The notes under the pieces were generated by a model. The model saw nothing but the letters and a program-made list of their open reading frames with translations. It was not told the DNA's origin and ran no database searches. From Leeuwenhoekiella aequorea (lineage in GTDB: Bacteria; Bacteroidota; Bacteroidia; Flavobacteriales; Flavobacteriaceae): a DNA stretch of 64,000 nucleotides. The stretch is taken from contig NZ_QOVM01000006.1 of NCBI RefSeq assembly GCF_004104375.1, positions 1-64,000 on the forward strand, in the 5' to 3' direction. Shown here piece by piece: positions 1-64,000 of the stretch; the first letter of the stretch is position 1; the number at the start of each line of letters is the position of its first letter. A program made the position numbers and the translations under genes.

Positions 1-93
1 GATCTGTAGTTACAGATTTTAGCAAAGGATACGTATGTCTCAAATTTAATGTAGAAAAGAGTTGTTTTTTACCTCAGTTCTTTGTTGTAACAC
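1..93 (-). repeat. Partial attC-like recombination site at window edge
   Basis: On the minus strand GTGTTACAAC (93-84) starts six bases after the stop of the 111-aa membrane protein gene. It is the exact reverse complement of GTTGTAACAC, which opens the same cassette at 476-467. By analogy with the three complete sites in this array it is the inverse-core end of a further attC-like site whose other end lies outside the window. The remaining bases contain TTTGCTAAAA, similar to TTTGCTAAAT in the neighbouring site at 1681-1818. Seen: the 10-bp complement. Inferred: the rest of the site. Confidence 0.55.
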
Positions 94-99
94 GTTTTT

Positions 100-435
100 T
101 TATTCAGCCCAACCGTGATAAATATGTAACATAATCAGTAAAATAGTCAGTCCAAAAATTATAAATCCGTTTATTTTATTTTTTCTCAAACTCCAAAATC
201 CAATTCCGAGTAAAATTCCGAAAGCTATTCCGTAAGTCAAATTCACGTACGAGTAAAGTTCAGCCGTTCTGTAATAATAAGGAACAGGTCCTTCTCCGCC
301 AAAAGGATAAAATTCGGTTTCTTTTTTAATTCCAATTTTATAAAATTCAGCGAGTCCAAAAAACGAATAGAATCCGCTCAAAAGAATTGCAATTCCAGTT
401 ATTATTTTTTCGAATATGGATTTTTCTGTTTTCAA
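100..435 (-). CDS. Small three-helix membrane protein, cassette-borne
   Basis: A 111-residue protein of unknown function with three predicted membrane segments (about residues 10-30, 62-80 and 88-106) and basic residues between them, so an inner-membrane protein is likely. The start is TTG: the codon just upstream is a stop and there is no ATG until near the C-terminus. The gene almost fills its cassette, with the stop six bases from the inverse core of the next recombination site. I recognise no family. The cassette position suggests mobile cargo, probably expressed by read-through or a local promoter in the preceding site. Confidence 0.7.
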   Translation of the reverse strand: MKTEKSIFEKIITGIAILLSGFYSFFGLAEFYKIGIKKETEFYPFGGEGPVPYYYRTAELYSYVNLTYGIAFGILLGIGFWSLRKNKINGFIIFGLTILLIMLHIYHGWAE

Positions 436-466
436 TTATTTGGTTAGAGTGTCGGTTTGGTCAAAT

Positions 467-603
467 GTGTTACAACGGTCTCGGCTATGAGTAGTTGCGT
501 GGTTTAGCGGTTAACTTTGCAAATACACACCAAACTGAAAATCCGCGAGGATTTTCAGAAGTAGGCGAGAACAAGCAATTACTTATAGCCATTGTTAGGC
601 AAA
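467..603 (-). repeat. attC-like site between CHAT and membrane-protein cassettes
   Basis: Imperfect palindrome of about 135 bp. Read on the minus strand it opens with TTTGCCTAAC (603-594) and closes with GTTGTAACAC (476-467). The arms pair as AACAATGGCTATAAGTAATT against CGGCTATGAGTAGTTGC, with the closing arm about three bases longer, like the extrahelical bases of attC sites. The centre holds a nested hairpin with stem CTGAAAATCC/GGATTTTCAG and loop TCGC (535-558). The opening core is the complement of GTTAGGCAAA, which begins the preceding cassette. It shares most of its closing half with the site at 1681-1818. Confidence 0.82.
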
Positions 604-604
604 G

Positions 605-1660
605 TTATTTTTTCGGTTTTACAATTATTAAATCCTCAGAATTAATTCCTTCTTTAATAAATAATTCAGGTGTTTCTTCCTCGCTGATATCTTCTAGCAT
701 AAGAAGTGCTATAGCTTGTTCGAAAGATTTTTTGACAGATAAACCAAAACCGATGGAAGAATAAAATTGAGATGAAAATATTCTTGCAGCTTCGTCTCCG
801 ATTGAAGTATTCATTCCAATTGTTGCTTCAACATATTCAGATACCGCTTCGGCCTGATTTTTAGAATAACAAGTGTTGAAAAAGACTAATCTAATTCCGT
901 CTGAAGAAGCCATAATTGTTTGTACAATTGCCTCTTTACTAACTATTTTAGTTCTACCATAATTAGTTTGAAAAATGATTTCATCATTATCTGATCCGTG
1001 TCCGCTAAAGTGAATTATTGATGGTTTGTACTCATTAATAGCTTGTAATAAGTCTATCGGTTGAACTGCCCAGCAGGTTTCAAACTTAACAGAATCTCTA
1101 TGCTTAGATTTCCGTATCATTTCAGATATTGCTCTAGCTTCTTCGTCTAATCTTAATTGTTGTTGGTCAATTGGATTTGATGCAAGAAATAAGACAACAA
1201 TTTTTTCAGGAATATTTTTTAATTCTTCAATTTGATATCGTGTTTCGGTATGTAAATTATTATGATGTTGAAGTGTTGAACCAATATTCCTAAGGTTTTG
1301 TTCTTGTTCTCTTCTTAATTTATCTGCTTCAGCTTTTCTTTTTTTATCAATAGAAGCTAATTCCTTGTCAACTTTAGTTTGAGCGTCTTGAATTTCTTTA
1401 TTCTTTTTTCCAATCTTAGTTTCTATATCCGCTATTTTCTTGTAAGAATTAGCAAGGTCTTTTTCATATCTAGTTATCTCTCTTAGTTTAGATTGAATTG
1501 TACTAGTTGATTTAGTCCGATTAATAGCTTCACTCGCTCTATTAATTTTAATTGTTGTATCGGATATTTTTTTTTGCTCTTTGGCTTTATCTGTCAAAAG
1601 CTTAGTCAAATCGCTTTGTTTTCTGGATAGATTATTTCTGTGTGAATCAATTAAAGCCAT
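605..1660 (-). CDS. CHAT-domain (caspase-like) protein with N-terminal coiled coil, cassette-borne
   Basis: 351 residues. Residues 1-150 are a long charged coiled coil (Lys/Glu/Asp/Ile heptads). Residues 153-345 are a CHAT domain, the clan CD peptidase fold of caspases: strand VVLFLASNP, then His221 in HFSGHG and Cys264 in FFNTCYS form the expected His-Cys dyad. CHAT proteins include proteases of bacterial immune and cell-death systems, for example TPR-CHAT/Craspase and gasdermin-activating proteases. Here no partner such as a gasdermin, NTPase or sensor is seen within the cassette, so the coiled coil may be the regulatory part. The gene is cargo of an integron-like cassette: it starts 24 bases after the core at 1684-1690 and stops one base before the next extended core. 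Catalytic residues intact; function inferred. Confidence 0.85.
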   Translation of the reverse strand: MALIDSHRNNLSRKQSDLTKLLTDKAKEQKKISDTTIKINRASEAINRTKSTSTIQSKLREITRYEKDLANSYKKIADIETKIGKKNKEIQDAQTKVDKELASIDKKRKAEADKLRREQEQNLRNIGSTLQHHNNLHTETRYQIEELKNIPEKIVVLFLASNPIDQQQLRLDEEARAISEMIRKSKHRDSVKFETCWAVQPIDLLQAINEYKPSIIHFSGHGSDNDEIIFQTNYGRTKIVSKEAIVQTIMASSDGIRLVFFNTCYSKNQAEAVSEYVEATIGMNTSIGDEAARIFSSQFYSSIGFGLSVKKSFEQAIALLMLEDISEEETPELFIKEGINSEDLIIVKPKK

Positions 1661-1680
1661 TTTTTTAGTTTCGATTTAAT

Positions 1681-1818
1681 TTTGCCTAACGTGTTTGTGT
1701 ATGATTTCGTTGCGTGTTTCAGCAACTAATTTAGCAAATACAAACCGAATAGAAAATCCGCGAGGATTTTCGTAAGCAGTAGATTACTAGCAATGAATTA
1801 TACACGGTGTTGCCCACA
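1681..1818 (-). repeat. attC-like site between CarboxypepD_reg and CHAT cassettes
   Basis: Imperfect palindrome of about 138 bp. The minus strand opens with TGTGGGCAAC (1818-1809) and closes with GTTAGGCAAA (1690-1681). Arms ACCGTGTATAATTCATTGC and GCAACGAAATCATACACAAA pair with bulges, and the closing arm is four bases longer. The central nested hairpin GAAAATCCTCGCGGATTTTC (1771-1752) is identical to that in the site at 467-603. The closing core GTTAGGC and its complement GCCTAAC fit the integron GTTRRRY/RYYYAAC consensus exactly. Confidence 0.85.
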
Positions 1819-1825
1819 GTATTTT

Positions 1826-2719
1826 TTAATTCGTAAGTGTTAATTCAATTGTTAAAATTCCATAATTATCTAAATACGGTTTGGGGCTATTTCCTTTAAA
1901 TCTTTCTACTTTTTCCCATTTCCCATTTTTATATAACCAACTATTTGTGTTTTTTGTAACAGGTAAAAGTCCAACTTTTGGTTCATAAAGTGTTTTCTCA
2001 ATTATTTGATTAGAGTCTTGGGTTGGAATCGAAATATTAAATTCATTTTCTTCAATTATTAACCATTCGTAGCTTACAAAAAGTCCGTTATCAGGAAAGT
2101 AAATATTTAAGTCCGATAAATCAATTTCCAAATTTTTCGTTCCCTTTTTAGAAATTCCAATTATATTTTTTCCGAAAATAGGTTTATCAGGTTGCCCATT
2201 GTCTCCAACTGAATAAAACCTGATATTGAATTTCGCATTTTTAATGTCACTAAAAATTCTAAATTTTATACTTTTTAGAAAAGGTGTTTCTAAATAAGAT
2301 GTATCATAATCAAATAACCTAGCTTTTATTTCAGGATTTTTTTCTGTAGCGTAGTAAAATCCTATTTCAGAATCCTGAAAAGCTCCAATTATTTTTTCTT
2401 TACTGTCTTTTTTTGTTGAAACAATTACTTCTTCTAATTCATAGGATTTTGGAATTAGGAATATTTCAGAAGGCACTTCTTTTAGATTGATTTTCATGGT
2501 CTCATATCCTAAACTTGAAAGCACTAAATTTTTTCCTTCAGAATTGTCAATTAAAAACTCACCGTTTTCGTCTGAAGTAGTTCCGATATTTTCATTTTCA
2601 ATCCAAATGTTAACATAGGATATTTTTTCTTTAGTTTTCTTGTCAAATATCACTGCCTTTATTTGACTAAAACACAAGTTAGAAACAAGGAAAACTATTA
2701 TCGGAAGCAGGTTTTTCAT
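1826..2719 (-). CDS. Secreted CarboxypepD_reg-like domain protein, cassette-borne
   Basis: About 297 residues. A signal peptide (MKNLLPIIVFLVSNLCFSQ) precedes a carboxypeptidase-regulatory-like (transthyretin-fold) domain at about residues 20-100, with the usual pattern of IxGxVxD-like start, NIGTTSDENGEF and SLGYE. The rest (about 110-297) is beta-rich and not recognised. Such domains in Bacteroidota usually face the periplasm or cell surface. I chose the ATG at 2719 rather than an upstream in-frame ATG at 2755 because the upstream one lies inside the recombination site and the signal peptide begins at the later one. The start follows core GTTGCCC by five bases, as is common in gene cassettes. 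Function unknown. Confidence 0.8.
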   Translation of the reverse strand: MKNLLPIIVFLVSNLCFSQIKAVIFDKKTKEKISYVNIWIENENIGTTSDENGEFLIDNSEGKNLVLSSLGYETMKINLKEVPSEIFLIPKSYELEEVIVSTKKDSKEKIIGAFQDSEIGFYYATEKNPEIKARLFDYDTSYLETPFLKSIKFRIFSDIKNAKFNIRFYSVGDNGQPDKPIFGKNIIGISKKGTKNLEIDLSDLNIYFPDNGLFVSYEWLIIEENEFNISIPTQDSNQIIEKTLYEPKVGLLPVTKNTNSWLYKNGKWEKVERFKGNSPKPYLDNYGILTIELTLTN

Positions 2720-2721
2720 AT

Positions 2722-2794
2722 TGTGGGCAACGGTTCGTGTATGGTGTCGTAGCATCCCGAAGGGTGCTATGCACTATACATATTGTTAGCTTTT
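2722..2794 (-). repeat. Short attC-like site closing the first cassette
   Basis: A 73-bp imperfect palindrome. The minus strand opens with AAAAGCTAAC (2794-2785) and closes with GTTGCCCACA (2731-2722). Arms AATATGTATAGTGCATAGCA and TGCTACGACACCATACACGA pair around a short hairpin loop, CCCTTCGGG. The closing arm is three bases longer than the opening arm. The opening core complements GTTAGCTTT at the start of the same cassette (3273-3265). It lacks the nested CGCG hairpin of the two longer sites. Confidence 0.82.
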
Positions 2795-2799
2795 AGTGC

Positions 2800-3007
2800 T
2801 TTCTTGACCACTTAATATTCATTCGTATTTTTAATTTTTATGTATTTGTTAAATTCTGCATACTTTCTAAATTTTAAAAATATTTTTCAATTCAGATTTC
2901 GAGTTTTCAATTCAGATTTTGATTCCGCAAACGAGTTAAAATATCAAATGAAATTGAATTCCGAGTTTGAGTGAGATTTTAGTATTTTTCAAATTCTGTA
3001 AATTAAT
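2800..3007. other. Non-coding tail of first cassette with 20-bp tandem repeat
   Basis: This AT-rich stretch has no convincing reading frame. It holds two adjacent 20-bp units that differ at two or three positions (2884-2903 and 2904-2923, both beginning TTTTCAATTCAGATTT). A partial third copy (ATTCAGATTTTGA) overlaps the 3' end of the small gene that follows on the plus-strand map. The units may be duplicated or decayed copies of the 3' end of that gene. Confidence 0.5.
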
Positions 3008-3217
3008 TCATTCAGATTTTGACTCTTTATTATCATTGATGTTATTCAATTTCAAAATAAAAATGAAGTTTAAAACAGAAAATAAAATGATTAGAATCGA
3101 TGATGTTTTAGAATTTATCAACTCAAATAATTCAAATATTTGATTTAATCCTAAAATGATTAATCCAATACTTGATATCAGAATAATTATAGATACTTTT
3201 TTATTTCTCATTTTCAT
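3008..3217 (-). CDS. Small two-helix membrane protein in first cassette
   Basis: A 69-residue protein with two hydrophobic segments (about residues 8-28 and 38-58), a basic N-terminus (MKMRNKK) and an acidic/polar tail (NDNKESKSE). I recognise no family. It is the only candidate gene of the cassette next to the recombinase, starting about 55 bases after the core at 3268-3273. Codon 3 is also Met, so the start could be two residues later. It may be a small toxin-like or accessory membrane protein, but nothing in the sequence proves that. Confidence 0.55.
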   Translation of the reverse strand: MKMRNKKVSIIILISSIGLIILGLNQIFELFELINSKTSSILIILFSVLNFIFILKLNNINDNKESKSE

Positions 3218-3264
3218 TAATTTCTTTTTTTAGAATTCAATTTGCGTAAACTTGCTCCTGCATT

Positions 3265-3301
3265 AAAGCTAACAATTGGATATGTGTACATGTACACATA
3301 T
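3265..3301 (-). other. Putative primary insertion site (attI-like) with 22-bp palindrome
   Basis: Between the recombinase stop and the first cassette the minus strand reads a perfect 22-bp palindrome (3301-3280, centred on GTACATGTAC) and then CCAATT and the core GTTAGCTTT (3273-3265). The core is the complement of the inverse core closing the first cassette. The position, one core without a partner inverse core, and a different structure from the cassette sites make this the attI candidate. Only sequence layout supports it. Confidence 0.55.
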
Positions 3302-3321
3302 ATCTATTTTAGTTTCAGTAG

Positions 3322-4449
3322 CTAATCTAAGGGATTTTTGATCTTTAAAAAAGTATTTGTTGCTACATGAGTATATATTTCAGTAGTTTTTGTACTCTGG
3401 TGACCTAACAAAACTTGTATTTGGCGTAAGTCTATTCCGGCTTCTAATAGATGCGTAGCAAAACTATGTCGTAAAGTGTGTGCGCTTATTTTTTGTATAA
3501 TCCCTGCTTTGCTTGCAGAGCGGTTTATAATTTTCACAATACTTGTACTGCTGTATTGATTTCCATTTTGTCCTTCAAAAAGAAATTTTTGTGGTTTATA
3601 ACATTTATAATAAATGCGTAAATTTTTTAATACAGTTTGTGATAATAACGTATAACGATCTTTTTTACCCTTAGCTTGTATCACACGTATAAGCATTCGT
3701 TTACTATCTATATCTGCAATTTTCAAGTTAAGAAGCTCGCTACGCCTCAGCCCAGAACTATATAGAAGTTGTATAACACATTTGTGCTTAACGTTAGTGG
3801 TAGCATCAATAAGACTTAGTATTTCTTCTTTCGAGATAAAAGTAGGTAATTTCTTTTCTTTTCTAGGTCTTTCTAGTTCATAAAAACGATTAGGCATTCC
3901 TAATACACTTTCATAATAGAATTTAATAGCATTTATAGCTTGGTTTATGTATGAATTAGATTTATCACTGCGTATTAATGCTTGGAGGTATCTGCGTACG
4001 TGCATTTCATTAAGAGTTGATATTTCTTTATCGGAATAGTAATTAATATAATGTTCAAAAAACTGAATATAAGTACGTACAGTATTAAGTGCATAGCGCT
4101 TAAGTTCAAGTTTTAGAAGATACTCTTCGGGGCATCGCTTGTAATCTTTTGGAAGGTTTCTATTGCGATAATAATCTACGTTAATTATAACATTTTTCTT
4201 GACTACAGGTTTATTCGCTAGAAATCTGTTGTAATTAATCCAGGCTATGCCATTAAATGTTTTATAGATTTGAGCAAGATTAGCTTTAGAATTAATTATG
4301 TATACTAAGTTATAGGTAGTGCTCCATTTTGGCGAATCAAGATTTTTTATCAATGCCTGAATTTTTTTATCAGGAGCAAATTTTATCCCTATCATTTTCT
4401 GATTGTTGATCATGATATTGTATAACGTAATATTTTTTAGAGCACTCAC
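3322..4449 (-). CDS. Tyrosine recombinase of the cassette array (integron-integrase-like)
   Basis: 375 residues. An N-terminal Bacteroidota-type domain (1-90, including KWSTTYNLVYI), a SAM-like core-binding domain (about 105-190) and the catalytic domain (200-370) are visible. Catalytic residues: Arg235 (SSGLRRSE), Lys260/262 (AKGKKDR), His324 and Arg327 (HTLRHS), His350 (LLGHQ), Tyr359 (IYTHV). Arg-to-His spacing is 89 residues, near XerD (about 96) and far shorter than IntI1 (about 131), so the IntI-specific insertion is missing. The C-terminus IKNPLD does recall the RSPLD ending of integron integrases. It lies in the same direction as the cassettes, with its 3' end at the array, as in spirochaete integrons. 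It probably catalyses cassette excision and capture. Confidence 0.85.
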   Translation of the reverse strand: MSALKNITLYNIMINNQKMIGIKFAPDKKIQALIKNLDSPKWSTTYNLVYIINSKANLAQIYKTFNGIAWINYNRFLANKPVVKKNVIINVDYYRNRNLPKDYKRCPEEYLLKLELKRYALNTVRTYIQFFEHYINYYSDKEISTLNEMHVRRYLQALIRSDKSNSYINQAINAIKFYYESVLGMPNRFYELERPRKEKKLPTFISKEEILSLIDATTNVKHKCVIQLLYSSGLRRSELLNLKIADIDSKRMLIRVIQAKGKKDRYTLLSQTVLKNLRIYYKCYKPQKFLFEGQNGNQYSSTSIVKIINRSASKAGIIQKISAHTLRHSFATHLLEAGIDLRQIQVLLGHQSTKTTEIYTHVATNTFLKIKNPLD

Positions 4450-4525
4450 GGTTTCAATACTACAATAGAATCAAATTTTAAAAGGTATATTAGTCGTATA
4501 ATATACTTTTTTAAAAGGATTGCTT

Positions 4526-4900
4526 ATGAGAACTTGTCCGGTTTGTGATTCAGTTATAGCTGGTAGAATTGATAAAATATTCTGCTCTGTAAAATGCAAA
4601 TCAATTTGTCAATACGAAAGAAGACAGTCTAAAGAAGTATTCTATTTAGAAGTAGATCGCCAACTCAAAACAAATAGAAAGTTATTAAAGACATACAGCT
4701 ATAAAGGCTATACTACAGTTCAGAAGGCTGAACTTATAAACGATGGCTTTAACCCTAATTTCTTCACGCATTATTGGAAAAACAAGAGGGGAGATGTTTA
4801 CTTATTCGTTTATGATTACGGATTCCTCGATCTGGAAAAATCTGGTAAATCAAAATATCTAATTGTAATGTGGCAAAAGTATATGGAAAAGAAAGCTTAA
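4526..4900 (+). CDS. Unknown protein with N-terminal zinc-ribbon motif
   Basis: About 124 residues. The N-terminus has a CPVC (residues 3-6) and CSVKC (about 20-24) pair, a likely zinc ribbon, followed by a helical basic linker and a compact C-terminal region rich in aromatic residues (YLFVYDYGFLDL). No enzymatic motif is seen. I chose the ATG over an in-frame TTG two codons upstream. It is divergent from the cassette recombinase, with 76 bases between them that must hold both promoters. It ends just before the displaced tRNA-Leu terminator. A DNA-binding or regulatory role is possible but unproven. Confidence 0.7.
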   Translation: MRTCPVCDSVIAGRIDKIFCSVKCKSICQYERRQSKEVFYLEVDRQLKTNRKLLKTYSYKGYTTVQKAELINDGFNPNFFTHYWKNKRGDVYLFVYDYGFLDLEKSGKSKYLIVMWQKYMEKKA

Positions 4901-4957
4901 TTTTAAAACATTAATTTTAGGCCAAAAATTCTGTCAGTATTTTGAAAGTATAAAAAG

Positions 4958-4995
4958 AAAAACCCCTGTAAACATTGCGTTTACAGGGGTTTTTT
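4958..4995. terminator. Strong bidirectional terminator, original tRNA-Leu terminator
   Basis: A 16-bp perfect stem AAAAACCCCTGTAAAC/GTTTACAGGGGTTTTT with loop ATTGC gives T-runs on both strands. It directly follows the 15-bp tRNA-Leu 3'-end fragment in the tRNA reading direction, so it was probably the tRNA terminator before the 11.4-kb element inserted. On the plus strand it can terminate the zinc-ribbon gene. Confidence 0.85.
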
Positions 4996-5010
4996 GTACC
5001 CGGAATGGGA
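4996..5010. other. Attachment site, distal end of the tRNA-Leu element
   Basis: GTACCCGGAATGGGA is identical to the 3' end of tRNA-Leu(GAG) at 16368-16382 in the same orientation. Identity stops at both edges of these 15 bases. Together they bound the 11.4-kb element. This copy is the displaced original tRNA end, because the terminator next to it continues in tRNA orientation. Confidence 0.85.
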
Positions 5011-5126
5011 GTATAATAGCGCAATTCATTGAAATTTTAATAATACAAAAACAATCAGATAGACTAGTGTTTATAGGGTTTTTACTGTTATTTATATTGC
5101 CTAAGGTATTATTAAATTGCGAGTTG

Positions 5127-5145
5127 GTTAACTAGATGTTAACTA
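5127..5145 (+). repeat. 19-bp element-end repeat, left copy
   Basis: GTTAACTAGATGTTAACTA, two GTTAACTA units three bases apart, occurs here and in the same orientation at 16301-16319, near the other end of the element. It lies just upstream of the integrase -7 element. Likely recombinase arm-type binding sites, which here could also let the integrase or an excisionase control its own promoter. Confidence 0.65.
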
Positions 5146-5151
5146 ATAAGC

Positions 5152-5159
5152 TATCTTTG
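5152..5159 (+). promoter_or_regulatory. -7 element of the island integrase promoter
   Basis: TATCTTTG fits the Bacteroidota -7 consensus TAnnTTTG and lies about 20 bases before the integrase ATG. A TTGG upstream (5124) is four or so bases further than the usual spacing, so the -33 part is weak. The 19-bp element-end repeat occupies the spacer. Confidence 0.5.
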
Positions 5160-5180
5160 AACCTTTAAAAGGTATGTATA

Positions 5181-6494
5181 ATGGCTTCTATTAAATTTTT
5201 AATTCAAGGAAAAAATTCCCCGGCTAATATTTATGTTCAGTTGTCAGTTGGGCGTGGTAAGGTATTTAAACGTAAAACTGGTTATTCTATAGACCCCAAA
5301 GACTGGGGTAAAAAAGGGATGCCTATTGACAGGAATACTAGCCTTAAAAACCTAAAGGCAGACTTGAACAAGTTAAGTAGTAATTTAGAAAATTGCCTTA
5401 ATGATGCAGTTAGTTTAAAAGAGGTTGTAAATGGTGATTGGTTGCAACTGCAAATCAATATAATTAATGGTCAAGTTATTGGAGATGAAAAGGAAAAGCT
5501 AACTAATCATATTCAATATATTATTGATAATGCGCACAGAGTTAAAAAAGCTAATAATCAAATAGGATTGTCTCAAAGCCGTATTAAATCTTACAAGCTT
5601 TTTAAAAATGTGATCTCAAGATTTGAGAAAGAGATAAACAAAGGACAATCATTTTTTATTAGGGATGTTGGGTTTGATTTTGGGGAACAGTTTTCGGAAT
5701 GGTTGTTTAGTAAAAAATACAGTATTAATTATGTGGGTAAAAATATTGATAATCTAAAAGCTGTTTGTCGTGATGCTGAAAGGAGAGGTATAGAAACCTC
5801 AACACAATTAAAAAGAATATCGAGTTTTACAAAACAGACAAATAGCGACGAGGTAATAATTTTAAGCGAATCTGAGCAAGAATCAATTGCCGATTTAAAA
5901 CTTAATAGGGAAGCTTTGATAAACGCACGTAAATGGCTGCTATTAGGTTGTCAACTGGGGCAAAGATTTAGTGATTTGATACGTATTACTCCTGATATGA
6001 TTAAGGCTAGTAATGGTATAAAAATAATAGAGTTAACTCAAATAAAGACGAGCAAACTAGTAGCAATACCATTAATGCCAAAAGCTATAGAAATTATAGA
6101 AAATGGTATGCCTTACCCTATAGCGTTACAAAATTTCAACGAGTATATTAAGGATATCTGTAGAGAGGCTGGATTTAATCAACCTACTAAAGGATCCGCT
6201 TACATCGAAACAGAAGAAAAGAGTAAAAATAAACCTAAAACACCAGGGATTTATCCAAAGTGGAAACTAATCGGGTCCCACGTCTGCAGGCGTTCTTTTG
6301 CCTCTAACCTATACGGAAAAATACCCACTGCATTATTGATAAATATTACAGGACATGGAACCGAAAAAATGTTTTTAAAATATATTGGCCGCACTGCTTA
6401 TGATAATGCTTATCAAATGATGGAATATTTTGGTAAGCTACAGGCCAAAGAGAAAAAAGAGGCACAAATGCAAGTATTAAAAAACGCTAACTAA
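5181..6494 (+). CDS. Tyrosine integrase of the tRNA-Leu element
   Basis: 437 residues, Bacteroidota phage/transposon-type integrase. The N-terminal arm-binding beta domain (1-80, with RKTGYSIDPKDWGKKG) is followed by a SAM-like domain (about 125-215) and the catalytic domain (225-430). Catalytic residues are visible in LGQRFSDL (Arg), TQIKTSKL (Lys), SHVCRRSF (His, Arg), ITGHG (His) and LKYIG (Tyr). It is the first gene inside the attachment site at 4996-5010 and reads into the element, the usual layout for a tRNA-targeted integrase. It is unrelated in detail to the cassette recombinase at 3322-4449. Intact, so the element may still move. Confidence 0.93.
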   Translation: MASIKFLIQGKNSPANIYVQLSVGRGKVFKRKTGYSIDPKDWGKKGMPIDRNTSLKNLKADLNKLSSNLENCLNDAVSLKEVVNGDWLQLQINIINGQVIGDEKEKLTNHIQYIIDNAHRVKKANNQIGLSQSRIKSYKLFKNVISRFEKEINKGQSFFIRDVGFDFGEQFSEWLFSKKYSINYVGKNIDNLKAVCRDAERRGIETSTQLKRISSFTKQTNSDEVIILSESEQESIADLKLNREALINARKWLLLGCQLGQRFSDLIRITPDMIKASNGIKIIELTQIKTSKLVAIPLMPKAIEIIENGMPYPIALQNFNEYIKDICREAGFNQPTKGSAYIETEEKSKNKPKTPGIYPKWKLIGSHVCRRSFASNLYGKIPTALLINITGHGTEKMFLKYIGRTAYDNAYQMMEYFGKLQAKEKKEAQMQVLKNAN

Positions 6495-6506
6495 ATAATT
6501 AAAATT

Positions 6507-6701
6507 ATGAAAATTGTTAAAATTGAAGGTCGAAACGAGTTGCACATTATAGGAACACGGGAGTTACTTTCGGATAATGAAATTAAAAGAATAGCACTTG
6601 AAAATGACGTACAGAAATATTCTAGTAAAGTTTATGAAGTATTTAGGCACTCAAGGGTTAACTCTGGATTTAAACACTTCGCATACCAATTAAATTATTA
6701 A
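6507..6701 (+). CDS. Small unknown protein downstream of integrase
   Basis: A 64-residue protein, MKIVKIEGRNELHIIGTREL to HFAYQLNY, basic and without membrane segments. It lies 12 bases after the integrase and 12 before the next gene, so it is probably co-transcribed. I recognise no family. Small proteins here in integrative elements are often recombination directionality or regulatory factors, but no HTH is obvious. Confidence 0.6.
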   Translation: MKIVKIEGRNELHIIGTRELLSDNEIKRIALENDVQKYSSKVYEVFRHSRVNSGFKHFAYQLNY

Positions 6702-6713
6702 GCATTAATTAAA

Positions 6714-7637
6714 ATGAGTCCTGTACTTGAAATTTATAAAGAACTTGATAAGTTTGATAACATATCAGATAAGCTTGATTGTTTATCAAAATACCACTTG
6801 TCTTTTAATGGTATTTACAGGGCTAATTATAATTCAATTACAGAGGGCAACCTTTCAATTCATCAGTTAGTAAAAAAGTTTGAAAAAAAGCATTTTCCGG
6901 ATACTAAGAATATTCCAGAATTTACTTTTTGGTTCCTAAAGTTTAACGCACTAAAGTATTGTGAAACCTATTTGCTAAATGATAGACTCACAAGAAGGCT
7001 CAATTCAGAGGTTAGAATAGAAGAAGCGACTATTGAGCTTGAAAAAATAGAAAAGGCTGAGAAATTAGCCCACACGCTGGTTATTGATAACGATATTGAT
7101 ACCGATTTAAAGTATAAAGATGAAAAAGGGTATTTGTATTTGATGAACCCTAAAGATTTTCCTCAGCCAGAATACCAAACCAAAGAAATTAGGCGTGTTC
7201 TGAATGGTTACTATGAATCTAATCCTACAGAACACGCTTATACGGTTGCTCAGAGTCCAGAGGTTAAAATCTATGCTAAGCATATTATTTTAAAAGGTTA
7301 TTTAAAAAAACTCAAAGCAGAAGTTGAAATTGTAAATGATAATCACAAATTAAAATTTGATCCTAATTATTTTAATAAGGAGGGCTTCAATTTGTTTTTA
7401 TACTTACTAGAGAATTATTCAAAAACCACGATAAACAAGTATTCGTACATATGGTTCTTTTTGAAAAATCATAATCCGAAGCCGGAGCAAATAAAATTTC
7501 TACATACTCAAACTAGCTATAAGGAAATGATCGATGAAAAATTTAAAGTGAGTATAAGCTATAAGAAAGCAGGGTATAAATGGGAGGAAGATGTCCTGCC
7601 AACTTTAAAACGTATTGCAAGTAATTTTTTTCATTAG
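6714..7637 (+). CDS. Unknown element protein, 307 aa
   Basis: A soluble, helical, lysine- and glutamate-rich protein with no signal peptide or membrane segment. Residues 85-130 (RLTRRLNSEVRIEEATIELE and following) look coiled-coil. The C-terminal third is rich in aromatic residues (NKYSYIWFFLKNHNP). I see no replication or nuclease motif. It is in the integrase operon by spacing and same strand. Proteins of this kind recur in Bacteroidota mobile elements without assigned function. Confidence 0.65.
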   Translation: MSPVLEIYKELDKFDNISDKLDCLSKYHLSFNGIYRANYNSITEGNLSIHQLVKKFEKKHFPDTKNIPEFTFWFLKFNALKYCETYLLNDRLTRRLNSEVRIEEATIELEKIEKAEKLAHTLVIDNDIDTDLKYKDEKGYLYLMNPKDFPQPEYQTKEIRRVLNGYYESNPTEHAYTVAQSPEVKIYAKHIILKGYLKKLKAEVEIVNDNHKLKFDPNYFNKEGFNLFLYLLENYSKTTINKYSYIWFFLKNHNPKPEQIKFLHTQTSYKEMIDEKFKVSISYKKAGYKWEEDVLPTLKRIASNFFH

Positions 7638-7735
7638 GGTTGTTTAAACAATAACTCACCCAAACTTACCTTTTACTACCCTTTTATCAAACCCCTTTAA
7701 GGCAATCTATTTGCTTCATAACTAAAACAAACGTT

Positions 7736-8020
7736 ATGGAGACAAATCAAATTATTCTACAAGGCACAACTAGTCAACAACTCATTGAGGACCTAAAAAA
7801 TGCCTTCCGCGAAGTATTAGAGGATAGTAAACCTCAAACTAACTCTTCGATCGACAAACAATTAATGACTAGAGAAGAAGTCTGCGATTTATTGCAAATC
7901 AATAAATCCACACTTTGGAAACGTACAAAGACTGGCAAAATTCCTAGTTACGGTCAGGGTCGCCGCATTTACTATAAGCGCAGCGAAGTAATGGAGTCGT
8001 TAACCCCACTTAAAAAATAA
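7736..8020 (+). CDS. Excisionase-like helix-turn-helix protein
   Basis: 94 residues. After a variable N-terminus (1-40), residues 43-92 form an HTH_17/MerR-type winged helix: LMTREEVCDLLQINKSTLWK, then KIPSYGQGRRIYYKRSEVME. This is the common Bacteroidota excisionase/AlpA-type fold that binds DNA with the RIYYKRSEV wing. In a tRNA-integrated element it is the natural candidate for recombination directionality or regulation. A 98-base gap upstream may hold its promoter; the next HTH gene starts five bases after it. Confidence 0.8.
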   Translation: METNQIILQGTTSQQLIEDLKNAFREVLEDSKPQTNSSIDKQLMTREEVCDLLQINKSTLWKRTKTGKIPSYGQGRRIYYKRSEVMESLTPLKK

Positions 8021-8025
8021 AAGCT

Positions 8026-8334
8026 ATGCGTACCGCAGATACACAAAGCCTTTATAATTCAGGAGGCAATATAAATGAATTTACTGAATTAACCGGTGAT
8101 GTTTCAAGAGTTTATGATGTGCTAAAGCAATCGCCCTTAACAATGAAAGAGGTTGATCTAAGAACTGGTATTATGCGTGAAAGCGTATGCAGACACGTTA
8201 ACAATCTTCTTAAGGCTGGACTAATCGCCAGAACGAGAGTAAGACGGTGTTCAGTTACAGGTTATTCAAATGTAAATGAGTATACCGGAGATTCTAGTTT
8301 ATTTCCTGAAACTCGTCAGCTTTCACTTTTTTAA
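8026..8334 (+). CDS. Winged helix-turn-helix protein
   Basis: 102 residues. Residues 25-75 form a winged HTH of MarR/ArsR style: SRVYDVLKQSPLTMKEVDLR, GIMRESVCRHVNNLLKAGLI and a basic wing ARTRVRRCSVTGYSNVNEY. The fold resembles proteins of phage and mobile elements that tell apart DNA ends or regulate late genes. It is tightly linked to the excisionase-like gene before it and the large tail-like gene after it (11 bases), which suggests one transcript. Confidence 0.7.
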   Translation: MRTADTQSLYNSGGNINEFTELTGDVSRVYDVLKQSPLTMKEVDLRTGIMRESVCRHVNNLLKAGLIARTRVRRCSVTGYSNVNEYTGDSSLFPETRQLSLF

Positions 8335-8345
8335 AACTAACTACA

Positions 8346-11300
8346 ATGCTTAGACAGACTTTTATATCCGGTAGAATGAATCAGGATGCCGATATTCGCT
8401 TACTACCCAAAGGCGAATATCGCGAAGCATACGGTATTGAAATAATTAATAGTGAAGGCTCAGACGTTGGTGCAATTGAGCCAATGCTCTCTAATAAGAA
8501 ACTCACTAGCTACAACGTAGGCGCTAACCCTCTTGATATGGGTGACTTTGCAGACGAGTTCCGCAAGAAAATATATTGGCTTGTCCTTTCAGATTTAGGA
8601 AGCTTTTTATTTGAGTGGGATGATACAAATAAGATACAATCATTAGTATTAGGAGATACGCGCCCGGAGGCTACACGTGTATTTTCACTCAAGAAAGAAA
8701 ACCTGATTACAGCAATGGTCAAGGTCACTACTCAAAATATCGAGGATGATTTATTGCTGTTTACTGATGATAACATGCAGCCAATTTGCATAAATATTGA
8801 ACGTGCTAAATCCTGGGGAATAAATGGCTTTGTTGAGGAAGATATTCTACTCATTAAAAAACCACCGCGTTATGCCCCTAAGATAACACCTACCTATACC
8901 AATGACGGCAGCAATAACCTTGAAGAACGGTTTTTCTTATTTGCTACACGCTTCAGATATTTAGACGGGGAATATAGCGCACCTTCGGACTTTACTAACT
9001 ACAACTTTAACCCTAAGCCGTTTAATCTTGATTATTTTACCCTTGACAATAAGGGAATGATCAACGCTTTTAATGCGGTAAAAATTGATTTCAATACAGG
9101 AGAAAAGCAGGTTACAGAAATTCAGCTTTTAGTAAAAGAAAGCTTGAGTAATTCGTTAAACGTAATTGAAACCTTTAGTAAAGAGGCTGAGGGATGGGGA
9201 GATAACTTAACCAAGAGTTTTGTATTTTCAAATAACAAAACAATCACGCCTCTTCCCGATGATCAATTGCTTCGTTTATTTGACAATGTACCTTTAAAAG
9301 CAAAAGCTTTATCGCTTATTGAGAATATACCGGTATTCAGTAATTACTTAGAAGGCTATGACCTAAAAGACGAGGACGGCAACGACATTAATATCGATTA
9401 TAATATTGCTCTTCAAAATAACATAATTGAAAGCGGTGACGATTTTAATGTTTCGGTAGTTCCTTCAAATAAGGCAAAAATAACCAACCCAAACAACTAC
9501 GCATTAAGTGAAGGTCGGAGAATCATTATTGATTTATCTACGGAAATAGATGGATTGCCGGGTTATGACAATTCGTTTTTCCATACGCTTGACGCCGAAT
9601 ACCCAACTCTTAATGATGTTTTTCAAAGTCTTGAATTTCAAAACCTACTAGAAGTAATTAATAGTGATTTTCAAAATAATTTTAACCAGGCAGGTGATTA
9701 TACGATTCCACCAACTTACACCCCTACACTAGATCCTGAAATCACGTATGCGCTAGAAGGTGGTATCGCAACGTTTACCATTAGCCCGGCTACATTTACA
9801 GACTCAGATAATGGCGGCGCTACCGTAGAAGTACCCGTTACCTTTGCAGAATCTACCAATTTTGGTATTGTGGATGATATTAATAGCGGTACGTGTAAGA
9901 CAAACCGAAACTATGAAGTAGGAGTTGTTTACATGGATAAGTATGGCAGACGTTCTACTGTACTCACTTCAAAAAATAACACCCTTTTTATTCCACAGGA
10001 ATATTCGGTTTTTCAAAACAAGTTGGTTGCAACCATAAATAGTAAAGTACCATATTGGGCTGATCGCTATAAGCTAGTTGTAAAATCTACGCCATTAGCA
10101 TATCAAACACTATACATTACCGAGTTCTACAATGACGATTTCTTTACATGGTGTAAGCTTGAAGGCAAAAACAAAGACAAAATTTCAATAGGCGATTTCC
10201 TGATTATAAAAAAAGCAGGTGATCAAATTATTACAGAACCTATAAAAATTAAGGTACTTGACATTAAAGAACAGGCAGATGATTTTATCAAGAATAATAC
10301 CGATGAAAATGACAACGATATAATTGAGCGTGGCGGTCTTTATATGAAAATAAGACCTACTTCTGATTTTTCAATGGATAGAGATGATTTTGACGTTGAT
10401 ACAAGGGAATCTCCAGTAGGCTCAAATAAAGACGGTTTCCCAAGAACAATACTTGATTTGTTTACAAGCGCAGGAAGTCCAGATTTGCAAGAGTTAGCAA
10501 TACCCGCCGGAACATCTATTACACTACAACTGAATAGTTCTCGTAATTATGATGCTGGTTGGAAAAACATAAATTATGATAATGAGTTTTATACGCAACG
10601 AGACTATAATACTATAGAGGAATGGTTTAAAGAAATAATACTGAAAAGGTTTTCATTAAAAGCAGATGACGGAAGTGGTGAGTTTGATTATGATTATTTA
10701 AAAAGCTCCGACCCTGATAGAGAAAAAAATATGGAACTATTTCGTGATGAGAATGGCTATTTAAAACTTATTGTTTGGGGATTACTTTCTGGTGGAACAC
10801 GTAACCGCAGAGGCCGAGTAAGTGCAAAAATTATAGTACGTACCGGTAGCGGCGTATACGCCTTTGAAACGCTACCAAAACAAGCTGATACAAACGCCTT
10901 TTTTGAAACTGCCCAATGCTTTGATATTATAAACGGCAATCATACGGGAAATACCCAAGACCAATATTTTGACAATGGAGATCCTGCAATTATAGAAATG
11001 GACTTTTTCAATTGCTATACTCAGGGCAACGGCATTGAAAGTTACCGGGTACGTGACGAGTTCAATACAAACTATCTAAGCATAGACACAAGACCTTCCG
11101 CTACAAGCGTTGAGGAATACCGTGCAGTACGCAGGTTCGCAGATATGACTTACGGTAAGGCTTATATCGAAAGCACAAATATTAACGGCTTAAATGAGTT
11201 TAATTTGAGTCTGGCTAATTTCAAGGAGCTCGACAAGCATTATGGTAGTATTCAAAAAACCATTAACCGCGAAGGTGATATTCTGGTACTTCAAGAAGAA

Positions 11301-13007
11301 AAAGCCGGATATGTATTGTTTGGTAAAGACCTTTTAGCAACGGCCAACGGAGAAATGGCATTAAAGAGAATTTCTGAAATTCTAGGGCAATACATGCCCT
11401 ATGCCGGTCATAATGGCATAGGTAATAATCCAGAGAGTGTTGCAATAGATGGTAACCGTGTGTATTGGGTGAATGCACGTAGAGGTACACCGGTACGATT
11501 ATCTATTGATGGAACTACCGAAATAAATTACGGTATGGTTTCTCATTTTAGGAACCTGTTTATTCAAAACCCTACTTCAAGAAAGATAGGAGGTTATGAC
11601 CCGTATTTTAAAAAGTACACCTTAACCATAGAAGATGAAGTTGCACGTACCTTAAATGCGTATTGTGGTAATATTATTCAGAAAACCATAACAGAGCCAT
11701 TCACTTACATTTTAAATATCAATTACTTGTTAGGTGATACCGTTTTAAACTTCAACGTTTCAGAAGGAGAAGTAAACATTGTTGCGACCTACGCCGGAAT
11801 CCCATATACTGCCAATGGAGTGACCGGCCTCGCAGCTTTAACAATACCGCGTACCGATTTAGAAGATACTCAAATTGTAATTACGATTACACCGGTAAGT
11901 TCTGCTGCGACAATACAAGCTGCGCATACCTGCCCTACCGGAATACCTATGAAAGTAATCAGTATAGTACTTGCTGATGAATCCGATTTAGGCCGAACAA
12001 TGATAAACCGTTATCGATGGGGAGCAAGTTCATTCTTTAGCGAGGAACATTTATTTGAAAATTCTGAAGTAAGCAAGTTTGTTATTGAAGAAGGCCTTGA
12101 AGGAACTGCCAAATATCCTAAGCGAGGAACCAATGTGAATATCCAGGCTTATAAAGACGGTGCCAATACTGGAAGTTTTAAAGTAGATCGCGAGAATAAG
12201 CTAGGGTATTTAATAAGCAGCAACAATTATACTGATGCAGACATAGCAACGATACTTGCTGAGGCTACATTTATTGATACTACAAATACTCAGATTTCAT
12301 TAACCAACTTTATTGATCAGGCAAGTTTCCCATTTAACAGACCTAATGGCGATGAAAACCTGTATATGATTTGGGATTATAGGGATAATGAATTGGCGAT
12401 TAATGCTGATACCAAAATCATATTTGCTTTTGATGGTTCAGGATCAATGGACGGAACTTTAGCGCCATTGGAAACAATGAAAGACACCATTCTTAAGGAC
12501 CGGTTATTGCCGCTTTATGGTAATGACTCAGCTTTGTATGATGCAAGCGTGGAAGTTATCCCTTGGGGAACAGGAGATCAATACCCAGAAGTAAACGAAC
12601 AGACTTTAGCAGCTCTAAATATGTTTGGTACCACACCAGAAGGTAATGTAATTGTAATGGTATTTCAAGATGAAGCCAGCCCTATTTATACCGATGGAAC
12701 TTTTGACCCTACAGAAGCTAGTACAGCGCCTTACGATACTGATTTAGCAACTTTGAGAGGAAGATTAAATTCATTCCCGAATAACTATTATAGAGGGGTT
12801 ATCTTTCAGGTAGATCCTGCAAGCGGAACCAGCTTCAAAGATTTTGTAAGTGCTATTCAATTAGGTACAGGAAATTACGCAGGAGCAAATGGATTAAGTG
12901 ATCGCAATGAGTTCAACTACAAGTACGATATTGCTGATGGAGAAACACCGGCATACTATCTGGATAAGATTGTAGAAGCATTAACCGAATTAGGATATAA
13001 CCTATAA
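8346..13007 (+). CDS. Giant phage tail/stabilization-like protein with C-terminal vWA domain
   Basis: 1553 residues, the dominant gene of the element. The N-terminus (G9-x-M-N-x-D-x-D...R18-L-x-P-x-G-E-Y-R, then SEGSDVG at 36-42) matches, as I remember it, the opening of stabilization/tail proteins of crAss-like and related short-tailed phages of Bacteroidota. Residues 50-330 have the alternating beta pattern of a propeller-like virion protein (FATRFRYLDGEYSAPSDF). The C-terminal 200 residues form a von Willebrand A domain with a MIDAS motif DGSGSM (Asp1363, Ser1365, Ser1367). No signal peptide or membrane anchor. No other structural phage gene lies nearby, so it is an orphan. Phage origin is a family-level inference; the vWA motif is directly visible. 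Confidence 0.65.
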   Translation: MLRQTFISGRMNQDADIRLLPKGEYREAYGIEIINSEGSDVGAIEPMLSNKKLTSYNVGANPLDMGDFADEFRKKIYWLVLSDLGSFLFEWDDTNKIQSLVLGDTRPEATRVFSLKKENLITAMVKVTTQNIEDDLLLFTDDNMQPICINIERAKSWGINGFVEEDILLIKKPPRYAPKITPTYTNDGSNNLEERFFLFATRFRYLDGEYSAPSDFTNYNFNPKPFNLDYFTLDNKGMINAFNAVKIDFNTGEKQVTEIQLLVKESLSNSLNVIETFSKEAEGWGDNLTKSFVFSNNKTITPLPDDQLLRLFDNVPLKAKALSLIENIPVFSNYLEGYDLKDEDGNDINIDYNIALQNNIIESGDDFNVSVVPSNKAKITNPNNYALSEGRRIIIDLSTEIDGLPGYDNSFFHTLDAEYPTLNDVFQSLEFQNLLEVINSDFQNNFNQAGDYTIPPTYTPTLDPEITYALEGGIATFTISPATFTDSDNGGATVEVPVTFAESTNFGIVDDINSGTCKTNRNYEVGVVYMDKYGRRSTVLTSKNNTLFIPQEYSVFQNKLVATINSKVPYWADRYKLVVKSTPLAYQTLYITEFYNDDFFTWCKLEGKNKDKISIGDFLIIKKAGDQIITEPIKIKVLDIKEQADDFIKNNTDENDNDIIERGGLYMKIRPTSDFSMDRDDFDVDTRESPVGSNKDGFPRTILDLFTSAGSPDLQELAIPAGTSITLQLNSSRNYDAGWKNINYDNEFYTQRDYNTIEEWFKEIILKRFSLKADDGSGEFDYDYLKSSDPDREKNMELFRDENGYLKLIVWGLLSGGTRNRRGRVSAKIIVRTGSGVYAFETLPKQADTNAFFETAQCFDIINGNHTGNTQDQYFDNGDPAIIEMDFFNCYTQGNGIESYRVRDEFNTNYLSIDTRPSATSVEEYRAVRRFADMTYGKAYIESTNINGLNEFNLSLANFKELDKHYGSIQKTINREGDILVLQEEKAGYVLFGKDLLATANGEMALKRISEILGQYMPYAGHNGIGNNPESVAIDGNRVYWVNARRGTPVRLSIDGTTEINYGMVSHFRNLFIQNPTSRKIGGYDPYFKKYTLTIEDEVARTLNAYCGNIIQKTITEPFTYILNINYLLGDTVLNFNVSEGEVNIVATYAGIPYTANGVTGLAALTIPRTDLEDTQIVITITPVSSAATIQAAHTCPTGIPMKVISIVLADESDLGRTMINRYRWGASSFFSEEHLFENSEVSKFVIEEGLEGTAKYPKRGTNVNIQAYKDGANTGSFKVDRENKLGYLISSNNYTDADIATILAEATFIDTTNTQISLTNFIDQASFPFNRPNGDENLYMIWDYRDNELAINADTKIIFAFDGSGSMDGTLAPLETMKDTILKDRLLPLYGNDSALYDASVEVIPWGTGDQYPEVNEQTLAALNMFGTTPEGNVIVMVFQDEASPIYTDGTFDPTEASTAPYDTDLATLRGRLNSFPNNYYRGVIFQVDPASGTSFKDFVSAIQLGTGNYAGANGLSDRNEFNYKYDIADGETPAYYLDKIVEALTELGYNL

Positions 13008-13018
13008 GAAGCGCAGAA

Positions 13019-13723
13019 ATGAGCAAAAAAAGCAGTCAAATAAGATACCTTAATTTCCCTATTCAGATGCTAGGCGGTTTTTTGCTTGATAGTAAGGGGG
13101 TTTTAGGTGATATTATGAACTATTCTGTTTATGCTCATTCAGTTGAAAATCTTGAGTTTGGTAATGAGGAAGAAGCATTTGTTTCTAGTGCAAAGTATTT
13201 CAGAATATCATTTGGCAATGTTAAAACCTCTATTAAAAATGGCGAGGCTTTATATGATTCATTAGGCGATGGTAGCCCGATGGTTGGCATTGACGTAAAT
13301 ATGCTGTTTGACTACTATAAAAATCACAAATCAATTTTTCAGAAACGTTGTCTTTTAGGGTATTTAGCAATTAGGAGTATTTTAATGGATAAAGCATATT
13401 GTAAAACCACAAATGATAATTGGTTTTCTAGAATGGATGGAAAGACTTCAAAAATGCCTAAAGAAAAGCTTTCTAAAGAGATACAGGATTTTCACAATGA
13501 ATATCAGGCGAAAAAAATTAAAACAGAATTGTCTTTAAATTGGAATTTAAAAACCTATTCAAAATATACCAGGGGGTTTTATGTGAGTTTTAAATTGGAC
13601 TTGGATGATTTGGTATTTAACGCTGAAAAAAAACGTAAATCCTACCAGGCAAAGAAGCTTAAGAACGATACGGAAATGGCCCGGCTTAAAGCTTTAGAAA
13701 GATTGAAAAATATAGATTTTTAA
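13019..13723 (+). CDS. Unknown protein following the tail-like gene
   Basis: 234 residues, soluble, lysine-rich. An N-terminal half with YLNFPIQMLGGFL and GDIMNYSVYAHSV is followed by a basic C-terminus (KKRKSYQAKKLKNDTEMARL) that may bind nucleic acid or form a coil. It starts 11 bases after the giant tail-like gene, so the two are probably one operon and may act together. I recognise no domain. Alternatives include a chaperone or assembly partner of the neighbour or a regulatory protein. Confidence 0.6.
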   Translation: MSKKSSQIRYLNFPIQMLGGFLLDSKGVLGDIMNYSVYAHSVENLEFGNEEEAFVSSAKYFRISFGNVKTSIKNGEALYDSLGDGSPMVGIDVNMLFDYYKNHKSIFQKRCLLGYLAIRSILMDKAYCKTTNDNWFSRMDGKTSKMPKEKLSKEIQDFHNEYQAKKIKTELSLNWNLKTYSKYTRGFYVSFKLDLDDLVFNAEKKRKSYQAKKLKNDTEMARLKALERLKNIDF

Positions 13724-13780
13724 AATATAACTCAGTTGAAATAAAATTTCAACACAGTTTATAATTTATTTCTACAATTC

Positions 13781-13920
13781 ATTATTATAATGTCTTTCTA
13801 TAAGTTATTACTATAATATCTTTTTATAGGTCGTGTTGTTTTGAAAAAAAATATGAAGGAATTTTTCAATAATAAATCACAATTACAAAATCTCTTATTA
13901 TAGGTCGTGTAATGGTCGTG
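13781..13920 (+). promoter_or_regulatory. Repeat cluster, probable operator region of the HTH regulator
   Basis: Two adjacent imperfect copies of about 25 bp (13781-13804 and 13805-13830, pattern TTATTATAATGTCTTTCTAT) are followed by TATAGGTCGTGT at 13825-13836 and again at 13899-13910, and by a third GGTCGTG at 13914-13920. All lie just upstream of the HTH gene at 13934. This is the layout of autoregulatory operators in HipB-like systems. The role is inferred from position and repetition only. Confidence 0.5.
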
Positions 13921-13933
13921 AAAAATCACTGTT

Positions 13934-14152
13934 ATGAAATTAGAAAGCATTCAAGATTTAGGAGCATTTGTAAAAGAGTCAAGGCTCAAATATCAATTAA
14001 CCCAAGCTCAGGTAGCATATGCGACAAAGGTTGAAAGAAGTGTTATTAACCGACTTGAAAAGGGTAAAATAGATGGGGTTCACCTCAACACAGTATTCAA
14101 AATAATCAAAGGCTTAAACTCATCTTTGATTATACACACGTCCGAGCGTTAG
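13934..14152 (+). CDS. HipB-like XRE-family regulator without partner toxin
   Basis: 72 residues, a complete Cro/C1-type HTH (about residues 10-65): LGAFVKESRLKYQLTQAQVA, TKVERSVINRLEKGK, HLNTVFKIIKGL. The length and the LNTVFKIIKGL end resemble HipB/y4mF antitoxins, which normally precede a hipA kinase gene. None follows here: the next 236 bases have no open frame, then an unrelated minus-strand HTH gene. It may be an orphan left after loss of hipA, or the repressor of the element. The upstream repeat cluster is its likely operator. Confidence 0.78.
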   Translation: MKLESIQDLGAFVKESRLKYQLTQAQVAYATKVERSVINRLEKGKIDGVHLNTVFKIIKGLNSSLIIHTSER

Positions 14153-14388
14153 CAACAGAACAAATACCGCAATCAGCATTTCATAGTAAAGTACTTTTGA
14201 AATCCTTTTATAATTCTAGCGCTTATATTTAGTTATTAATTTCATCACAGATCAAATGTCTCTTAGTTGTACTTATTTAAAGGGGTGAGTTAGGATTTCT
14301 TAAAGAAGAATGTGTTTTAATAAAAAGACCTAAGGCAATTAGTCTAGGGTTTTTTTGATTAAAAAAACAAGTGTTAGAAATTAAACAT
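14153..14388. other. Gene-free gap between two HTH genes
   Basis: No reading frame of note. Near the right edge is a weak hairpin-like stretch (CCTAAGGCAATTAGTCTAGG followed by a T-run, about 14328-14356) that could terminate the convergent transcripts. No trace of a hipA-like coding sequence is visible. Confidence 0.4.
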
Positions 14389-14616
14389 TTACAAATCATC
14401 CAATGTAGCAAATGGTATCTTAAGAGCAACAAATAATTTCACGATTGTTTTTAATTGAAATTCCAAATATTCACCGCTTTCAATTCGGCTTATGCTCGAC
14501 TTCTCTACACCGCTTAATTTGCTGAGGTCCGTTTGAGTCATATTCTGTTCTTCTCTGTGTTGTTTGATAAGCTTACCTACTTTGTACACTAGTGGATGAA
14601 GTTCTTTCTTTTTCAT
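14389..14616 (-). CDS. XRE-family HTH regulator
   Basis: 75 residues. An XRE HTH spans about residues 13-66: VGKLIKQHREEQNMTQTDLS, GVEKSSISRIESGEYLEFQL and TIVKLFVALKIPFATLDDL. It is a typical small repressor. It is the last gene of a minus-strand group with the secreted and membrane proteins at 14647-15826, 30 bases from its neighbour, and converges with the HipB-like gene. It may repress the element or control the two envelope genes upstream. Confidence 0.8.
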   Translation of the reverse strand: MKKKELHPLVYKVGKLIKQHREEQNMTQTDLSKLSGVEKSSISRIESGEYLEFQLKTIVKLFVALKIPFATLDDL

Positions 14617-14646
14617 AATTATCGATAGTTAACCGAAGTTTCTTAT

Positions 14647-15024
14647 TTACTTACAATCGCATTTGTTGGGTGAAATATATTCATTGAATAGTTTTCCAGA
14701 GTTATGCCCAGTTTCTATAAATACTCTAAAAAGTTCAAAGTTGTCATTTGAGATATTGCAATAAACATAATAGCTATCGTTGTCTTTCATCTTCACTAAA
14801 GCAAAATTACTTGTATGTCTACTGTACAGTTTTATTTTTTCAAGAAAACTTGATTTTAACTCATAATCATCCCAACCGTATTTAAGTTCACACTTTTTCA
14901 CGATTAAGGTTTCCAATTCATCACAAGTCAAATATTTATCTGTGCCAAGGGGAATTGCATAATTTTGAGAAAATGAATTATTTGATGCTAAGAATAAAAG
15001 CAACAGCATTAAAATTGACCTCAT
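14647..15024 (-). CDS. Secreted protein with weak KTSC-like pattern
   Basis: 125 residues. A signal peptide (about 1-19, ending NSFSQ) is followed by a small alpha/beta domain. The segment YYVYCNIS...F...GHNSGKLFNEYI (about 84-116) recalls the KTSC domain pattern (YxY...V...SxGxyfnxxI), but the KTSC residues themselves are not clear. The protein ends in a Cys pair, CDCK. It lies 10 bases after the membrane protein gene on the same strand and may work with it. Function unknown; export seems sure. Confidence 0.65.
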   Translation of the reverse strand: MRSILMLLLLFLASNNSFSQNYAIPLGTDKYLTCDELETLIVKKCELKYGWDDYELKSSFLEKIKLYSRHTSNFALVKMKDNDSYYVYCNISNDNFELFRVFIETGHNSGKLFNEYISPNKCDCK

Positions 15025-15034
15025 AAAGTAATTT

Positions 15035-15826
15035 TTAAAGGTTAGTTGAATTTTTCTTGTCCGCTACCATCTTCTCCACTTTCTTCTTGAACTCGGGATC
15101 TTCCTTCATTCGTTTGGCTATTCGCTGCATTGCTTCGGCTGTCTCTACTTCCGTAAGCTTCTTCTTCTGAGGTTCGTATTTCATTTCTTTTAATGTATCC
15201 TGATCAATCATTTCCCTATTCTCAAAAATAAATATAGCCCTAGCGTTTACCACGCTATCGCTTATTTCATATTCTTCTACACCTTGCGCCTCATATTCTG
15301 CCATTAACTCACGCTGCGCCTGATCTTTTAATTCCTGTTGTTTATTAATTGGTAGTATATCAAAAAAGAAATTTTGATCGGATTCTATAAGTTTAGGAGA
15401 ATAATCATTATCAATATATTCATTTCTCAATAAAAGGAATGTTAAAGTAGAACCTGCAGCGCAACCTAAAGAAATTGAAAAATGAACAGTATTGAATGAA
15501 CCGTTAAATTCCCAAATTGAAAATAGTAATAGCATGAACCCAAGGGAATAAAATAGAATAATATAAAATGAATATTTCACACATTTACTTTTGTGATGCG
15601 GTGCTACAGAAACAAGGGTTATCATAAAAATAAAACTAGTAAAAAGCCAAACAAAGAAACTGCTAGAAAAATTTTGTGAATCAAATACTAAAAAAAGTGC
15701 CTCTTTCAATAAGTATGCTATAGCTAAAGATAGAGGTAAGGAAACTATCCATTTTAAAGTTTTGAATTTCAAATCAATAAGGTTTATTTTTCTAATATAA
15801 TACCTTAAAAAAGATCGACCTAACAT
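15035..15826 (-). CDS. Membrane protein with basic/acidic C-terminal tail
   Basis: About 263 residues from the ATG at 15826. Four hydrophobic segments lie in the first 150 residues (for example KWIVSLPLSLAIAYLLKEAL and FFVWLFTSFIFMITLVSV). A cytoplasmic helical region follows (QQELKDQAQRELMAEYEAQG) and a lysine-rich end (MKEDPEFKKKVEKMVADKK). The frame is open a further 57 codons upstream, but that part lies in a GC-rich patch of odd composition and has no membrane or signal features, so I left it out. Family not recognised. Probably co-expressed with the secreted protein downstream. Confidence 0.65.
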   Translation of the reverse strand: MLGRSFLRYYIRKINLIDLKFKTLKWIVSLPLSLAIAYLLKEALFLVFDSQNFSSSFFVWLFTSFIFMITLVSVAPHHKSKCVKYSFYIILFYSLGFMLLLFSIWEFNGSFNTVHFSISLGCAAGSTLTFLLLRNEYIDNDYSPKLIESDQNFFFDILPINKQQELKDQAQRELMAEYEAQGVEEYEISDSVVNARAIFIFENREMIDQDTLKEMKYEPQKKKLTEVETAEAMQRIAKRMKEDPEFKKKVEKMVADKKNSTNL

Positions 15827-15837
15827 AATTACGTAAA

Positions 15838-16014
15838 TGTTGTTTATAATCGTGCTATCGGGATGGAATACAATAATCACGAGACGCCTGGGCAGATCGA
15901 AAACGCGAATATTTGACCCACGGGGTATGGTCCCGAGTGTTGGTCCTGCTAATTTTTGACTTTTTACCTGCTTACTATGTTGAAGGATCGCGCACAACTA
16001 ATGGTTTGAATCGC
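15838..16014. other. GC-rich patch of foreign composition
   Basis: This stretch is roughly half G+C, against about one third in its neighbours, with runs such as GAGACGCCTGGGCAGATCG and CCCACGGGGTATGGTCCCGA. Two minus-strand frames cross part of it but neither gives a recognisable protein. It may be the remnant of an inserted sequence or a structured RNA. Nothing in it identifies which. Confidence 0.4.
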
Positions 16015-16300
16015 GACAGGGTCACGTTTAATTTTTTTACTTTATTTTTTTAAAATGAAAAGATTGATTTTTTTTGATATTTATAAATAAACACAAAACA
16101 ATTATTAGTTATTCTTTATTCAAACGTTTTTCCGATAGTCCATTCGTTTAGCTTTTCGTAAAATTCAAATCAAATGAATTAATGCCTGTGTTTAGAGCTT
16201 TTTTTTCATAAGTACATTTTACGAAAAATCTTTTGCATTTGGGTCATTAAGTATTGTTGATTTTTCAAATACAGGGTTGAAGAGAAGTAAAATGAAAATA
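16015..16300. other. Right-end non-coding region of the element with inverted repeat
   Basis: AT-rich, no genes. It holds a 12-bp inverted repeat TTTTCGTAAAAT (16153-16164) and ATTTTACGAAAA (16216-16227), spaced 51 bases apart. With the 19-bp repeat that follows, this is a plausible recombinase/excisionase binding region of the attachment site. Confidence 0.5.
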
Positions 16301-16319
16301 GTTAACTAGATGTTAACTA
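16301..16319 (+). repeat. 19-bp element-end repeat, right copy
   Basis: GTTAACTAGATGTTAACTA, identical to 5127-5145 and in the same orientation. Here the motif GTTAACTAGAT is tandemly repeated. It lies about 50 bases inside the proximal attachment site, whereas the left copy is about 115 bases inside the distal one. Likely integrase arm sites. Confidence 0.65.
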
Positions 16320-16329
16320 GATGAAACAA

Positions 16330-16366
16330 AAAAACACCTGAATAACAGTTAGTTATCAGGTGTTTT
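16330..16366 (-). terminator. Terminator of tRNA-Leu, carried by the element
   Basis: On the minus strand, a hairpin ACACCTGATAAC...GTTATTCAGGTGT is followed by a run of seven T. It immediately follows the tRNA-Leu 3' end. Because the element restored this tRNA end, this terminator probably came with the element and replaces the displaced one at 4958-4995. Confidence 0.75.
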
Positions 16367-16367
16367 A

Positions 16368-16382
16368 GTACCCGGAATGGGA
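16368..16382. other. Attachment site within tRNA-Leu 3' end
   Basis: Fifteen bases, GTACCCGGAATGGGA, shared with 4996-5010. They cover the 3' acceptor strand, discriminator base and part of the T arm, the usual target of tRNA-specific tyrosine integrases. The tRNA remains intact. Confidence 0.85.
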
Positions 16383-16451
16383 CTTGAACCCACACGTACG
16401 TAGTACACACGGCCCTCAACCGTGCCTGTCTACCAATTCCAGCATCCGGGT
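16369..16451 (-). tRNA. tRNA-Leu (anticodon GAG)
   Basis: An 83-nt tRNA with a long variable arm typical of Leu. Acceptor ACCCGGA pairs with TCCGGGT and the discriminator is A. The anticodon stem is CACGG/CCGTG with loop TTGAGGG, and the T arm has GGTTCAAGTCC. CCA is not encoded. The 3' end is the integration target of the 11.4-kb element. Confidence 0.95.
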
Positions 16452-16467
16452 ATAAATCTAAAGTAAT

Positions 16468-16496
16468 AAAAAAAACCAGATCCTAAGATCTGGTTT
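16468..16496 (-). terminator. Terminator-like hairpin after first tRNA-Lys
   Basis: Stem AAACCAGATC/GATCTGGTTT with loop CTAA. The minus strand continues into a run of T. It lies between tRNA-Lys and tRNA-Leu and could end the tRNA-Lys transcript or act as a processing hairpin. Confidence 0.65.
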
Positions 16497-16503
16497 CCAT
16501 TAG

Positions 16504-16576
16504 TGACTTGGCTGGGGCTCGAACCCAGGACCCTCTCCTTAAAAGGGAGATGCTCTGCCAACTGAGCTACCAAGTC
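16504..16576 (-). tRNA. tRNA-Lys (anticodon TTT), copy 2
   Basis: 73 nt. Acceptor GACTTGG pairs with CCAAGTC and the discriminator is A. The D arm has AGCTCAGTTGGCAGAGC. The anticodon stem TCTCC/GGAGA has loop CTTTTAA, and the T arm has GGTTCGAGCC. CCA is not encoded. Identical to the copy at 16654-16726. Confidence 0.95.
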
Positions 16577-16613
16577 TTTTACAACTCAGATTTTAATCAA
16601 AATCAACATTTTT

Positions 16614-16646
16614 AAAAAATAAAACCAGATGTTGAGATCTGGTTTT
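16614..16646 (-). terminator. Terminator-like hairpin between the two tRNA-Lys genes
   Basis: A perfect 10-bp stem AAAACCAGAT/ATCTGGTTTT with loop GTTGAG, followed on the minus strand by ATTTTTTAAAAA. It is close to the hairpin after the second tRNA-Lys, so the tRNA plus hairpin unit was probably duplicated as a whole. Confidence 0.6.
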
Positions 16647-16653
16647 ATGTTAG

Positions 16654-16726
16654 TGACTTGGCTGGGGCTCGAACCCAGGACCCTCTCCTTAAAAGGGAGA
16701 TGCTCTGCCAACTGAGCTACCAAGTC
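16654..16726 (-). tRNA. tRNA-Lys (anticodon TTT), copy 1
   Basis: 73 nt, identical to the copy at 16504-16576, with loop CTTTTAA giving anticodon TTT. It is the first gene of the minus-strand tRNA group and lies just downstream of a consensus promoter. Confidence 0.95.
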
Positions 16727-16744
16727 TTTCCTTAAATGCGGCTG

Positions 16745-16776
16745 CAAATATACACCCATTTTATTAATCTTTGCAA
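16745..16776 (-). promoter_or_regulatory. Promoter of the tRNA-Lys/tRNA-Leu group
   Basis: On the minus strand, TTG (16776-16774), 21 bases, then TATATTTG (16752-16745). This fits the Bacteroidota TTTG/TAnnTTTG consensus with normal spacing. The -7 element ends 18 bases before the first tRNA-Lys. Confidence 0.75.
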
Positions 16777-16847
16777 GTCTTTTTGTGATAAATTTGAATA
16801 AAAAATACAGACAGCTGTTAGGCTTCTGAAAATCAGTAATTTTAAAG

Positions 16848-17366
16848 ATGAAAATATATTTAATAGGCTATATGGGATCGGGAAAATCAACCTTAGGGAG
16901 GATTTTAGCTCAAGAGCAAAATATGAATTTTATCGATTTTGATGACTACCTGGAGCAAAAGGAAGGAAAAAAAATTAAAGATATATTTGAAGAGAAGGGA
17001 GAAATCTATTTTAGAAAACGTGAATCTACTTATCTTGACTTATTACTTACAGGTTACCCTAATACGATTATAAGTCTGGGCGGTGGCACTCCTTGTTATG
17101 GTGATGCAATGGAGAGAATAAAAAAAGCTGATGGAACTTCTGTTTATATAAACGTAGGTGTTCCTGAGCTTACCCAGCGTTTATGGACAGAGCGAGAGCA
17201 GCGTCCTGTTTTAAAACATCAAGAAACTAGAGAGAAATTAGAGGAGTTTGTGCGCAAGCATCTTTTTGAACGTAGCTACTACTACAATCAGGCAGAAGTG
17301 AAGATTTTAGTAAATTCAAAAACGGTGCCGGAGCTAATTGACGAATTAAATAATACGCTATTCTAG
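16848..17366 (+). CDS. aroK: Shikimate kinase
   Basis: 172 residues, cytoplasmic. It phosphorylates shikimate with ATP in the chorismate (aromatic amino acid) pathway. Walker A GYMGSGKST is at 7-15, the shikimate-binding acidic pair at 32-33 (FDDYLE), Arg at 56-58 (YFRKRE), the GGG motif at 78-80 and the lid RPVL at 119-122. Normal full length. Its 3' end overlaps the convergent phosphoribosyltransferase gene by nine bases. A TAAATTTG -7 box lies at 16789-16796. Confidence 0.95.
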   Translation: MKIYLIGYMGSGKSTLGRILAQEQNMNFIDFDDYLEQKEGKKIKDIFEEKGEIYFRKRESTYLDLLLTGYPNTIISLGGGTPCYGDAMERIKKADGTSVYINVGVPELTQRLWTEREQRPVLKHQETREKLEEFVRKHLFERSYYYNQAEVKILVNSKTVPELIDELNNTLF

Positions 17367-17861
17367 AATAGCAGAATCTTTTCCGGGTTTAAAGCGCACC
17401 TTAACGCGCTCTTGCAATGAGGTGCTTAAGGAAATACCTTTATAATCTGCTTTTACCGGATATTTTTTGTGATTGCGATTTACAAGTACTGCCGTTTTAA
17501 ATTGCTTAAGCGGTACCTCTAGAAAATGTTTTACTCCATAAATTAACGTGGTTCCAGAATTTAAAACATCATCAATAAGTATTAGCGATTTATCTTGATA
17601 ATTTTTAGCATCAAGAGAGGTTTCTACCGTACCCAAGGGTGCAGTTTTATTCATTGTCACCTTGCATAAAGTACATTTTATATCAGAGACATCTTCTAAT
17701 ATTACTTTTAAACGTTCTGCAATTACATACCCATTAAGCGCAACACCGGCCAGAATAATTTCATTTTCAGAAACATTACTCTCATAAATTTGATAAGCAA
17801 TACGTCGTATTTTATTCTGAATATCTTCGTGATTGAGAATGGTCTGTATAGTAGTTTTCAT
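17358..17861 (-). CDS. PyrR-like phosphoribosyltransferase
   Basis: 167 residues, type I phosphoribosyltransferase fold. The PRPP-binding loop is LIDDVLNSGTT (about 95-105) with the preceding hydrophobic strand. An N-terminal ILAGVALNGY segment supplies the first conserved loop. The closest well-known relatives are the uracil phosphoribosyltransferase/regulator PyrR and hypoxanthine phosphoribosyltransferases. The substrate cannot be fixed from sequence, and no pyrimidine operon lies nearby. Part of a minus-strand run with the methyltransferase and S4 protein genes. Confidence 0.85.
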   Translation of the reverse strand: MKTTIQTILNHEDIQNKIRRIAYQIYESNVSENEIILAGVALNGYVIAERLKVILEDVSDIKCTLCKVTMNKTAPLGTVETSLDAKNYQDKSLILIDDVLNSGTTLIYGVKHFLEVPLKQFKTAVLVNRNHKKYPVKADYKGISLSTSLQERVKVRFKPGKDSAILE

Positions 17862-17881
17862 AAGCGTATATAAGCAGGTTG

Positions 17882-18460
17882 CTATTTACTTTCAAATATA
17901 AAAAAGAGTTCGTTTCCCTGACGTGGTTTTATAGAATTATAACAAGGCTCAAGGGTTTTAATACTGAAATATTCAGAAAAGAGATTTTGATACTCAGAAT
18001 AACTTCCGCCATAGGGTGGCCCCTGTTCATTTAGTGGAAAATTAAATAACACACCGGCAAGCTTTCCACCTGGTTTTAATAATTTATGCATATGGGATGC
18101 ATAGCTAGATCGCAGTTGTGGATCAAGAGCACAAAAGAAAGTTTGCTCTATAATAAGGTCGTATTTTTGAGTATGCTGAAAGAAATCTTCCTCTATACAA
18201 GTTACTAATGCAGGGTCAGGTAAACTGTTTTTGATTTTTGATAAGGGAATTGATGATATATCTAAAACAGTTATATTCTTAATGCCTTTGTCTGCCAGAT
18301 ACAATGCTTCGTGTCCAAATCCCGCCCCCGGAATTAAGATTTCTAGATTTTTGTTTGATAATTGATCAAAATAAGCCGTTAATGGGGTAGATGCATAACC
18401 TATATCCCATCCCGTATTAGATTCATTATATCTGGATTCCCAATAATTTTTATTCAACAT
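17882..18460 (-). CDS. TPMT-family SAM-dependent methyltransferase
   Basis: About 192 residues. The thiopurine S-methyltransferase-like fold is visible: YWESRYNESNTGWDIG near the N-terminus, SAM loop ILIPGAGFGHEALYL (motif I), then TVLDISS and a DLIIEQTFFCAL motif. Members methylate small thiol, selenium or halide compounds or are uncharacterised. I chose the ATG at 18460 rather than 18493: it gives the usual start before NKNYWESRY and an 11-base overlap with the S4 gene upstream, consistent with translational coupling. Confidence 0.85.
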   Translation of the reverse strand: MLNKNYWESRYNESNTGWDIGYASTPLTAYFDQLSNKNLEILIPGAGFGHEALYLADKGIKNITVLDISSIPLSKIKNSLPDPALVTCIEEDFFQHTQKYDLIIEQTFFCALDPQLRSSYASHMHKLLKPGGKLAGVLFNFPLNEQGPPYGGSYSEYQNLFSEYFSIKTLEPCYNSIKPRQGNELFFIFESK

Positions 18461-18839
18461 CTTCAAAAAAGTCATCGGTATCGTGAAAATCATCTAGATC
18501 GCGACGGTCTTTTTTTGTAGGACGTCCCGTACCTTTTTTGCGATAGTAATCCTTAGAATAATTAAGTAAGTCTAGTTTCTCTAAATTTTCAGCAGGGGTT
18601 TTATCTATAACATATAATCCTACTAATTTTGCTCCAACGCGGCTGGGCGGATGCTCAATAACCTCAAGAATATAATCTACTTGATTTTTTCTTACCTGTA
18701 TTGTATCAGAAGGAAACACCTCTCTAGAGGGTTTTACCGAAACATCATTCATTTTTACTTGCCCTTTTTTGCAGGCATTTGTGGCAATAGAACGTGATTT
18801 AAAGTACCGTACACACCACAAATATTTATCAACTCGCAT
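18450..18839 (-). CDS. S4-domain RNA-binding protein (Hsp15/HslR-like)
   Basis: About 129 residues. The S4 domain is at 1-60 (MRVDKYLWCVRYFKSRSIAT, CKKGQVKMND, VSVKPSREV). A basic linker (YRKKGTGRPTKKDRRDL) and an acidic end (DTDDFFEDVE) follow. HslR binds stalled 50S subunits carrying peptidyl-tRNA, so a ribosome rescue role is likely. First of three minus-strand genes with close spacing. The ATG at 18839 fits the family start better than one two codons upstream. Confidence 0.85.
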   Translation of the reverse strand: MRVDKYLWCVRYFKSRSIATNACKKGQVKMNDVSVKPSREVFPSDTIQVRKNQVDYILEVIEHPPSRVGAKLVGLYVIDKTPAENLEKLDLLNYSKDYYRKKGTGRPTKKDRRDLDDFHDTDDFFEDVE

Positions 18840-18915
18840 AATCAATTGCTTTAAAGCTCGTTTTTAATAACACAAAAATAGCGCAAAATTGTATCTTGCG
18901 CGACCTAAAAGGAAT

Positions 18916-19821
18916 ATGATGAAAATGATTAAAAATGTGTTTATGGCTGTTTTCAGCCTTTTAATTCTTGCTTCTTGTAGTAATGATGATGATTCTGTAG
19001 AGGTTACTCCACCCAGAGATCGTGGTGAAGTAGAACTAGAGAGTCAGGCAAATTTAAAAGCCTACCTGTCAACGCACTTTTATAATTATGAAGAATTTGA
19101 AGCGGAAGATGAAGGCTTTGATTATAAAATAGTTTTTGACACGATTAGTGGAGACAATTCAGATAAAACTCCATTGTTATCGCAGGTAATTGAAGAGAAA
19201 TTTACATATCAAGAAACAGAATATACTTTATATAGTCTTATAGCAAGACAGGGTGCAGGGATCCAGCCCACCTTTGCAGATTCTACCTACGTTAATTATC
19301 AAGGCAGTGTAGTAGGTGGTGCAAAATTTGATAGCTCGACTACGCCAGTTTGGTTTGACCTTACTCAGGTTGTATTTGGTTTTGCAAATGGATTAAGCAA
19401 CTTAAAGGCAGGTACAATGGCTACTGAAAACGCAGACGGTTCTGTTACTTTTGGTAATGATTATGGTATAGGAGCAGTGTTTATCCCGAGTGGTTTGGGC
19501 TACTTTAATAGCTCTGGTAGTGGTTTTAGTTCGTATTCAGATCTGGTATTTACTTTTGATTTGTATCGAGCGGTTGCAGATACAGATGATGATAATGATG
19601 GTGTTCCTAACTGGAAAGAAGATATTAACGGAAACAAATTCTTGAATGAATTAGCAGATGATACAGATGGAGATAATATTCCTGATTTCCTAGATACAGA
19701 TGATGACGGTGATGGTACGCTTACGCGTGATGAAATTGTCATTAATGCAGATGGAACAGTAACATACACTGACTCTAATAATGATGGTACTCCAGATTAT
19801 TTAGATCCAGATGTAAACTAA
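18916..19821 (+). CDS. FKBP-type peptidyl-prolyl isomerase-like lipoprotein with TSP3 repeats
   Basis: About 301 residues. The lipoprotein signal ends LILASCS (Cys at about 22), followed by acidic SNDDDS. An FKBP-like domain spans about 85-225 (VNYQGSV, GAKFDSS, GFANGL, IPSGLGYFNSS). The C-terminus carries calcium-binding thrombospondin type 3-like repeats DTDDDNDGVP, DTDGDNIPDFLDTDDDGDG and NNDGTPDYLDPD. It resembles GldI-class FKBP lipoproteins, which fold proteins at the cell envelope. The first of several nearby Met codons after the upstream frame is used as start. Confidence 0.85.
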   Translation: MMKMIKNVFMAVFSLLILASCSNDDDSVEVTPPRDRGEVELESQANLKAYLSTHFYNYEEFEAEDEGFDYKIVFDTISGDNSDKTPLLSQVIEEKFTYQETEYTLYSLIARQGAGIQPTFADSTYVNYQGSVVGGAKFDSSTTPVWFDLTQVVFGFANGLSNLKAGTMATENADGSVTFGNDYGIGAVFIPSGLGYFNSSGSGFSSYSDLVFTFDLYRAVADTDDDNDGVPNWKEDINGNKFLNELADDTDGDNIPDFLDTDDDGDGTLTRDEIVINADGTVTYTDSNNDGTPDYLDPDVN

Positions 19822-19842
19822 TTCATCTATATTTTTAACTAT

Positions 19843-19879
19843 AAAAAAAAACCCGCCAGATAACTCTGGCGAGTTTTTT
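19843..19879. terminator. Bidirectional terminator
   Basis: Stem CGCCAGA/TCTGGCG with loop TAAC, flanked by A-run and T-run on both sides. It lies between the convergent FKBP-like and porin-like genes and serves both. Confidence 0.85.
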
Positions 19880-19902
19880 ATTTTCAATCTTAGAGTATAT
19901 AA

Positions 19903-20487
19903 TTATAGGTTAAGTGAAACGCTTAAGATTAATTGGTCTGGTCTTGTATCTATACGAGAACCATCTGTAATAATGCCTCGAGAATCTAAAAATTCTGCTT
20001 CATTATCTCCAAAACCTCTTTCGTATCGTAGATCAATTCCCAATTTACCTAGAGCTACTCCTGCACCAAAATTAAGACCAACTGTAAAATCATTTTTTAC
20101 ATCTCCTAATGCTAGGCCGTCGTAGTCTGTATCTAAAATATACTGCAACGATGGACCTGCAAAAATATTTAGGGGTCCTATTACTTCATATCCAATTAAT
20201 AGAGGAGCATCCAATTTTTGCATACTGAAATCAGAATCTTCATAAGTGGTATTTAATTTAGTATATACTAATTCTGGTCTAAAGAACAATCTCTCACCTG
20301 TACGGGCAAATACTCCCACGTGATAACCTATATCGCTACTTGGGTCGTCATATGCATTACTTGCAGAGTCACTTATGTCTCCTGTACCACCATAGTTAAG
20401 ACCACCTTTAATACCAAATCCCGGATCTGATTGTGCGCTTACCGCACCGGCAGCTAAAAATAAAACTCCTAAAAATAAATTCTTCAT
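19903..20487 (-). CDS. Outer membrane beta-barrel protein (porin-like)
   Basis: 194 residues. The signal peptide ends AVSAQSD. The rest alternates polar and hydrophobic residues as in eight-stranded OmpW/OprG-like or PorT-like barrels (GIKGGLNYGG, YHVGVFARTG, FFRPELVYTKLN, LILSVSLNL at the C-terminus). A small outer membrane protein of unknown substrate. Single gene, with the terminator at 19843-19879 following. Confidence 0.85.
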   Translation of the reverse strand: MKNLFLGVLFLAAGAVSAQSDPGFGIKGGLNYGGTGDISDSASNAYDDPSSDIGYHVGVFARTGERLFFRPELVYTKLNTTYEDSDFSMQKLDAPLLIGYEVIGPLNIFAGPSLQYILDTDYDGLALGDVKNDFTVGLNFGAGVALGKLGIDLRYERGFGDNEAEFLDSRGIITDGSRIDTRPDQLILSVSLNL

Positions 20488-20601
20488 ATCGGTTATTTTG
20501 TGCTCTTACGTTGAGCAGTTAAAATTAATTTTGGTCTAGCTAAAGACCTTCTAATTTTGGTTAATAGAAGCAAACATTCTCAGGAATTATACCTGTAATA
20601 T

Positions 20602-21555
20602 TTACTTTCTAGTTAGTACCTTGTTAACGGCTGCAACAATAGATTTAGTATTTAAGCCATATTTTTCCATTAACTCGGCTGGAGTTCCACTTTCACCAAA
20701 AGTATCTTGAGTTGCTACAAATTCTTGAGGAGCAGGGTCATTAGTAGCAAGTACGCGTGCAACGCTTTCACCTAAACCACCTAAATAATTATGCTCTTCA
20801 CAAGTAACAATACATCTTGTTTTCTTCACAGAATTAAGTATTGCTTCATCATCAAGAGGTTTAATAGTGTGAATATTAATTACCTCTGCGCTAATTCCAT
20901 TTTCATTTAATTCTTCAGCAGCTTTAATAGCTTCCCAAACTAAGTGTCCGGTAGCCACGATAGTCACATCAGAACCTTCAAGCAAATGTACCGCTTTGCC
21001 TATTTCAAATTTTCCGTCTTTCTCTGTGAAATTTGCTACGCTAGGACGCCCAAAACGTAAGTAAACAGGACCATCGTGATCTGCAATTGCGATAGTGGCC
21101 GCTTTTGTTTGGTTGTAATCACACGTGTTAATTACGGTCATACCTGGTAACATTTTCATCAATCCAAGATCTTCTAAGATTTGATGCGTAGCACCATCTT
21201 CACCAAGTGTAAGACCTGCGTGAGATGCACATATTTTCACGTTTTTATTTGAGTAAGCAATACTTTGACGTATTTGATCGTAAACGCGGCCTGTCGCAAA
21301 ATTTGCAAATGTTGTAGCATACGGTATTTTACCTCCTATGGTCATACCTGCGGCCATACCCATCATATTAGCTTCTGCTATACCAGTTTGGAAAAAACGT
21401 TCTGGATGATTTTTTTCAAAATCGTTTAATTTTAATGAACCTGTAAGGTCTGCACAAAGAGCGACTACATTCTCATGTGTCTTTCCTAGTTCATCCATAC
21501 CAGCTCCAAAACCTGAACGGGTATCTATATTTCCTGAGTTTATATATTTTTTCAT
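20602..21555 (-). CDS. Transketolase, C-terminal subunit
   Basis: 317 residues: pyrimidine-binding domain (about 1-180; DLTGSLKLNDF, FQTGIAEANMMGMAAGM, YLRFGRP) and the C-terminal transketolase domain (190-315). With the gene upstream it makes a two-subunit transketolase that moves two-carbon units between sugar phosphates in the non-oxidative pentose phosphate pathway, using thiamine diphosphate. The 41-base gap to its partner shows one operon. A split enzyme is normal in Bacteroidota. Confidence 0.93.
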   Translation of the reverse strand: MKKYINSGNIDTRSGFGAGMDELGKTHENVVALCADLTGSLKLNDFEKNHPERFFQTGIAEANMMGMAAGMTIGGKIPYATTFANFATGRVYDQIRQSIAYSNKNVKICASHAGLTLGEDGATHQILEDLGLMKMLPGMTVINTCDYNQTKAATIAIADHDGPVYLRFGRPSVANFTEKDGKFEIGKAVHLLEGSDVTIVATGHLVWEAIKAAEELNENGISAEVINIHTIKPLDDEAILNSVKKTRCIVTCEEHNYLGGLGESVARVLATNDPAPQEFVATQDTFGESGTPAELMEKYGLNTKSIVAAVNKVLTRK

Positions 21556-21596
21556 GAATGTATTTTTAAAGTGTTAGAAACTGCTAAGGCTATCGA

Positions 21597-22442
21597 TTAA
21601 TAATCACCTAACGTTTCAGGATTTTGAGTTAAAGCAGATTCTAGTTGCTCATCATTTGGTGCTTTACCATGCCACGCGTGAGTTCCCATCATAAAATCAA
21701 CACCATTACCCATAATCGTATGTAGTAAAATACAAACGGGTTTCCCTTTACCAGTTAATGATTTTGCTTCTTTTAAACCAGCAAGAACCGCATTCATATC
21801 ATTTCCTTTCTCAACATCTAGAACTTCCCAGCCAAAAGCTTCAAATTTTGCTCTAATGCTGCCCATATTAAGAACGTGATCTGTAGTTCCGTCAATCTGC
21901 TGTCCATTTAAATCTACTGTAGAAATAAGGTTGTCAATGTTATTTGCAGATGCATACATGATTGCTTCCCAGTTTTGACCTTCTTGCAATTCCCCATCAC
22001 CGTGTAATGAATAAACTAAGTTAGGATCTCCATTGAGTTTTTTAGTTTGAGCTGCACCTAGTGCTACACTCATACCTTGGCCTAGTGATCCAGATGCTAT
22101 ACGTATTCCTGGTAACCCTTCATGTGTAGTAGGGTGGCCTTGTACACGTGAATCAATTTTTCTATATGTATTTAATTCAGCTACAGGAAAATATCCTGAT
22201 CTAGCCAAAACGCTATAAAATACGGGTGAGATATGACCATTAGATAAGAAAAATAAATCCTCATCTTTGCCATCCATATCAAAGCCATCTTTTCGCTTCA
22301 TTACTTCCTGATATAAGGCGACAAAAAATTCTGCACAACCTAAAGATCCTCCCGGATGACCAGAATTCACTCCATGTACTTGCCTTACGATGTCTCTTCT
22401 TACCTGAGAAACAAAATCCTCTAATTGTTTTGTGTTTGGCAT
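21597..22442 (-). CDS. Transketolase, N-terminal subunit
   Basis: About 281 residues. Thiamine diphosphate/Mg site GDGELQEGQNWEA...VDLNGQQ (GDG-x(n)-N) is intact, with GHPGGSLG and SLGQGMSVALG as further transketolase motifs. It pairs with the C-terminal subunit downstream. I chose ATG at 22442 (MPNTKQLEDF), which matches the family start better than the in-frame Met nine codons upstream. Confidence 0.93.
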   Translation of the reverse strand: MPNTKQLEDFVSQVRRDIVRQVHGVNSGHPGGSLGCAEFFVALYQEVMKRKDGFDMDGKDEDLFFLSNGHISPVFYSVLARSGYFPVAELNTYRKIDSRVQGHPTTHEGLPGIRIASGSLGQGMSVALGAAQTKKLNGDPNLVYSLHGDGELQEGQNWEAIMYASANNIDNLISTVDLNGQQIDGTTDHVLNMGSIRAKFEAFGWEVLDVEKGNDMNAVLAGLKEAKSLTGKGKPVCILLHTIMGNGVDFMMGTHAWHGKAPNDEQLESALTQNPETLGDY

Positions 22443-22609
22443 TTTTATTGAGTTAAAATTGAATTTCAAAAATACCGTTTTTGAATAGGGATTACAATCA
22501 ATAACCTATATATTACTAAGCTTTTAAGATAATTTAAGAAGATTGGGATTATCATTGCACATTTGTCATTATCCTATTTGGGTTAGACCCTGTATCTGCT
22601 AAATAGTTT

Positions 22610-22617
22610 TATCTTTG
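22610..22617 (+). promoter_or_regulatory. -7 element before tgt
   Basis: TATCTTTG fits TAnnTTTG and ends 18 bases before the tgt ATG. The region upstream contains TTTGGG (22577-22582) but at longer than usual spacing, so the -33 element is uncertain. Confidence 0.5.
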
Positions 22618-22635
22618 CCCCTTCTAAAATATATT

Positions 22636-23766
22636 ATGCAATTTAATCTTCTTAATACTGACGCAGGCAGTCAGGCGCGCGCAGGAACAATCACCACAAA
22701 TCACGGAACTATAGAAACACCCATATTTATGCCCGTAGGAACTGTGGGTACTGTAAAAGGGGTGCATCAACGTGAACTTAAAGAAGATATAAACCCAGAT
22801 ATTATATTAGGGAACACCTATCATCTTTATCTAAGACCTCAAATTGATATCTTAGAAAAAGCAGGAGGTTTACATAAGTTTATGAATTGGGACCGAAATA
22901 TCCTAACAGATAGTGGAGGTTACCAGGTTTATTCACTTTCTGCAAACCGAAAAATTAAAGAAGAAGGAGTAAAGTTTAAGTCCCATATAGATGGCTCTGT
23001 ACATTTATTTACTCCAGAACGTGTGATGGAAATTCAGCGTAGTATAGGTGCAGATATTATTATGGCTTTTGATGAATGCACGCCTTATCCTTGTGACTAC
23101 AATTATGCAAAACGATCTATGCATATGACTCATCGCTGGTTAGATCGTTGTATAAATCATCTTGATAAAACGCCGGTTAAATATGGTTACGATCAGGCAT
23201 TTTTTCCTATTGTTCAAGGTAGTACATATAAAGATTTAAGACAGCAGTCTGCAGAATATATTGCAAATTCTGGGGCTGTGGGTAATGCCATTGGTGGTCT
23301 TTCTGTGGGAGAACCTGCAGAGGAGATGTATGCAATGACAGAAATTGTTACCGCCATCCTTCCTAAAGAAAAGCCACGTTATCTAATGGGTGTGGGCACG
23401 CCTATAAATATTTTAGAGAATATTGCGTTAGGTATAGATATGTTTGACTGCGTAATGCCTACTCGTAATGGAAGAAACGGAACACTCTTCACACAGCACG
23501 GAAGCATAAATATTAAAAACAAAAAATGGGAGGCAGACTTTTCTCCCCTTGATCCAGATGGCACCACTTGGGTAGATAATGCATATTCAAAAGCGTATGT
23601 GCGTCATTTATTTAGTGTAAATGAAATATTAGGAAGACAAATAGGAACTATACACAATCTTGGTTTCTATATGTGGCTGGTGCGGGAAGCACGTAAACAT
23701 ATTATAGCAGGAGATTTTTATAGCTGGAAAGAAAAAATGGTTAAACAAATGGACAAAAGGTTGTAG
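22636..23766 (+). CDS. tgt: tRNA-guanine transglycosylase (queuine/preQ1)
   Basis: 376 residues. It exchanges G34 for a queuine precursor in tRNA-Asp, -Asn, -His and -Tyr. Asp92 (DSGGYQV) and nucleophile Asp271 (MFDCVMPTRNGRNG) are present. The usual bacterial zinc motif CxCxxC is not: the matching stretch at about 306-315 reads DPDGTTWVDN, though the fourth ligand position, His340 (IHNLGFY), remains. The fold may thus be stabilised without zinc, as I recall for other Bacteroidota enzymes. Its stop is followed directly by the LptG-like gene, so they are co-transcribed. Confidence 0.93.
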   Translation: MQFNLLNTDAGSQARAGTITTNHGTIETPIFMPVGTVGTVKGVHQRELKEDINPDIILGNTYHLYLRPQIDILEKAGGLHKFMNWDRNILTDSGGYQVYSLSANRKIKEEGVKFKSHIDGSVHLFTPERVMEIQRSIGADIIMAFDECTPYPCDYNYAKRSMHMTHRWLDRCINHLDKTPVKYGYDQAFFPIVQGSTYKDLRQQSAEYIANSGAVGNAIGGLSVGEPAEEMYAMTEIVTAILPKEKPRYLMGVGTPINILENIALGIDMFDCVMPTRNGRNGTLFTQHGSINIKNKKWEADFSPLDPDGTTWVDNAYSKAYVRHLFSVNEILGRQIGTIHNLGFYMWLVREARKHIIAGDFYSWKEKMVKQMDKRL

Positions 23767-24843
23767 ATGAAAATTCTGGACTGGTACATTCTTAAGCGTT
23801 ATCTGGGTACATTTACGATGATGCTTGTATTGTTTATTCCGATAGGGATAACAGTAAATCTTGCTGAAAAAATAGACAAGATGCTGGCTAATGAGGTGCC
23901 TTTCTTAGAGGTAGTATTGTACTACTTAAACTTTACAGTTTATTTTGCTAACCTGCTTTTTCCGTTGTTTTTATTTCTTTCGGTCATTTGGTTTACTTCA
24001 AAGCTTGCCAATAACACCGAGGTTATTGCATTTTTAAGCTCTGGTGTTTCTTTTTATAGATTTTTACGTCCTTATCTCATTGGTGCAACTCTGGTTTGTG
24101 TAGGAGCCTATATTTTAGGAACCTATCTCGCTCCGGCAGCAAGTAGAGGGTTTAATGAGTTTTCTTATGAGTATTTAAAGAATAATAAAGCAGATAGGGA
24201 AACGCGTAATGTGTATAGACAGATTAACGATAATGATTTTATTTACGTAAGCCGGTTTACTCCTTCAAGTAAGATGGGACAGAATTTTACACTAGAACAT
24301 TTTGAGGATAATACGTTAAAGTACAAAATTCAGGCGCGGAGCATTGTGTACCGCCCTGAAGACACCCTATACCGATTAAATGGGTATAAAAAACGAATCA
24401 TAGGAGAGGAAGGTGATATTTTAATTAGTCAGACTAAATTAGACACTTTATTCGCCTTTGATTTAGAAGATCTTACACCACTAGAATATATTGCAGAAAC
24501 GCTTACTACTCCAAAATTGCGAGAATTTATAGCTAAAGAAAAGGCTAGAGGTTCCTCATCAATAAATAGATATGAGGTGACGCTATATAAACGTTTCAGT
24601 TTACCTGTAAGTGCCTATATTTTAACTATAATTGCGGTTGCGGTTTCCTCTATGAAACGAAGAGGAGGTATGGGAATTAATCTAGCGCTTGGTATCTCTC
24701 TCGCTTTTATATTCATATTTTTTGATAAAGTTTTTGGAACAATATCAGAACAATCAGATTTTTCACCGTTAGTTGCCGTTTGGTTACCTAACGTTCTTTT
24801 TGGGATTTTAGCAATATATCTGCTCAACAATGCAAAACGATAG
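23767..24843 (+). CDS. LptF/LptG-family permease (YjgP/YjgQ)
   Basis: 358 residues. Six membrane segments in the LptF/G layout: three N-terminal (about 12-30, 55-75, 95-115), a periplasmic jellyroll-like domain (about 125-270) and three C-terminal (about 275-355). With LptB it forms the ABC transporter that lifts lipopolysaccharide into the Lpt bridge. It starts right after the tgt stop and overlaps the next gene by 14 bases, so tgt-lptG-eamA form an operon. LptD is encoded at 47746-50454. Confidence 0.9.
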   Translation: MKILDWYILKRYLGTFTMMLVLFIPIGITVNLAEKIDKMLANEVPFLEVVLYYLNFTVYFANLLFPLFLFLSVIWFTSKLANNTEVIAFLSSGVSFYRFLRPYLIGATLVCVGAYILGTYLAPAASRGFNEFSYEYLKNNKADRETRNVYRQINDNDFIYVSRFTPSSKMGQNFTLEHFEDNTLKYKIQARSIVYRPEDTLYRLNGYKKRIIGEEGDILISQTKLDTLFAFDLEDLTPLEYIAETLTTPKLREFIAKEKARGSSSINRYEVTLYKRFSLPVSAYILTIIAVAVSSMKRRGGMGINLALGISLAFIFIFFDKVFGTISEQSDFSPLVAVWLPNVLFGILAIYLLNNAKR

Positions 24844-25741
24844 TTTAAAAAGCTACCTCCATTTTCATTTTATAGTTTTTATTTGGGGGTTTACCGCAGT
24901 CTTAGGCGCACTTATAAGTATAGACACGGTAGCACTGGTGTGGTACCGCATGTTAATTGCTTCACTGTTTATCTATATTTATATACGTTACAAAAAGATT
25001 CCGCTAGAAGCAAGTAAATCTACACGATTAAAGTTGGCTGGAGCGGGTATAATTATTGCCCTTCACTGGCTTACATTTTTTGGAGCAATTAAATTGGCTA
25101 ATGTTTCAATCACTCTGGCTATGCTAAGTACAGGTGCATTTTTTACAAGCATACTAGAACCTATATTTTATAAGCGGAAAGTAATCTGGTACGAGATTGT
25201 TTTTGGTTTATTTGTAATAGCGGGACTGTATCTCATATTTGAAGTAGAAACCCGATATACTGAAGGAATAATTGTCGCCTTAATTTCGGCTTTACTATCT
25301 GCAATTTTCACATTGATAAATGGAAAGTTTGTACAGCAGCATCATCCGGTTATGATTTCATTTTATGAATTGCTTACCGGCGCACTATTTATAACCGTAT
25401 TTCTAGCAGTAACGGCTCGTTTTGATGCGCAATTTTTTTATTTAAATCAGGCAGACTGGATTTATATTTTAATCTTAGCCACGATTTGTACGGCATATGC
25501 ATTTATTGCTGCTATAAAAGTGATGAAATATTTGTCTCCATATACCGTAATGCTTACGACTAATATGGAGCCTGTATATGGCATTATACTTGCCTATGTG
25601 ATTCTGGGTGATACAGAAGAAATGAATACCGGATTTTATTACGGTGCAGTTTTAATTTTGCTAACTGTTATTGGTAACGGCATTCTAAAAAGTCAGCGTA
25701 AGTGGCGTACAGCCCGACAATTAAAAAAACAAGTAAAATAA
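24830..25741 (+). CDS. EamA-family (DMT) transporter
   Basis: 303 residues with ten predicted membrane helices in two EamA halves (about 8-140 and 150-290). These are drug/metabolite transporters, often amino-acid or nucleotide-derivative exporters. The substrate is unknown. Its start lies inside the end of the LptG-like gene, showing translational coupling. A short basic tail (SQRKWRTARQLKKQVK) ends the protein. Confidence 0.88.
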   Translation: MQNDSLKSYLHFHFIVFIWGFTAVLGALISIDTVALVWYRMLIASLFIYIYIRYKKIPLEASKSTRLKLAGAGIIIALHWLTFFGAIKLANVSITLAMLSTGAFFTSILEPIFYKRKVIWYEIVFGLFVIAGLYLIFEVETRYTEGIIVALISALLSAIFTLINGKFVQQHHPVMISFYELLTGALFITVFLAVTARFDAQFFYLNQADWIYILILATICTAYAFIAAIKVMKYLSPYTVMLTTNMEPVYGIILAYVILGDTEEMNTGFYYGAVLILLTVIGNGILKSQRKWRTARQLKKQVK

Positions 25742-25774
25742 TAAAGTGACCTTAACATTTAAAATGGTTGAGAC

Positions 25775-25807
25775 TTTGGCAAAAGGTTTCTAAAACCATT
25801 ATATTTG
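25775..25807 (+). promoter_or_regulatory. Promoter of accA
   Basis: TTTG (25775-25778), 21 bases, then TATATTTG (25800-25807), an excellent match to the Bacteroidota promoter. It ends 24 bases before the accA ATG. Confidence 0.8.
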
Positions 25808-25831
25808 TGAGCTAACTCAAATTTTCCCCTA

Positions 25832-26785
25832 ATGGAATATTTAGATTTTGAACAACCTATTAAAGAGCTTGAAGAACAGCTTCAAAAATGTTCTTTAATT
25901 GGTGAAGAGAGTGACGTAGATGTCACTAATACCTGCAAGCAGATTGAGAAGAAGCTTGCTGAGACAAAAAAAGATATTTATAAAAATCTTACAGCCTGGC
26001 AACGTGTTCAGCTGTCTCGTCATCCTAACAGACCGTATACTTTAGATTACATAAAAGCACTTTGCGGAACTTCGTTTCTAGAATTGCATGGTGATCGTAC
26101 GGTAAAGGACGATAAGGCAATGATAGGTGGACTGGGTAAAATAGGTGACCAGAGTTTTATGCTTATAGGTCAGCAAAAGGGTTATAATACAAAAACCAGA
26201 CAGTACCGTAATTTTGGTATGGCTAACCCTGAAGGATACCGTAAAGCGCTGCGTCTTATGAAGAGTGCTGAAAAATTTGGTATTCCTGTGGTTTCGTTTA
26301 TTGATACGCCGGGAGCATATCCAGGTTTGGAAGCAGAAGAACGTGGTCAAGGAGAAGCGATTGCACGTAACATACTTGAGATGATGCGCCTTAAGGTGCC
26401 TGTTATAGTTATAGTAATAGGTGAAGGTGCCAGTGGTGGAGCGTTAGGTATTGGAGTAGGTGATAAGGTGATGATGCTGGAGAACTCTTGGTATTCTGTA
26501 ATATCTCCAGAAAACTGTTCATCAATTCTTTGGAGAAGTTGGGAGTATAAGGAAATTGCTGCAGAAGCGTTAAAACTAACTGCAAGCGATGCAAAACGCC
26601 TTAAAGTAATCGATTCTATTATCAAAGAACCATTGGGTGGTGCTCATACTCAGCGTGATGAAACTTTTGCAACTGTCAAAAGCACAATTCTAAGTACTTA
26701 TAAGGATTTAAAAAACTTATCAGCATCAGAATTGGTTGAAAAACGAATGGATAAATATTCAAATATGGGTGTGTTTAAGGGATAA
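25832..26785 (+). CDS. accA: Acetyl-CoA carboxylase carboxyltransferase subunit alpha
   Basis: 317 residues. It transfers carboxyl from biotin to acetyl-CoA, the first step of fatty acid synthesis, together with AccD (not in this window). Typical features: an N-terminal helical ACCA domain ([13 protein letters not shown]), [11 protein letters not shown], the crotonase-fold [10 protein letters not shown]-like [27 protein letters not shown] and the oxyanion segment [12 protein letters not shown]. Full length. Own promoter and a terminator after it. Confidence 0.96.
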
Positions 26786-26813
26786 CCTTTTAAACATCAC
26801 TTGCACTTAAATT

Positions 26814-26840
26814 CCGGAACCTTAAGTTCCGGTTTTTTTT
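26814..26840 (+). terminator. Terminator of accA
   Basis: Stem CCGGAAC/GTTCCGG with loop CTTAA followed by eight T. It lies 28 bases after the accA stop. Confidence 0.85.
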
Positions 26841-26952
26841 ATGCTTATCAACAAAAAAATAAAGTTGTTCACAGGTAAATTGTTAACGACCAGTGAATAA
26901 CCGAAGAGTAGAAAATTAAGCTGCCCTTAACACATTCTTTACATTTGCTCTA

Positions 26953-28521
26953 ATGGAACAAGTAAAAACAAAACCCAATTACGTTAATCCTTCAAAAGAA
27001 GTAATATCGCTTGAACGTGGCAAAATACCCCCGCAAGCTATTGATTTAGAGCAAGTTGTTCTAGGGGCGATGATGATTGATAAAAAGGGTGTTGATGAGA
27101 TTATAGATATTCTTACCCCCGAAGTTTTCTACAAAGAGGCCCATCACCACATTTACGATGCAATACGTGCATTGTTTGAAAACGGGGAGCCTATTGACTT
27201 ATTAACTGTTTCAGAGCAGTTAAAGAAAATGGCCAAGTTAGATCAGGCAGGCGGTGATTATTATCTTATACAACTTACACAAAAGGTATCTTCATCGGCA
27301 CATATTGAGTATCACGCACGTATCATACTACAGAAGTATATACAGCGTAGTCTTATCAAAATTTCTAACGAGATTATTGAGGAGGCTTACGATGAGACTA
27401 CAGATGTTTTTGATTTATTAGACACTGCAGAAAGCAAGTTGTATGAAGTAACACAAGGAAATATTAAGCGTTCCTCAGAAACTGCTCAAAGTCTTGTAAT
27501 ACAAGCTAAAAAGAAAATTGAAGAGATTTCTAATAAAGAGGGTCTGTCTGGTGTTCCATCAGGTTTTGACCGTCTTGATAAATTAACTTCGGGCTGGCAA
27601 CCTAGTGATTTAATTATTGTTGCTGCTCGTCCAGGTATGGGTAAAACGGCTCTTACCTTATCTATGGCTCGTAATATTGCCGTAGGACAAGGAATTCCCG
27701 TTGCGTTTTTCTCACTTGAGATGGCATCTGTTCAGTTAATTACCCGTCTTATTTCTTCAGAAACTGGTCTTTCTTCAGAAAAGCTACGTACTGGAAAATT
27801 AGAAAAACACGAGTGGGAGCAATTAAATGTTAAGGTTAAAAGCCTTGAGAAAGCACCCTTGTTTATAGATGATACACCATCACTATCTATATTTGACTTG
27901 CGTGCAAAAGCTCGTCGTCTGGCTTCGCAGCACGGTATCAAAATGATTATAATTGATTATTTGCAGTTGATGACTGCAGGAGGTAGTCAAAAGAATGGAA
28001 ACCGGGAACAAGAGATATCTATGATCTCACGTAACTTAAAGGCGCTTGCAAAAGAGTTAATGGTGCCAGTAATTGCACTGTCTCAGCTTTCGAGAGCTGT
28101 AGAAACACGTGGTGGTAGTAAAAGACCCTTGCTTTCTGACCTTAGGGAATCTGGAGCAATTGAGCAGGATGCAGATATTGTATCATTTATTTATCGTCCA
28201 GAATACTATAAGATTGATGAGTGGGATGATGAAGAGCGCAGCCCTACCGATGGTCAGGCCGAATTTATTATTGCAAAACACCGTAATGGTGGTTTAGAAA
28301 ATATACGTCTTAAGTTTATTGGGCATTTAGGTAAATTTGATAACCTCGATGACTTCAATACACCTTATCAATTTGAGTCTGCTATGAACCAAAATGCAGC
28401 GGCCAATGATGATACCTTTAGACCAGAGTCATTTCCAACGCCTACGCCCGATCAGGCATTTGGTAGTTCTATGAATGATGGTGGGTTTGATCGCAATGGG
28501 GAAGATGAGGTTCCTTTTTAA
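26953..28521 (+). CDS. dnaB: Replicative DNA helicase DnaB
   Basis: 522 residues. N-terminal DnaB domain (about 25-130: PPQAIDLEQVVLGAMMID), then the RecA-like C-terminal domain with Walker A (ARPGMGKTALT), Walker B (IIIDYLQLM), the FFSLEM motif and the arginine-finger segment SDLRESGAIEQDAD. It unwinds DNA at the fork as a hexamer. The acidic, disordered tail (NQNAAANDDTF to EDEVPF) is longer than in E. coli, a Bacteroidota feature. A TACATTTG box at 26940-26947 may be its -7 element. A terminator follows. Confidence 0.96.
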   Translation: MEQVKTKPNYVNPSKEVISLERGKIPPQAIDLEQVVLGAMMIDKKGVDEIIDILTPEVFYKEAHHHIYDAIRALFENGEPIDLLTVSEQLKKMAKLDQAGGDYYLIQLTQKVSSSAHIEYHARIILQKYIQRSLIKISNEIIEEAYDETTDVFDLLDTAESKLYEVTQGNIKRSSETAQSLVIQAKKKIEEISNKEGLSGVPSGFDRLDKLTSGWQPSDLIIVAARPGMGKTALTLSMARNIAVGQGIPVAFFSLEMASVQLITRLISSETGLSSEKLRTGKLEKHEWEQLNVKVKSLEKAPLFIDDTPSLSIFDLRAKARRLASQHGIKMIIIDYLQLMTAGGSQKNGNREQEISMISRNLKALAKELMVPVIALSQLSRAVETRGGSKRPLLSDLRESGAIEQDADIVSFIYRPEYYKIDEWDDEERSPTDGQAEFIIAKHRNGGLENIRLKFIGHLGKFDNLDDFNTPYQFESAMNQNAAANDDTFRPESFPTPTPDQAFGSSMNDGGFDRNGEDEVPF

Positions 28522-28545
28522 TTAAAGTGAACTTTACGTTATAGT

Positions 28546-28578
28546 AAAAAAGGAAGCCCTAACGGCTTCCTTTTTTTT
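28546..28578 (+). terminator. Terminator of dnaB
   Basis: Stem AAAAAAGGAAGCC/GGCTTCCTTTTTT with loop CTAAC and T-run, just after the dnaB stop. Symmetric enough to work on both strands. Confidence 0.88.
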
Positions 28579-28673
28579 GTTTTCGGTGTTATTTGATAAA
28601 ATTAGGTTAATACATTGGAAAAATTTGATTTGAATATTATAGGTAATTCTGTATATCTAAAACAAATGATAGC

Positions 28674-30407
28674 ATGAATTCAAATCTAAAGAGACGCGCG
28701 TTTCTAAAAAATACTTTACTTGCTACAGGTGGAGTAATTCTGGTACCTAATTTTATAAGTTGTTCTGAGGATGATTTGCCGGCATCCATTAAAATTCCTG
28801 AAAATCTTAAGACCGAAAATTTTGATTGGGGAGTCGCAAGTTTTGACCCTACAGCAAATCAGGTAATTATTTGGACACGCTACGCAACTACAGCTCCTTC
28901 GGCTAGTATTATCTGGCAATTAAGTTTAGATTCTAATTTTGACGCTATACTACGTGAAGGTGAAGTAGTAGTTGATCAATCTCGTGACTTTACTGCTGCT
29001 ATTGAAGTTAAAGATCTTGAACCATCTCTAAAATTATTCTATCGGTTTATAAATTCTGAAGATGTAACGGTTTCTCCGGTAGGTCAAACAATTACATTAG
29101 CGGCGACAGGAAATGAAGCAGTTTCTTTTGCGGTGGTTTCTTGCGCTAATTATCCTGCAGGTCTATTTAATGTTTATAAGGAAGTTGCTAACTCAGATGT
29201 GGATATTGTCATTCACTTAGGAGATTATATTTATGAGTATGCTCCAGATCAATACGGAACTAATGAAAATACAGTAGCTCTAAACCGCGTTCCGGAGCCT
29301 AATCGAGAGATTGTTTCCTTAGATGATTACAGAATCAGGTACAGACAATACAGATCTGATGCAGACCTTAAATTGGTGCACCAGCTAAAGCCTTTTATAG
29401 GGGTGTGGGATGATCACGAAATTACAAACGATACCTATAATGACGGAGCACAGAATCACCAAAGTGATGAAGGTAGTTTTGAAGTGCGTAAACAAGCAGC
29501 ATTGCAAGCCTATAGTGAATTTATGCCTGCTATGACAAATGATATAAGCATTATTTACAGAAGTTTTAAAATAGGGGATCTGGCAGATTTAATTATGCTA
29601 GACACACGACTGGTAGGTCGGGATAAACAACTTGAAATATTTGACTACGTCGATGCAACTGGCACTATTGACGCCATTAGATTTCAGAATGATCTTACTG
29701 ATACTTCAAGAACAATGTTGGGAGCTCAACAATTATCGTGGTTCAAAAACCAGATGACTTCAAGTTCCTCAAAATATCAAATAATTGGGCAGCAAGTGCT
29801 TATGGGACGTATGATGGTGCCGGCAGAATTGCTATTGATTCTAGGACAAATACTCGGAGAAGTAGCAGCATTAGGGACGGTGACGGCAATTACCCAAGCA
29901 CAATTTGAGGGTAGCTTGATGCAATTAACCCAACTCAAAGCACGATTACTTGCAAATGATTCCACGTTAACTGCTGCCGAAAGAGCACGTATAACGACAC
30001 TTATTCCTTATAATCTGGATGCCTGGGATGGATATGCTGCTGAAAGAGAACAATTATTAGCTCTTTTTGAAGATAGAAATGTGGTGGTTTTGGCAGGAGA
30101 TACCCATAATGCTTGGCATAACGAGATTTATAATGCAGCAGGCAAAAAAGTAGTAACAGAATTTGCGACATCGTCTGTAAGTTCGCCGGGTTTTGAAACT
30201 TATCTTGGTACATCTACTGAGCAATTAGGAGCCTTTCAGCAGGCGCTTGTCGTATTAATCGATGGTTTGCAAAATTTTGATGCCTCACAAAGAGGATATC
30301 TTAAGGTTGTTGTAAATGACAGCGGAGTAAATGCAAGTTGGTTTTTTATAGATAATCTAGAAAATCCAAATTATAGCGTAACGGCTGGGTTTACTGCAAG
30401 TTTATAA
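28674..30407 (+). CDS. PhoD-like alkaline phosphatase, exported lipoprotein
   Basis: 577 residues. N-terminus KRRAFLKNTLLATGGVILVP looks like a Tat signal with twin Arg, and FISCSED gives a lipobox, so probably a Tat-exported lipoprotein. A PhoD N-terminal beta domain (about 45-140) precedes the metallophosphoesterase domain with metal ligands in HLGDYIYEY, VWDDHEITNDTY, LDTR and GDTHNAW. It would release phosphate from phosphomono- or diesters outside the cytoplasm, using Ca/Fe in this family. Single gene; start ATG after a long leader. Confidence 0.9.
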   Translation: MNSNLKRRAFLKNTLLATGGVILVPNFISCSEDDLPASIKIPENLKTENFDWGVASFDPTANQVIIWTRYATTAPSASIIWQLSLDSNFDAILREGEVVVDQSRDFTAAIEVKDLEPSLKLFYRFINSEDVTVSPVGQTITLAATGNEAVSFAVVSCANYPAGLFNVYKEVANSDVDIVIHLGDYIYEYAPDQYGTNENTVALNRVPEPNREIVSLDDYRIRYRQYRSDADLKLVHQLKPFIGVWDDHEITNDTYNDGAQNHQSDEGSFEVRKQAALQAYSEFMPAMTNDISIIYRSFKIGDLADLIMLDTRLVGRDKQLEIFDYVDATGTIDAIRFQNDLTDTSRTMLGAQQLSWFKNQMTSSSSKYQIIGQQVLMGRMMVPAELLLILGQILGEVAALGTVTAITQAQFEGSLMQLTQLKARLLANDSTLTAAERARITTLIPYNLDAWDGYAAEREQLLALFEDRNVVVLAGDTHNAWHNEIYNAAGKKVVTEFATSSVSSPGFETYLGTSTEQLGAFQQALVVLIDGLQNFDASQRGYLKVVVNDSGVNASWFFIDNLENPNYSVTAGFTASL

Positions 30408-30541
30408 ATAAACCTAAGTGTTTTATCTAGTGTAATTCTAAGAGGGAAAACTTTTAGAATTACACTATTTTTATTTAAAGTAGGCATATTATTTGCTAAG
30501 TTGTATTTCAATAGGATATTTATTGCTATAAAATCTAAAGA

Positions 30542-31816
30542 TTGAAAACATATAACTATAAAACCGCTATAGCCCTTCTAACAATTTTGCTTGTTTCCAT
30601 AAGTAGCTATGCTTCATATGTACTTATACCAATGGATGCAGAAGGTCAAAGAGAACATCTTAAAGCATACGGAATAACCTACTGGTCACTTAGTCAAAAT
30701 CAAAAAGTGAAATGGTTACTCAATTATAGAGGCGGTTCATTTTTGCTTCCTGACTCAGAGAGTTTGAGAAGAGAATGTAAAATACGCGGAATCTCTTTTG
30801 AAATTATTAGCGATTCAAAAACAGAACAGATTTTAGCCGAGATTGAGAGTCCGTCACAAAATATGGAAGCCGTTATTCTTGAAAAAGCTCCAAAGGTTGC
30901 TGTCTATACTCCTGATGGTTCTGCACCTTGGGATGATGCAGTAACAATGGTATTAGAGTATGCAGAGATCCCATATACTAAAATTTACGATAAGGAAGTG
31001 CTGGCAGATGAGTTGATCTTATATGACTGGTTACATTTGCATCACGAAGATTTTACAGGACAGTATGGCAAATTTTATGGGACTTACAGAGCTACGCCAT
31101 GGTATATTGAAGAAAAGCAAAACGCTGAAGCTCTTGCTACAGAATTGGGCTTTGAAAAAGTTTCCGAAGAAAAATTAGCAGTTGCTTCAAAAATAAGCGA
31201 TTATGTGATAGGCGGGGGTTTTATGTTTGCTATGTGTAGTGCTACAGATAGTTTTGATATTGCATTAGCCGCTGCAGGAGTAGATATTTGCGAGCCAATG
31301 TTTGATGGAGATGCATCAGATGCAGACTACCAATCCCTAATTAACTTTGAACGTACATTTGCTTTTACAGACTTTACTCTGGAACGTTCTCCCGTACAGT
31401 ACGAATTCTCGAGTATAGATACCACTCCGGTACGTGCAATAAATGCAGATACAGATTATTTTAGTTTAAAAAATTTTTCAGCAAAATGGGATCCTGTTCC
31501 TACGATGTTATGTCAAAACCATACTGCATTAGTAAAAGGCTTTATGGGTCAGACGACTGCGTACAACCCGTCTGAAATAAAGGCTAACGTTCTCATTTTA
31601 GGAGAAAATAAAACGAATGGAGAAGCGCGGTATATTCACGGAATAAAGGGTAAAGGTTTTTTTACTTTTTATGGCGGCCACGATCCTGAAGATTATCAGC
31701 ATAGGGTGGGAGATCCTAAAACGGAATTAGAATTGCATCCTACAAGTCCGGGATATCGGCTTATTTTAAATAATATATTATTTCCTGCAGCAAAGAAAAA
31801 ACAACAAAAAACCTAA
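30542..31816 (+). CDS. Conserved exported Bacteroidota protein often labelled asparagine synthetase B
   Basis: 424 residues starting at TTG. A signal peptide (about 1-24) is followed by a conserved region YVLIPMDAEGQREHLKAYGI, LLNYRGGSFLLPD, then a Rossmann-like part VAVYTPDGSAPWDDAVTMVL, HLHHEDFTGQYG and GGGFMFAMCSATDSFD. Databases often call relatives asparagine synthetase B, but I see neither the N-terminal Cys amidotransferase nor the PP-loop synthetase domain. The FMFAMC segment resembles a glutamine-amidotransferase-like nucleophile elbow, so a periplasmic hydrolase is possible. Its stop overlaps the next start (ATG shares bases), indicating coupling to the DUF922-like protease gene. 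Confidence 0.75.
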   Translation: MKTYNYKTAIALLTILLVSISSYASYVLIPMDAEGQREHLKAYGITYWSLSQNQKVKWLLNYRGGSFLLPDSESLRRECKIRGISFEIISDSKTEQILAEIESPSQNMEAVILEKAPKVAVYTPDGSAPWDDAVTMVLEYAEIPYTKIYDKEVLADELILYDWLHLHHEDFTGQYGKFYGTYRATPWYIEEKQNAEALATELGFEKVSEEKLAVASKISDYVIGGGFMFAMCSATDSFDIALAAAGVDICEPMFDGDASDADYQSLINFERTFAFTDFTLERSPVQYEFSSIDTTPVRAINADTDYFSLKNFSAKWDPVPTMLCQNHTALVKGFMGQTTAYNPSEIKANVLILGENKTNGEARYIHGIKGKGFFTFYGGHDPEDYQHRVGDPKTELELHPTSPGYRLILNNILFPAAKKKQQKT

Positions 31817-32352
31817 TGTATCGTCATTTATTTTTAATTGCCTTAGCAGTTGTATTTCTTTCCGGTCAACGTAAAGCAGATCGTTTTGCGTGGGACGCTA
31901 ATGATCCCTTAGAGTGGTCAGATTTTAGAGCCGTGCCAGATCGAAGAGCTCCATATTCTGCTACGGCAAATTCTGGATTGAGCCATAGATATACTATTGA
32001 CAGTAAAGGATTTTTAGTAAAGAAAGCTTCGGTTATTACAGCTAACTTTTATCCTAATTTGTCGTGGTATAAACCAAAGTTGATTGATGAAAATACCTTA
32101 GCACACGAGCAAACCCATTTTGATATTTCAGAACTTCACGCACGTTTACTTAGAAAAGCCATTGATGAATATCGTTTTACAAAAAACTCTAAATCTGAAA
32201 TTCAGAAAATTTATAATACTATAGAAGCTAAACGGCGAGAGATGCAAACACAGTTTGATAAAGAAACAGATCATTCTCAAAATGAAGCTGCCGAGAAAAA
32301 ATGGGAAGCTTTTGTAAAAAATAGTCTCTATAAGCTACGTAACTATTCCTAA
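31816..32352 (+). CDS. DUF922-like putative zinc protease, exported
   Basis: 178 residues. A short signal peptide (about 1-17) precedes a compact domain with WSDFRAVPD near the N-terminus and the zinc motif HEQTHFDI (HExxH, about 96-100). The C-terminal helix is charged (AKRREMQTQFDKETDHSQN), which may supply further ligands. DUF922 proteins are predicted metalloproteases. The start overlaps the stop of the preceding gene, so the two exported proteins probably function together. Confidence 0.8.
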   Translation: MYRHLFLIALAVVFLSGQRKADRFAWDANDPLEWSDFRAVPDRRAPYSATANSGLSHRYTIDSKGFLVKKASVITANFYPNLSWYKPKLIDENTLAHEQTHFDISELHARLLRKAIDEYRFTKNSKSEIQKIYNTIEAKRREMQTQFDKETDHSQNEAAEKKWEAFVKNSLYKLRNYS

Positions 32353-32430
32353 TTTATTAAGCCTCGTTAATCTTCTGTTAGAGTGCGGGTTTATAATTAC
32401 AGACTCCTTTAACTTTAGAAAAAAAAAGTT

Positions 32431-32640
32431 ATGATTCGAGAAGGTAGTACTGTGAAATGGAAATGGGGTAGCGGTTCTGCAACCGGTACAGTTGAAAAAA
32501 CTTATACTAAAAAAATAACCAGAACTATTGAAGGTTCTGAAATTACCCGCGATGGGGAAGAAGGTAACAAAGCACTTTATATCAAGCAAGAGGATGGCTC
32601 TGAGGTTTTGAAATTAGAAAGTGAAGTAGAAAAAGCATAA
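32431..32640 (+). CDS. DUF2945 (HVA1 Tudor-like) small protein
   Basis: 69 residues, one SH3/Tudor-like barrel: VKWKWGSGSATGTVEKTYTK near the start, then a charged strand region and ALYIKQEDGSEVLKLESEV. This is the DUF2945/HVA1 family, of unknown role in bacteria. Soluble and cytoplasmic. It stops five bases before the Sua5 gene, so the two may be co-transcribed. Confidence 0.85.
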   Translation: MIREGSTVKWKWGSGSATGTVEKTYTKKITRTIEGSEITRDGEEGNKALYIKQEDGSEVLKLESEVEKA

Positions 32641-32645
32641 TTAAG

Positions 32646-33263
32646 ATGGCAGAGTTTATTAAACTTTATAACGACAATCCAAGCGAACGTGAGATTAAGC
32701 GCATCGTTAAGGTGCTCAAAAATGATGGTGTGATAATATATCCTACAGATACCGTGTATGGTTTGGGATGTGATATTACTAGTACCAAAGCACTTACTAA
32801 AGTCGCACAACTACGAGGAGTGAAGCTCCAGAAAGCAAATTTTTCATTCATTTGCGAAGATTTGAGCAATATTTCTGAATATGTAAGGCAAATTGATACG
32901 CCTACGTTTAAGATATTAAAACGTGCATTACCTGGGCCGTATACCTTCATATTACCGGGAAATAACAATTTACCGTCAGCATTTAAAAAGAAGAAAACGG
33001 TGGGTATTCGGGTGCCAGATAATAATATTGCACGTGCAATTGTAAAAGAATTGGGCAACCCTATCATATCTACTTCTATTTATGATGAAGATGAAGTTGT
33101 GGAGTATACTACAGATCCCGAACTTATTTTAGAGAAGTGGGATAAGTTGGTAGATATTGTCGTGGATGGGGGTTATGGAGATAATGTACCTTCTACAGTG
33201 ATTGATTTGACTAGTGGTGAAGCAGTACTTATTCGAGAGGGTAAGGGTCCATTAACAATCTAA
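32646..33263 (+). CDS. Threonylcarbamoyl-AMP synthase (Sua5/YrdC family)
   Basis: 205 residues. It makes threonylcarbamoyl-AMP from threonine, bicarbonate and ATP for the t6A37 modification of ANN-decoding tRNAs. The YrdC fold is clear: GVIIYPTDTVYGLGCD, KxR-like KLQKANFSFIC, PGPYTFILPG, VGIRVPDN, PIISTSIYDEDE and the end STVIDLTSGEAVLIREGKG. TsaD, its pathway partner, is encoded at 38479-39516. It lacks the C-terminal Sua5 domain, so YrdC/TsaC type in size. Confidence 0.92.
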   Translation: MAEFIKLYNDNPSEREIKRIVKVLKNDGVIIYPTDTVYGLGCDITSTKALTKVAQLRGVKLQKANFSFICEDLSNISEYVRQIDTPTFKILKRALPGPYTFILPGNNNLPSAFKKKKTVGIRVPDNNIARAIVKELGNPIISTSIYDEDEVVEYTTDPELILEKWDKLVDIVVDGGYGDNVPSTVIDLTSGEAVLIREGKGPLTI

Positions 33264-33356
33264 AACCTTAAGACCTTAAGGTTAAAATTGTTTTAAATAT
33301 ACCGAATAAACTATTTACACTGAATAGAGGTTGTAATTTAAGTGTAAAACTAAATT

Positions 33357-34193
33357 ATGAGCTTTCTTAGAACAACTTCAACTGAAAATGGCGAAGCTAT
33401 AAATCTATATTATACTGATTACGGTAGCGGAGATCCTATAATTCTAATTCACGGATGGCCACTAAGTCATCAAATGTGGGAATATCAAATTGAACCTTTA
33501 GTAAACGCCGGTTATCGAGTTATAGCTTATGACCGGAGAGGATTCGGCAATTCTGACAAACCTTGGGGGCCTTATGATTACGATACCTTAGCAAAGGATC
33601 TAAATGACCTTATAACCACTTTAAAATTGACTAATGCAACATTGGTAGGTTTCTCTATGGGTGGTGGTGAAGTATGTAAATATGTTGCGCATTATGGCAC
33701 TGCAGCACTTAAAAAAGTGGCACTTGTATCTTCTGTAGCTGCGTTTATGTTGCAAACAGATGACAACCCTGATGGAGTACCAGCAGAAACATTTGAATCA
33801 TTTAAAGCAGGTGTTCGCAAAGACAGGTTGGGTTTTCTTAAAGATTTTGGTAAAAATTTTGTGAATTATGAGGCTAATACAGATCGCATTAGTGAGGCTC
33901 AGGTTCACTTTAACTGGTCTATTGCTTCAAATGCATCACCAAAGGCTACGGTAGATTGTATAGATTCTTTTGGGACCACAGATTTTAGAGACGATTTAAA
34001 GAAATTTGATGTGCCTACGCTCATTGTTCACGGAGATGCGGATGAGGTAGTTTATATAGAGCCATCCGCTAAACAAGCGGCACAAATAGTAAAGAACAGT
34101 GAATTACACATATTAAAGGATGCGCCTCACGGACTTGTTTTCACGCATACTGAAGAATTAAATAAGTTACTTATCGACTTTATCTCTAAGTAA
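33357..34193 (+). CDS. Alpha/beta hydrolase (non-heme chloroperoxidase-like)
   Basis: 278 residues, the cofactor-free haloperoxidase/esterase branch of alpha/beta hydrolases. The oxyanion HGWPLSHQMW (about 31-40), nucleophile Ser in GFSMGGGE (about 100-107), acid Asp in VHGDADEVV (about 228) and His in DAPHGL (about 257) form a complete triad. No signal peptide, so cytoplasmic. Substrate unknown; such enzymes hydrolyse small esters and can perhydrolyse. A terminator follows. Confidence 0.9.
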   Translation: MSFLRTTSTENGEAINLYYTDYGSGDPIILIHGWPLSHQMWEYQIEPLVNAGYRVIAYDRRGFGNSDKPWGPYDYDTLAKDLNDLITTLKLTNATLVGFSMGGGEVCKYVAHYGTAALKKVALVSSVAAFMLQTDDNPDGVPAETFESFKAGVRKDRLGFLKDFGKNFVNYEANTDRISEAQVHFNWSIASNASPKATVDCIDSFGTTDFRDDLKKFDVPTLIVHGDADEVVYIEPSAKQAAQIVKNSELHILKDAPHGLVFTHTEELNKLLIDFISK

Positions 34194-34212
34194 TTTAGAA
34201 CCATATATAAAC

Positions 34213-34242
34213 AAAAAACCCGGTCTAAGACCGGGTTTTTTT
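34213..34242. terminator. Bidirectional terminator
   Basis: Stem AAAAAACCCGGTC/GACCGGGTTTTTT with loop TAA, between the convergent hydrolase and OmpA genes. T-runs on both strands. Confidence 0.88.
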
Positions 34243-34263
34243 ATTTTCTAATACTAGAAAATA

Positions 34264-35097
34264 TTATTTTTCTTTAGGCATACCGTCTTCTATCATCTTG
34301 TAGAATTGGTCAAGCTTAGGAAGAACTACGATACGAGTTCTACGGTTACGAGCACGACCTTCTTCAGTATCGTTGCTAGCAAGTGGCACGTAGTAACTTC
34401 TACCTGCTGCTACCATACGCTCTGGAGGAACACCAAATTCTTTTTGTAAAATACGCACTACTGAAGTTGCACGTTTAACACTTAGATCCCAGTTGTCTTC
34501 GATAACTGCAGTGCTAATAGATTTGCTGTCTGTATGACCTTCAACCATAAATTCGATCTCTGGCTTATTCTTAACAACTGTAGCAACTTTACCTAGTACT
34601 TCTTTTGCACGGCTAGTTACATCCCAACGACCACTGTTAAATAATAACTTGTCTGAGATAGAAACATAAACAACACCTTTCTCAACGTTGATCTGGATAT
34701 CGTCATCATTTAAGTTACCAATTGCACCTTTTAAGCTAGTTACTAATGCAAGAGTTACAGAATCTTTCTTGTTTAAAGCGTCACGGAAAGTTTTGATCTG
34801 AAGATCTTTTTCTTTCATTTGCTCTAAAGATTTCTCTAAGTTCTCAGCACCTTTAGTTGATAAAGTGGTAAGGTTACCTTGAGTGTCTATTAAACTATTA
34901 TTAGTTTTTCTTAAATCTCCTATTTGCTCACGTAATGTTTCACTTTGAGCTAAACAAGAGTTCAATTTCACAGTTGCTGAATTCAGCATGTCTTGAGTTT
35001 CCATTTGTTTTGCCTCCAATGCAGCATATTTTTTCTGAGATACGCAAGAGGAAAGAAGTATCATAGCAGAAGCCGATACAAGCATTAATTTTCTCAT
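34264..35097 (-). CDS. OmpA-family lipoprotein with coiled coil
   Basis: 277 residues. Lipoprotein signal MILLSSCVSQKKYA (Cys at about 18). Residues 25-110 form a coiled coil, and residues 140-255 the OmpA peptidoglycan-binding domain (LLFNSGRWDV, VEGHTDSKSI, NWDLSVKRATSVV, GRSYYVPLASND, ARNRRTRIVV). It anchors the outer membrane to peptidoglycan. Codon use is strongly biased and the promoter is good, as for an abundant protein. Confidence 0.93.
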   Translation of the reverse strand: MRKLMLVSASAMILLSSCVSQKKYAALEAKQMETQDMLNSATVKLNSCLAQSETLREQIGDLRKTNNSLIDTQGNLTTLSTKGAENLEKSLEQMKEKDLQIKTFRDALNKKDSVTLALVTSLKGAIGNLNDDDIQINVEKGVVYVSISDKLLFNSGRWDVTSRAKEVLGKVATVVKNKPEIEFMVEGHTDSKSISTAVIEDNWDLSVKRATSVVRILQKEFGVPPERMVAAGRSYYVPLASNDTEEGRARNRRTRIVVLPKLDQFYKMIEDGMPKEK

Positions 35098-35131
35098 AAT
35101 TTAGTTGTTTTCTATTTAAATTTTGTGGAGC

Positions 35132-35165
35132 CAAATATACCTAAAATACGATGCAAAATATCAAA
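35132..35165 (-). promoter_or_regulatory. Promoter of the OmpA-family gene
   Basis: On the minus strand TTTG (35165-35162), 22 bases, then TATATTTG (35139-35132), a near-consensus Bacteroidota promoter 35 bases before the start codon. Confidence 0.75.
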
Positions 35166-35187
35166 CTTAACAATACTTTAAATTTTG

Positions 35188-36186
35188 TTAAAAAATTTCG
35201 TCATATTGCTTCTTTTTACTTATGAAATACATCCATACGATAGAATTAATTTTATAGTACTCATTGATTTTCAGTATATTGTGTCTCTTTTTAAGAACTA
35301 TAAAAATTTTTGAATAAAAGTTAAAATGCGCCCTTAAAATTGCAAAAAAGTGAGCAGGTTTACCGTCAATCAAGAATTTAATAGCAGCAATGCCATCTAA
35401 ACATAATCTAATAAATAGGAGAAGCCAAACTTGAATACCAGCGACATTTTTAAGTAATAGAATTAAATTATTTCTGAAGTTCAGAAAAGTTTTCTGCGGA
35501 TTCATTTGTTCTAGTGTGGCCCCGCCTAAATGGTACACGGTACTTTTACCTATACATTTAATAGTTTTGCCTGTTCCGTGAATGCGCCAGCACAAATCTA
35601 TTTCTTCTTGATGCGCAAAAAAGAGTTCGTCGAGTGCGCCCACCTTCCAGAAAAGGTCATTCCGTATAATTAAACAAGCACCACTGGCCCAGAAAATAGG
35701 AGCAACATCATCGTACTGACCGTGATCTTCTTCTAGAGTTTCAAAAACGCGGCCTCTACAAAAGGGATATCCCAGCCTATCAATAAAACCTCCTGCAGCA
35801 CCAGCATACTCAAAATGAGACTTCCGCTTTAAATCTAGGATCTTTGGCTGTGCAGCACCTAGGTTTTTATCTGTAATGAATTCTTTTATAATAGGCTTTA
35901 ACCAATTTTGAGTAGTGAGGATATCACTATTCATTAAAATAAATAATTCTTCAGTTAGGCCTTGCAAACTTTCATTGTATCCCTTAGCATAACCGCCATT
36001 AGATGTATTTTGAATACATTTTATTTGCGGAAAATGTTGTTTTAGATAGGCGACTGAGTCGTCTGTTGACGCATTATCGGCAACATAGATTTGGGAATTA
36101 TCTGCGCTGTGTTCTATTACTAAAGGCAAAAATTTCTCCAGTAAATGTTTACCGTTCCAATTAAGTATAACTAGTGCTACTTTCAA
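35188..36186 (-). CDS. Family 2 glycosyltransferase
   Basis: 332 residues. GT-A fold of the rhamnosyltransferase-like branch: VALVILNWNGKHLLEKFLP at the start, VADNASTDDSV, NGGYAKGYNESL, the metal motif ILMNSDI (DxD replaced by NSD as in this branch) and AHQEEIDLCWRI. The C-terminus is hydrophobic and basic (about 250-300) and probably touches the membrane. It likely adds a sugar to a surface polysaccharide or lipid. Nine bases after the HsdR_N-like gene, so co-transcribed with it. Confidence 0.88.
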   Translation of the reverse strand: MKVALVILNWNGKHLLEKFLPLVIEHSADNSQIYVADNASTDDSVAYLKQHFPQIKCIQNTSNGGYAKGYNESLQGLTEELFILMNSDILTTQNWLKPIIKEFITDKNLGAAQPKILDLKRKSHFEYAGAAGGFIDRLGYPFCRGRVFETLEEDHGQYDDVAPIFWASGACLIIRNDLFWKVGALDELFFAHQEEIDLCWRIHGTGKTIKCIGKSTVYHLGGATLEQMNPQKTFLNFRNNLILLLKNVAGIQVWLLLFIRLCLDGIAAIKFLIDGKPAHFFAILRAHFNFYSKIFIVLKKRHNILKINEYYKINSIVWMYFISKKKQYDEIF

Positions 36187-36195
36187 TTCTTTAAT

Positions 36196-36642
36196 TTATA
36201 GGGTGTATGCAGGAAAATCTTTCAGAAAAATATATTTTTTTGCTTCATAATCCATTTGACAATAATAGTGGTTTAAGCCATTTGTAACCATTAGATAATC
36301 TGCTTTTAAAGCCAAATTGTAGCGTGCAATCTGATCAAAGGTGTCTTGGTTAATTTTTATCTTAGGCGCTTTACATTCAACAATAAGCTTTATGCTTCCG
36401 TCGGGCTTAAATATCACGATATCATAGCGTTTAGAAAGGGAATTTATTTTTAATTCCTTTTCTACATTTACAAGAGAAAGCGGGTAATTATAAGCTTTTA
36501 GTAGATGTGTGACAGTATGCTGACGCACCCATTCTTCTGGCGTAAGCCGAACAAACTTTTTGCGTATATCGTCAAATATAAGCGGTTTATTTTCGCTATT
36601 TTTGACCCTAAAGGTATAATTGGGAAAGTTTAATTGCTGCAT
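36196..36642 (-). CDS. HsdR-N-terminus-like (HSDR_N_2) protein
   Basis: About 148 residues. The family fold of the N-terminal nuclease domain of type I restriction R subunits is visible: EEWVRQHTVTHLL, YDIVIFKPDGSIKLIVECKAP with the PD-(D/E)xK signature D...ExK. Only this domain is present and no methylase or specificity gene is near, so it is not a restriction system. In Bacteroidota this gene sits commonly beside holA, which it faces here, divergent with 73 bases between. Start taken at MQQLNFPNY. A DNA repair or nuclease role is possible. Confidence 0.8.
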   Translation of the reverse strand: MQQLNFPNYTFRVKNSENKPLIFDDIRKKFVRLTPEEWVRQHTVTHLLKAYNYPLSLVNVEKELKINSLSKRYDIVIFKPDGSIKLIVECKAPKIKINQDTFDQIARYNLALKADYLMVTNGLNHYYCQMDYEAKKYIFLKDFPAYTL

Positions 36643-36715
36643 CGCTTCAAAGGTAATCAACCTTTATAATTTTTATCTCATTTGTATAATTAAGCCTTAA
36701 TAAATACATCTTTTT

Positions 36716-37744
36716 GTGGAAGAAGTTACTCGTATAGTAAAAGATATTAAAAGTAGAAATCTCAAGCCTATCTATTTTTTAATGGGAGAAGAGCCCTATT
36801 ATATCGATCAGCTGGCAGATTATATTGCAGACAAAGTACTTACTGAAGAAGAGCGCGGTTTTAATCAAATGGTTTTATATGGTAGAGATGTTTCTCTTGA
36901 TGATGTGATATCACAGGCAAAAAGATTTCCTATGATGGCAGAACATCAGGTGGTAATTGTAAAGGAAGCTCAGGATATGGCTCGCGAGATTAATGCACAA
37001 AGCGATGGCAAAAAGAATAAACTGGAAGCCTATGCAGAAAATCCGCAAAATACAACCGTTTTAGTTTTCTGCTATAAATACAAGAAGATAGATAAGCGAA
37101 AAAAAGTATATAAGGCACTGGTAAAAGGCGGAGTCGTTTTTGAAAGCAAAAAACTTTATGAAAATCAGGTGAGCGATTGGATTAGAAAAGTAATGAGTGG
37201 TAAAAACTACACGATAGAACCTAAAGCGGCACATATGCTCGTTGAGTTTTTAGGAACAGATCTTTCTAAAATAAATAATGAACTTCAAAAACTGATGCTT
37301 ATTCTTCCTCCCGGAAGTGATATTACTCCTCTGGCAATTGAAGAAAATATAGGGATAAGTAAAGATTACAATAATTTTGAATTACGCAAAGCTGTAGGTG
37401 GTAGGGATATTGTTAAGGTGCATCGCATAATTAATTATTTTTCACAAAACCCTAAAGATAATCCGATGGTCGTAACCATTGCCTTACTGTTTCAATACTT
37501 TCAGAAATTATTAATGTATCACGGGTTACCTAGTAAAGACAAAAGTAGTGTGGCAAAAGCCTTAGGGGTAAGTCCGTTTTTTGTAGGAGAATATGTCGAG
37601 GCAGGTCGCAATTACCCAATGAAAAAGGTGAGTTTCATAATAAACTTGCTACGTGATGCAGACATGAAGGGTAAAGGGGTGGGAGCAAACCAGCTGCCAC
37701 AAGGAGATATTTTAAAAGAATTAATGGTGCAAATTATGGGTTAG
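36716..37744 (+). CDS. holA: DNA polymerase III subunit delta
   Basis: 342 residues, starting at GTG. AAA+-like clamp loader subunit without ATP binding: PIYFLMGEEPYYIDQLADY at about 15-33, the middle domain LLVFCYKYKKIDKRKKVYKAL, and the C-terminal helical collar (LRKAVGGRDIVKVHRIINYF, LPQGDILKELMVQIMG). It opens the beta clamp. Divergent from the HSDR_N_2 gene. Full length. Confidence 0.92.
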   Translation: MEEVTRIVKDIKSRNLKPIYFLMGEEPYYIDQLADYIADKVLTEEERGFNQMVLYGRDVSLDDVISQAKRFPMMAEHQVVIVKEAQDMAREINAQSDGKKNKLEAYAENPQNTTVLVFCYKYKKIDKRKKVYKALVKGGVVFESKKLYENQVSDWIRKVMSGKNYTIEPKAAHMLVEFLGTDLSKINNELQKLMLILPPGSDITPLAIEENIGISKDYNNFELRKAVGGRDIVKVHRIINYFSQNPKDNPMVVTIALLFQYFQKLLMYHGLPSKDKSSVAKALGVSPFFVGEYVEAGRNYPMKKVSFIINLLRDADMKGKGVGANQLPQGDILKELMVQIMG

Positions 37745-37765
37745 TAATTGCTAGCAAATACGCTC

Positions 37766-38476
37766 TTACTCGTTTATAAATGCTACACTATGAACCGCTA
37801 CAACAGCTGCTGTTTCGGTGCGTAGTCTACTCGATCCAAGCATTACCGGCGTAAATGATGCACTCAAAGCAAGTTCTATTTCTGAGGTAGAAAAATCGCC
37901 TTCAGGACCTATTAAAATAAGATTAGTGCCGCCTGGTTCTAGTTTTTGCTTTAAAGAATACTTTAAGGTTTCTTCGCAATGCGCAATATACTTTACACCT
38001 TCAAAATTTTTCTGAAGTTCAATAAATTCTGAAAATGTAACTGCAGGATTCAGTTTAGGAATATATGCTTTTAATGATTGCTTCATTGCGCTTTGCAGAA
38101 TCCGCTCATAGCGGTCTTCTTTGATAACCTTACGTTCGCTATGATCACAGATTACGGGAGTTATTTCGGTAATACCTATTTCTGTTGCTTTTTCTAAAAA
38201 CCACTCATATCGGTCATTAAGTTTTGTGGGAGCAACGGCCATATGTAACTTATACGGTAAAGCATTTTCCTGAGTAACTTCGAGAATCCGTACGGTGCAT
38301 CCAGATGGACTGGCGCTTGTTATTTCGGCTTTAAAAAAATTACCCGAACCATTCGTAATATCAAGAATATCACCAGCTTTTTTCCGAAGAACTTTTACAA
38401 TATGCTTACTTTCATCTTTGGGGAATGTTGCAGTCTTATCTTGAGCGGCTATATCTGGATTATAAAATAATTGCAT
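37766..38476 (-). CDS. rsmE: 16S rRNA m3U1498 methyltransferase
   Basis: 236 residues, SPOUT (trefoil-knot) methyltransferase. An N-terminal PUA-like domain (SKHIVKVLRKKAGDILDITN) precedes the knot domain with LILIGPEGDFSTSEIELA and MLGSSRLRTETAAVVAV, the RsmE signatures. It methylates U1498 of 16S rRNA in the assembled 30S subunit. Two bases after the tsaD stop on the same strand, so one operon. Confidence 0.94.
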   Translation of the reverse strand: MQLFYNPDIAAQDKTATFPKDESKHIVKVLRKKAGDILDITNGSGNFFKAEITSASPSGCTVRILEVTQENALPYKLHMAVAPTKLNDRYEWFLEKATEIGITEITPVICDHSERKVIKEDRYERILQSAMKQSLKAYIPKLNPAVTFSEFIELQKNFEGVKYIAHCEETLKYSLKQKLEPGGTNLILIGPEGDFSTSEIELALSASFTPVMLGSSRLRTETAAVVAVHSVAFINE

Positions 38477-38478
38477 AG

Positions 38479-39516
38479 TTATAATTTAAGTCGAGATTGA
38501 GCCATAACTCGTGTTTCTTTAAACCCGGTATTTTCCAAGTTTTCAGCAGAATATTTTAAATATCCTACAATTCCTATCATTGCAGCATTATCTGTTGTGT
38601 ATTCAAATTTCGGAATATATGTTTTCCAGCCGTATTTACCTTCTGCAGTTTTTAACGCATCTCGTATTCCACTGTTTGCAGAAACTCCGCCTCCTATTGC
38701 TACTTGCTTAATTCCAGTTTCTTTTACTGCTTTTTTGATCTTATCCATTAATATTTCAACAATAGTATATTGGATGGAAGCGCAGATATCATTGAGATTA
38801 TTTGTTACAAATTGTGGGTCTTTTGCTATTTCTCGCTGATAAAAATAAAGCACGGCAGTTTTAAATCCACTAAAGCTAAAATTCAATCCGTCAACTTTCG
38901 GCTTTGTAAATTTATAAGCTTTAGGATTTCCAAGCTTTGCATATTTATCAATCAAGGGACCTCCCGGATAAGGCAAACCCAATATTTTTGCGCTCTTGTC
39001 AAAAGCTTCACCTACCGCATCATCAATAGTTTGACCCAGAACTTCCATTTCAAAATAATTAGAAACTTTTACGATTTGCGTATGACCACCCGAAATAGTC
39101 ATTGCCAAAAATGGAAATGTAGGTTTGCTGTAATTTTCTTCTTCTATAAAATGTGCTAGTATATGTGCCTGCATATGATTTACATCAATAAGCGGAATAT
39201 TTAATCCCATAGCAAGAGACTTAGCAAATGAAGTACCTACCAGCAACGAACCCATTAAACCGGGGCCACTGGTAAATGCTATCGCTGCAAGATCTTCTTT
39301 TTTTACATTTGCAAGACGTAAAGCTTCATGTACCACAGGTACAATGTTTTGCTGATGTGCTCTTGAGGCAAGTTCTGGAACGACGCCGCCATATTGCTTA
39401 TGCACTGCTTGACCGGCAACAACATTTGATAATGTTTTATCGTTAAGGAGCACAGCTGCGGCAGTATCATCACAAGATGATTCTATAGCAAGAATGTAGG
39501 TGTTATTTTTTGGCAT
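38479..39516 (-). CDS. tsaD: tRNA N6-adenosine threonylcarbamoyltransferase
   Basis: About 345 residues. ASKHA-fold enzyme that places the threonylcarbamoyl group on A37, using the product of the Sua5/YrdC protein at 32646-33263. Motifs: ILAIESSCDDTAAAVL, GPGLMGSLLVG, the metal motif HMQAHILAH, ISGGHTQIV, GEAFDKSAKILGL and GGVSANSGIR. I chose the ATG at 39516, which matches the usual family start; an in-frame ATG lies five codons upstream. Operon with rsmE. Confidence 0.95.
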   Translation of the reverse strand: MPKNNTYILAIESSCDDTAAAVLLNDKTLSNVVAGQAVHKQYGGVVPELASRAHQQNIVPVVHEALRLANVKKEDLAAIAFTSGPGLMGSLLVGTSFAKSLAMGLNIPLIDVNHMQAHILAHFIEEENYSKPTFPFLAMTISGGHTQIVKVSNYFEMEVLGQTIDDAVGEAFDKSAKILGLPYPGGPLIDKYAKLGNPKAYKFTKPKVDGLNFSFSGFKTAVLYFYQREIAKDPQFVTNNLNDICASIQYTIVEILMDKIKKAVKETGIKQVAIGGGVSANSGIRDALKTAEGKYGWKTYIPKFEYTTDNAAMIGIVGYLKYSAENLENTGFKETRVMAQSRLKL

Positions 39517-39739
39517 AATGGAGTTAAGCATACCGTTTGTTAATGTACTTTTACCCTTTAGAAAATCAATGTGAATTGCAAATCATAAACGGGCTATTAT
39601 AAAGAATGCGATCTTTCTTAATATCGATGTTTTAAGATTTATATATCGCATAATGTGCAAAGTTAAAACTTAAATACGTATCAGAAAATTTAGAAAAATA
39701 GTTACGCGTACCCTATTTATTTTAATAGGTGTTTTTGCG

Positions 39740-42700
39740 TTGCTAATTGTAATATTTTCCATTCCCTCGGTACAAACCTATATAGCAAATAAAGTTACTA
39801 CATCTCTCAATGAGAAGTATGATACCCAAATCAATGTTGGCAAAATCCACATCAAGTATAATGGTTTTGCAGCGATTAAAGAAGTATATATAGCAGATCA
39901 TCACAATGATACACTCATATATTCTCAAGAAGTAGAAACCAGTCTGCTTAGCTTAAAAGCGTTGATGAATAGCCAAATGAATTTAGGTGATATCGCACTT
40001 AAAAATTCGAAGTTATTTGTGAAAAAATATAAGGGCGAGGAGAATGATAACCTCTATGTTTTTTCTCAAAAATTTAATACAGGTGCTCCGCCTTCTACTC
40101 CTTTTAAACTTTCCTCTTCTGAAGTTGAGTTAATTAATATGCACTTTAAATTTAGTGATGAAGATCTGGACAACCCCACGGTTGTAGATTACACAAATTT
40201 AAATTTGCTTGCGGAGGATTTTAAATTAGACGACGTTACTATAACAGCGCAGATTAAAGATTTACAATTAGATGCTGCGAGAGACTATCATATACGCGGA
40301 CTCGAAGCAAATTTTAAGTACAATCCAGATACAATTATTCTTAAAAATCTTACGCTAGCAACAAAATATTCCGTATTAAAAGGAGATGTTGTGCTTGATA
40401 CAAAGGATGATGCATTTCAAGATTTTAATAATCGGGTATTATTTGATATTGATTTTAAAGAGACAAAGATTTCAACCTCAGATCTACGGGCTTTTTATTC
40501 TGAATTTGGAAGTGGGGAGCTGTTGTCGCTTTCTGGAAAAATGCAAGGGACTCTTAATGATTTTAGACTCTCCGCGTTTGACTTGTCTGGCTTAAGCACG
40601 AGCCGTATACGCGGAGATGTGCGGTTTAGAAATTTGCTAGGTGACAATAATACATTTACAATTGAAGGAGATTATTCGCAATTGCGAACTTCCTACCTCG
40701 ATTTAACCAGTCTTTTACCTAATGTTCTAGGGTCTAACTTACCAGAAGAATTTGTGCGTTTAGGTGTAATTGATCTCACGGGAATTTTAAATGTTACAGA
40801 AAATACGGTGTATTCTAAAAACACCATACAAACAGATCTGGGTCTTGTAGAAACTGATATAGATCTTAAAAATACGAGTAATATAGATCTGGCTACCTAC
40901 GTGGGAATGATACGTACCGAAAGTTTTAATTTAGGTCGATTACTCCAAGTTCCTAAACTGGGTGCAGTAACATTTAATTTGCTTATTAACGGTGAAGGTA
41001 TTGAGGCTGCTACGCTTGACACCCATATTGAAGGTGTAATTAATAGAATAAACTATAACAAATACAACTATCAGGGAATTACAGTTTCTGGGGATTTGAG
41101 TTATCCGGTTTTTGATGGGCGATTGACAATACGAGACCCCAATGCTAATTTATCATTCAACGGCTTAATTGACGTTACTGAAGCTATAAATACATATGAT
41201 TTTACTGCAGAGATAGAACGTATAGACTTAGCCAAACTAAACTTTTTAAAGGACAGTACTGCGGTTTTAAAAGGCCAGGTGGTTATGGATATGCAAGGAA
41301 CTACTGTTGATAATGCGGCAGGTAGCATTGTATTTAGTAAAGCAAGTTTTGAAAATAGTAACGATTTGTATGAGTTTGAGGATTTTGAAATCACCTCAAC
41401 TTTTACGGATAGCCTACGAACGATTACAATTAATTCCCCCGATATTATTTCTGGAGAAGTTTCTGGGAATTTTAAAATAGGAGACGTACGGTCCTTATTT
41501 AGAAATGCGATAGGAAGTTTATATACTAATTATGAACCTCAGACAATTACTACAGACCAATTTATGGATTTTAATATCCAGATTTATAGTAAGATCGTTG
41601 AGGTGCTTGTTCCGGGGGTAGAACTTGAACCCAATACATTTGTAAGAGGAAGCGTAATTTCTGATGATTCTGATTTTAAACTTACTTTTAGGTCTCCTCG
41701 TATTAAGGCATTTGGAGTTTTAGCCGAATCAATTAACGTGCGTGTAGATAATAAGAACCCATTGTTTAATACATTTATCGAAGCAGATAGTATAGGTAGC
41801 GGTATCTATGGAGTAAGTGATTTTAATCTCATTAACGTTACCTTAAAAGATACCTTGTTTATGCGCTCTGAGTTTAAGGGAGGTCCAGATAAACAAGATG
41901 CTTATGACTTAAGTTTTTATCACACGATCAATCCTGATAACAACTCGGTTGTAGGCTTTAAGAAAAGTAGTCTAAAGTTTAAAAACAATCAGTGGTTTCT
42001 TAATGAGGCCGATAACAAGGCAAATAAAATAGTTTTTAGCAATAACTTTCAGGATATTGATGTTCGGGAAATTATATTATCTCACGAAGAAGAGCGCATA
42101 TCACTTGAAGGAATTTTAAGGGATAGTACTTTTAAAGATATTAAGACAAACTTTGAACAGGTGCGTCTCTCTCATATAACGCCTTATGTAGATAGTTTGA
42201 GCCTTCGTGGACTCGTAAATGGAAATCTGGATATTTTACAGAAAGAAGGAGTATATCTTCCTAATAGTAATATTAGTATAAACAACTTCACTATAAATGA
42301 TGTGTTGATGGGTGACCTTGATCTTTCAGTAAAAGGTAATGAAAGTCTCACGAGCTATAAAATAGATACACGATTACGTAATGATAATGTAGAAACTCTT
42401 ACCGCACTGGGGACTATAGACCTTGGAGCTAATAGTCCTGCTATAGATCTCGATGTACAATTACGTAAATTAAATCTGGAAGCTTTTAGTCCGTTAGGAG
42501 GTGATGTAATTTCTGCAATTCGTGGTTTTGCCAGTGGTAGGGCTCAAGTGACGGGGGATTATCGCAACCCAGATATAGATGGCGAACTCCTCTTACGTGA
42601 GGCGGGTCTATCTGTACCTTATTTAAATACCAATTACGATTTTAAAGGTACGGCCCGGGTAACCCTAAGTGATCAGGAATTTAAATTTAATTCAGTCTCT

Positions 42701-44086
42701 TTATCAGACGTAAAATATAAAACTACCGGAAATTTAAGTGGTACAATACGACATCAGTTTTTTAGCGATTGGGAGTTAGATCTGGATGTTACTACAGATA
42801 GACTCCTCGTACTGGATACCAAGCAAGAGGACTTTGCATTGTATTACGGTACAGCCTTTATAAGTGGAGACGCGAGTTTAAAAGGTCCTACAGATGAGTT
42901 GGTAATAGACGTAACAGCCACTACTGAAAAAGGGACAGTTTTCAAAATCCCATTAAGTGATACAGAATCTTTTGGAGATAGTAGTAATATATATTTTCTA
43001 AGTCCTGAAGAAAAACAGGCCAGACTTGACGGAGAAGAAATTGTAATTAAAGAATTTAAAGGTCTGGAGCTCAATTTTGATTTAGAAGTTACTCGTGATG
43101 CTGAGGTTGAGATTGTGGTAGATGAGACAAATGGAAGTACTTTAAAGGGTCGAGGAGCCGGTTACTTGTTAATTCAGATAAATACGAATGGTAAGTTTAA
43201 TATGTTTGGTGACTTTACACCGTATGAGGGATCATATAACTTTAGATATAGTGGTGTAGTTCAAAAACAATTTGACATACTTCCTGAAGGAAAAATAAGC
43301 TGGGATGGTGAGCCTACTGAGGCATTACTCGATATTAGTGCAGTGTATAGAACACAGGCAAACCCTTCAATTTTACTAGAAAACCCATCAGTAAACCGAA
43401 AAATTCCTGTTAATGTAATTATTAATCTTGATGGTGAATTATTACAACCAGAAATCACCTTTGATTTTGAATTTCCTAATACGAGTTCGATTGTTACCTC
43501 TGAGCTTAATTACAGATTAGATAACAGAGCTACTCGCGAGCTTCAGGCTTTTTCTTTAGTGACACAAGGATCCTTCTTTAGTCAGAATGGGATTGATGCT
43601 CAATCTGCCGCCTACGGAAACTTAATAGAAACGGCTTCTGGGATATTTAATGATTTGCTTTCTGATGAGGATGGTAAATTTAGTGTAGGACTTGATTATG
43701 TTCAGGCAGATAACCGTCCAGATTTACAAACATCGGGTCGTTTTGGCTTCACACTTTCTACTCAAATTTCTAATCGGGTGATTATAAATGGTAAAGTGGG
43801 TGTGCCAGTGGGAGGAGTAAGCGAGCGTGCGGTTGTAGGTAATGTTGAGGTAAACTTTTTGCTTAATGAAGACGGCTCGCTTAGAGCAACAATATTTAAC
43901 CGTCAAACCGACATTCAATTTGTTGCTAGCGATAATGATGGTTACACACAAGGAGCCGGTATTTCTTACTCGGTAGATTTTGATACGTTTAAACAATTAA
44001 TTCAGAAAATATTTAAAGGAGAGGCTCGAGAAGTTGAAGAAGAAATTAAAATTATTCAGTCTGATTCTGACTATCCTGTTGATTAA
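39740..44086 (+). CDS. TamB-like translocation and assembly module protein
   Basis: 1448 residues or more. After an N-terminal hydrophobic segment, a long series of beta strands forms the AsmA/TamB (DUF490) groove. The C-terminal TamB domain (about 1080-1440) includes LLIQINTNGKFNMFGDFTPYEGSYNF and PEITFDFEFPNTSSIV. It spans the periplasm and helps transport lipids or assemble outer membrane proteins. The given start is TTG inside what looks like a membrane helix. The frame is open back to 39674 and encodes a fitting basic end (RIRKFRKIVTRTLF), but without ATG, GTG or TTG, so the true start may be a rare codon (ATA or ATC). Confidence 0.88.
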   Translation: MLIVIFSIPSVQTYIANKVTTSLNEKYDTQINVGKIHIKYNGFAAIKEVYIADHHNDTLIYSQEVETSLLSLKALMNSQMNLGDIALKNSKLFVKKYKGEENDNLYVFSQKFNTGAPPSTPFKLSSSEVELINMHFKFSDEDLDNPTVVDYTNLNLLAEDFKLDDVTITAQIKDLQLDAARDYHIRGLEANFKYNPDTIILKNLTLATKYSVLKGDVVLDTKDDAFQDFNNRVLFDIDFKETKISTSDLRAFYSEFGSGELLSLSGKMQGTLNDFRLSAFDLSGLSTSRIRGDVRFRNLLGDNNTFTIEGDYSQLRTSYLDLTSLLPNVLGSNLPEEFVRLGVIDLTGILNVTENTVYSKNTIQTDLGLVETDIDLKNTSNIDLATYVGMIRTESFNLGRLLQVPKLGAVTFNLLINGEGIEAATLDTHIEGVINRINYNKYNYQGITVSGDLSYPVFDGRLTIRDPNANLSFNGLIDVTEAINTYDFTAEIERIDLAKLNFLKDSTAVLKGQVVMDMQGTTVDNAAGSIVFSKASFENSNDLYEFEDFEITSTFTDSLRTITINSPDIISGEVSGNFKIGDVRSLFRNAIGSLYTNYEPQTITTDQFMDFNIQIYSKIVEVLVPGVELEPNTFVRGSVISDDSDFKLTFRSPRIKAFGVLAESINVRVDNKNPLFNTFIEADSIGSGIYGVSDFNLINVTLKDTLFMRSEFKGGPDKQDAYDLSFYHTINPDNNSVVGFKKSSLKFKNNQWFLNEADNKANKIVFSNNFQDIDVREIILSHEEERISLEGILRDSTFKDIKTNFEQVRLSHITPYVDSLSLRGLVNGNLDILQKEGVYLPNSNISINNFTINDVLMGDLDLSVKGNESLTSYKIDTRLRNDNVETLTALGTIDLGANSPAIDLDVQLRKLNLEAFSPLGGDVISAIRGFASGRAQVTGDYRNPDIDGELLLREAGLSVPYLNTNYDFKGTARVTLSDQEFKFNSVSLSDVKYKTTGNLSGTIRHQFFSDWELDLDVTTDRLLVLDTKQEDFALYYGTAFISGDASLKGPTDELVIDVTATTEKGTVFKIPLSDTESFGDSSNIYFLSPEEKQARLDGEEIVIKEFKGLELNFDLEVTRDAEVEIVVDETNGSTLKGRGAGYLLIQINTNGKFNMFGDFTPYEGSYNFRYSGVVQKQFDILPEGKISWDGEPTEALLDISAVYRTQANPSILLENPSVNRKIPVNVIINLDGELLQPEITFDFEFPNTSSIVTSELNYRLDNRATRELQAFSLVTQGSFFSQNGIDAQSAAYGNLIETASGIFNDLLSDEDGKFSVGLDYVQADNRPDLQTSGRFGFTLSTQISNRVIINGKVGVPVGGVSERAVVGNVEVNFLLNEDGSLRATIFNRQTDIQFVASDNDGYTQGAGISYSVDFDTFKQLIQKIFKGEAREVEEEIKIIQSDSDYPVD

Positions 44087-44315
44087 ATGACGTTCTAAAA
44101 TTGTAAAACGCATTAAGAATATGATATTTTCACTAGTTCTTAATTTCTGATCCTTTAAAAACTACCCAATTAGATTATAAAATTGTTAAATTTTAACGCT
44201 TACAAAAAATAGTTGTTAACGATAACGATTGAAATTAGTGATACTCTCAAATTCATTGCTAATGACTTAGGAAAGTGATTAGAGATTCCTATTTTTACTA
44301 TTCATTCAATAGTAA

Positions 44316-45302
44316 ATGGCAAAAAAAATAACAAAAATCGGAGTTCTTACTTCTGGTGGAGATTCTCCAGGAATGAATGCTGCAGTAAGATCGGTTGTAC
44401 GTACTTGTGCGTACCATAAAATTGATTGTATTGGCATATTTAGAGGATATGAAGGTTTAATTGATGGTGAGTTTGCACCTATGGATGCACGTAGTGTACG
44501 TGATATTATTAACCGGGGAGGTACAATGCTCAAGTCTGCGCGATCAGATCGCTTTAGAACACCGGAAGGGCGCAAAATTGCATATGACAATTTACAAGAA
44601 CATCATATACAGGCACTCGTAGTAATAGGAGGTGACGGTACTTTCACCGGAGGATTACTATTTAATAAGGAATATGATTTTCCAGTAATTGGTATTCCGG
44701 GAACTATAGATAATGATATTAGTGGTACAGATCGAACATTAGGTTACGATACTGCCCTCAACACCGCTGTAGAAGCGATTGATAAAATACGTGATACTGC
44801 CAGCTCGCATAACCGACTTTTCTTTGTGGAGGTTATGGGAAGAGATGTAGGTCACATTGCTTTAAACGCCGGAGTAGGTGCTGGAGCAGAAGAAATTTTG
44901 ATTCCTGAAGAAAATCTTGGACTAGAGCGCTTGTTAGAGTCTTTACTACGTAGTAAAGCAAGCGGTAAAATGTCTAGTATTGTAGTAGTCGCTGAAGGCG
45001 ATAAGACTGGGAAAAACGTTTTTGAGCTTAAAGACTACGTCGATGAGCACTTAGAAGGTTATGATGTACGTGTTGCAGTCTTAGGGCATATGCAGCGAGG
45101 AGGATCACCTAGTTGTTATGACCGTGTACTTGCCAGTAGAATGGGAGTGAAGGCAGTAGAATCTTTACTAGAAGGCGAAAGTAATTATATGGTAGGTATA
45201 CAACATGAAAAAATGGTTTTATATCCTATAGAGAAAGCCATCAAAGGAAAAACTGAAATTAACAAAGAGCTTGTGCGTGTGTCTGAAATAATGACCACAT
45301 AA
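44316..45302 (+). CDS. pfkA: 6-phosphofructokinase
   Basis: 328 residues, ATP-dependent group A1. ATP site GVLTSGGDSPGMNAAVR, GGDGTFTGG, substrate segment PGTIDNDISGTD (catalytic Asp), EVMGRDVGHIAL and LGHMQRGGSPSCYDR are all intact. It commits fructose-6-phosphate to glycolysis. Followed after 28 bases by gap, forming a glycolytic operon with a strong terminator after gap. Confidence 0.96.
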   Translation: MAKKITKIGVLTSGGDSPGMNAAVRSVVRTCAYHKIDCIGIFRGYEGLIDGEFAPMDARSVRDIINRGGTMLKSARSDRFRTPEGRKIAYDNLQEHHIQALVVIGGDGTFTGGLLFNKEYDFPVIGIPGTIDNDISGTDRTLGYDTALNTAVEAIDKIRDTASSHNRLFFVEVMGRDVGHIALNAGVGAGAEEILIPEENLGLERLLESLLRSKASGKMSSIVVVAEGDKTGKNVFELKDYVDEHLEGYDVRVAVLGHMQRGGSPSCYDRVLASRMGVKAVESLLEGESNYMVGIQHEKMVLYPIEKAIKGKTEINKELVRVSEIMTT

Positions 45303-45324
45303 TATTAATTCTAATTAAAAGTAA

Positions 45325-46332
<1,008 letters not shown>

Positions 46333-46349
46333 TCGACTTATAATTTTTA

Positions 46350-46387
46350 AGCCCTTTAATTCATATTTGAATTAAAGGGCTTTTTTT
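46350..46387 (+). terminator. Terminator of the pfkA-gap operon
   Basis: A perfect 12-bp stem GCCCTTTAATTC/GAATTAAAGGGC with six-base loop and seven T. It lies 18 bases after the gap stop. Confidence 0.92.
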
Positions 46388-46406
46388 AACTCTTACATCA
46401 AAACAT

Positions 46407-47267
46407 ATGATATTATTAGTAGATAGCGGATCAACGAAGACAGATTGGATCGCATTGAATGCTGAGGGGGCTGAGATTTTTCAAACACAGACTTTTGGTT
46501 TAAATCCACAAGTGTTGTCTGCTGAAATTTTAACCGAAAGAATAATCAATAATTACGAACTGTATAAGCATCGTCACGAAGTGACTCATGTTTACTTTTA
46601 CGGTGCAGGCTGTGGTACTACTAAGCCTAAGGAATTGATTAAAGGTGTTTTTGATGAATTTTTTGACAAAGCGCAGCTTATAGATATAAAAGAAGATACT
46701 TATGCTGCTCTTTACGCTACTACTAAAAAAAATGAACCAGGTATTGTATGTATAATTGGTACCGGCTCTAATTGTAGTTTATACGATGGAGAAAATATAG
46801 AACAAAAAGTTACTTCTCTAGGGTATATCTTAATGGATGATGGTAGTGGTAATTATTTTGGACGCCAGCTATTGCGGGATTTCCATTTCAATAAAATTCC
46901 GAAGGAACTTGCTTATGAATTTGCTAAGCAGTTTGACCTTACTGCAGAGAGTATAAAGAATCATTTATATAAAATGCCAAACCCCAATACGTATTTGGCA
47001 CAATTTGCACGTTTCTTAATTACAAACAAAGATCACGAGTATTGCAAAAAACTTATTCGTAAGGGCTTTAAATTATTTATAGAGCATCAAATACTTCAAT
47101 TTAAAAATGCTAAAGAAATTCCTGTGCATTTTGTAGGTTCTATTTCATTCTACTTGCAGGATGAGTTGCGAGACTTATTGAAAGAATATGACTTGAAGAT
47201 AGGTAAAGTTTTGAAAAGACCTATCGAAGGTTTAGTTGCTTATCACAAGAACTATATAATGATATAA
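46407..47267 (+). CDS. BadF/BadG-family kinase, likely N-acetylglucosamine kinase
   Basis: 286 residues of the ASKHA sugar kinase fold. The phosphate loop is LLVDSGSTKTDWIAL at the N-terminus, with the second phosphate motif GTGSNCSLYDG (about 117-127), DDGSGNYFGRQLL and a C-terminal adenosine motif FVGSISFYL. Annotated relatives phosphorylate N-acetylglucosamine, consistent with peptidoglycan recycling and with the NagZ-like protein at 56007-58928. The precise sugar is an inference. Confidence 0.85.
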   Translation: MILLVDSGSTKTDWIALNAEGAEIFQTQTFGLNPQVLSAEILTERIINNYELYKHRHEVTHVYFYGAGCGTTKPKELIKGVFDEFFDKAQLIDIKEDTYAALYATTKKNEPGIVCIIGTGSNCSLYDGENIEQKVTSLGYILMDDGSGNYFGRQLLRDFHFNKIPKELAYEFAKQFDLTAESIKNHLYKMPNPNTYLAQFARFLITNKDHEYCKKLIRKGFKLFIEHQILQFKNAKEIPVHFVGSISFYLQDELRDLLKEYDLKIGKVLKRPIEGLVAYHKNYIMI

Positions 47268-47285
47268 GTATCTTTATATCAAAAT

Positions 47286-47322
47286 AAAAAAGCTGCTAAG
47301 AATCGTTCTTGGCAGCTTTTTT
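47286..47322. terminator. Bidirectional terminator
   Basis: Stem AAAAAGCTGCTAAGAA with TTCTTGGCAGCTTTTT (one G-T pair), loop TCG, between the convergent kinase and RidA genes. Confidence 0.85.
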
Positions 47323-47341
47323 ATTTAAGGTTATTAGTTGA

Positions 47342-47722
47342 TTACTTAACAGCAATCATTGATATCTCTACGTTTACAAATTTTGGCAAATTAGCCACTT
47401 CTACAGTTTCTCTAGCCGGTGCAGTATCTTCATTAAAAGCGGTAGCATAAACCGTATTTACTCCTGCAAAGCTATTCATATCGCTTAAAAATATAGAGCT
47501 CTTCACCACATTTTCAAACGTTAGTCCTGCTTCAGTTAAAATAGCTTCCAGATTTTGCATCACCATTTTTGTTTCAGCAGCAATATCGCCACTTACTAAT
47601 TCACCAGTTTTAGGATCTAATGGTATTTGTCCGCTAATGTATAGTGTATCTCCGGCAAATACAGCTTGGTTGTAAGGTCCTATAGGTGCCGGTGCATTTG
47701 TTGTGCTAATTATTTTTTTCAT
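47342..47722 (-). CDS. RidA-family reactive intermediate deaminase
   Basis: 126 residues, YjgF/RidA fold. It hydrolyses reactive 2-aminoacrylate-type enamines and imines made by PLP enzymes. Signatures are GPYNQAVFAGDTLYISGQIPL at the N-terminus and the catalytic Arg and Glu in the APARETVEVANLPK segment. Trimeric cytosolic enzyme in this family. 23 bases after the lptD stop on the same strand, so they are likely co-transcribed, although functionally unrelated. Confidence 0.93.
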   Translation of the reverse strand: MKKIISTTNAPAPIGPYNQAVFAGDTLYISGQIPLDPKTGELVSGDIAAETKMVMQNLEAILTEAGLTFENVVKSSIFLSDMNSFAGVNTVYATAFNEDTAPARETVEVANLPKFVNVEISMIAVK

Positions 47723-47745
47723 AACGCTATATAATTAAGTTTGAC

Positions 47746-50454
47746 TTACAGATTTTGATCTGGAGAACGACGTTTTTCGTATTTAAGATCACTTAATACA
47801 CTTGATTTAATACCTATAAAAAAGTTCCAGGATGCATAGGTTCCGAAGGGAGTCCATGCAAAAGTCATATTAAAACTTTCTAGATCTCTCGCAAAACGTA
47901 ACTGGGTGGGTGTAAATTTTCCTGTAGTTAGATCTATACCAGATGAAGCACCTACAAACCAGCGTTCCCCTAATTCTACATCACCACTAAAGTTTACGGC
48001 GTGAGAAGTAATCATATCTTGACGTGTGAGATTGCCATAATTAACATTATAATTCACACGTAAGTTCCAGGGGATTTTATAATTGTAAAGTTCGCGCTTT
48101 ACATCTTCCTCCTCATCCTCTTCCTTATTATTAAATTTATTACGTAATTGATCACCATCTTCTCCTAGCAGATTATCACGACGTGCCCCATTACGAGCCG
48201 TCTGCGTGTCTTCATCATTAGAATTTTTCTCAAAACTCTTACTGCTAAATGCATAGCTGAAGTTTGCACTTGCATTGGTCAATCGAAAAAGACTACCTCC
48301 ATTTTCGATATTTAACTTGTCTATTCGCTGGTTATTATTATTAAGAGCGTAAGGATCAAGAGTAGTATTAAAATTGATACTTAATTTATTTTGAATAATA
48401 GGAATAGTTCCTCTCACTGAAATTGGACTCAATCGTAGACTATCTGCCAGAAAATTATAGTTAGTAGAAACAGCAAGATTGCTTATTAAATCTATTTTCT
48501 TGGGCTCTACAGCAGTACTATCTCGATCTCTAACTTTTGCTTCTAAGGTGTTATTAATGGTAAGACTAACACCGCTCGAACTAAAGTTACCCGGAGCACC
48601 ATAGAAACCACCATCAAATCTGGAGTAGGTCACTTCACGAGTTAAATCTCCGTTAGGATCATCTAATTCAGGAGCTAAAAATGTCTCATAATATTGATCA
48701 AAGGCAGGATTGTAATTAAAAGATACCGACGGTTTTATTACGTGGCGAATAGCTTGAATTTTTTTGTCCTCGCCAAAGTTAAACTGACCATATAAAGTGG
48801 TACCTAAACTCGTACTGAAGTTATAGGTGCGAAAGGAATCAAATCCATTTACTGTATCCAGTACAATCTCCCGTTGCTCTGTATCAAAACTCTGGTTTAT
48901 AGTTTCAAATACCCAACTTTCCTGATAGTTTGTACTTGCAGAAACACTTAGATGCTTAAATAATTTAAAGTTTGTTGTTAACGGTATGCTATGTTGTACC
49001 CCTAGTTCTGCGTCCCTAAACATTTGCGCAGTAAAAAAGAGACTGTCTGTAGTTACAAAACGATTTTCTCCACTACCTGAATAGTTGAAGTTTATATTTT
49101 CTATAATCCCTTTTTTAGAACCTGTTTTTGGCGCAAAAGGATAAATACGATCTACGTTAACCTGTAAACTAGGTAACGTCATATTAATAATTTGAGTTTG
49201 TGTATTCTGAGTATGTCTCGCTGTTAATGCAAGGTTTACCTGCGGAACAGTTTGAAAAGTTTTAGAATAAGAAACAGACGAACTCAAGGTATTTGTAAGT
49301 CGGCTAGCAACGTTATCGATATTTGTTGACTGTCTAAAATAATCACTACTTCCCAAGTTTACAGAAGCTGAAAACCGCGAATTAGGGCTGGATTTAGTGT
49401 CTTGACTATGTGACCACTGAATATTATAGGTATTGGTTTCAGAAAAATCAGGTAGCCCACGTTCACTCGTAAGTAAATGTTCATATCTAATATTCACATT
49501 ACCGCTAAACTTATAACGTTTACGATAGGCACTACTTCCGCGTAATGCATAACTACCATTTGTATAATAATCTCCGGTTAGAGTAAGATCTGCGTAATCA
49601 TTAATTGCAAAATAGTAACCCCCATTTTGAAGAAAATAGCCGCGTTCATTATTTTCTCCAGGAGAAGGCATAATAAATCCGGAGACACTGGTTTCTTTTT
49701 CCATTGGGAAATAGGCAAAGGGTACTCCTAACGGAATGGGAACATCATATACAAACATGTTTACCAGACCAGTAACAATCTTTTTTCCGGGAACAAATTT
49801 TACTTTCCGTGCATAAAAATAGTATTCGGGATCTTCCTCATTTTCACTAGTAGTAAAACGCACATTGCGCATAAATACTACTGAATCGTTAACACGTTTA
49901 CTAACCTCATTTTTTATATAAAATTCTTGCTGTTTTGTGCGCGAACCATAAATGAGTGCCTTTTCAGTTTTGAAATTATACTTAATAGAATCAGGCTCTA
50001 CCGTATTCTGAGCTTGTACAAATACGGGGCCTTGTGTATATACACCAGCAGAATCTAAAATTCCTTTAGCAAATACTACATTGTTTGTATTATCTACAAT
50101 TATTTGACCCGCTTTAATATTTATATCTGTATAATTTATCTCTGCCTCGTTGTACAAATACAATTTATTTGAGCGCCTATCAAACTTAGAATAATCGGTG
50201 GCACTGTATTTGACAATTGCTGTTAATGGTTCACGAGGAGGTTTTATGCTGTCTGTTTGGGTGCTATCGCGTTGAGAAGCCGGTAACATTCCTGTTAATG
50301 TGCTGCCTTGAGGCTTGTTTGTAATTTGTTTATAAGACGTGTCTGCGGGAATTGATCTTAACGTATTTACCGATATCTCCTGAGCTTGTAAAGCTCCGCA
50401 GCAGATAAGCAATACGCCTAGAATTTGCAGTACGATAAGGATCTTTGTTCGCAA
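47746..50454 (-). CDS. LptD-like LPS assembly outer membrane protein
   Basis: About 902 residues. A signal peptide (MRTKILIVLQILGVLLICCG, cleaved after ALQAQ) precedes an LptA/OstA-like beta domain (about 90-230; INIKAGQIIVDNTNNVVFAKG, GSRTKQQEFYIKN) and a large C-terminal beta barrel. It places lipopolysaccharide in the outer leaflet. The open frame extends 14 codons upstream to a TTG at 50496, but the -7 box lies only seven bases before that codon, so I prefer the TTG at 50454, which gives a proper signal peptide. Working partner of the LptG-like protein at 23767-24843. Confidence 0.88.
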   Translation of the reverse strand: MRTKILIVLQILGVLLICCGALQAQEISVNTLRSIPADTSYKQITNKPQGSTLTGMLPASQRDSTQTDSIKPPREPLTAIVKYSATDYSKFDRRSNKLYLYNEAEINYTDINIKAGQIIVDNTNNVVFAKGILDSAGVYTQGPVFVQAQNTVEPDSIKYNFKTEKALIYGSRTKQQEFYIKNEVSKRVNDSVVFMRNVRFTTSENEEDPEYYFYARKVKFVPGKKIVTGLVNMFVYDVPIPLGVPFAYFPMEKETSVSGFIMPSPGENNERGYFLQNGGYYFAINDYADLTLTGDYYTNGSYALRGSSAYRKRYKFSGNVNIRYEHLLTSERGLPDFSETNTYNIQWSHSQDTKSSPNSRFSASVNLGSSDYFRQSTNIDNVASRLTNTLSSSVSYSKTFQTVPQVNLALTARHTQNTQTQIINMTLPSLQVNVDRIYPFAPKTGSKKGIIENINFNYSGSGENRFVTTDSLFFTAQMFRDAELGVQHSIPLTTNFKLFKHLSVSASTNYQESWVFETINQSFDTEQREIVLDTVNGFDSFRTYNFSTSLGTTLYGQFNFGEDKKIQAIRHVIKPSVSFNYNPAFDQYYETFLAPELDDPNGDLTREVTYSRFDGGFYGAPGNFSSSGVSLTINNTLEAKVRDRDSTAVEPKKIDLISNLAVSTNYNFLADSLRLSPISVRGTIPIIQNKLSINFNTTLDPYALNNNNQRIDKLNIENGGSLFRLTNASANFSYAFSSKSFEKNSNDEDTQTARNGARRDNLLGEDGDQLRNKFNNKEEDEEEDVKRELYNYKIPWNLRVNYNVNYGNLTRQDMITSHAVNFSGDVELGERWFVGASSGIDLTTGKFTPTQLRFARDLESFNMTFAWTPFGTYASWNFFIGIKSSVLSDLKYEKRRSPDQNL

Positions 50455-50501
50455 TGGGATTAATACTATTTTTGTAAATGAAAGGGCAAAAACCAATATG
50501 C

Positions 50502-50509
50502 CAAAATTA
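50502..50509 (-). promoter_or_regulatory. -7 element of lptD
   Basis: On the minus strand TAATTTTG matches TAnnTTTG. It places the transcript start close to 50496, which supports the downstream TTG at 50454 as the lptD start. Confidence 0.5.
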
Positions 50510-50592
50510 CATCTATTTTTTAGAAGCCATTAACAATGCAGATTAAAAATGGCTTTGTAAAATTGTAAGACTTTAAATGACGTTCCCCAAAT

Positions 50593-51672
50593 ATGAAAAC
50601 GAATATATCCTATATAATTGTATTAAGCCTTATTTTGTTCTGTGGCAATGCATTTTCTAATGATAAACCGGTTGATAGCAAGCGATTTGTAGTTGTTATA
50701 GATGCTGGTCATGGTGGGAAAGATCCAGGTAAACCATCAAAAACGGGGGTGAGAGAAAAGGATGTTGCGCTCAAGATAGCCTTGCTATTAGGTGAAGAAT
50801 TGAGTAAAAATCGTGAGATCGAAGTTATTTATACCCGAAAAACAGATGTTTTTGTCGAATTAGACCGTCGTGGTGAAATAGCGAATAAAGCAAAAGCAGA
50901 TCTTTTTATTTCCATTCATTGTAATGCACACACCTCTCAGGCTTCGGGAGCAGAAACGTATGTTTTGGGATTACACCGAAACAATACCAATTTTGAAGTT
51001 GCAAAAGCAGAGAATGAGGTGATCTTTTTAGAGGATAATTATGAAGAGAAATATGCTCAATATAATTTAAACTCCCCAGAGTCTCTAATCGGTCTTACTC
51101 TAATGCAGGAAGAATTTCTGGATCAGAGCATTCAATTAGCAAGTTTAGTTCAGGATAATTTTAGGGAAAAACTAAACCGTAAGGATCGAAGTGTAAAACA
51201 AGCGGGTTTTGTTGTTTTACATCAAACAGTTATGCCCAGTATTCTTATTGAAACAGGTTTTATTACAAATAATGAAGAAGGTAGATATTTAAATTCGTCT
51301 TCAGGGCAGCGTGAAATAGCACATGCAATTGCTACTGCTATTGAAGAATATCGAGAAAATGTAAGCGCAAATGACTTTTTGGGCATTTCAAAAGTAGTAC
51401 CTGCTGTAGAAGTCAAAGATGTGGTTTCCGAAGATACTAATTATAAGGTACAGATTGCTGCTAGTAGTAAGAACGTAGAAGCAAAAGCTTACAATTTTAA
51501 AGGTTTGCCAGAAATTTCAAAAGAGAAAGAAGGGCGTCTTTACAAATATTACTATGGTGACACTTCTAATTACAGTGAGATACAGCGCAAACTATCTGAA
51601 GCAAAATCAAAAGGATATAAAACGGCTTACATTGTTTCCTTCAAAAATGGGGTGAAGACAATCTTAAACTAA
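50593..51672 (+). CDS. N-acetylmuramoyl-L-alanine amidase (Amidase_3)
   Basis: 359 residues. Signal peptide about 1-22, then the zinc amidase domain (about 32-245): VIDAGHGGKDPGKP (first His), RGEIANKAKADLFISIHCNA (second His), and ILIETGFITNNEEG with the catalytic Glu. The C-terminal 80 residues (NYKVQIAASSKN to YIVSFKNGVKTI) form an SPOR-like fold, which binds denuded septal glycan. It cleaves peptidoglycan during division. Divergent from lptD. Confidence 0.92.
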   Translation: MKTNISYIIVLSLILFCGNAFSNDKPVDSKRFVVVIDAGHGGKDPGKPSKTGVREKDVALKIALLLGEELSKNREIEVIYTRKTDVFVELDRRGEIANKAKADLFISIHCNAHTSQASGAETYVLGLHRNNTNFEVAKAENEVIFLEDNYEEKYAQYNLNSPESLIGLTLMQEEFLDQSIQLASLVQDNFREKLNRKDRSVKQAGFVVLHQTVMPSILIETGFITNNEEGRYLNSSSGQREIAHAIATAIEEYRENVSANDFLGISKVVPAVEVKDVVSEDTNYKVQIAASSKNVEAKAYNFKGLPEISKEKEGRLYKYYYGDTSNYSEIQRKLSEAKSKGYKTAYIVSFKNGVKTILN

Positions 51673-51749
51673 GTTATAAATAAAAGTTAGCGCCGTAAGT
51701 CCTAATAGATTTTATTCCTAAATTTGGAATTCATTAAAAATAGTGCACA

Positions 51750-52700
51750 TTGAACATTTCTAGAGAAGTAAAAACAGGTCTGTTAGCGGTTGTGGCTATA
51801 GGTCTTTTGATTTTTGGATATAGCTTTTTAAAAGGCAACAATCTTCTAAATAATGATCGTACTTACTACGCGATTTATGACAATGTCGAAGGTCTTTCAC
51901 CCGGTTCTAGTGTTACTATTAATGGTCTTGCTGTAGGTAAAGTCCTTTCTATAGATTTTGCAGATCAACGCGGAAAATTATTAGTTACATTTAATGTAAA
52001 AAATGATTTTAAATTCTCGACGAGTAGTAAAGCACAAATATATGGTGGTGGTCTCATAGGAGGTAAGTCACTTTCTATTGTTCCTGATTACGAGCGGGGA
52101 GAAGTAGCAAAATCTGGAGATACTTTAGAAGGAACTATTGATGAGGGAATTTTTGAGCTAGTGAATGAGCGTCTAACTCCGTTACAGAAAAAAGTAGAAT
52201 CTGTGATTAACAGTACCGATTCTGTACTTACGGGTGTAGCTGATGTTCTTGATAAAGACACTCGAAAAAACTTACGAATTGCAATAGCGGATATCAGTCA
52301 AACAGCTTCTTCATTTAAGCAAGCTTCTCAAAATTTAAATACGTTGTTAGCAGATAATGATCAGAAATTGAGCCGTACATTTACAAATCTAGATGAAATG
52401 TCTGCCAATTTTAATCAAATGAGTGATAGTTTATCGCAGGTAAATGTGGGGCAGCTAGTAACGAAAATGGAAAATATGATTGCTGAAGTAGAGAGTATTA
52501 CTTCAAAAATAGATAACGGCGAAGGTAGTCTGGGTCAATTTATTAATGATAAGCAGATGTATAATAACCTTGAACGTGCTACTAAGCAGATGGAGGAACT
52601 TATGCAGGACATCAAGCTAAATCCTAAACGTTACGTACATTTTTCAGTTTTCGGAAAAAATCCGGGTCCATATAATGAACCGAAAGATTCACTTAAATAA
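51750..52700 (+). CDS. MlaD-family (MCE domain) lipid transport protein
   Basis: 316 residues, TTG start. One N-terminal membrane segment (about 8-26: KTGLLAVVAIGLLIFGYSFL), the MCE domain (about 35-115: YYAIYDNVEGLSPGSSVTIN, LAVGKVLSIDF) and a long helical tail (120-290) with amphipathic repeats. MCE proteins form hexameric channels that move phospholipids between inner and outer membranes. The MlaE and MlaF partners are not in the window. Situated with lptD and the amidase, a conserved envelope grouping. Five bases before the Fe-S protein gene. Confidence 0.9.
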   Translation: MNISREVKTGLLAVVAIGLLIFGYSFLKGNNLLNNDRTYYAIYDNVEGLSPGSSVTINGLAVGKVLSIDFADQRGKLLVTFNVKNDFKFSTSSKAQIYGGGLIGGKSLSIVPDYERGEVAKSGDTLEGTIDEGIFELVNERLTPLQKKVESVINSTDSVLTGVADVLDKDTRKNLRIAIADISQTASSFKQASQNLNTLLADNDQKLSRTFTNLDEMSANFNQMSDSLSQVNVGQLVTKMENMIAEVESITSKIDNGEGSLGQFINDKQMYNNLERATKQMEELMQDIKLNPKRYVHFSVFGKNPGPYNEPKDSLK

Positions 52701-52705
52701 ATTTC

Positions 52706-54049
52706 ATGCAATACCTGCCTAATATATTGTTTATAATCGCCCTAGCGATTGGAGTTGTTTTTTTTGCTAAAAATGTTCAAAAACTTATCCGCAATATAAA
52801 ATTAGGTCGAGATGAAGATCGCTTCGACAATAAGCCGCAGCGCTGGAAGAATATGGCCAAAATTGCTTTAGGGCAATACAAAATGGTTCGTAGACCTGTT
52901 TCTGGTATTATTCACGTTCTCGTATATCTGGGTTTTATTATCATTAATATAGAAGTTCTAGAAATTGTTATTGATGGTGTTTTTGGAACTCACCGCATAT
53001 TCAGCTTTATGGGAGGTTTTTATGACTTTCTAATTGCTGTTTTTGAGATTTTTGCGCTTCTAGTACTTGTAGGAGTTATCATCTTTTGGGTACGTAGAAA
53101 TATTCTTCATATAAAGCGTTTTCTTAATCGTGAAATGAAAGGCTGGCCTAAACTAGATGCTAACCTGATTTTGTATTTTGAAGTGGTTTTGATGCTTCTC
53201 TTTCTAACGATGAATGCCGCAGATTACACACTTCAACTTAAAGGTGCAGAACATTATGCGAGTGCAGATGGTATTTTAGGATCTTTTCCGGTTAGCCAAT
53301 TTATAGTGCCGCTTCTGGAAAATTTAAGTATCTCTACTCTTGTTATTATAGAACGTACGGCTTGGTGGGTGCATATTTTAGGAATTCTAGTATTCCTGAA
53401 TTATTTATATTATTCAAAACACTTACATATTCTACTCGCATTTCCGAATACTTATTTTGCAAGGCTAAAACCTCAAGGTCAGTTTGATAATTTACAAGCT
53501 GTAACCAATGAGGTAAAATTAATGATGGATCCAGATGCAGATCCCTATGCAATGCCAGAAGAAGGTGCAGAAGATGAAACGCCTGCAAAATTTGGTGCAA
53601 GTGAAGCAACAGATTTGAGTTGGGTTCAGTTATTAAACGCCTATACCTGTACAGAATGTGGAAGATGTACAAGTGAATGTCCCGCTAATCAAACCGGAAA
53701 GTTATTGTCACCACGTCGTATTATGATGGCTACACGAGATCGATTAGAAGATATAGGTAATAATATAGACGCTAATAAAGGTACTTTTCAAGATGATGGA
53801 AAGCAGTTATTGGATGATTATATTACCAGAGAAGAATTATGGGCTTGCACAACTTGTAATGCCTGTGTTGAAGCCTGTCCTGTAGGTATTAATCCGCTTT
53901 CCATTATTATGGATATGCGTCAATACCTGGTAATGGAACAGAGTGCAGCACCTACAGATTTAAATAATGCAATGACCAATATTGAAAATAACGCAGCACC
54001 ATGGCCTTTCAATCAAATGGATCGTGCAAATTGGATAAACGAATTATAA
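52706..54049 (+). CDS. Membrane Fe-S oxidoreductase with heterodisulfide-reductase-like ferredoxin domain
   Basis: 447 residues. Five membrane segments in the first 240 residues (nitrate reductase gamma/HdrE-like), then a soluble domain with two [4Fe-4S] motifs: CTECGRCTSECP (about 314-325) and CTTCNACVEACP (about 385-396). It would pass electrons between the quinone pool and a partner. The partner with CCG domains is encoded at 54558-55349, one gene away. Together they resemble GlpC/HdrDE-like two-part complexes. The physiological donor is unknown. Confidence 0.88.
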   Translation: MQYLPNILFIIALAIGVVFFAKNVQKLIRNIKLGRDEDRFDNKPQRWKNMAKIALGQYKMVRRPVSGIIHVLVYLGFIIINIEVLEIVIDGVFGTHRIFSFMGGFYDFLIAVFEIFALLVLVGVIIFWVRRNILHIKRFLNREMKGWPKLDANLILYFEVVLMLLFLTMNAADYTLQLKGAEHYASADGILGSFPVSQFIVPLLENLSISTLVIIERTAWWVHILGILVFLNYLYYSKHLHILLAFPNTYFARLKPQGQFDNLQAVTNEVKLMMDPDADPYAMPEEGAEDETPAKFGASEATDLSWVQLLNAYTCTECGRCTSECPANQTGKLLSPRRIMMATRDRLEDIGNNIDANKGTFQDDGKQLLDDYITREELWACTTCNACVEACPVGINPLSIIMDMRQYLVMEQSAAPTDLNNAMTNIENNAAPWPFNQMDRANWINEL

Positions 54050-54086
54050 AATCAACCAACCAACCAATAATTTAAAACAAGAAGTG

Positions 54087-54521
54087 ATGAAAAAAGAGGA
54101 AGTGGATAAAATGTTAAGTGAAAAGTTGCAGGACGGAGAACACGTAAGTCCAGTTTTGCCAGAAGGTGTAAAAAACTACCTCATTGATATTGATGGGACA
54201 ATTACTGAAGATGTACCTAATGAAGAGCCAGAGCGTATGGGAACTTGTGAACCATTCCCTGATGCTTTAGCAACTCTAAATAAGTGGTATGATGAAGGGC
54301 ATATTATTTGCTTTTTTACCTCTCGTACCGAGGAGCACCGTGAAGTAACCGAAACCTGGTTAAATAAACATGGATTTAATTATCACAGTCTTTTAATGGG
54401 AAAACCTAGAGGCGGTAATTACCATTGGATCGATAATCACTTAGTGCGTGCAACGCGTTACAAAGGGAAATTTACAGATCTTGTAGAAAAAGATGTTACC
54501 ATTGAAGTGTTTGAAGATTAA
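54087..54521 (+). CDS. HAD-like hydrolase between Fe-S genes
   Basis: About 144 residues. HAD motif I DIDGTITED (catalytic DxD, about 31-39), motif II FTSRTEEHRE, and a late acidic motif WIDNHLV make this a cap-less HAD phosphatase related to 5'-nucleotidase-like proteins. Relatives are sometimes labelled phosphoheptose isomerase, but no SIS domain is present. It sits between the two Fe-S subunit genes with short gaps, which suggests a role in the same complex or merely in the same operon. A GTG one codon upstream could also be the start. Confidence 0.8.
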   Translation: MKKEEVDKMLSEKLQDGEHVSPVLPEGVKNYLIDIDGTITEDVPNEEPERMGTCEPFPDALATLNKWYDEGHIICFFTSRTEEHREVTETWLNKHGFNYHSLLMGKPRGGNYHWIDNHLVRATRYKGKFTDLVEKDVTIEVFED

Positions 54522-54557
54522 TATCTTTAAATAAACAAATACGATAAAAGTTAGATT

Positions 54558-55349
54558 ATGGCAGAAGCTATCAAAGTACCTACGATGGCAGAATTTATGG
54601 CACAAGGCAAATCCCCGGAGGTTCTCTTCTGGGTAGGCTGCGCCGGAAGTTTTGACGATAGAGCAAAGAAAATTACTAAGGCATTTGTAAAACTACTTGC
54701 AAAAGCCGGAGTAGAATTTGCTGTATTAGGTACCGAAGAAAGCTGTACGGGTGATCCTGCAAAACGTGCAGGAAATGAATTTTTATTTCAGATGCAGGCG
54801 GTAACTAATATCGAAGTTTTAAATGCATATGAAGTTAAAAAAATAGTTACTGCTTGTCCTCATTGCTTTAATACCATTGCAAATGAATATCCCGGATTAG
54901 GTGGTAATTATGAAGTCTTACACCATACTCAATTTCTTAAATCTTTAATTGAAGAAGGTAGGTTAACCGTTGAAGGAGGTAAATACAAAGGAAAACGTAT
55001 TACATTTCATGACCCGTGCTACTTAGCTCGTGCTAATCGTATTTATGAAGCTCCACGCGACTTGTTACGTAAGCTAGAAGTTGAGCTTGTCGAAATGAAA
55101 CGCTGTAAGACCAAAGGTTTTTGCTGTGGTGCAGGTGGTGCTCAAATGTTTAAAGAACCAGAGCCTGGTATTAAAGAAGTAAATATTGAGCGTACTGAAG
55201 AGGCCTTAGGTATTAAGCCAGATGTTATAGCAGCCGGTTGTCCATTTTGCAATACCATGATGACTGATGGTGTTAAAAATAAAGAGAAAGAAGATAGTGT
55301 AGAAGTTCTGGATATTGCAGAAATGATTGCAAATGCAGAAGATCTTTAA
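54558..55349 (+). CDS. CCG-domain Fe-S protein (HdrB/GlpC-like)
   Basis: 263 residues, soluble. Two CCG (cysteine-rich) domains: first with SCTGDPAKR and CPHCFNTI (about 60-100), second with HDPCYLARANR, GFCCGAGGAQMF and GCPFCNTMM (about 150-240). Such domains bind noncanonical Fe-S centres at the active site of heterodisulfide reductases and related quinone-linked oxidoreductases. With the membrane protein at 52706-54049 it forms the probable complex. A terminator follows. Confidence 0.9.
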   Translation: MAEAIKVPTMAEFMAQGKSPEVLFWVGCAGSFDDRAKKITKAFVKLLAKAGVEFAVLGTEESCTGDPAKRAGNEFLFQMQAVTNIEVLNAYEVKKIVTACPHCFNTIANEYPGLGGNYEVLHHTQFLKSLIEEGRLTVEGGKYKGKRITFHDPCYLARANRIYEAPRDLLRKLEVELVEMKRCKTKGFCCGAGGAQMFKEPEPGIKEVNIERTEEALGIKPDVIAAGCPFCNTMMTDGVKNKEKEDSVEVLDIAEMIANAEDL

Positions 55350-55367
55350 ACTCAAATTTCAAGAGAT

Positions 55368-55398
55368 AAAAAAAGCATCGTTTTACGATGCTTTTTTT
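55368..55398 (+). terminator. Terminator of the Fe-S gene cluster
   Basis: Stem AAAAAAAGCATCG/CGATGCTTTTTTT with loop TTTTA, 18 bases after the stop of the CCG protein gene. Confidence 0.88.
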
Positions 55399-55483
55399 AT
55401 GTTTTATAATTAAATAGTAAACTATTGCGGTGCTTTCATTAGCATTTAACACGATCTTTTTTAAGCACCATAATATTATACGT

Positions 55484-55491
55484 TAAGTTTG
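55484..55491 (+). promoter_or_regulatory. -7 element upstream of the 161-aa gene
   Basis: TAAGTTTG matches TAnnTTTG and ends 24 bases before the ATG. No clear TTTG lies at the usual upstream distance. Confidence 0.4.
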
Positions 55492-55515
55492 TGCTATTAA
55501 TTTACAAATGATTTT

Positions 55516-56001
55516 ATGCTAGTTCCATTTCAAGATTTACCTGCAAATTCCCGCTTATGGATTTATCAAAGTGACCGTAAGTTTTCAGAAGACGAACTTT
55601 TAAAACTTCAGGAAGCACTTAATAGTTTTCTAAATGATTGGACCGCTCATGGTGCAAGTTTAAATGCAGGTTTTGAGATTAAATACGATCGCTTTATTGT
55701 AATAGGCTTAGACCAAAGTGCAAGTGCTGCTAGTGGCTGCTCGATAGATAGTCAGGTGCGTTTTATACAACAAATAGAAAAAGAGTTTGAGGTTGTATTA
55801 TTAGATAAAATGAATGTAACCTATATTCAAAATGATCGAGTACATTTTAAGCCGTTAGCAGATTTCAAAAAAATGGCTAAAGAAGGTGCTGTAGGCAAAA
55901 AAACCATTGTATTTAATAATCTCGTAAATACTAAAGAAGAATATCTTGAATTTTGGGAAGTCCCTGCAATAGAAAGCTGGCACAGCCGTTTCTTTAAATA
56001 A
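55516..56001 (+). CDS. Conserved Bacteroidota protein of unknown function
   Basis: 161 residues, soluble alpha/beta protein: VPFQDLPANSRLWIYQSDRK at the start, GCSIDSQVRFIQQIEKEF in the middle and a conserved end EVPAIESWHSRFFK. Relatives are often labelled ABC transporter ATPase, but Walker A, signature and Walker B motifs are all absent, so I do not follow that name. It ends five bases before the GH3-type gene and is probably co-transcribed with it. Confidence 0.8.
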   Translation: MLVPFQDLPANSRLWIYQSDRKFSEDELLKLQEALNSFLNDWTAHGASLNAGFEIKYDRFIVIGLDQSASAASGCSIDSQVRFIQQIEKEFEVVLLDKMNVTYIQNDRVHFKPLADFKKMAKEGAVGKKTIVFNNLVNTKEEYLEFWEVPAIESWHSRFFK

Positions 56002-56006
56002 ATAGA

Positions 56007-58928
56007 ATGTATATGATGCGTGAACATTTACTCGTTGGAGTATTTCTAATACTAGCCTTTCAAGGTTTCTCACAATCAAAAAATCCACTAATTGCTAAAG
56101 ATATTACCGAGCAGCAAGCTTGGGTTGATAGCATTTACAATAAAATGACCCTTAAGGAAAAGATAGGTCAATTATTTATGGTAGATGTTTTTTCTAGTGA
56201 TCCTAAGTCTAAAACAGATGCTATTAAGACGCTAATAAAAAATAATCATATTGGAGGGATTATCTTTTCTAAAGGTGGTCCTATGCGTCAGGCTAAACTC
56301 AACAACGAATTTCAGGCGATTAGCAAGATTCCGCTAATGATGGCTATGGATGCAGAATGGGGTCTGGCGATGCGATTAGATTCTACGTATGCATTTCCCT
56401 GGAATATGACTCTAGGAGCGATTAGAGATAATAAGATTGTAGAAGAAGTTGCTAAGCAAATAGGATTGCATAATAAGCGCTTAGGCGTACACATTAATTT
56501 TGCACCTGTCGTAGATATTAATGTTAATCCTGAAAACCCAATTATCGGAAATAGATCATTTGGAGAAGATCGAAATAATGTTACCGATAAAAGTGTCGCC
56601 TTTATAAAAGGCATGCAAGAAGCCGGAGTACTGGGTAGTGCAAAACATTTTCCAGGTCATGGAGATACAAATCAGGATTCTCACAAAACACTTCCTACAC
56701 TGCCTTTTACAAGAAAGCGTCTTGATTCTATAGAAATGTTTCCGTATAAAAAAGTTATAGATGCGGGAATTGCCAGTATAATGATAGGACATTTAAATGT
56801 TCCTGCCTTAGAAAGCAGACCTGGTTATCCTACATCATTATCTCAGAAAGTAGTAACTGGTCTTTTAAAGGATAGTTTGGGTTTTCAAGGTTTGATTTTT
56901 ACAGATGCACTAAATATGAAAGGTGCTTCTAATTATAAAGAACCGGGATTGATAGATCTCGAAGCTTTTAAAGCTGGTAATGATATCCTACTTATAAGCG
57001 AGAATGTGCCTAAAGCAATGCTTAAAATTGAAGATGCATATAACTCTGGCGCAATTACAGAAACGCGACTTGCGCGCTCTGTTAAGAAAATTTTATTTGC
57101 GAAGTTCAAAGTTGGTTTAAATAAATACCAGCCTGTAAGTACAACAAATCTTTATAATGATTTAAATAGCGTCCAAGATGACGTTATCTATAGAAAGGCG
57201 ATGGCTAATGCTATAACGGTTTTAAAAAATGACCAGGCCATTCTACCGGTTAAGGATTTGGATCTAAAAAAAATCGCCTTTGTTGAGTTAGGGGATGATA
57301 GCGGAAATACATTTCATCAAGCCCTACAAAAGTATACATCGGTTACCAAGATAAGTGCCAACTCTTCTGCAGAATATGTATCTAAATTAGAGAAGTTTAA
57401 TTATGTTATTATTGGGTTTCACCGTTCTGATGAAAATCCTTGGAAATCCTATTCGATGACCTCTGGCGATATTGCAATTATCGAAGCAATCGCTAATGCT
57501 AAACCTACCGTTCTGGATGTGTTTGTAAGACCCTATGCGCTTTTAAAACTGAAAGATATTAGCAAAATTGAAGGGATTGTAATGTCTTATCAAAATAGTA
57601 AAATCGCTCAGGACCTTAGTGCCCAGCTTATTTTTGGAGCGATTGGAGCACAAGGAAAATTACCGGTTTCTCTGGGTAAGAACTTTCAGATAAACACCAG
57701 TTTTGAGACAGGTTCCCTACGTAGATTACAATATGGCGTTCCCGAAGAAGAGGGGATGAACTCCAATAAGCTTAAGGAGATAGACGAACTAGTTAAAGAA
57801 GGTCTTACCGAAGTTATGTTTCCCGGCGCTCAGGTGCTGGTAGCTCGTAACGGGAAAGTTATTTATGAGAAATCTTTTGGCCACCATACTTATACTAAAA
57901 AAGAAGATGTGAAACTCACAGATTTGTATGACTTGGCATCTATGACAAAAATTCTTGCGACGCTGCCTATGCTTATGCAGCAATTTGATAATAATGAATT
58001 TGCACTTAATGATAAGCTAGGTAGCATTTTACCTGTACTAAGAGGGACTAATAAGGAGGATATTACCATTAAACAAGTCTTATCCCATTATGGAAAATTA
58101 AAACCCTGGCTGCCATTCTATAGGGCCACTTATGATGCCAGTGGCAAACCTTCAAAAAAATACTATCGCTCTTCTCCCGAAGGCGATTTTTCAATTAAAA
58201 TAGCAGAGGATATGTACTTGCGTAAAGATTATCCTGATACTATTGTAAAAATTATAGTAGATACAGACTTATTACCTTCTCGAGTTTATAAGTATAGCGA
58301 CTTGTCCTATTTTTTATTTAAAAAGTATCTTGAAGATACTTCTAATACAGATCTTGATACGCTTACTCAACGTACTTACTACAAAACTTTAGGTGCAAAT
58401 CATATGGGATACAAACCACTCAGCTTTGCGCCTAAAAGTGAGATTGTACCATCAGAAAATGATACCTATTGGCGTATGCAACAAATTCAAGGATACGTTC
58501 ACGATATGGGTGCAGCAATGGATGATAATATAGGCGGTCACGCAGGGTTATTTAGTAATGCAAATGACGTAGCAAAAATGATGCAGATGTACTTGCAAAA
58601 TGGATATTACGGTGGTAAACGCTATTTCTCAAAAAATACGATGGATGCTTTTAATACGTGTTATTATTGTGGTGAAGGCGTGCGCCGAGGAGTTGGTTTT
58701 GACAAACCGCAATTGGGATCTGTAGGAGGTACGTGTGGTTGTGTGTCTAAGTCTAGTTTTGGTCATTCTGGTTTTACGGGTACGTTTACATGGGCAGATC
58801 CTGAAACTCAAATTGTCTATGTTTTTCTTTCTAACAGAACATTTCCGGATGCAGAAAACCGAAAATTAATACGATCTGATCTTCGAAGCCGCATTCAGGA
58901 AGTTATTCAGAATGCGATTATTCCCTAA
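56007..58928 (+). CDS. GH3 beta-N-acetylhexosaminidase fused to a serine hydrolase (beta-lactamase-like)
   Basis: 973 residues. After a signal peptide comes a GH3 NagZ-like domain (about 35-370) with KHFPGHGD (Lys213-His214) and nucleophile Asp300 (TDALNMKG). A GH3 C-terminal-like domain (about 385-560) follows, then a class C beta-lactamase/PBP-type domain (about 590-970) with Ser645 and Lys648 (SMTK), YSD and HSGFTG. It would cleave N-acetylglucosamine from cell-wall fragments and act on peptides or esters, in peptidoglycan turnover. A shorter start at 56016 (MREHLLVG) is possible. Confidence 0.9.
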   Translation: MYMMREHLLVGVFLILAFQGFSQSKNPLIAKDITEQQAWVDSIYNKMTLKEKIGQLFMVDVFSSDPKSKTDAIKTLIKNNHIGGIIFSKGGPMRQAKLNNEFQAISKIPLMMAMDAEWGLAMRLDSTYAFPWNMTLGAIRDNKIVEEVAKQIGLHNKRLGVHINFAPVVDINVNPENPIIGNRSFGEDRNNVTDKSVAFIKGMQEAGVLGSAKHFPGHGDTNQDSHKTLPTLPFTRKRLDSIEMFPYKKVIDAGIASIMIGHLNVPALESRPGYPTSLSQKVVTGLLKDSLGFQGLIFTDALNMKGASNYKEPGLIDLEAFKAGNDILLISENVPKAMLKIEDAYNSGAITETRLARSVKKILFAKFKVGLNKYQPVSTTNLYNDLNSVQDDVIYRKAMANAITVLKNDQAILPVKDLDLKKIAFVELGDDSGNTFHQALQKYTSVTKISANSSAEYVSKLEKFNYVIIGFHRSDENPWKSYSMTSGDIAIIEAIANAKPTVLDVFVRPYALLKLKDISKIEGIVMSYQNSKIAQDLSAQLIFGAIGAQGKLPVSLGKNFQINTSFETGSLRRLQYGVPEEEGMNSNKLKEIDELVKEGLTEVMFPGAQVLVARNGKVIYEKSFGHHTYTKKEDVKLTDLYDLASMTKILATLPMLMQQFDNNEFALNDKLGSILPVLRGTNKEDITIKQVLSHYGKLKPWLPFYRATYDASGKPSKKYYRSSPEGDFSIKIAEDMYLRKDYPDTIVKIIVDTDLLPSRVYKYSDLSYFLFKKYLEDTSNTDLDTLTQRTYYKTLGANHMGYKPLSFAPKSEIVPSENDTYWRMQQIQGYVHDMGAAMDDNIGGHAGLFSNANDVAKMMQMYLQNGYYGGKRYFSKNTMDAFNTCYYCGEGVRRGVGFDKPQLGSVGGTCGCVSKSSFGHSGFTGTFTWADPETQIVYVFLSNRTFPDAENRKLIRSDLRSRIQEVIQNAIIP

Positions 58929-59001
58929 TTATCATCATAAATAAAATCTAAATCCGCTTTAGGAATACTGGTACTGGCTGAATAATTGGTAATTTTACGC
59001 C

Positions 59002-60159
59002 ATGAAAATAGCTATAGTTTGTTATCCTACATTTGGCGGAAGTGGAGTTGTCGCTACCGAATTAGGTATCGCATTATCTAAAAGAGGACACGAAGTCCAT
59101 TTTATTACCTACAAGCAACCGGTAAGACTTGATTTACTTAATGAGAAAATATTTTTTCATGAGGTAAATGTGCCAGAATATCCCTTATTTCATTTTCAGC
59201 CGTACGAACTCGCTTTATCCAGTAAGCTGGTAACAATTATTAAGGCATATCATATAGACGTAATGCACGTACATTACGCAATCCCTCACGCATATGCAGG
59301 TTATATGGCTAAAAAAATGCTGAAGCAAGAGGGAATAACAGTGCCTATGGTAACCACCTTGCATGGCACAGATATTACCCTCGTTGGAAGCCATCCCTTT
59401 TATAAGCCTGCTGTTACCTTTAGTATAAATAAGAGTGATGTAGTAACCTCCGTATCTCAAAGTTTAAAAGAGGATACAAACCGTCTTTTTGATATTAAAC
59501 GTAAAATACGAGTTATCCCTAATTTTATAGATATCAATACGGTTAAAGACACATTTACGGATTGCCAAAGAGCATTAATGGCAACCGAAGAGGAGCGTAT
59601 AATTACACACATCAGTAATATGCGCGAAGTAAAATGTATACCAGACGTAATAAAAACATTTAGTAAAATTCAAAAGCATTTACCTTCAAAACTTATAATG
59701 GTAGGAGAGGGACCAGAACGCGGTCCTGCAGAATTGCTTGCTCAAGAATTGGGAATAGCAAATAAGGTTGTATTTCTGGGAAATAGTAATGAGATTGATA
59801 AGATTTTATGCTTTTCAGATTTGTTCCTGTTACCTTCAAAAGCAGAGAGTTTTGGTCTCGCAGCACTAGAAGCAATGGCACACGGTGTGCCTGTGATTTC
59901 ATCTAATGCTGGAGGTCTTGCTGAAGTTAATCAAGATGGCTATTCTGGATTTATGAGTGGGGTAGGTGATACTGATTCTATGGCAACAAATGCATTAAGT
60001 ATTTTAAAGGATTCTAACACGTTGAATCTGTTTAAAAAACAAGCGCGTCTTCAAGCTCAGCAATTTGCAATCGAGCGGGTAGTTCCTATGTATGAAGATG
60101 TTTATTTAAAAGCAATAAACAGACTTAAGAAAAAACCAAAAGCAGCATTAAAGAAATAA
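59002..60159 (+). CDS. bshA: N-acetyl-alpha-D-glucosaminyl L-malate synthase
   Basis: 385 residues, GT4-family GT-B fold. It makes GlcNAc-malate, the first step to bacillithiol, the low-molecular-weight thiol of many Bacteroidota. Signatures are CYPTFGGSGVVATELG at the N-terminus, HVHYAIPHAYAGYMAKKM, TTLHGTDITLVGSHP, VIPNFID, and the donor site ESFGLAALEAMAHGVPVIS (EX7E). Cytoplasmic. BshB and BshC are not in the window. A strong palindromic terminator follows. Confidence 0.92.
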   Translation: MKIAIVCYPTFGGSGVVATELGIALSKRGHEVHFITYKQPVRLDLLNEKIFFHEVNVPEYPLFHFQPYELALSSKLVTIIKAYHIDVMHVHYAIPHAYAGYMAKKMLKQEGITVPMVTTLHGTDITLVGSHPFYKPAVTFSINKSDVVTSVSQSLKEDTNRLFDIKRKIRVIPNFIDINTVKDTFTDCQRALMATEEERIITHISNMREVKCIPDVIKTFSKIQKHLPSKLIMVGEGPERGPAELLAQELGIANKVVFLGNSNEIDKILCFSDLFLLPSKAESFGLAALEAMAHGVPVISSNAGGLAEVNQDGYSGFMSGVGDTDSMATNALSILKDSNTLNLFKKQARLQAQQFAIERVVPMYEDVYLKAINRLKKKPKAALKK

Positions 60160-60180
60160 GTTGAGTAGAATGATCAAGTA

Positions 60181-60220
60181 AAAAAAAATCCCGCTAGCTT
60201 AAGCTAGCGGGATTTTTTTT
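60181..60220. terminator. Perfect 40-bp palindromic terminator
   Basis: Eight A, TCCCGCTAGCTT, its exact complement AAGCTAGCGGGA, then eight T, without any unpaired loop. It lies between the convergent bshA and beta-barrel genes and works on both strands. Confidence 0.9.
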
Positions 60221-60236
60221 ATTTACAGACTTTCGA

Positions 60237-60737
60237 TTAAAATTGGTAACGCAAACCTAATGCGATATCAAATCCTAAATCATCATTAAAATCGTTAAAA
60301 CCTATTTCTGGTCTAAAGTCAAGTGAAACTAAAAGTGGAATATCGAAGTTGTATTCGATACCTATATCACCTGCTCCAAAAAGAAAAACATCAGAATCAC
60401 CTCTTTTATCAGAAAATGGGCTTCTATCATCGTTATCATAGTCAACGCTGCCTAAACCACCACCTACACCAGCGTACCAGTTAAAACCACCGTCAATATT
60501 CCATACCCATTGGTAAATTCCAGTTAATTTAAATGCATCATAGTATTTACCATCATTGATTCCTAAGTCTACCTCAAGACGATTATTTTCTCCTAAACCT
60601 CTTTGATAAGATATTTCTGCACCAAAACCATCGTTATCTCCCAAACGAATACCTAGTGCGTTTTTAGAAATTTCCTGAGCTTGACCAGTAAGTGAGAAAC
60701 CGGCAATTAGTACAAAAGCTATAAATAATTTTTTCAT
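60237..60737 (-). CDS. Small outer membrane beta-barrel protein
   Basis: About 166 residues. Signal peptide MKKLFIAFVLIAGFSLTGQA and cleavage before QEISK; the rest has alternating barrel strands (LGIRLGDNDGFGAEISYQRG, WYAGVGGGLG, IALGLRYQF ending in Phe). The frame extends 25 codons upstream, but the signal peptide begins at the later ATG, which I use. Similar in style to the barrel protein at 19903-20487. Substrate unknown. Confidence 0.85.
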   Translation of the reverse strand: MKKLFIAFVLIAGFSLTGQAQEISKNALGIRLGDNDGFGAEISYQRGLGENNRLEVDLGINDGKYYDAFKLTGIYQWVWNIDGGFNWYAGVGGGLGSVDYDNDDRSPFSDKRGDSDVFLFGAGDIGIEYNFDIPLLVSLDFRPEIGFNDFNDDLGFDIALGLRYQF

Positions 60738-60837
60738 AATTGTAATTGATTTGTTGTTTAACATCGCAAATGTAAGTTGAGGAGTTGTTATGAATTCTGC
60801 TAGTTGCGCCAATGTTTTGTTAAGCTTATCTTAGAAA

Positions 60838-63807
60838 ATGTTAATGCCACAAGAAGAGAATAATTGTAACTTTGATTTTATGATTATAGACAATAAAGAA
60901 GCATTACAAACATTAAAAGAGTCTTTAGAAGGCGAATTGTTTTTTGACGAGTTGTATAAAAAACTTTACGCTACAGATGCTTCAGTCTATAGAGAATTAC
61001 CACTAGCTGTAGCTCTTCCTAAAACGGATAAAGATATTCAACAACTTATAGCATTTGCTGCTCAATATAAAATAGGAATTATACCACGTACCGCTGGGAC
61101 TTCTCTTGCAGGACAATGTGTAGGTTCTGGGATTGTGGTTGATGTTTCTAAGTATTTTACACAAATCATATCTTTTGATAAAAAGAATAAAACGGTTACT
61201 GTGCAACCCGGAGTGATTCGGGAGGAATTAAATAGGTATTTGGAGCCTCATGGATTGTTCTTTGCGCCTAATACTTCTACGTCAAATAGATGTATGCTGG
61301 GAGGTATGGTAGGTAATAATTCATCTGGGACGACCTCTATTCAATATGGGGTGACCCGAGACAAGGTTCTGTCGTTGAAAACAATCTTAAGTGATGGTTC
61401 GCATGTAGAATTTTCAGAGGTTTCTTCGGAAGAATTTAGACAGAAATGCAACTTAAAAACCCTTGAGGGAGCTATTTATAAAGAAACTTATAACGCCTTA
61501 AAGTTACCTGAAACGCAACAAAGAATTCTTGATAATTTTCCGAAGCCAGAAATACACCGTAGAAATACAGGTTATGCACTAGATGCACTTATTGAAAGTA
61601 CCGTTTTTAATTCTGAAAGTAAGCAAGCTTTTAATATGTGTAAACTGCTTGCAGGAAGTGAAGGTACATTAGCATTTACAACAGAAATTACTTTACAATT
61701 AGATGATTTACCGCCTGCTGAGGCCATAATGGTTGCTGCACATTTTAAAAGTATAAATGCTTGTCTTGAAGCAGTTGTTCCTGTTATGCACCACAATTTG
61801 TATGTGTGCGAAATGATGGATAAAGTAATTCTCGATTGTACTTTAAATAATCGTGAACAGCAAAAAAACCGTTTTTTTATAAATGGTGACCCTGCAGCAA
61901 TTTTGATGTTGGAAGTTCGTGCTCAAACGCTAGAATTAGCTAGATTAAAGGCTGCAGAGCTTATACAAACACTTGAAGCTTCAAAACTCTGTTATGCATA
62001 TCCTACTCTTGAAGGTTCTGAAATTAATCAAGCTCTTGAATTGCGCAAAGCGGGATTAGGGCTTCTGGGAAACCTTGTAGGAGACCGCAAAGCGGTTGCT
62101 TGTATTGAAGATACGGCTGTTGCGCTTACTGATTTGGCATCGTATATCAAAGAGTTTACCGCATTGATGGAAGGGTTTAAGCAAGACGCTGTATATTATG
62201 CTCATGTTGGTGCTGGAGAAATTCATCTGAGGCCTATTTTAAACATAAAGAAGAGTACCGATGTGGTGCTGTTTAGAGAAATAACCACAGCGGTTGCAAA
62301 TTTAGTAAAGAAATATAGAGGCTCTATGAGCGGTGAGCACGGCGATGGTCTTGTGCGCGGAGAGTTTGTAAAGTTTATGATAGGTAGAGCCAACTATGAG
62401 ATCTTAATTCATCTAAAAAATACTTTTGATCCATTAGCATTGTTTAATCCGGGTAAGGTAATTAATGCTAAACGTATGGATGAACAATTACGTTATGAGG
62501 TAGATCGAGAAGAGCCTGAAATTGATACTTTATTAAATTTTGATGACTCTCAGGGTATTTTGCGTGCAACAGAACAATGTAATGGAAGTGGAGACTGTCG
62601 CAAGTTGCCGGAAGCCGGCGGAACGATGTGCCCAAGTTACAGAGCAACGCGTAATGAAAAAGATTCTACTCGGGGTAGGGCAAATACACTTCGCGAGTTT
62701 TTAACTCATTCTGAGCGTAAAAATAATTTTAATCATAAAGAACTTAAAGAAGTTTTTGACCTGTGTTTAAGTTGTAAAGCTTGTGCTAGCGAATGTCCAA
62801 GTAATGTAGATGTTGCTACGCTAAAGGCAGAATTTGAATATCAATATAAAAAAGAAAACGGAAGTTCGTTACGTACACGCGCATTTGCATTTAATGCTCA
62901 TTTAAATAGATTTGCTTCAGTAGTTCCCGGAATTACGAACACCCTCTATAAATCAAAACTTGCAGGGGGTTTTATAAGAAAGACGCTAGAGGTAGCGCCA
63001 GAACGAAGTCTTCCGCCTTTGGCGAAAAAGACGTTGCGGGCACGATTCAAAAAATTGAGCGCCTTCAATCCTAAAAATCCGATTAAAACAGTTTATTTAT
63101 TTGCAGACGAATTCACGAATTTTCTTGATGCTGCTATAGGTGAAGATGCTATTATCTTACTGCAGCGGCTTAATTATGAGGTGCGTATAATTGCACACGC
63201 AGAGAGTGCCCGATCTTTAATATCTAAGGGTTTTTTAAAACAAGCTCGTAAAATAGCCCGTAAAAATATCAACACTTTTAAAAACCTTATAGATGAAGAT
63301 CACCCTTTAATAGGAATTGAACCTTCTGCAATTCTAGGTTTTAGAGATGAATATATACGCCTGGCTAATGATAGCGCAGAAGCTAAAATTCTCGCGAAAA
63401 ATACTTTCATAATCGACGAATTTTTAAGTTCAGAAGTTAAGTTAGGTAATATAATATCTAGCTCATTTACTACCGAAGCTCGAAAAATTAAAATTCACGG
63501 TCATTGCCATCAAAAGGCCTTGAGTGGGATTGAGCATACTTTTGCAATTCTCAATTTGCCGCAGAATTATACACCTACAATTATACCATCTGGATGTTGT
63601 GGAATGGCGGGTTCTTTTGGTTACGAGAAAGAACATTATGCATTAAGTATGCAAATAGGAGAGCAAACCTTATTTCCTGCGGTGCGAAAAGCGCCTCTAG
63701 AGACATTAATCGCTGCTCCGGGAACAAGTTGCAGGCATCAAATTAAAGACGGAACGCAACGCGAGGCGATACATCCCGTCTCTATTTTAAAACAAGCATT
63801 AATCTAA
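60838..63807 (+). CDS. FAD-linked and Fe-S D-lactate/glycolate dehydrogenase-like oxidoreductase
   Basis: 989 residues. FAD PCMH domain (about 50-220: IIPRTAGTSLAGQCVG), FAD-oxidase C domain (about 290-540, with HVGAGEIHLRP and SGEHGDGLVRG), then a ferredoxin-like part CNGSGDCRKL and CLSCKACASECP (about 580-660) and a CCG-type C-terminal part (HGHCHQKAL, GCCGMAGSFGYEKEHY). It fits the D-lactate dehydrogenase/YdiJ-type family that oxidises 2-hydroxy acids and passes electrons to quinone. A start at 60880 (MIIDNKEALQ) is an alternative. Its end overlaps the convergent epimerase gene by nine bases. Confidence 0.9.
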   Translation: MLMPQEENNCNFDFMIIDNKEALQTLKESLEGELFFDELYKKLYATDASVYRELPLAVALPKTDKDIQQLIAFAAQYKIGIIPRTAGTSLAGQCVGSGIVVDVSKYFTQIISFDKKNKTVTVQPGVIREELNRYLEPHGLFFAPNTSTSNRCMLGGMVGNNSSGTTSIQYGVTRDKVLSLKTILSDGSHVEFSEVSSEEFRQKCNLKTLEGAIYKETYNALKLPETQQRILDNFPKPEIHRRNTGYALDALIESTVFNSESKQAFNMCKLLAGSEGTLAFTTEITLQLDDLPPAEAIMVAAHFKSINACLEAVVPVMHHNLYVCEMMDKVILDCTLNNREQQKNRFFINGDPAAILMLEVRAQTLELARLKAAELIQTLEASKLCYAYPTLEGSEINQALELRKAGLGLLGNLVGDRKAVACIEDTAVALTDLASYIKEFTALMEGFKQDAVYYAHVGAGEIHLRPILNIKKSTDVVLFREITTAVANLVKKYRGSMSGEHGDGLVRGEFVKFMIGRANYEILIHLKNTFDPLALFNPGKVINAKRMDEQLRYEVDREEPEIDTLLNFDDSQGILRATEQCNGSGDCRKLPEAGGTMCPSYRATRNEKDSTRGRANTLREFLTHSERKNNFNHKELKEVFDLCLSCKACASECPSNVDVATLKAEFEYQYKKENGSSLRTRAFAFNAHLNRFASVVPGITNTLYKSKLAGGFIRKTLEVAPERSLPPLAKKTLRARFKKLSAFNPKNPIKTVYLFADEFTNFLDAAIGEDAIILLQRLNYEVRIIAHAESARSLISKGFLKQARKIARKNINTFKNLIDEDHPLIGIEPSAILGFRDEYIRLANDSAEAKILAKNTFIIDEFLSSEVKLGNIISSSFTTEARKIKIHGHCHQKALSGIEHTFAILNLPQNYTPTIIPSGCCGMAGSFGYEKEHYALSMQIGEQTLFPAVRKAPLETLIAAPGTSCRHQIKDGTQREAIHPVSILKQALI

Positions 63808-64000
63808 ATCTAATACTACTTTAAATATACTTTCGGTGTTTCCGAGGGTCATAAAACCAGTGTGAAGATCTTTCTGATCCACGGCGTAGGGATAAAAGCT
63901 TACCGGCTCAATACACACCATATTAGTAACCTCAGTCCAAAGCATAAAATTGCCAAAACCTTCTGAAGTTATGCTGATTGTTTTTTTATCTTCTAAAGTG
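63799..64000 (-). CDS. Aldose 1-epimerase-like protein, partial
   Basis: Only the C-terminal 66 residues lie in the window; the rest is beyond the right edge. The segment GFGNFMLWTEVTNMVCIEPV, then SFYPYAVDQ and GFMTLGNTESIFKVVLDLD, matches the end of aldose-1-epimerase/D-hexose-6-phosphate mutarotase proteins (the CIEP motif). It interconverts sugar anomers. Convergent with the FAD/Fe-S oxidoreductase. Confidence 0.75.
   Translation of the reverse strand, partial: TLEDKKTISITSEGFGNFMLWTEVTNMVCIEPVSFYPYAVDQKDLHTGFMTLGNTESIFKVVLDLD

Follow-up and report, generated by a model that had tools for sequence, protein, structure and literature searches.

In integron integrases (IntI), the Lys motif and the HxLRH motif of the catalytic domain are separated by an additional domain, the I2 region. 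The left end of the present window, a 64,000-nt stretch of Leeuwenhoekiella aequorea DNA, raises the question of whether a tyrosine recombinase that lacks this domain can serve an array of gene cassettes and, if it does, how it would recognize folded cassette sites.

A tyrosine recombinase beside a cassette array

The minus strand of the window carries, in this order, a recombinase gene (3322-4449), 48 nt and four cassettes, and every ORF lies on the strand of the recombinase. A preliminary description of the locus, which named no strand, had placed the gene upstream of the array and co-directional with it, as is the case here. The cassettes span 3273-2785, 2731-1809, 1690-594 and 476-84, each bounded by a matched pair of inverted 9-10 bp cores, and form a chain with a score of 19, compared with at most 6 in shuffled sequence. 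Chance matching of cores was excluded by the shuffles together with opposite-side controls. The 48 nt from the recombinase stop codon to the first core, GTTAGC, form a putative attI (3271..3321, minus strand) that contains a perfect 22-nt palindrome (3280-3301), 6 nt from the core.

Cassette 1 (2785..3273, minus strand; cores GTTAGCTTT) holds a small ORF (3008-3217), and its attC-like site (2722..2794) is of a short form, with 53 nt between cores. Cassette 2 (1809..2731, minus strand; cores GTTGCCCACA; site 1681..1818) holds an ORF (1826-2755) for a protein with a CarboxypepD_reg-like domain, and cassette 3 (594..1690, minus strand; cores GTTAGGCAAA; site 467..603) one (605-1660) for a weakly matched CHAT-domain protein. 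Cassette 4 (84..476, minus strand; cores GTTGTAACAC) contains an ORF at 100-435, and the contig ends within its site. For the three complete sites the folding (bottom) strand is the plus strand. Because the window begins at the end of its contig, the array is truncated. Beyond the window it was traced by a covariance model alone. Built from the sites, this model matched the genome at 20 places, nearly all of which lie at this contig end and on two further contigs (C7 and C9), where the matches begin near the contig ends, suggesting that the array continues there.

The recombinase has 375 aa and a GTG start that aligns in register with the ATG starts of its relatives. The catalytic residues R235, K260, H324, R327, H350 and Y359 are all found, and all six are invariant among 34 relatives. 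As described earlier, R235 and H324 are 89 residues apart and no extra segment precedes HTLRHS, as in XerD: the spacing between the Lys motif and HTLRH is 64 residues, compared with 105-108 in IntI1 and all 29 measured IntI proteins of Bacteroidota and with 72 and 68 in E. coli XerD and XerC, so the IntI insertion is absent, as it is throughout the family of recombinases that share the N-terminal domain described below. In agreement with this, the alignment to the V. cholerae IntI structure (2a3v) is interrupted at the insertion, where residues 278-299 of the query face residues 178-242 of the chain, while archaeal XerA structures align unbroken through the region. The integron integrase model TIGR02249 gave 198.7 bits, below its curated cut-off of 265, and the closest curated equivalog model was XerA_Arch (NF040815), with 223.6 bits, just above its cut-off of 220 and over the core and catalytic domains only. 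By score, by the lack of the additional domain and by its position outside the IntI clade (see below), the recombinase does not belong to IntI. The system is integron-like by architecture, judged on its sequence, and its recombinase is not an integron integrase as these are now defined.

We consider it probable that the locus is an integron-like system in which a XerA-like recombinase works on folded single-strand sites without an I2 helix, perhaps aided by its N-terminal domain. Under this model, a non-IntI tyrosine recombinase of XerA type would run chromosomal, integron-like gene capture in Bacteroidota, acting on the core junction just 3′ of its own gene, which would function as attI, and on cassette sites of about 120 nt. 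Of each site, the bottom strand alone would be used, folded as an imperfect hairpin, with the choice of strand encoded in the hairpin by two invariant G.T pairs found only on the bottom strand and by a bulge of 2-3 nt, so that inserted cassettes would have their genes directed away from the recombinase. The HARP/XPB-like N-terminal domain may help to recognize the distorted hairpin, replacing the I2 helix of IntI.

The N-terminal domain and the phylogenetic position

About 105 residues precede the core domain, somewhat more than the 90 or so of the preliminary description, and they contain one predicted folded domain at roughly residues 5-78 (feature: residues 1-80; 4210..4449, minus strand). 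AlphaFold2 models it as beta-beta-alpha-beta-beta-alpha-beta (pLDDT 83). The HARP domain of SMARCAL1 came first both in a profile search of PDB sequences (4o66, E 0.02) and in Foldseek (E 0.23), the latter with XPB structures close behind. With VIA-align, the N-terminal damage-recognition domains (DRD) of XPB were on top (Z 6.0, 2.1 Å over 56 residues), HARP 4o66 had a Z of 3.8, and no structure stood far above the rest. Among 29 family members, three matched Pfam HARP (PF07443; best E 8.5e-4) and six matched DUF5710; the N-terminal domain of the window protein, searched alone, gave no Pfam HARP match. These separate weak lines agree in suggesting a weak resemblance to SMARCAL1 HARP and the XPB DRD, with which the domain shares the predicted fold order and a short sequence motif, although match scores are weak and those domains sit on helicases, not on recombinases. 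Given that HARP domains give SNF2 proteins annealing-helicase activity (PMC4035279), it is a reasonable guess, by analogy, that the domain recognizes the distorted hairpin. The earlier proposal had been that single-strand attC recognition arose separately, perhaps through this domain. That the same task is performed without the insertion is well supported by the anatomy, whereas the role of the domain is a suggestion.

Alternatively, and competing with our model on the domain only, the N-terminal domain could be regulatory or arm-binding and read the attI palindrome rather than folded attC, which we regard as possible but somewhat doubtful. Most of the clade of the window enzyme does have a palindrome, with up to 14 bp per arm, at a distance of 3-7 nt from the core, and recombinases of about 267 aa that lack the domain also adjoin arrays; yet close relatives do not have the same palindrome arms, and a clear palindrome is missing from a large part of the family's more remote half, in which the domain is retained. 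The attI palindromes are near-perfect, and their arms vary but remain complementary, so attI could itself also be read as a hairpin.

The recombinases of about 267 aa are Xer-like proteins from viral contigs (array-linked examples, mostly of this length, are found in L167, L174, L177, L180 and L190) with a Lys-to-His spacing of mostly 59 and neither the insertion nor the N-terminal domain. Of 34 such genes, 20 have a core-matched array on the 5′ side. Since this group lacks both elements and still adjoins arrays, absence of the insertion alone need not require the N-terminal domain, which may do something else. Cassette ORFs beside these recombinases share their strand and point towards them (45 vs. 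1), and some of the sites beside them resemble those of the window system.

In a tree built with the insertion columns removed, IntI forms a single clade with support of 100/100 on a long stem, and the window enzyme lies outside it, grouping with the other members that carry the N-terminal domain among XerA-like enzymes. The best tree uniting IntI with this family is 35.6 log units worse, with a p-AU of 0.026 that is modest in a tree with long branches. These values favor a separate origin from IntI, short of proof, and bear out the expectation that the enzyme would not fall within IntI. A canonical IntI that had suffered a deletion is ruled out by the tree. We put forward, as a tentative idea that we would not yet call likely, that recombination of folded single-strand sites arose in Bacteroidota independently of IntI, through a XerA-like enzyme, a HARP/XPB-like hairpin reader and a choice of strand by G.T pairs.

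Predicted folding of the cassette sites and signs of cassette movement

We collected 241 cassettes, with a median length of 680 bp and matched cores of 10 or 9 bp. In 216 of them the longest ORF is directed away from the recombinase, compared with 5 in the opposite orientation, and this ORF begins a median of 28 nt past the core. Tandem cassettes with matched core ends beside a tyrosine recombinase, one of the marks of an integron system, are found here. The sites, mostly 116-122 nt between cores, form the second such mark, attC-like imperfect hairpins of the bottom strand, according to sequence and fold evidence: the bottom strand is the better fold in 204 of 215 sites and in 56 of the 60 non-redundant ones, with an advantage of about 9 kcal/mol. 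In an alignment of 42 sites, pairing in the proposed stem holds for 92.7% of cells, and the covariation score is 0.415, compared with 0.147 in shuffled alignments and 0.055-0.093 in slid controls. Two pairs are G.T in 42/42 sites, corresponding to A.C mismatches on the top strand, and the first helix is followed by a bulge of 2-3 nt. In these patterns the sites carry the signature of selection on the folding of one of the two strands. Given that the two strands differ in folding, we infer that the sites are used as single strands, as are the folded bottom-strand sites of integrons (PMC8946536).

A system of Xer type working on double-stranded DNA, with duplex dif-like inverted boxes and with palindromes that serve to bind protein and do not fold into hairpins, would be in line with the XerA_Arch assignment, with the palindrome in the putative attI and with a recombinase that has no IntI insertion. 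It would, however, leave the preference for folding of one strand unexplained, and it is at odds with the two invariant G.T pairs and with stem bases that covary freely; we judge it unlikely. Free covariation of the stem, invariance of the G.T pairs and the preference for the bottom strand argue together that the sites are recognized by shape, not by sequence. We also looked in the sites for the promoter-like motif of Bacteroidota, TAnnTTTG, and dropped it (6/60 sites, compared with 2.6 in shuffled sequence).

Cassettes common to different genomes point indirectly to excision and insertion, with breaks at the cores. A 924-nt stretch that is 99.6% identical is common to Winogradskyella ursingii (L080) and a second genome (L073), whose flanks are unrelated and whose recombinases are only 37% identical. 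The identity begins at a GTT core and stops shortly past the next core, and in two other genome pairs it likewise halts at the next core or just beyond it. From its translation, the cassette common to L080 and L073 appears to encode a superoxide dismutase. In another array (L050, cassettes 2-5), a pair of cassettes of 1469 and 730 bp is repeated head to tail with 100% identity, suggesting a recent duplication of the two-cassette unit.

Relatives in Bacteroidota and comparison with known systems

In one family, 102 of the 149 genomes sampled encode a relative of the recombinase at E ≤ 1e-40; some of the matches begin near residue 100-114 and thus have no N-terminal domain. The named relatives that carry the domain are all from Bacteroidota (Flavobacteriia, Bacteroidia, Cytophagia, Saprospiria, Sphingobacteriia and Chitinophagia), the one exception being a weakly scoring archaeal MAG. 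Of 88 distinct genes that encode the domain, 62 have enough 3′ flank to be tested, and in 39 of these a core-matched pair begins no more than 150 nt from the 3′ end (4.9 expected from shuffles), while no cassette was found within that distance in the other 23. Most relatives with testable flanks therefore adjoin core-matched arrays, in line with what the preliminary description led us to expect. Across the phylum the first cassette starts 23-135 nt from the 3′ end of the gene. At the 5′ end, core-matched pairs are found in 7/88 genes (5.0 expected). Assemblies break less than 400 nt from the gene on the 3′ side in 18/88 cases and on the 5′ side in 0/88, as is expected if repeats begin on the 3′ side. 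The same detector linked IntI genes with arrays on their 5′ side, the expected one, in 12 of 35 cases (1.2 expected), which validates it, and gave no array link for XerA-like relatives without the N-terminal domain (2/46, compared with 3.2 expected).

It is very unlikely that the recombinase merely lies beside an array moved by another enzyme, such as a housekeeping XerC/XerD or a canonical IntI encoded elsewhere, as with cassette arrays that have no integrase of their own, a view to which two other Xer-like genes in the genome and the presence of sites in 6 of the 15 sampled genomes that have no strong match to the recombinase lend some weight, but which is opposed by the short distance between gene and first cassette across the phylum, by the lack of linkage for relatives without the domain, and by the fact that none of the matches listed in this genome reached the IntI cut-off. 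Overall, sites were found in 27 of 36 sampled genomes, including 21/21 of those with a relative of the recombinase. Five genomes without a strong match (G019, G054, G059, G071 and G144) have 4 to 36 sites; such genomes would hold either arrays without a nearby recombinase or arrays with a more distant one.

Like integrons, the window system has core-matched cassettes, compact co-oriented ORFs, a putative insertion point beside the recombinase gene, and imperfect-palindrome sites with bottom-strand folding, a bulge and a variable end. Matched cores of integrons are 7 bp, whereas those of the window system are 9-10 bp; it further differs from integrons in that its recombinase lies outside the IntI clade and has no I2 domain, in that its putative attI is 3′ of the gene, and in that strand polarity is marked by the two invariant G.T pairs. 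The enzyme resembles archaeal XerA and XerC/XerD in having core and catalytic domains without insertion, and differs from them in its link to arrays and its extra N-terminal domain. A co-directional layout of recombinase and array is already known from Treponema chromosomal integrons (PMC3607928), but these were described with intI, and the window enzyme is not an IntI by any of the three measures above.

Integron surveys pick out recombinases by the IntI-specific domain (PMC2426708, PMC9668308), and for Bacteroidetes the only newly found complete integron that IntegronFinder 2.0 reported was in Salinibacter (PMC9024848). Among published open-licence papers on integrons in Bacteroidota or Flavobacteria, we found no description of this system. 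Array-linked close relatives are common in this phylum, in which integrons were thought rare, and given the frequency of relatives and sites in the sampled genomes, many mobile cassettes may have escaped notice. The I2 helix has been proposed as the innovation that permitted single-strand recombination (PMC7790495); the window system questions this role and offers a second solution that can be tested. If its origin is indeed independent, there would be two or more routes to integrons, and gain of I2 just one among them.

The N-terminal part of the cassette 3 protein matches the candidate defence family PDC-S66 (E 3e-19), next to its weak CHAT-protease match; because of the PDC-S66 match, arrays of this kind may carry defence genes. 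The other side of the recombinase gene is occupied by phage-like genes (4520-13723), among them those for a second tyrosine recombinase (5181-6494) and a virion protein of 1553 aa.
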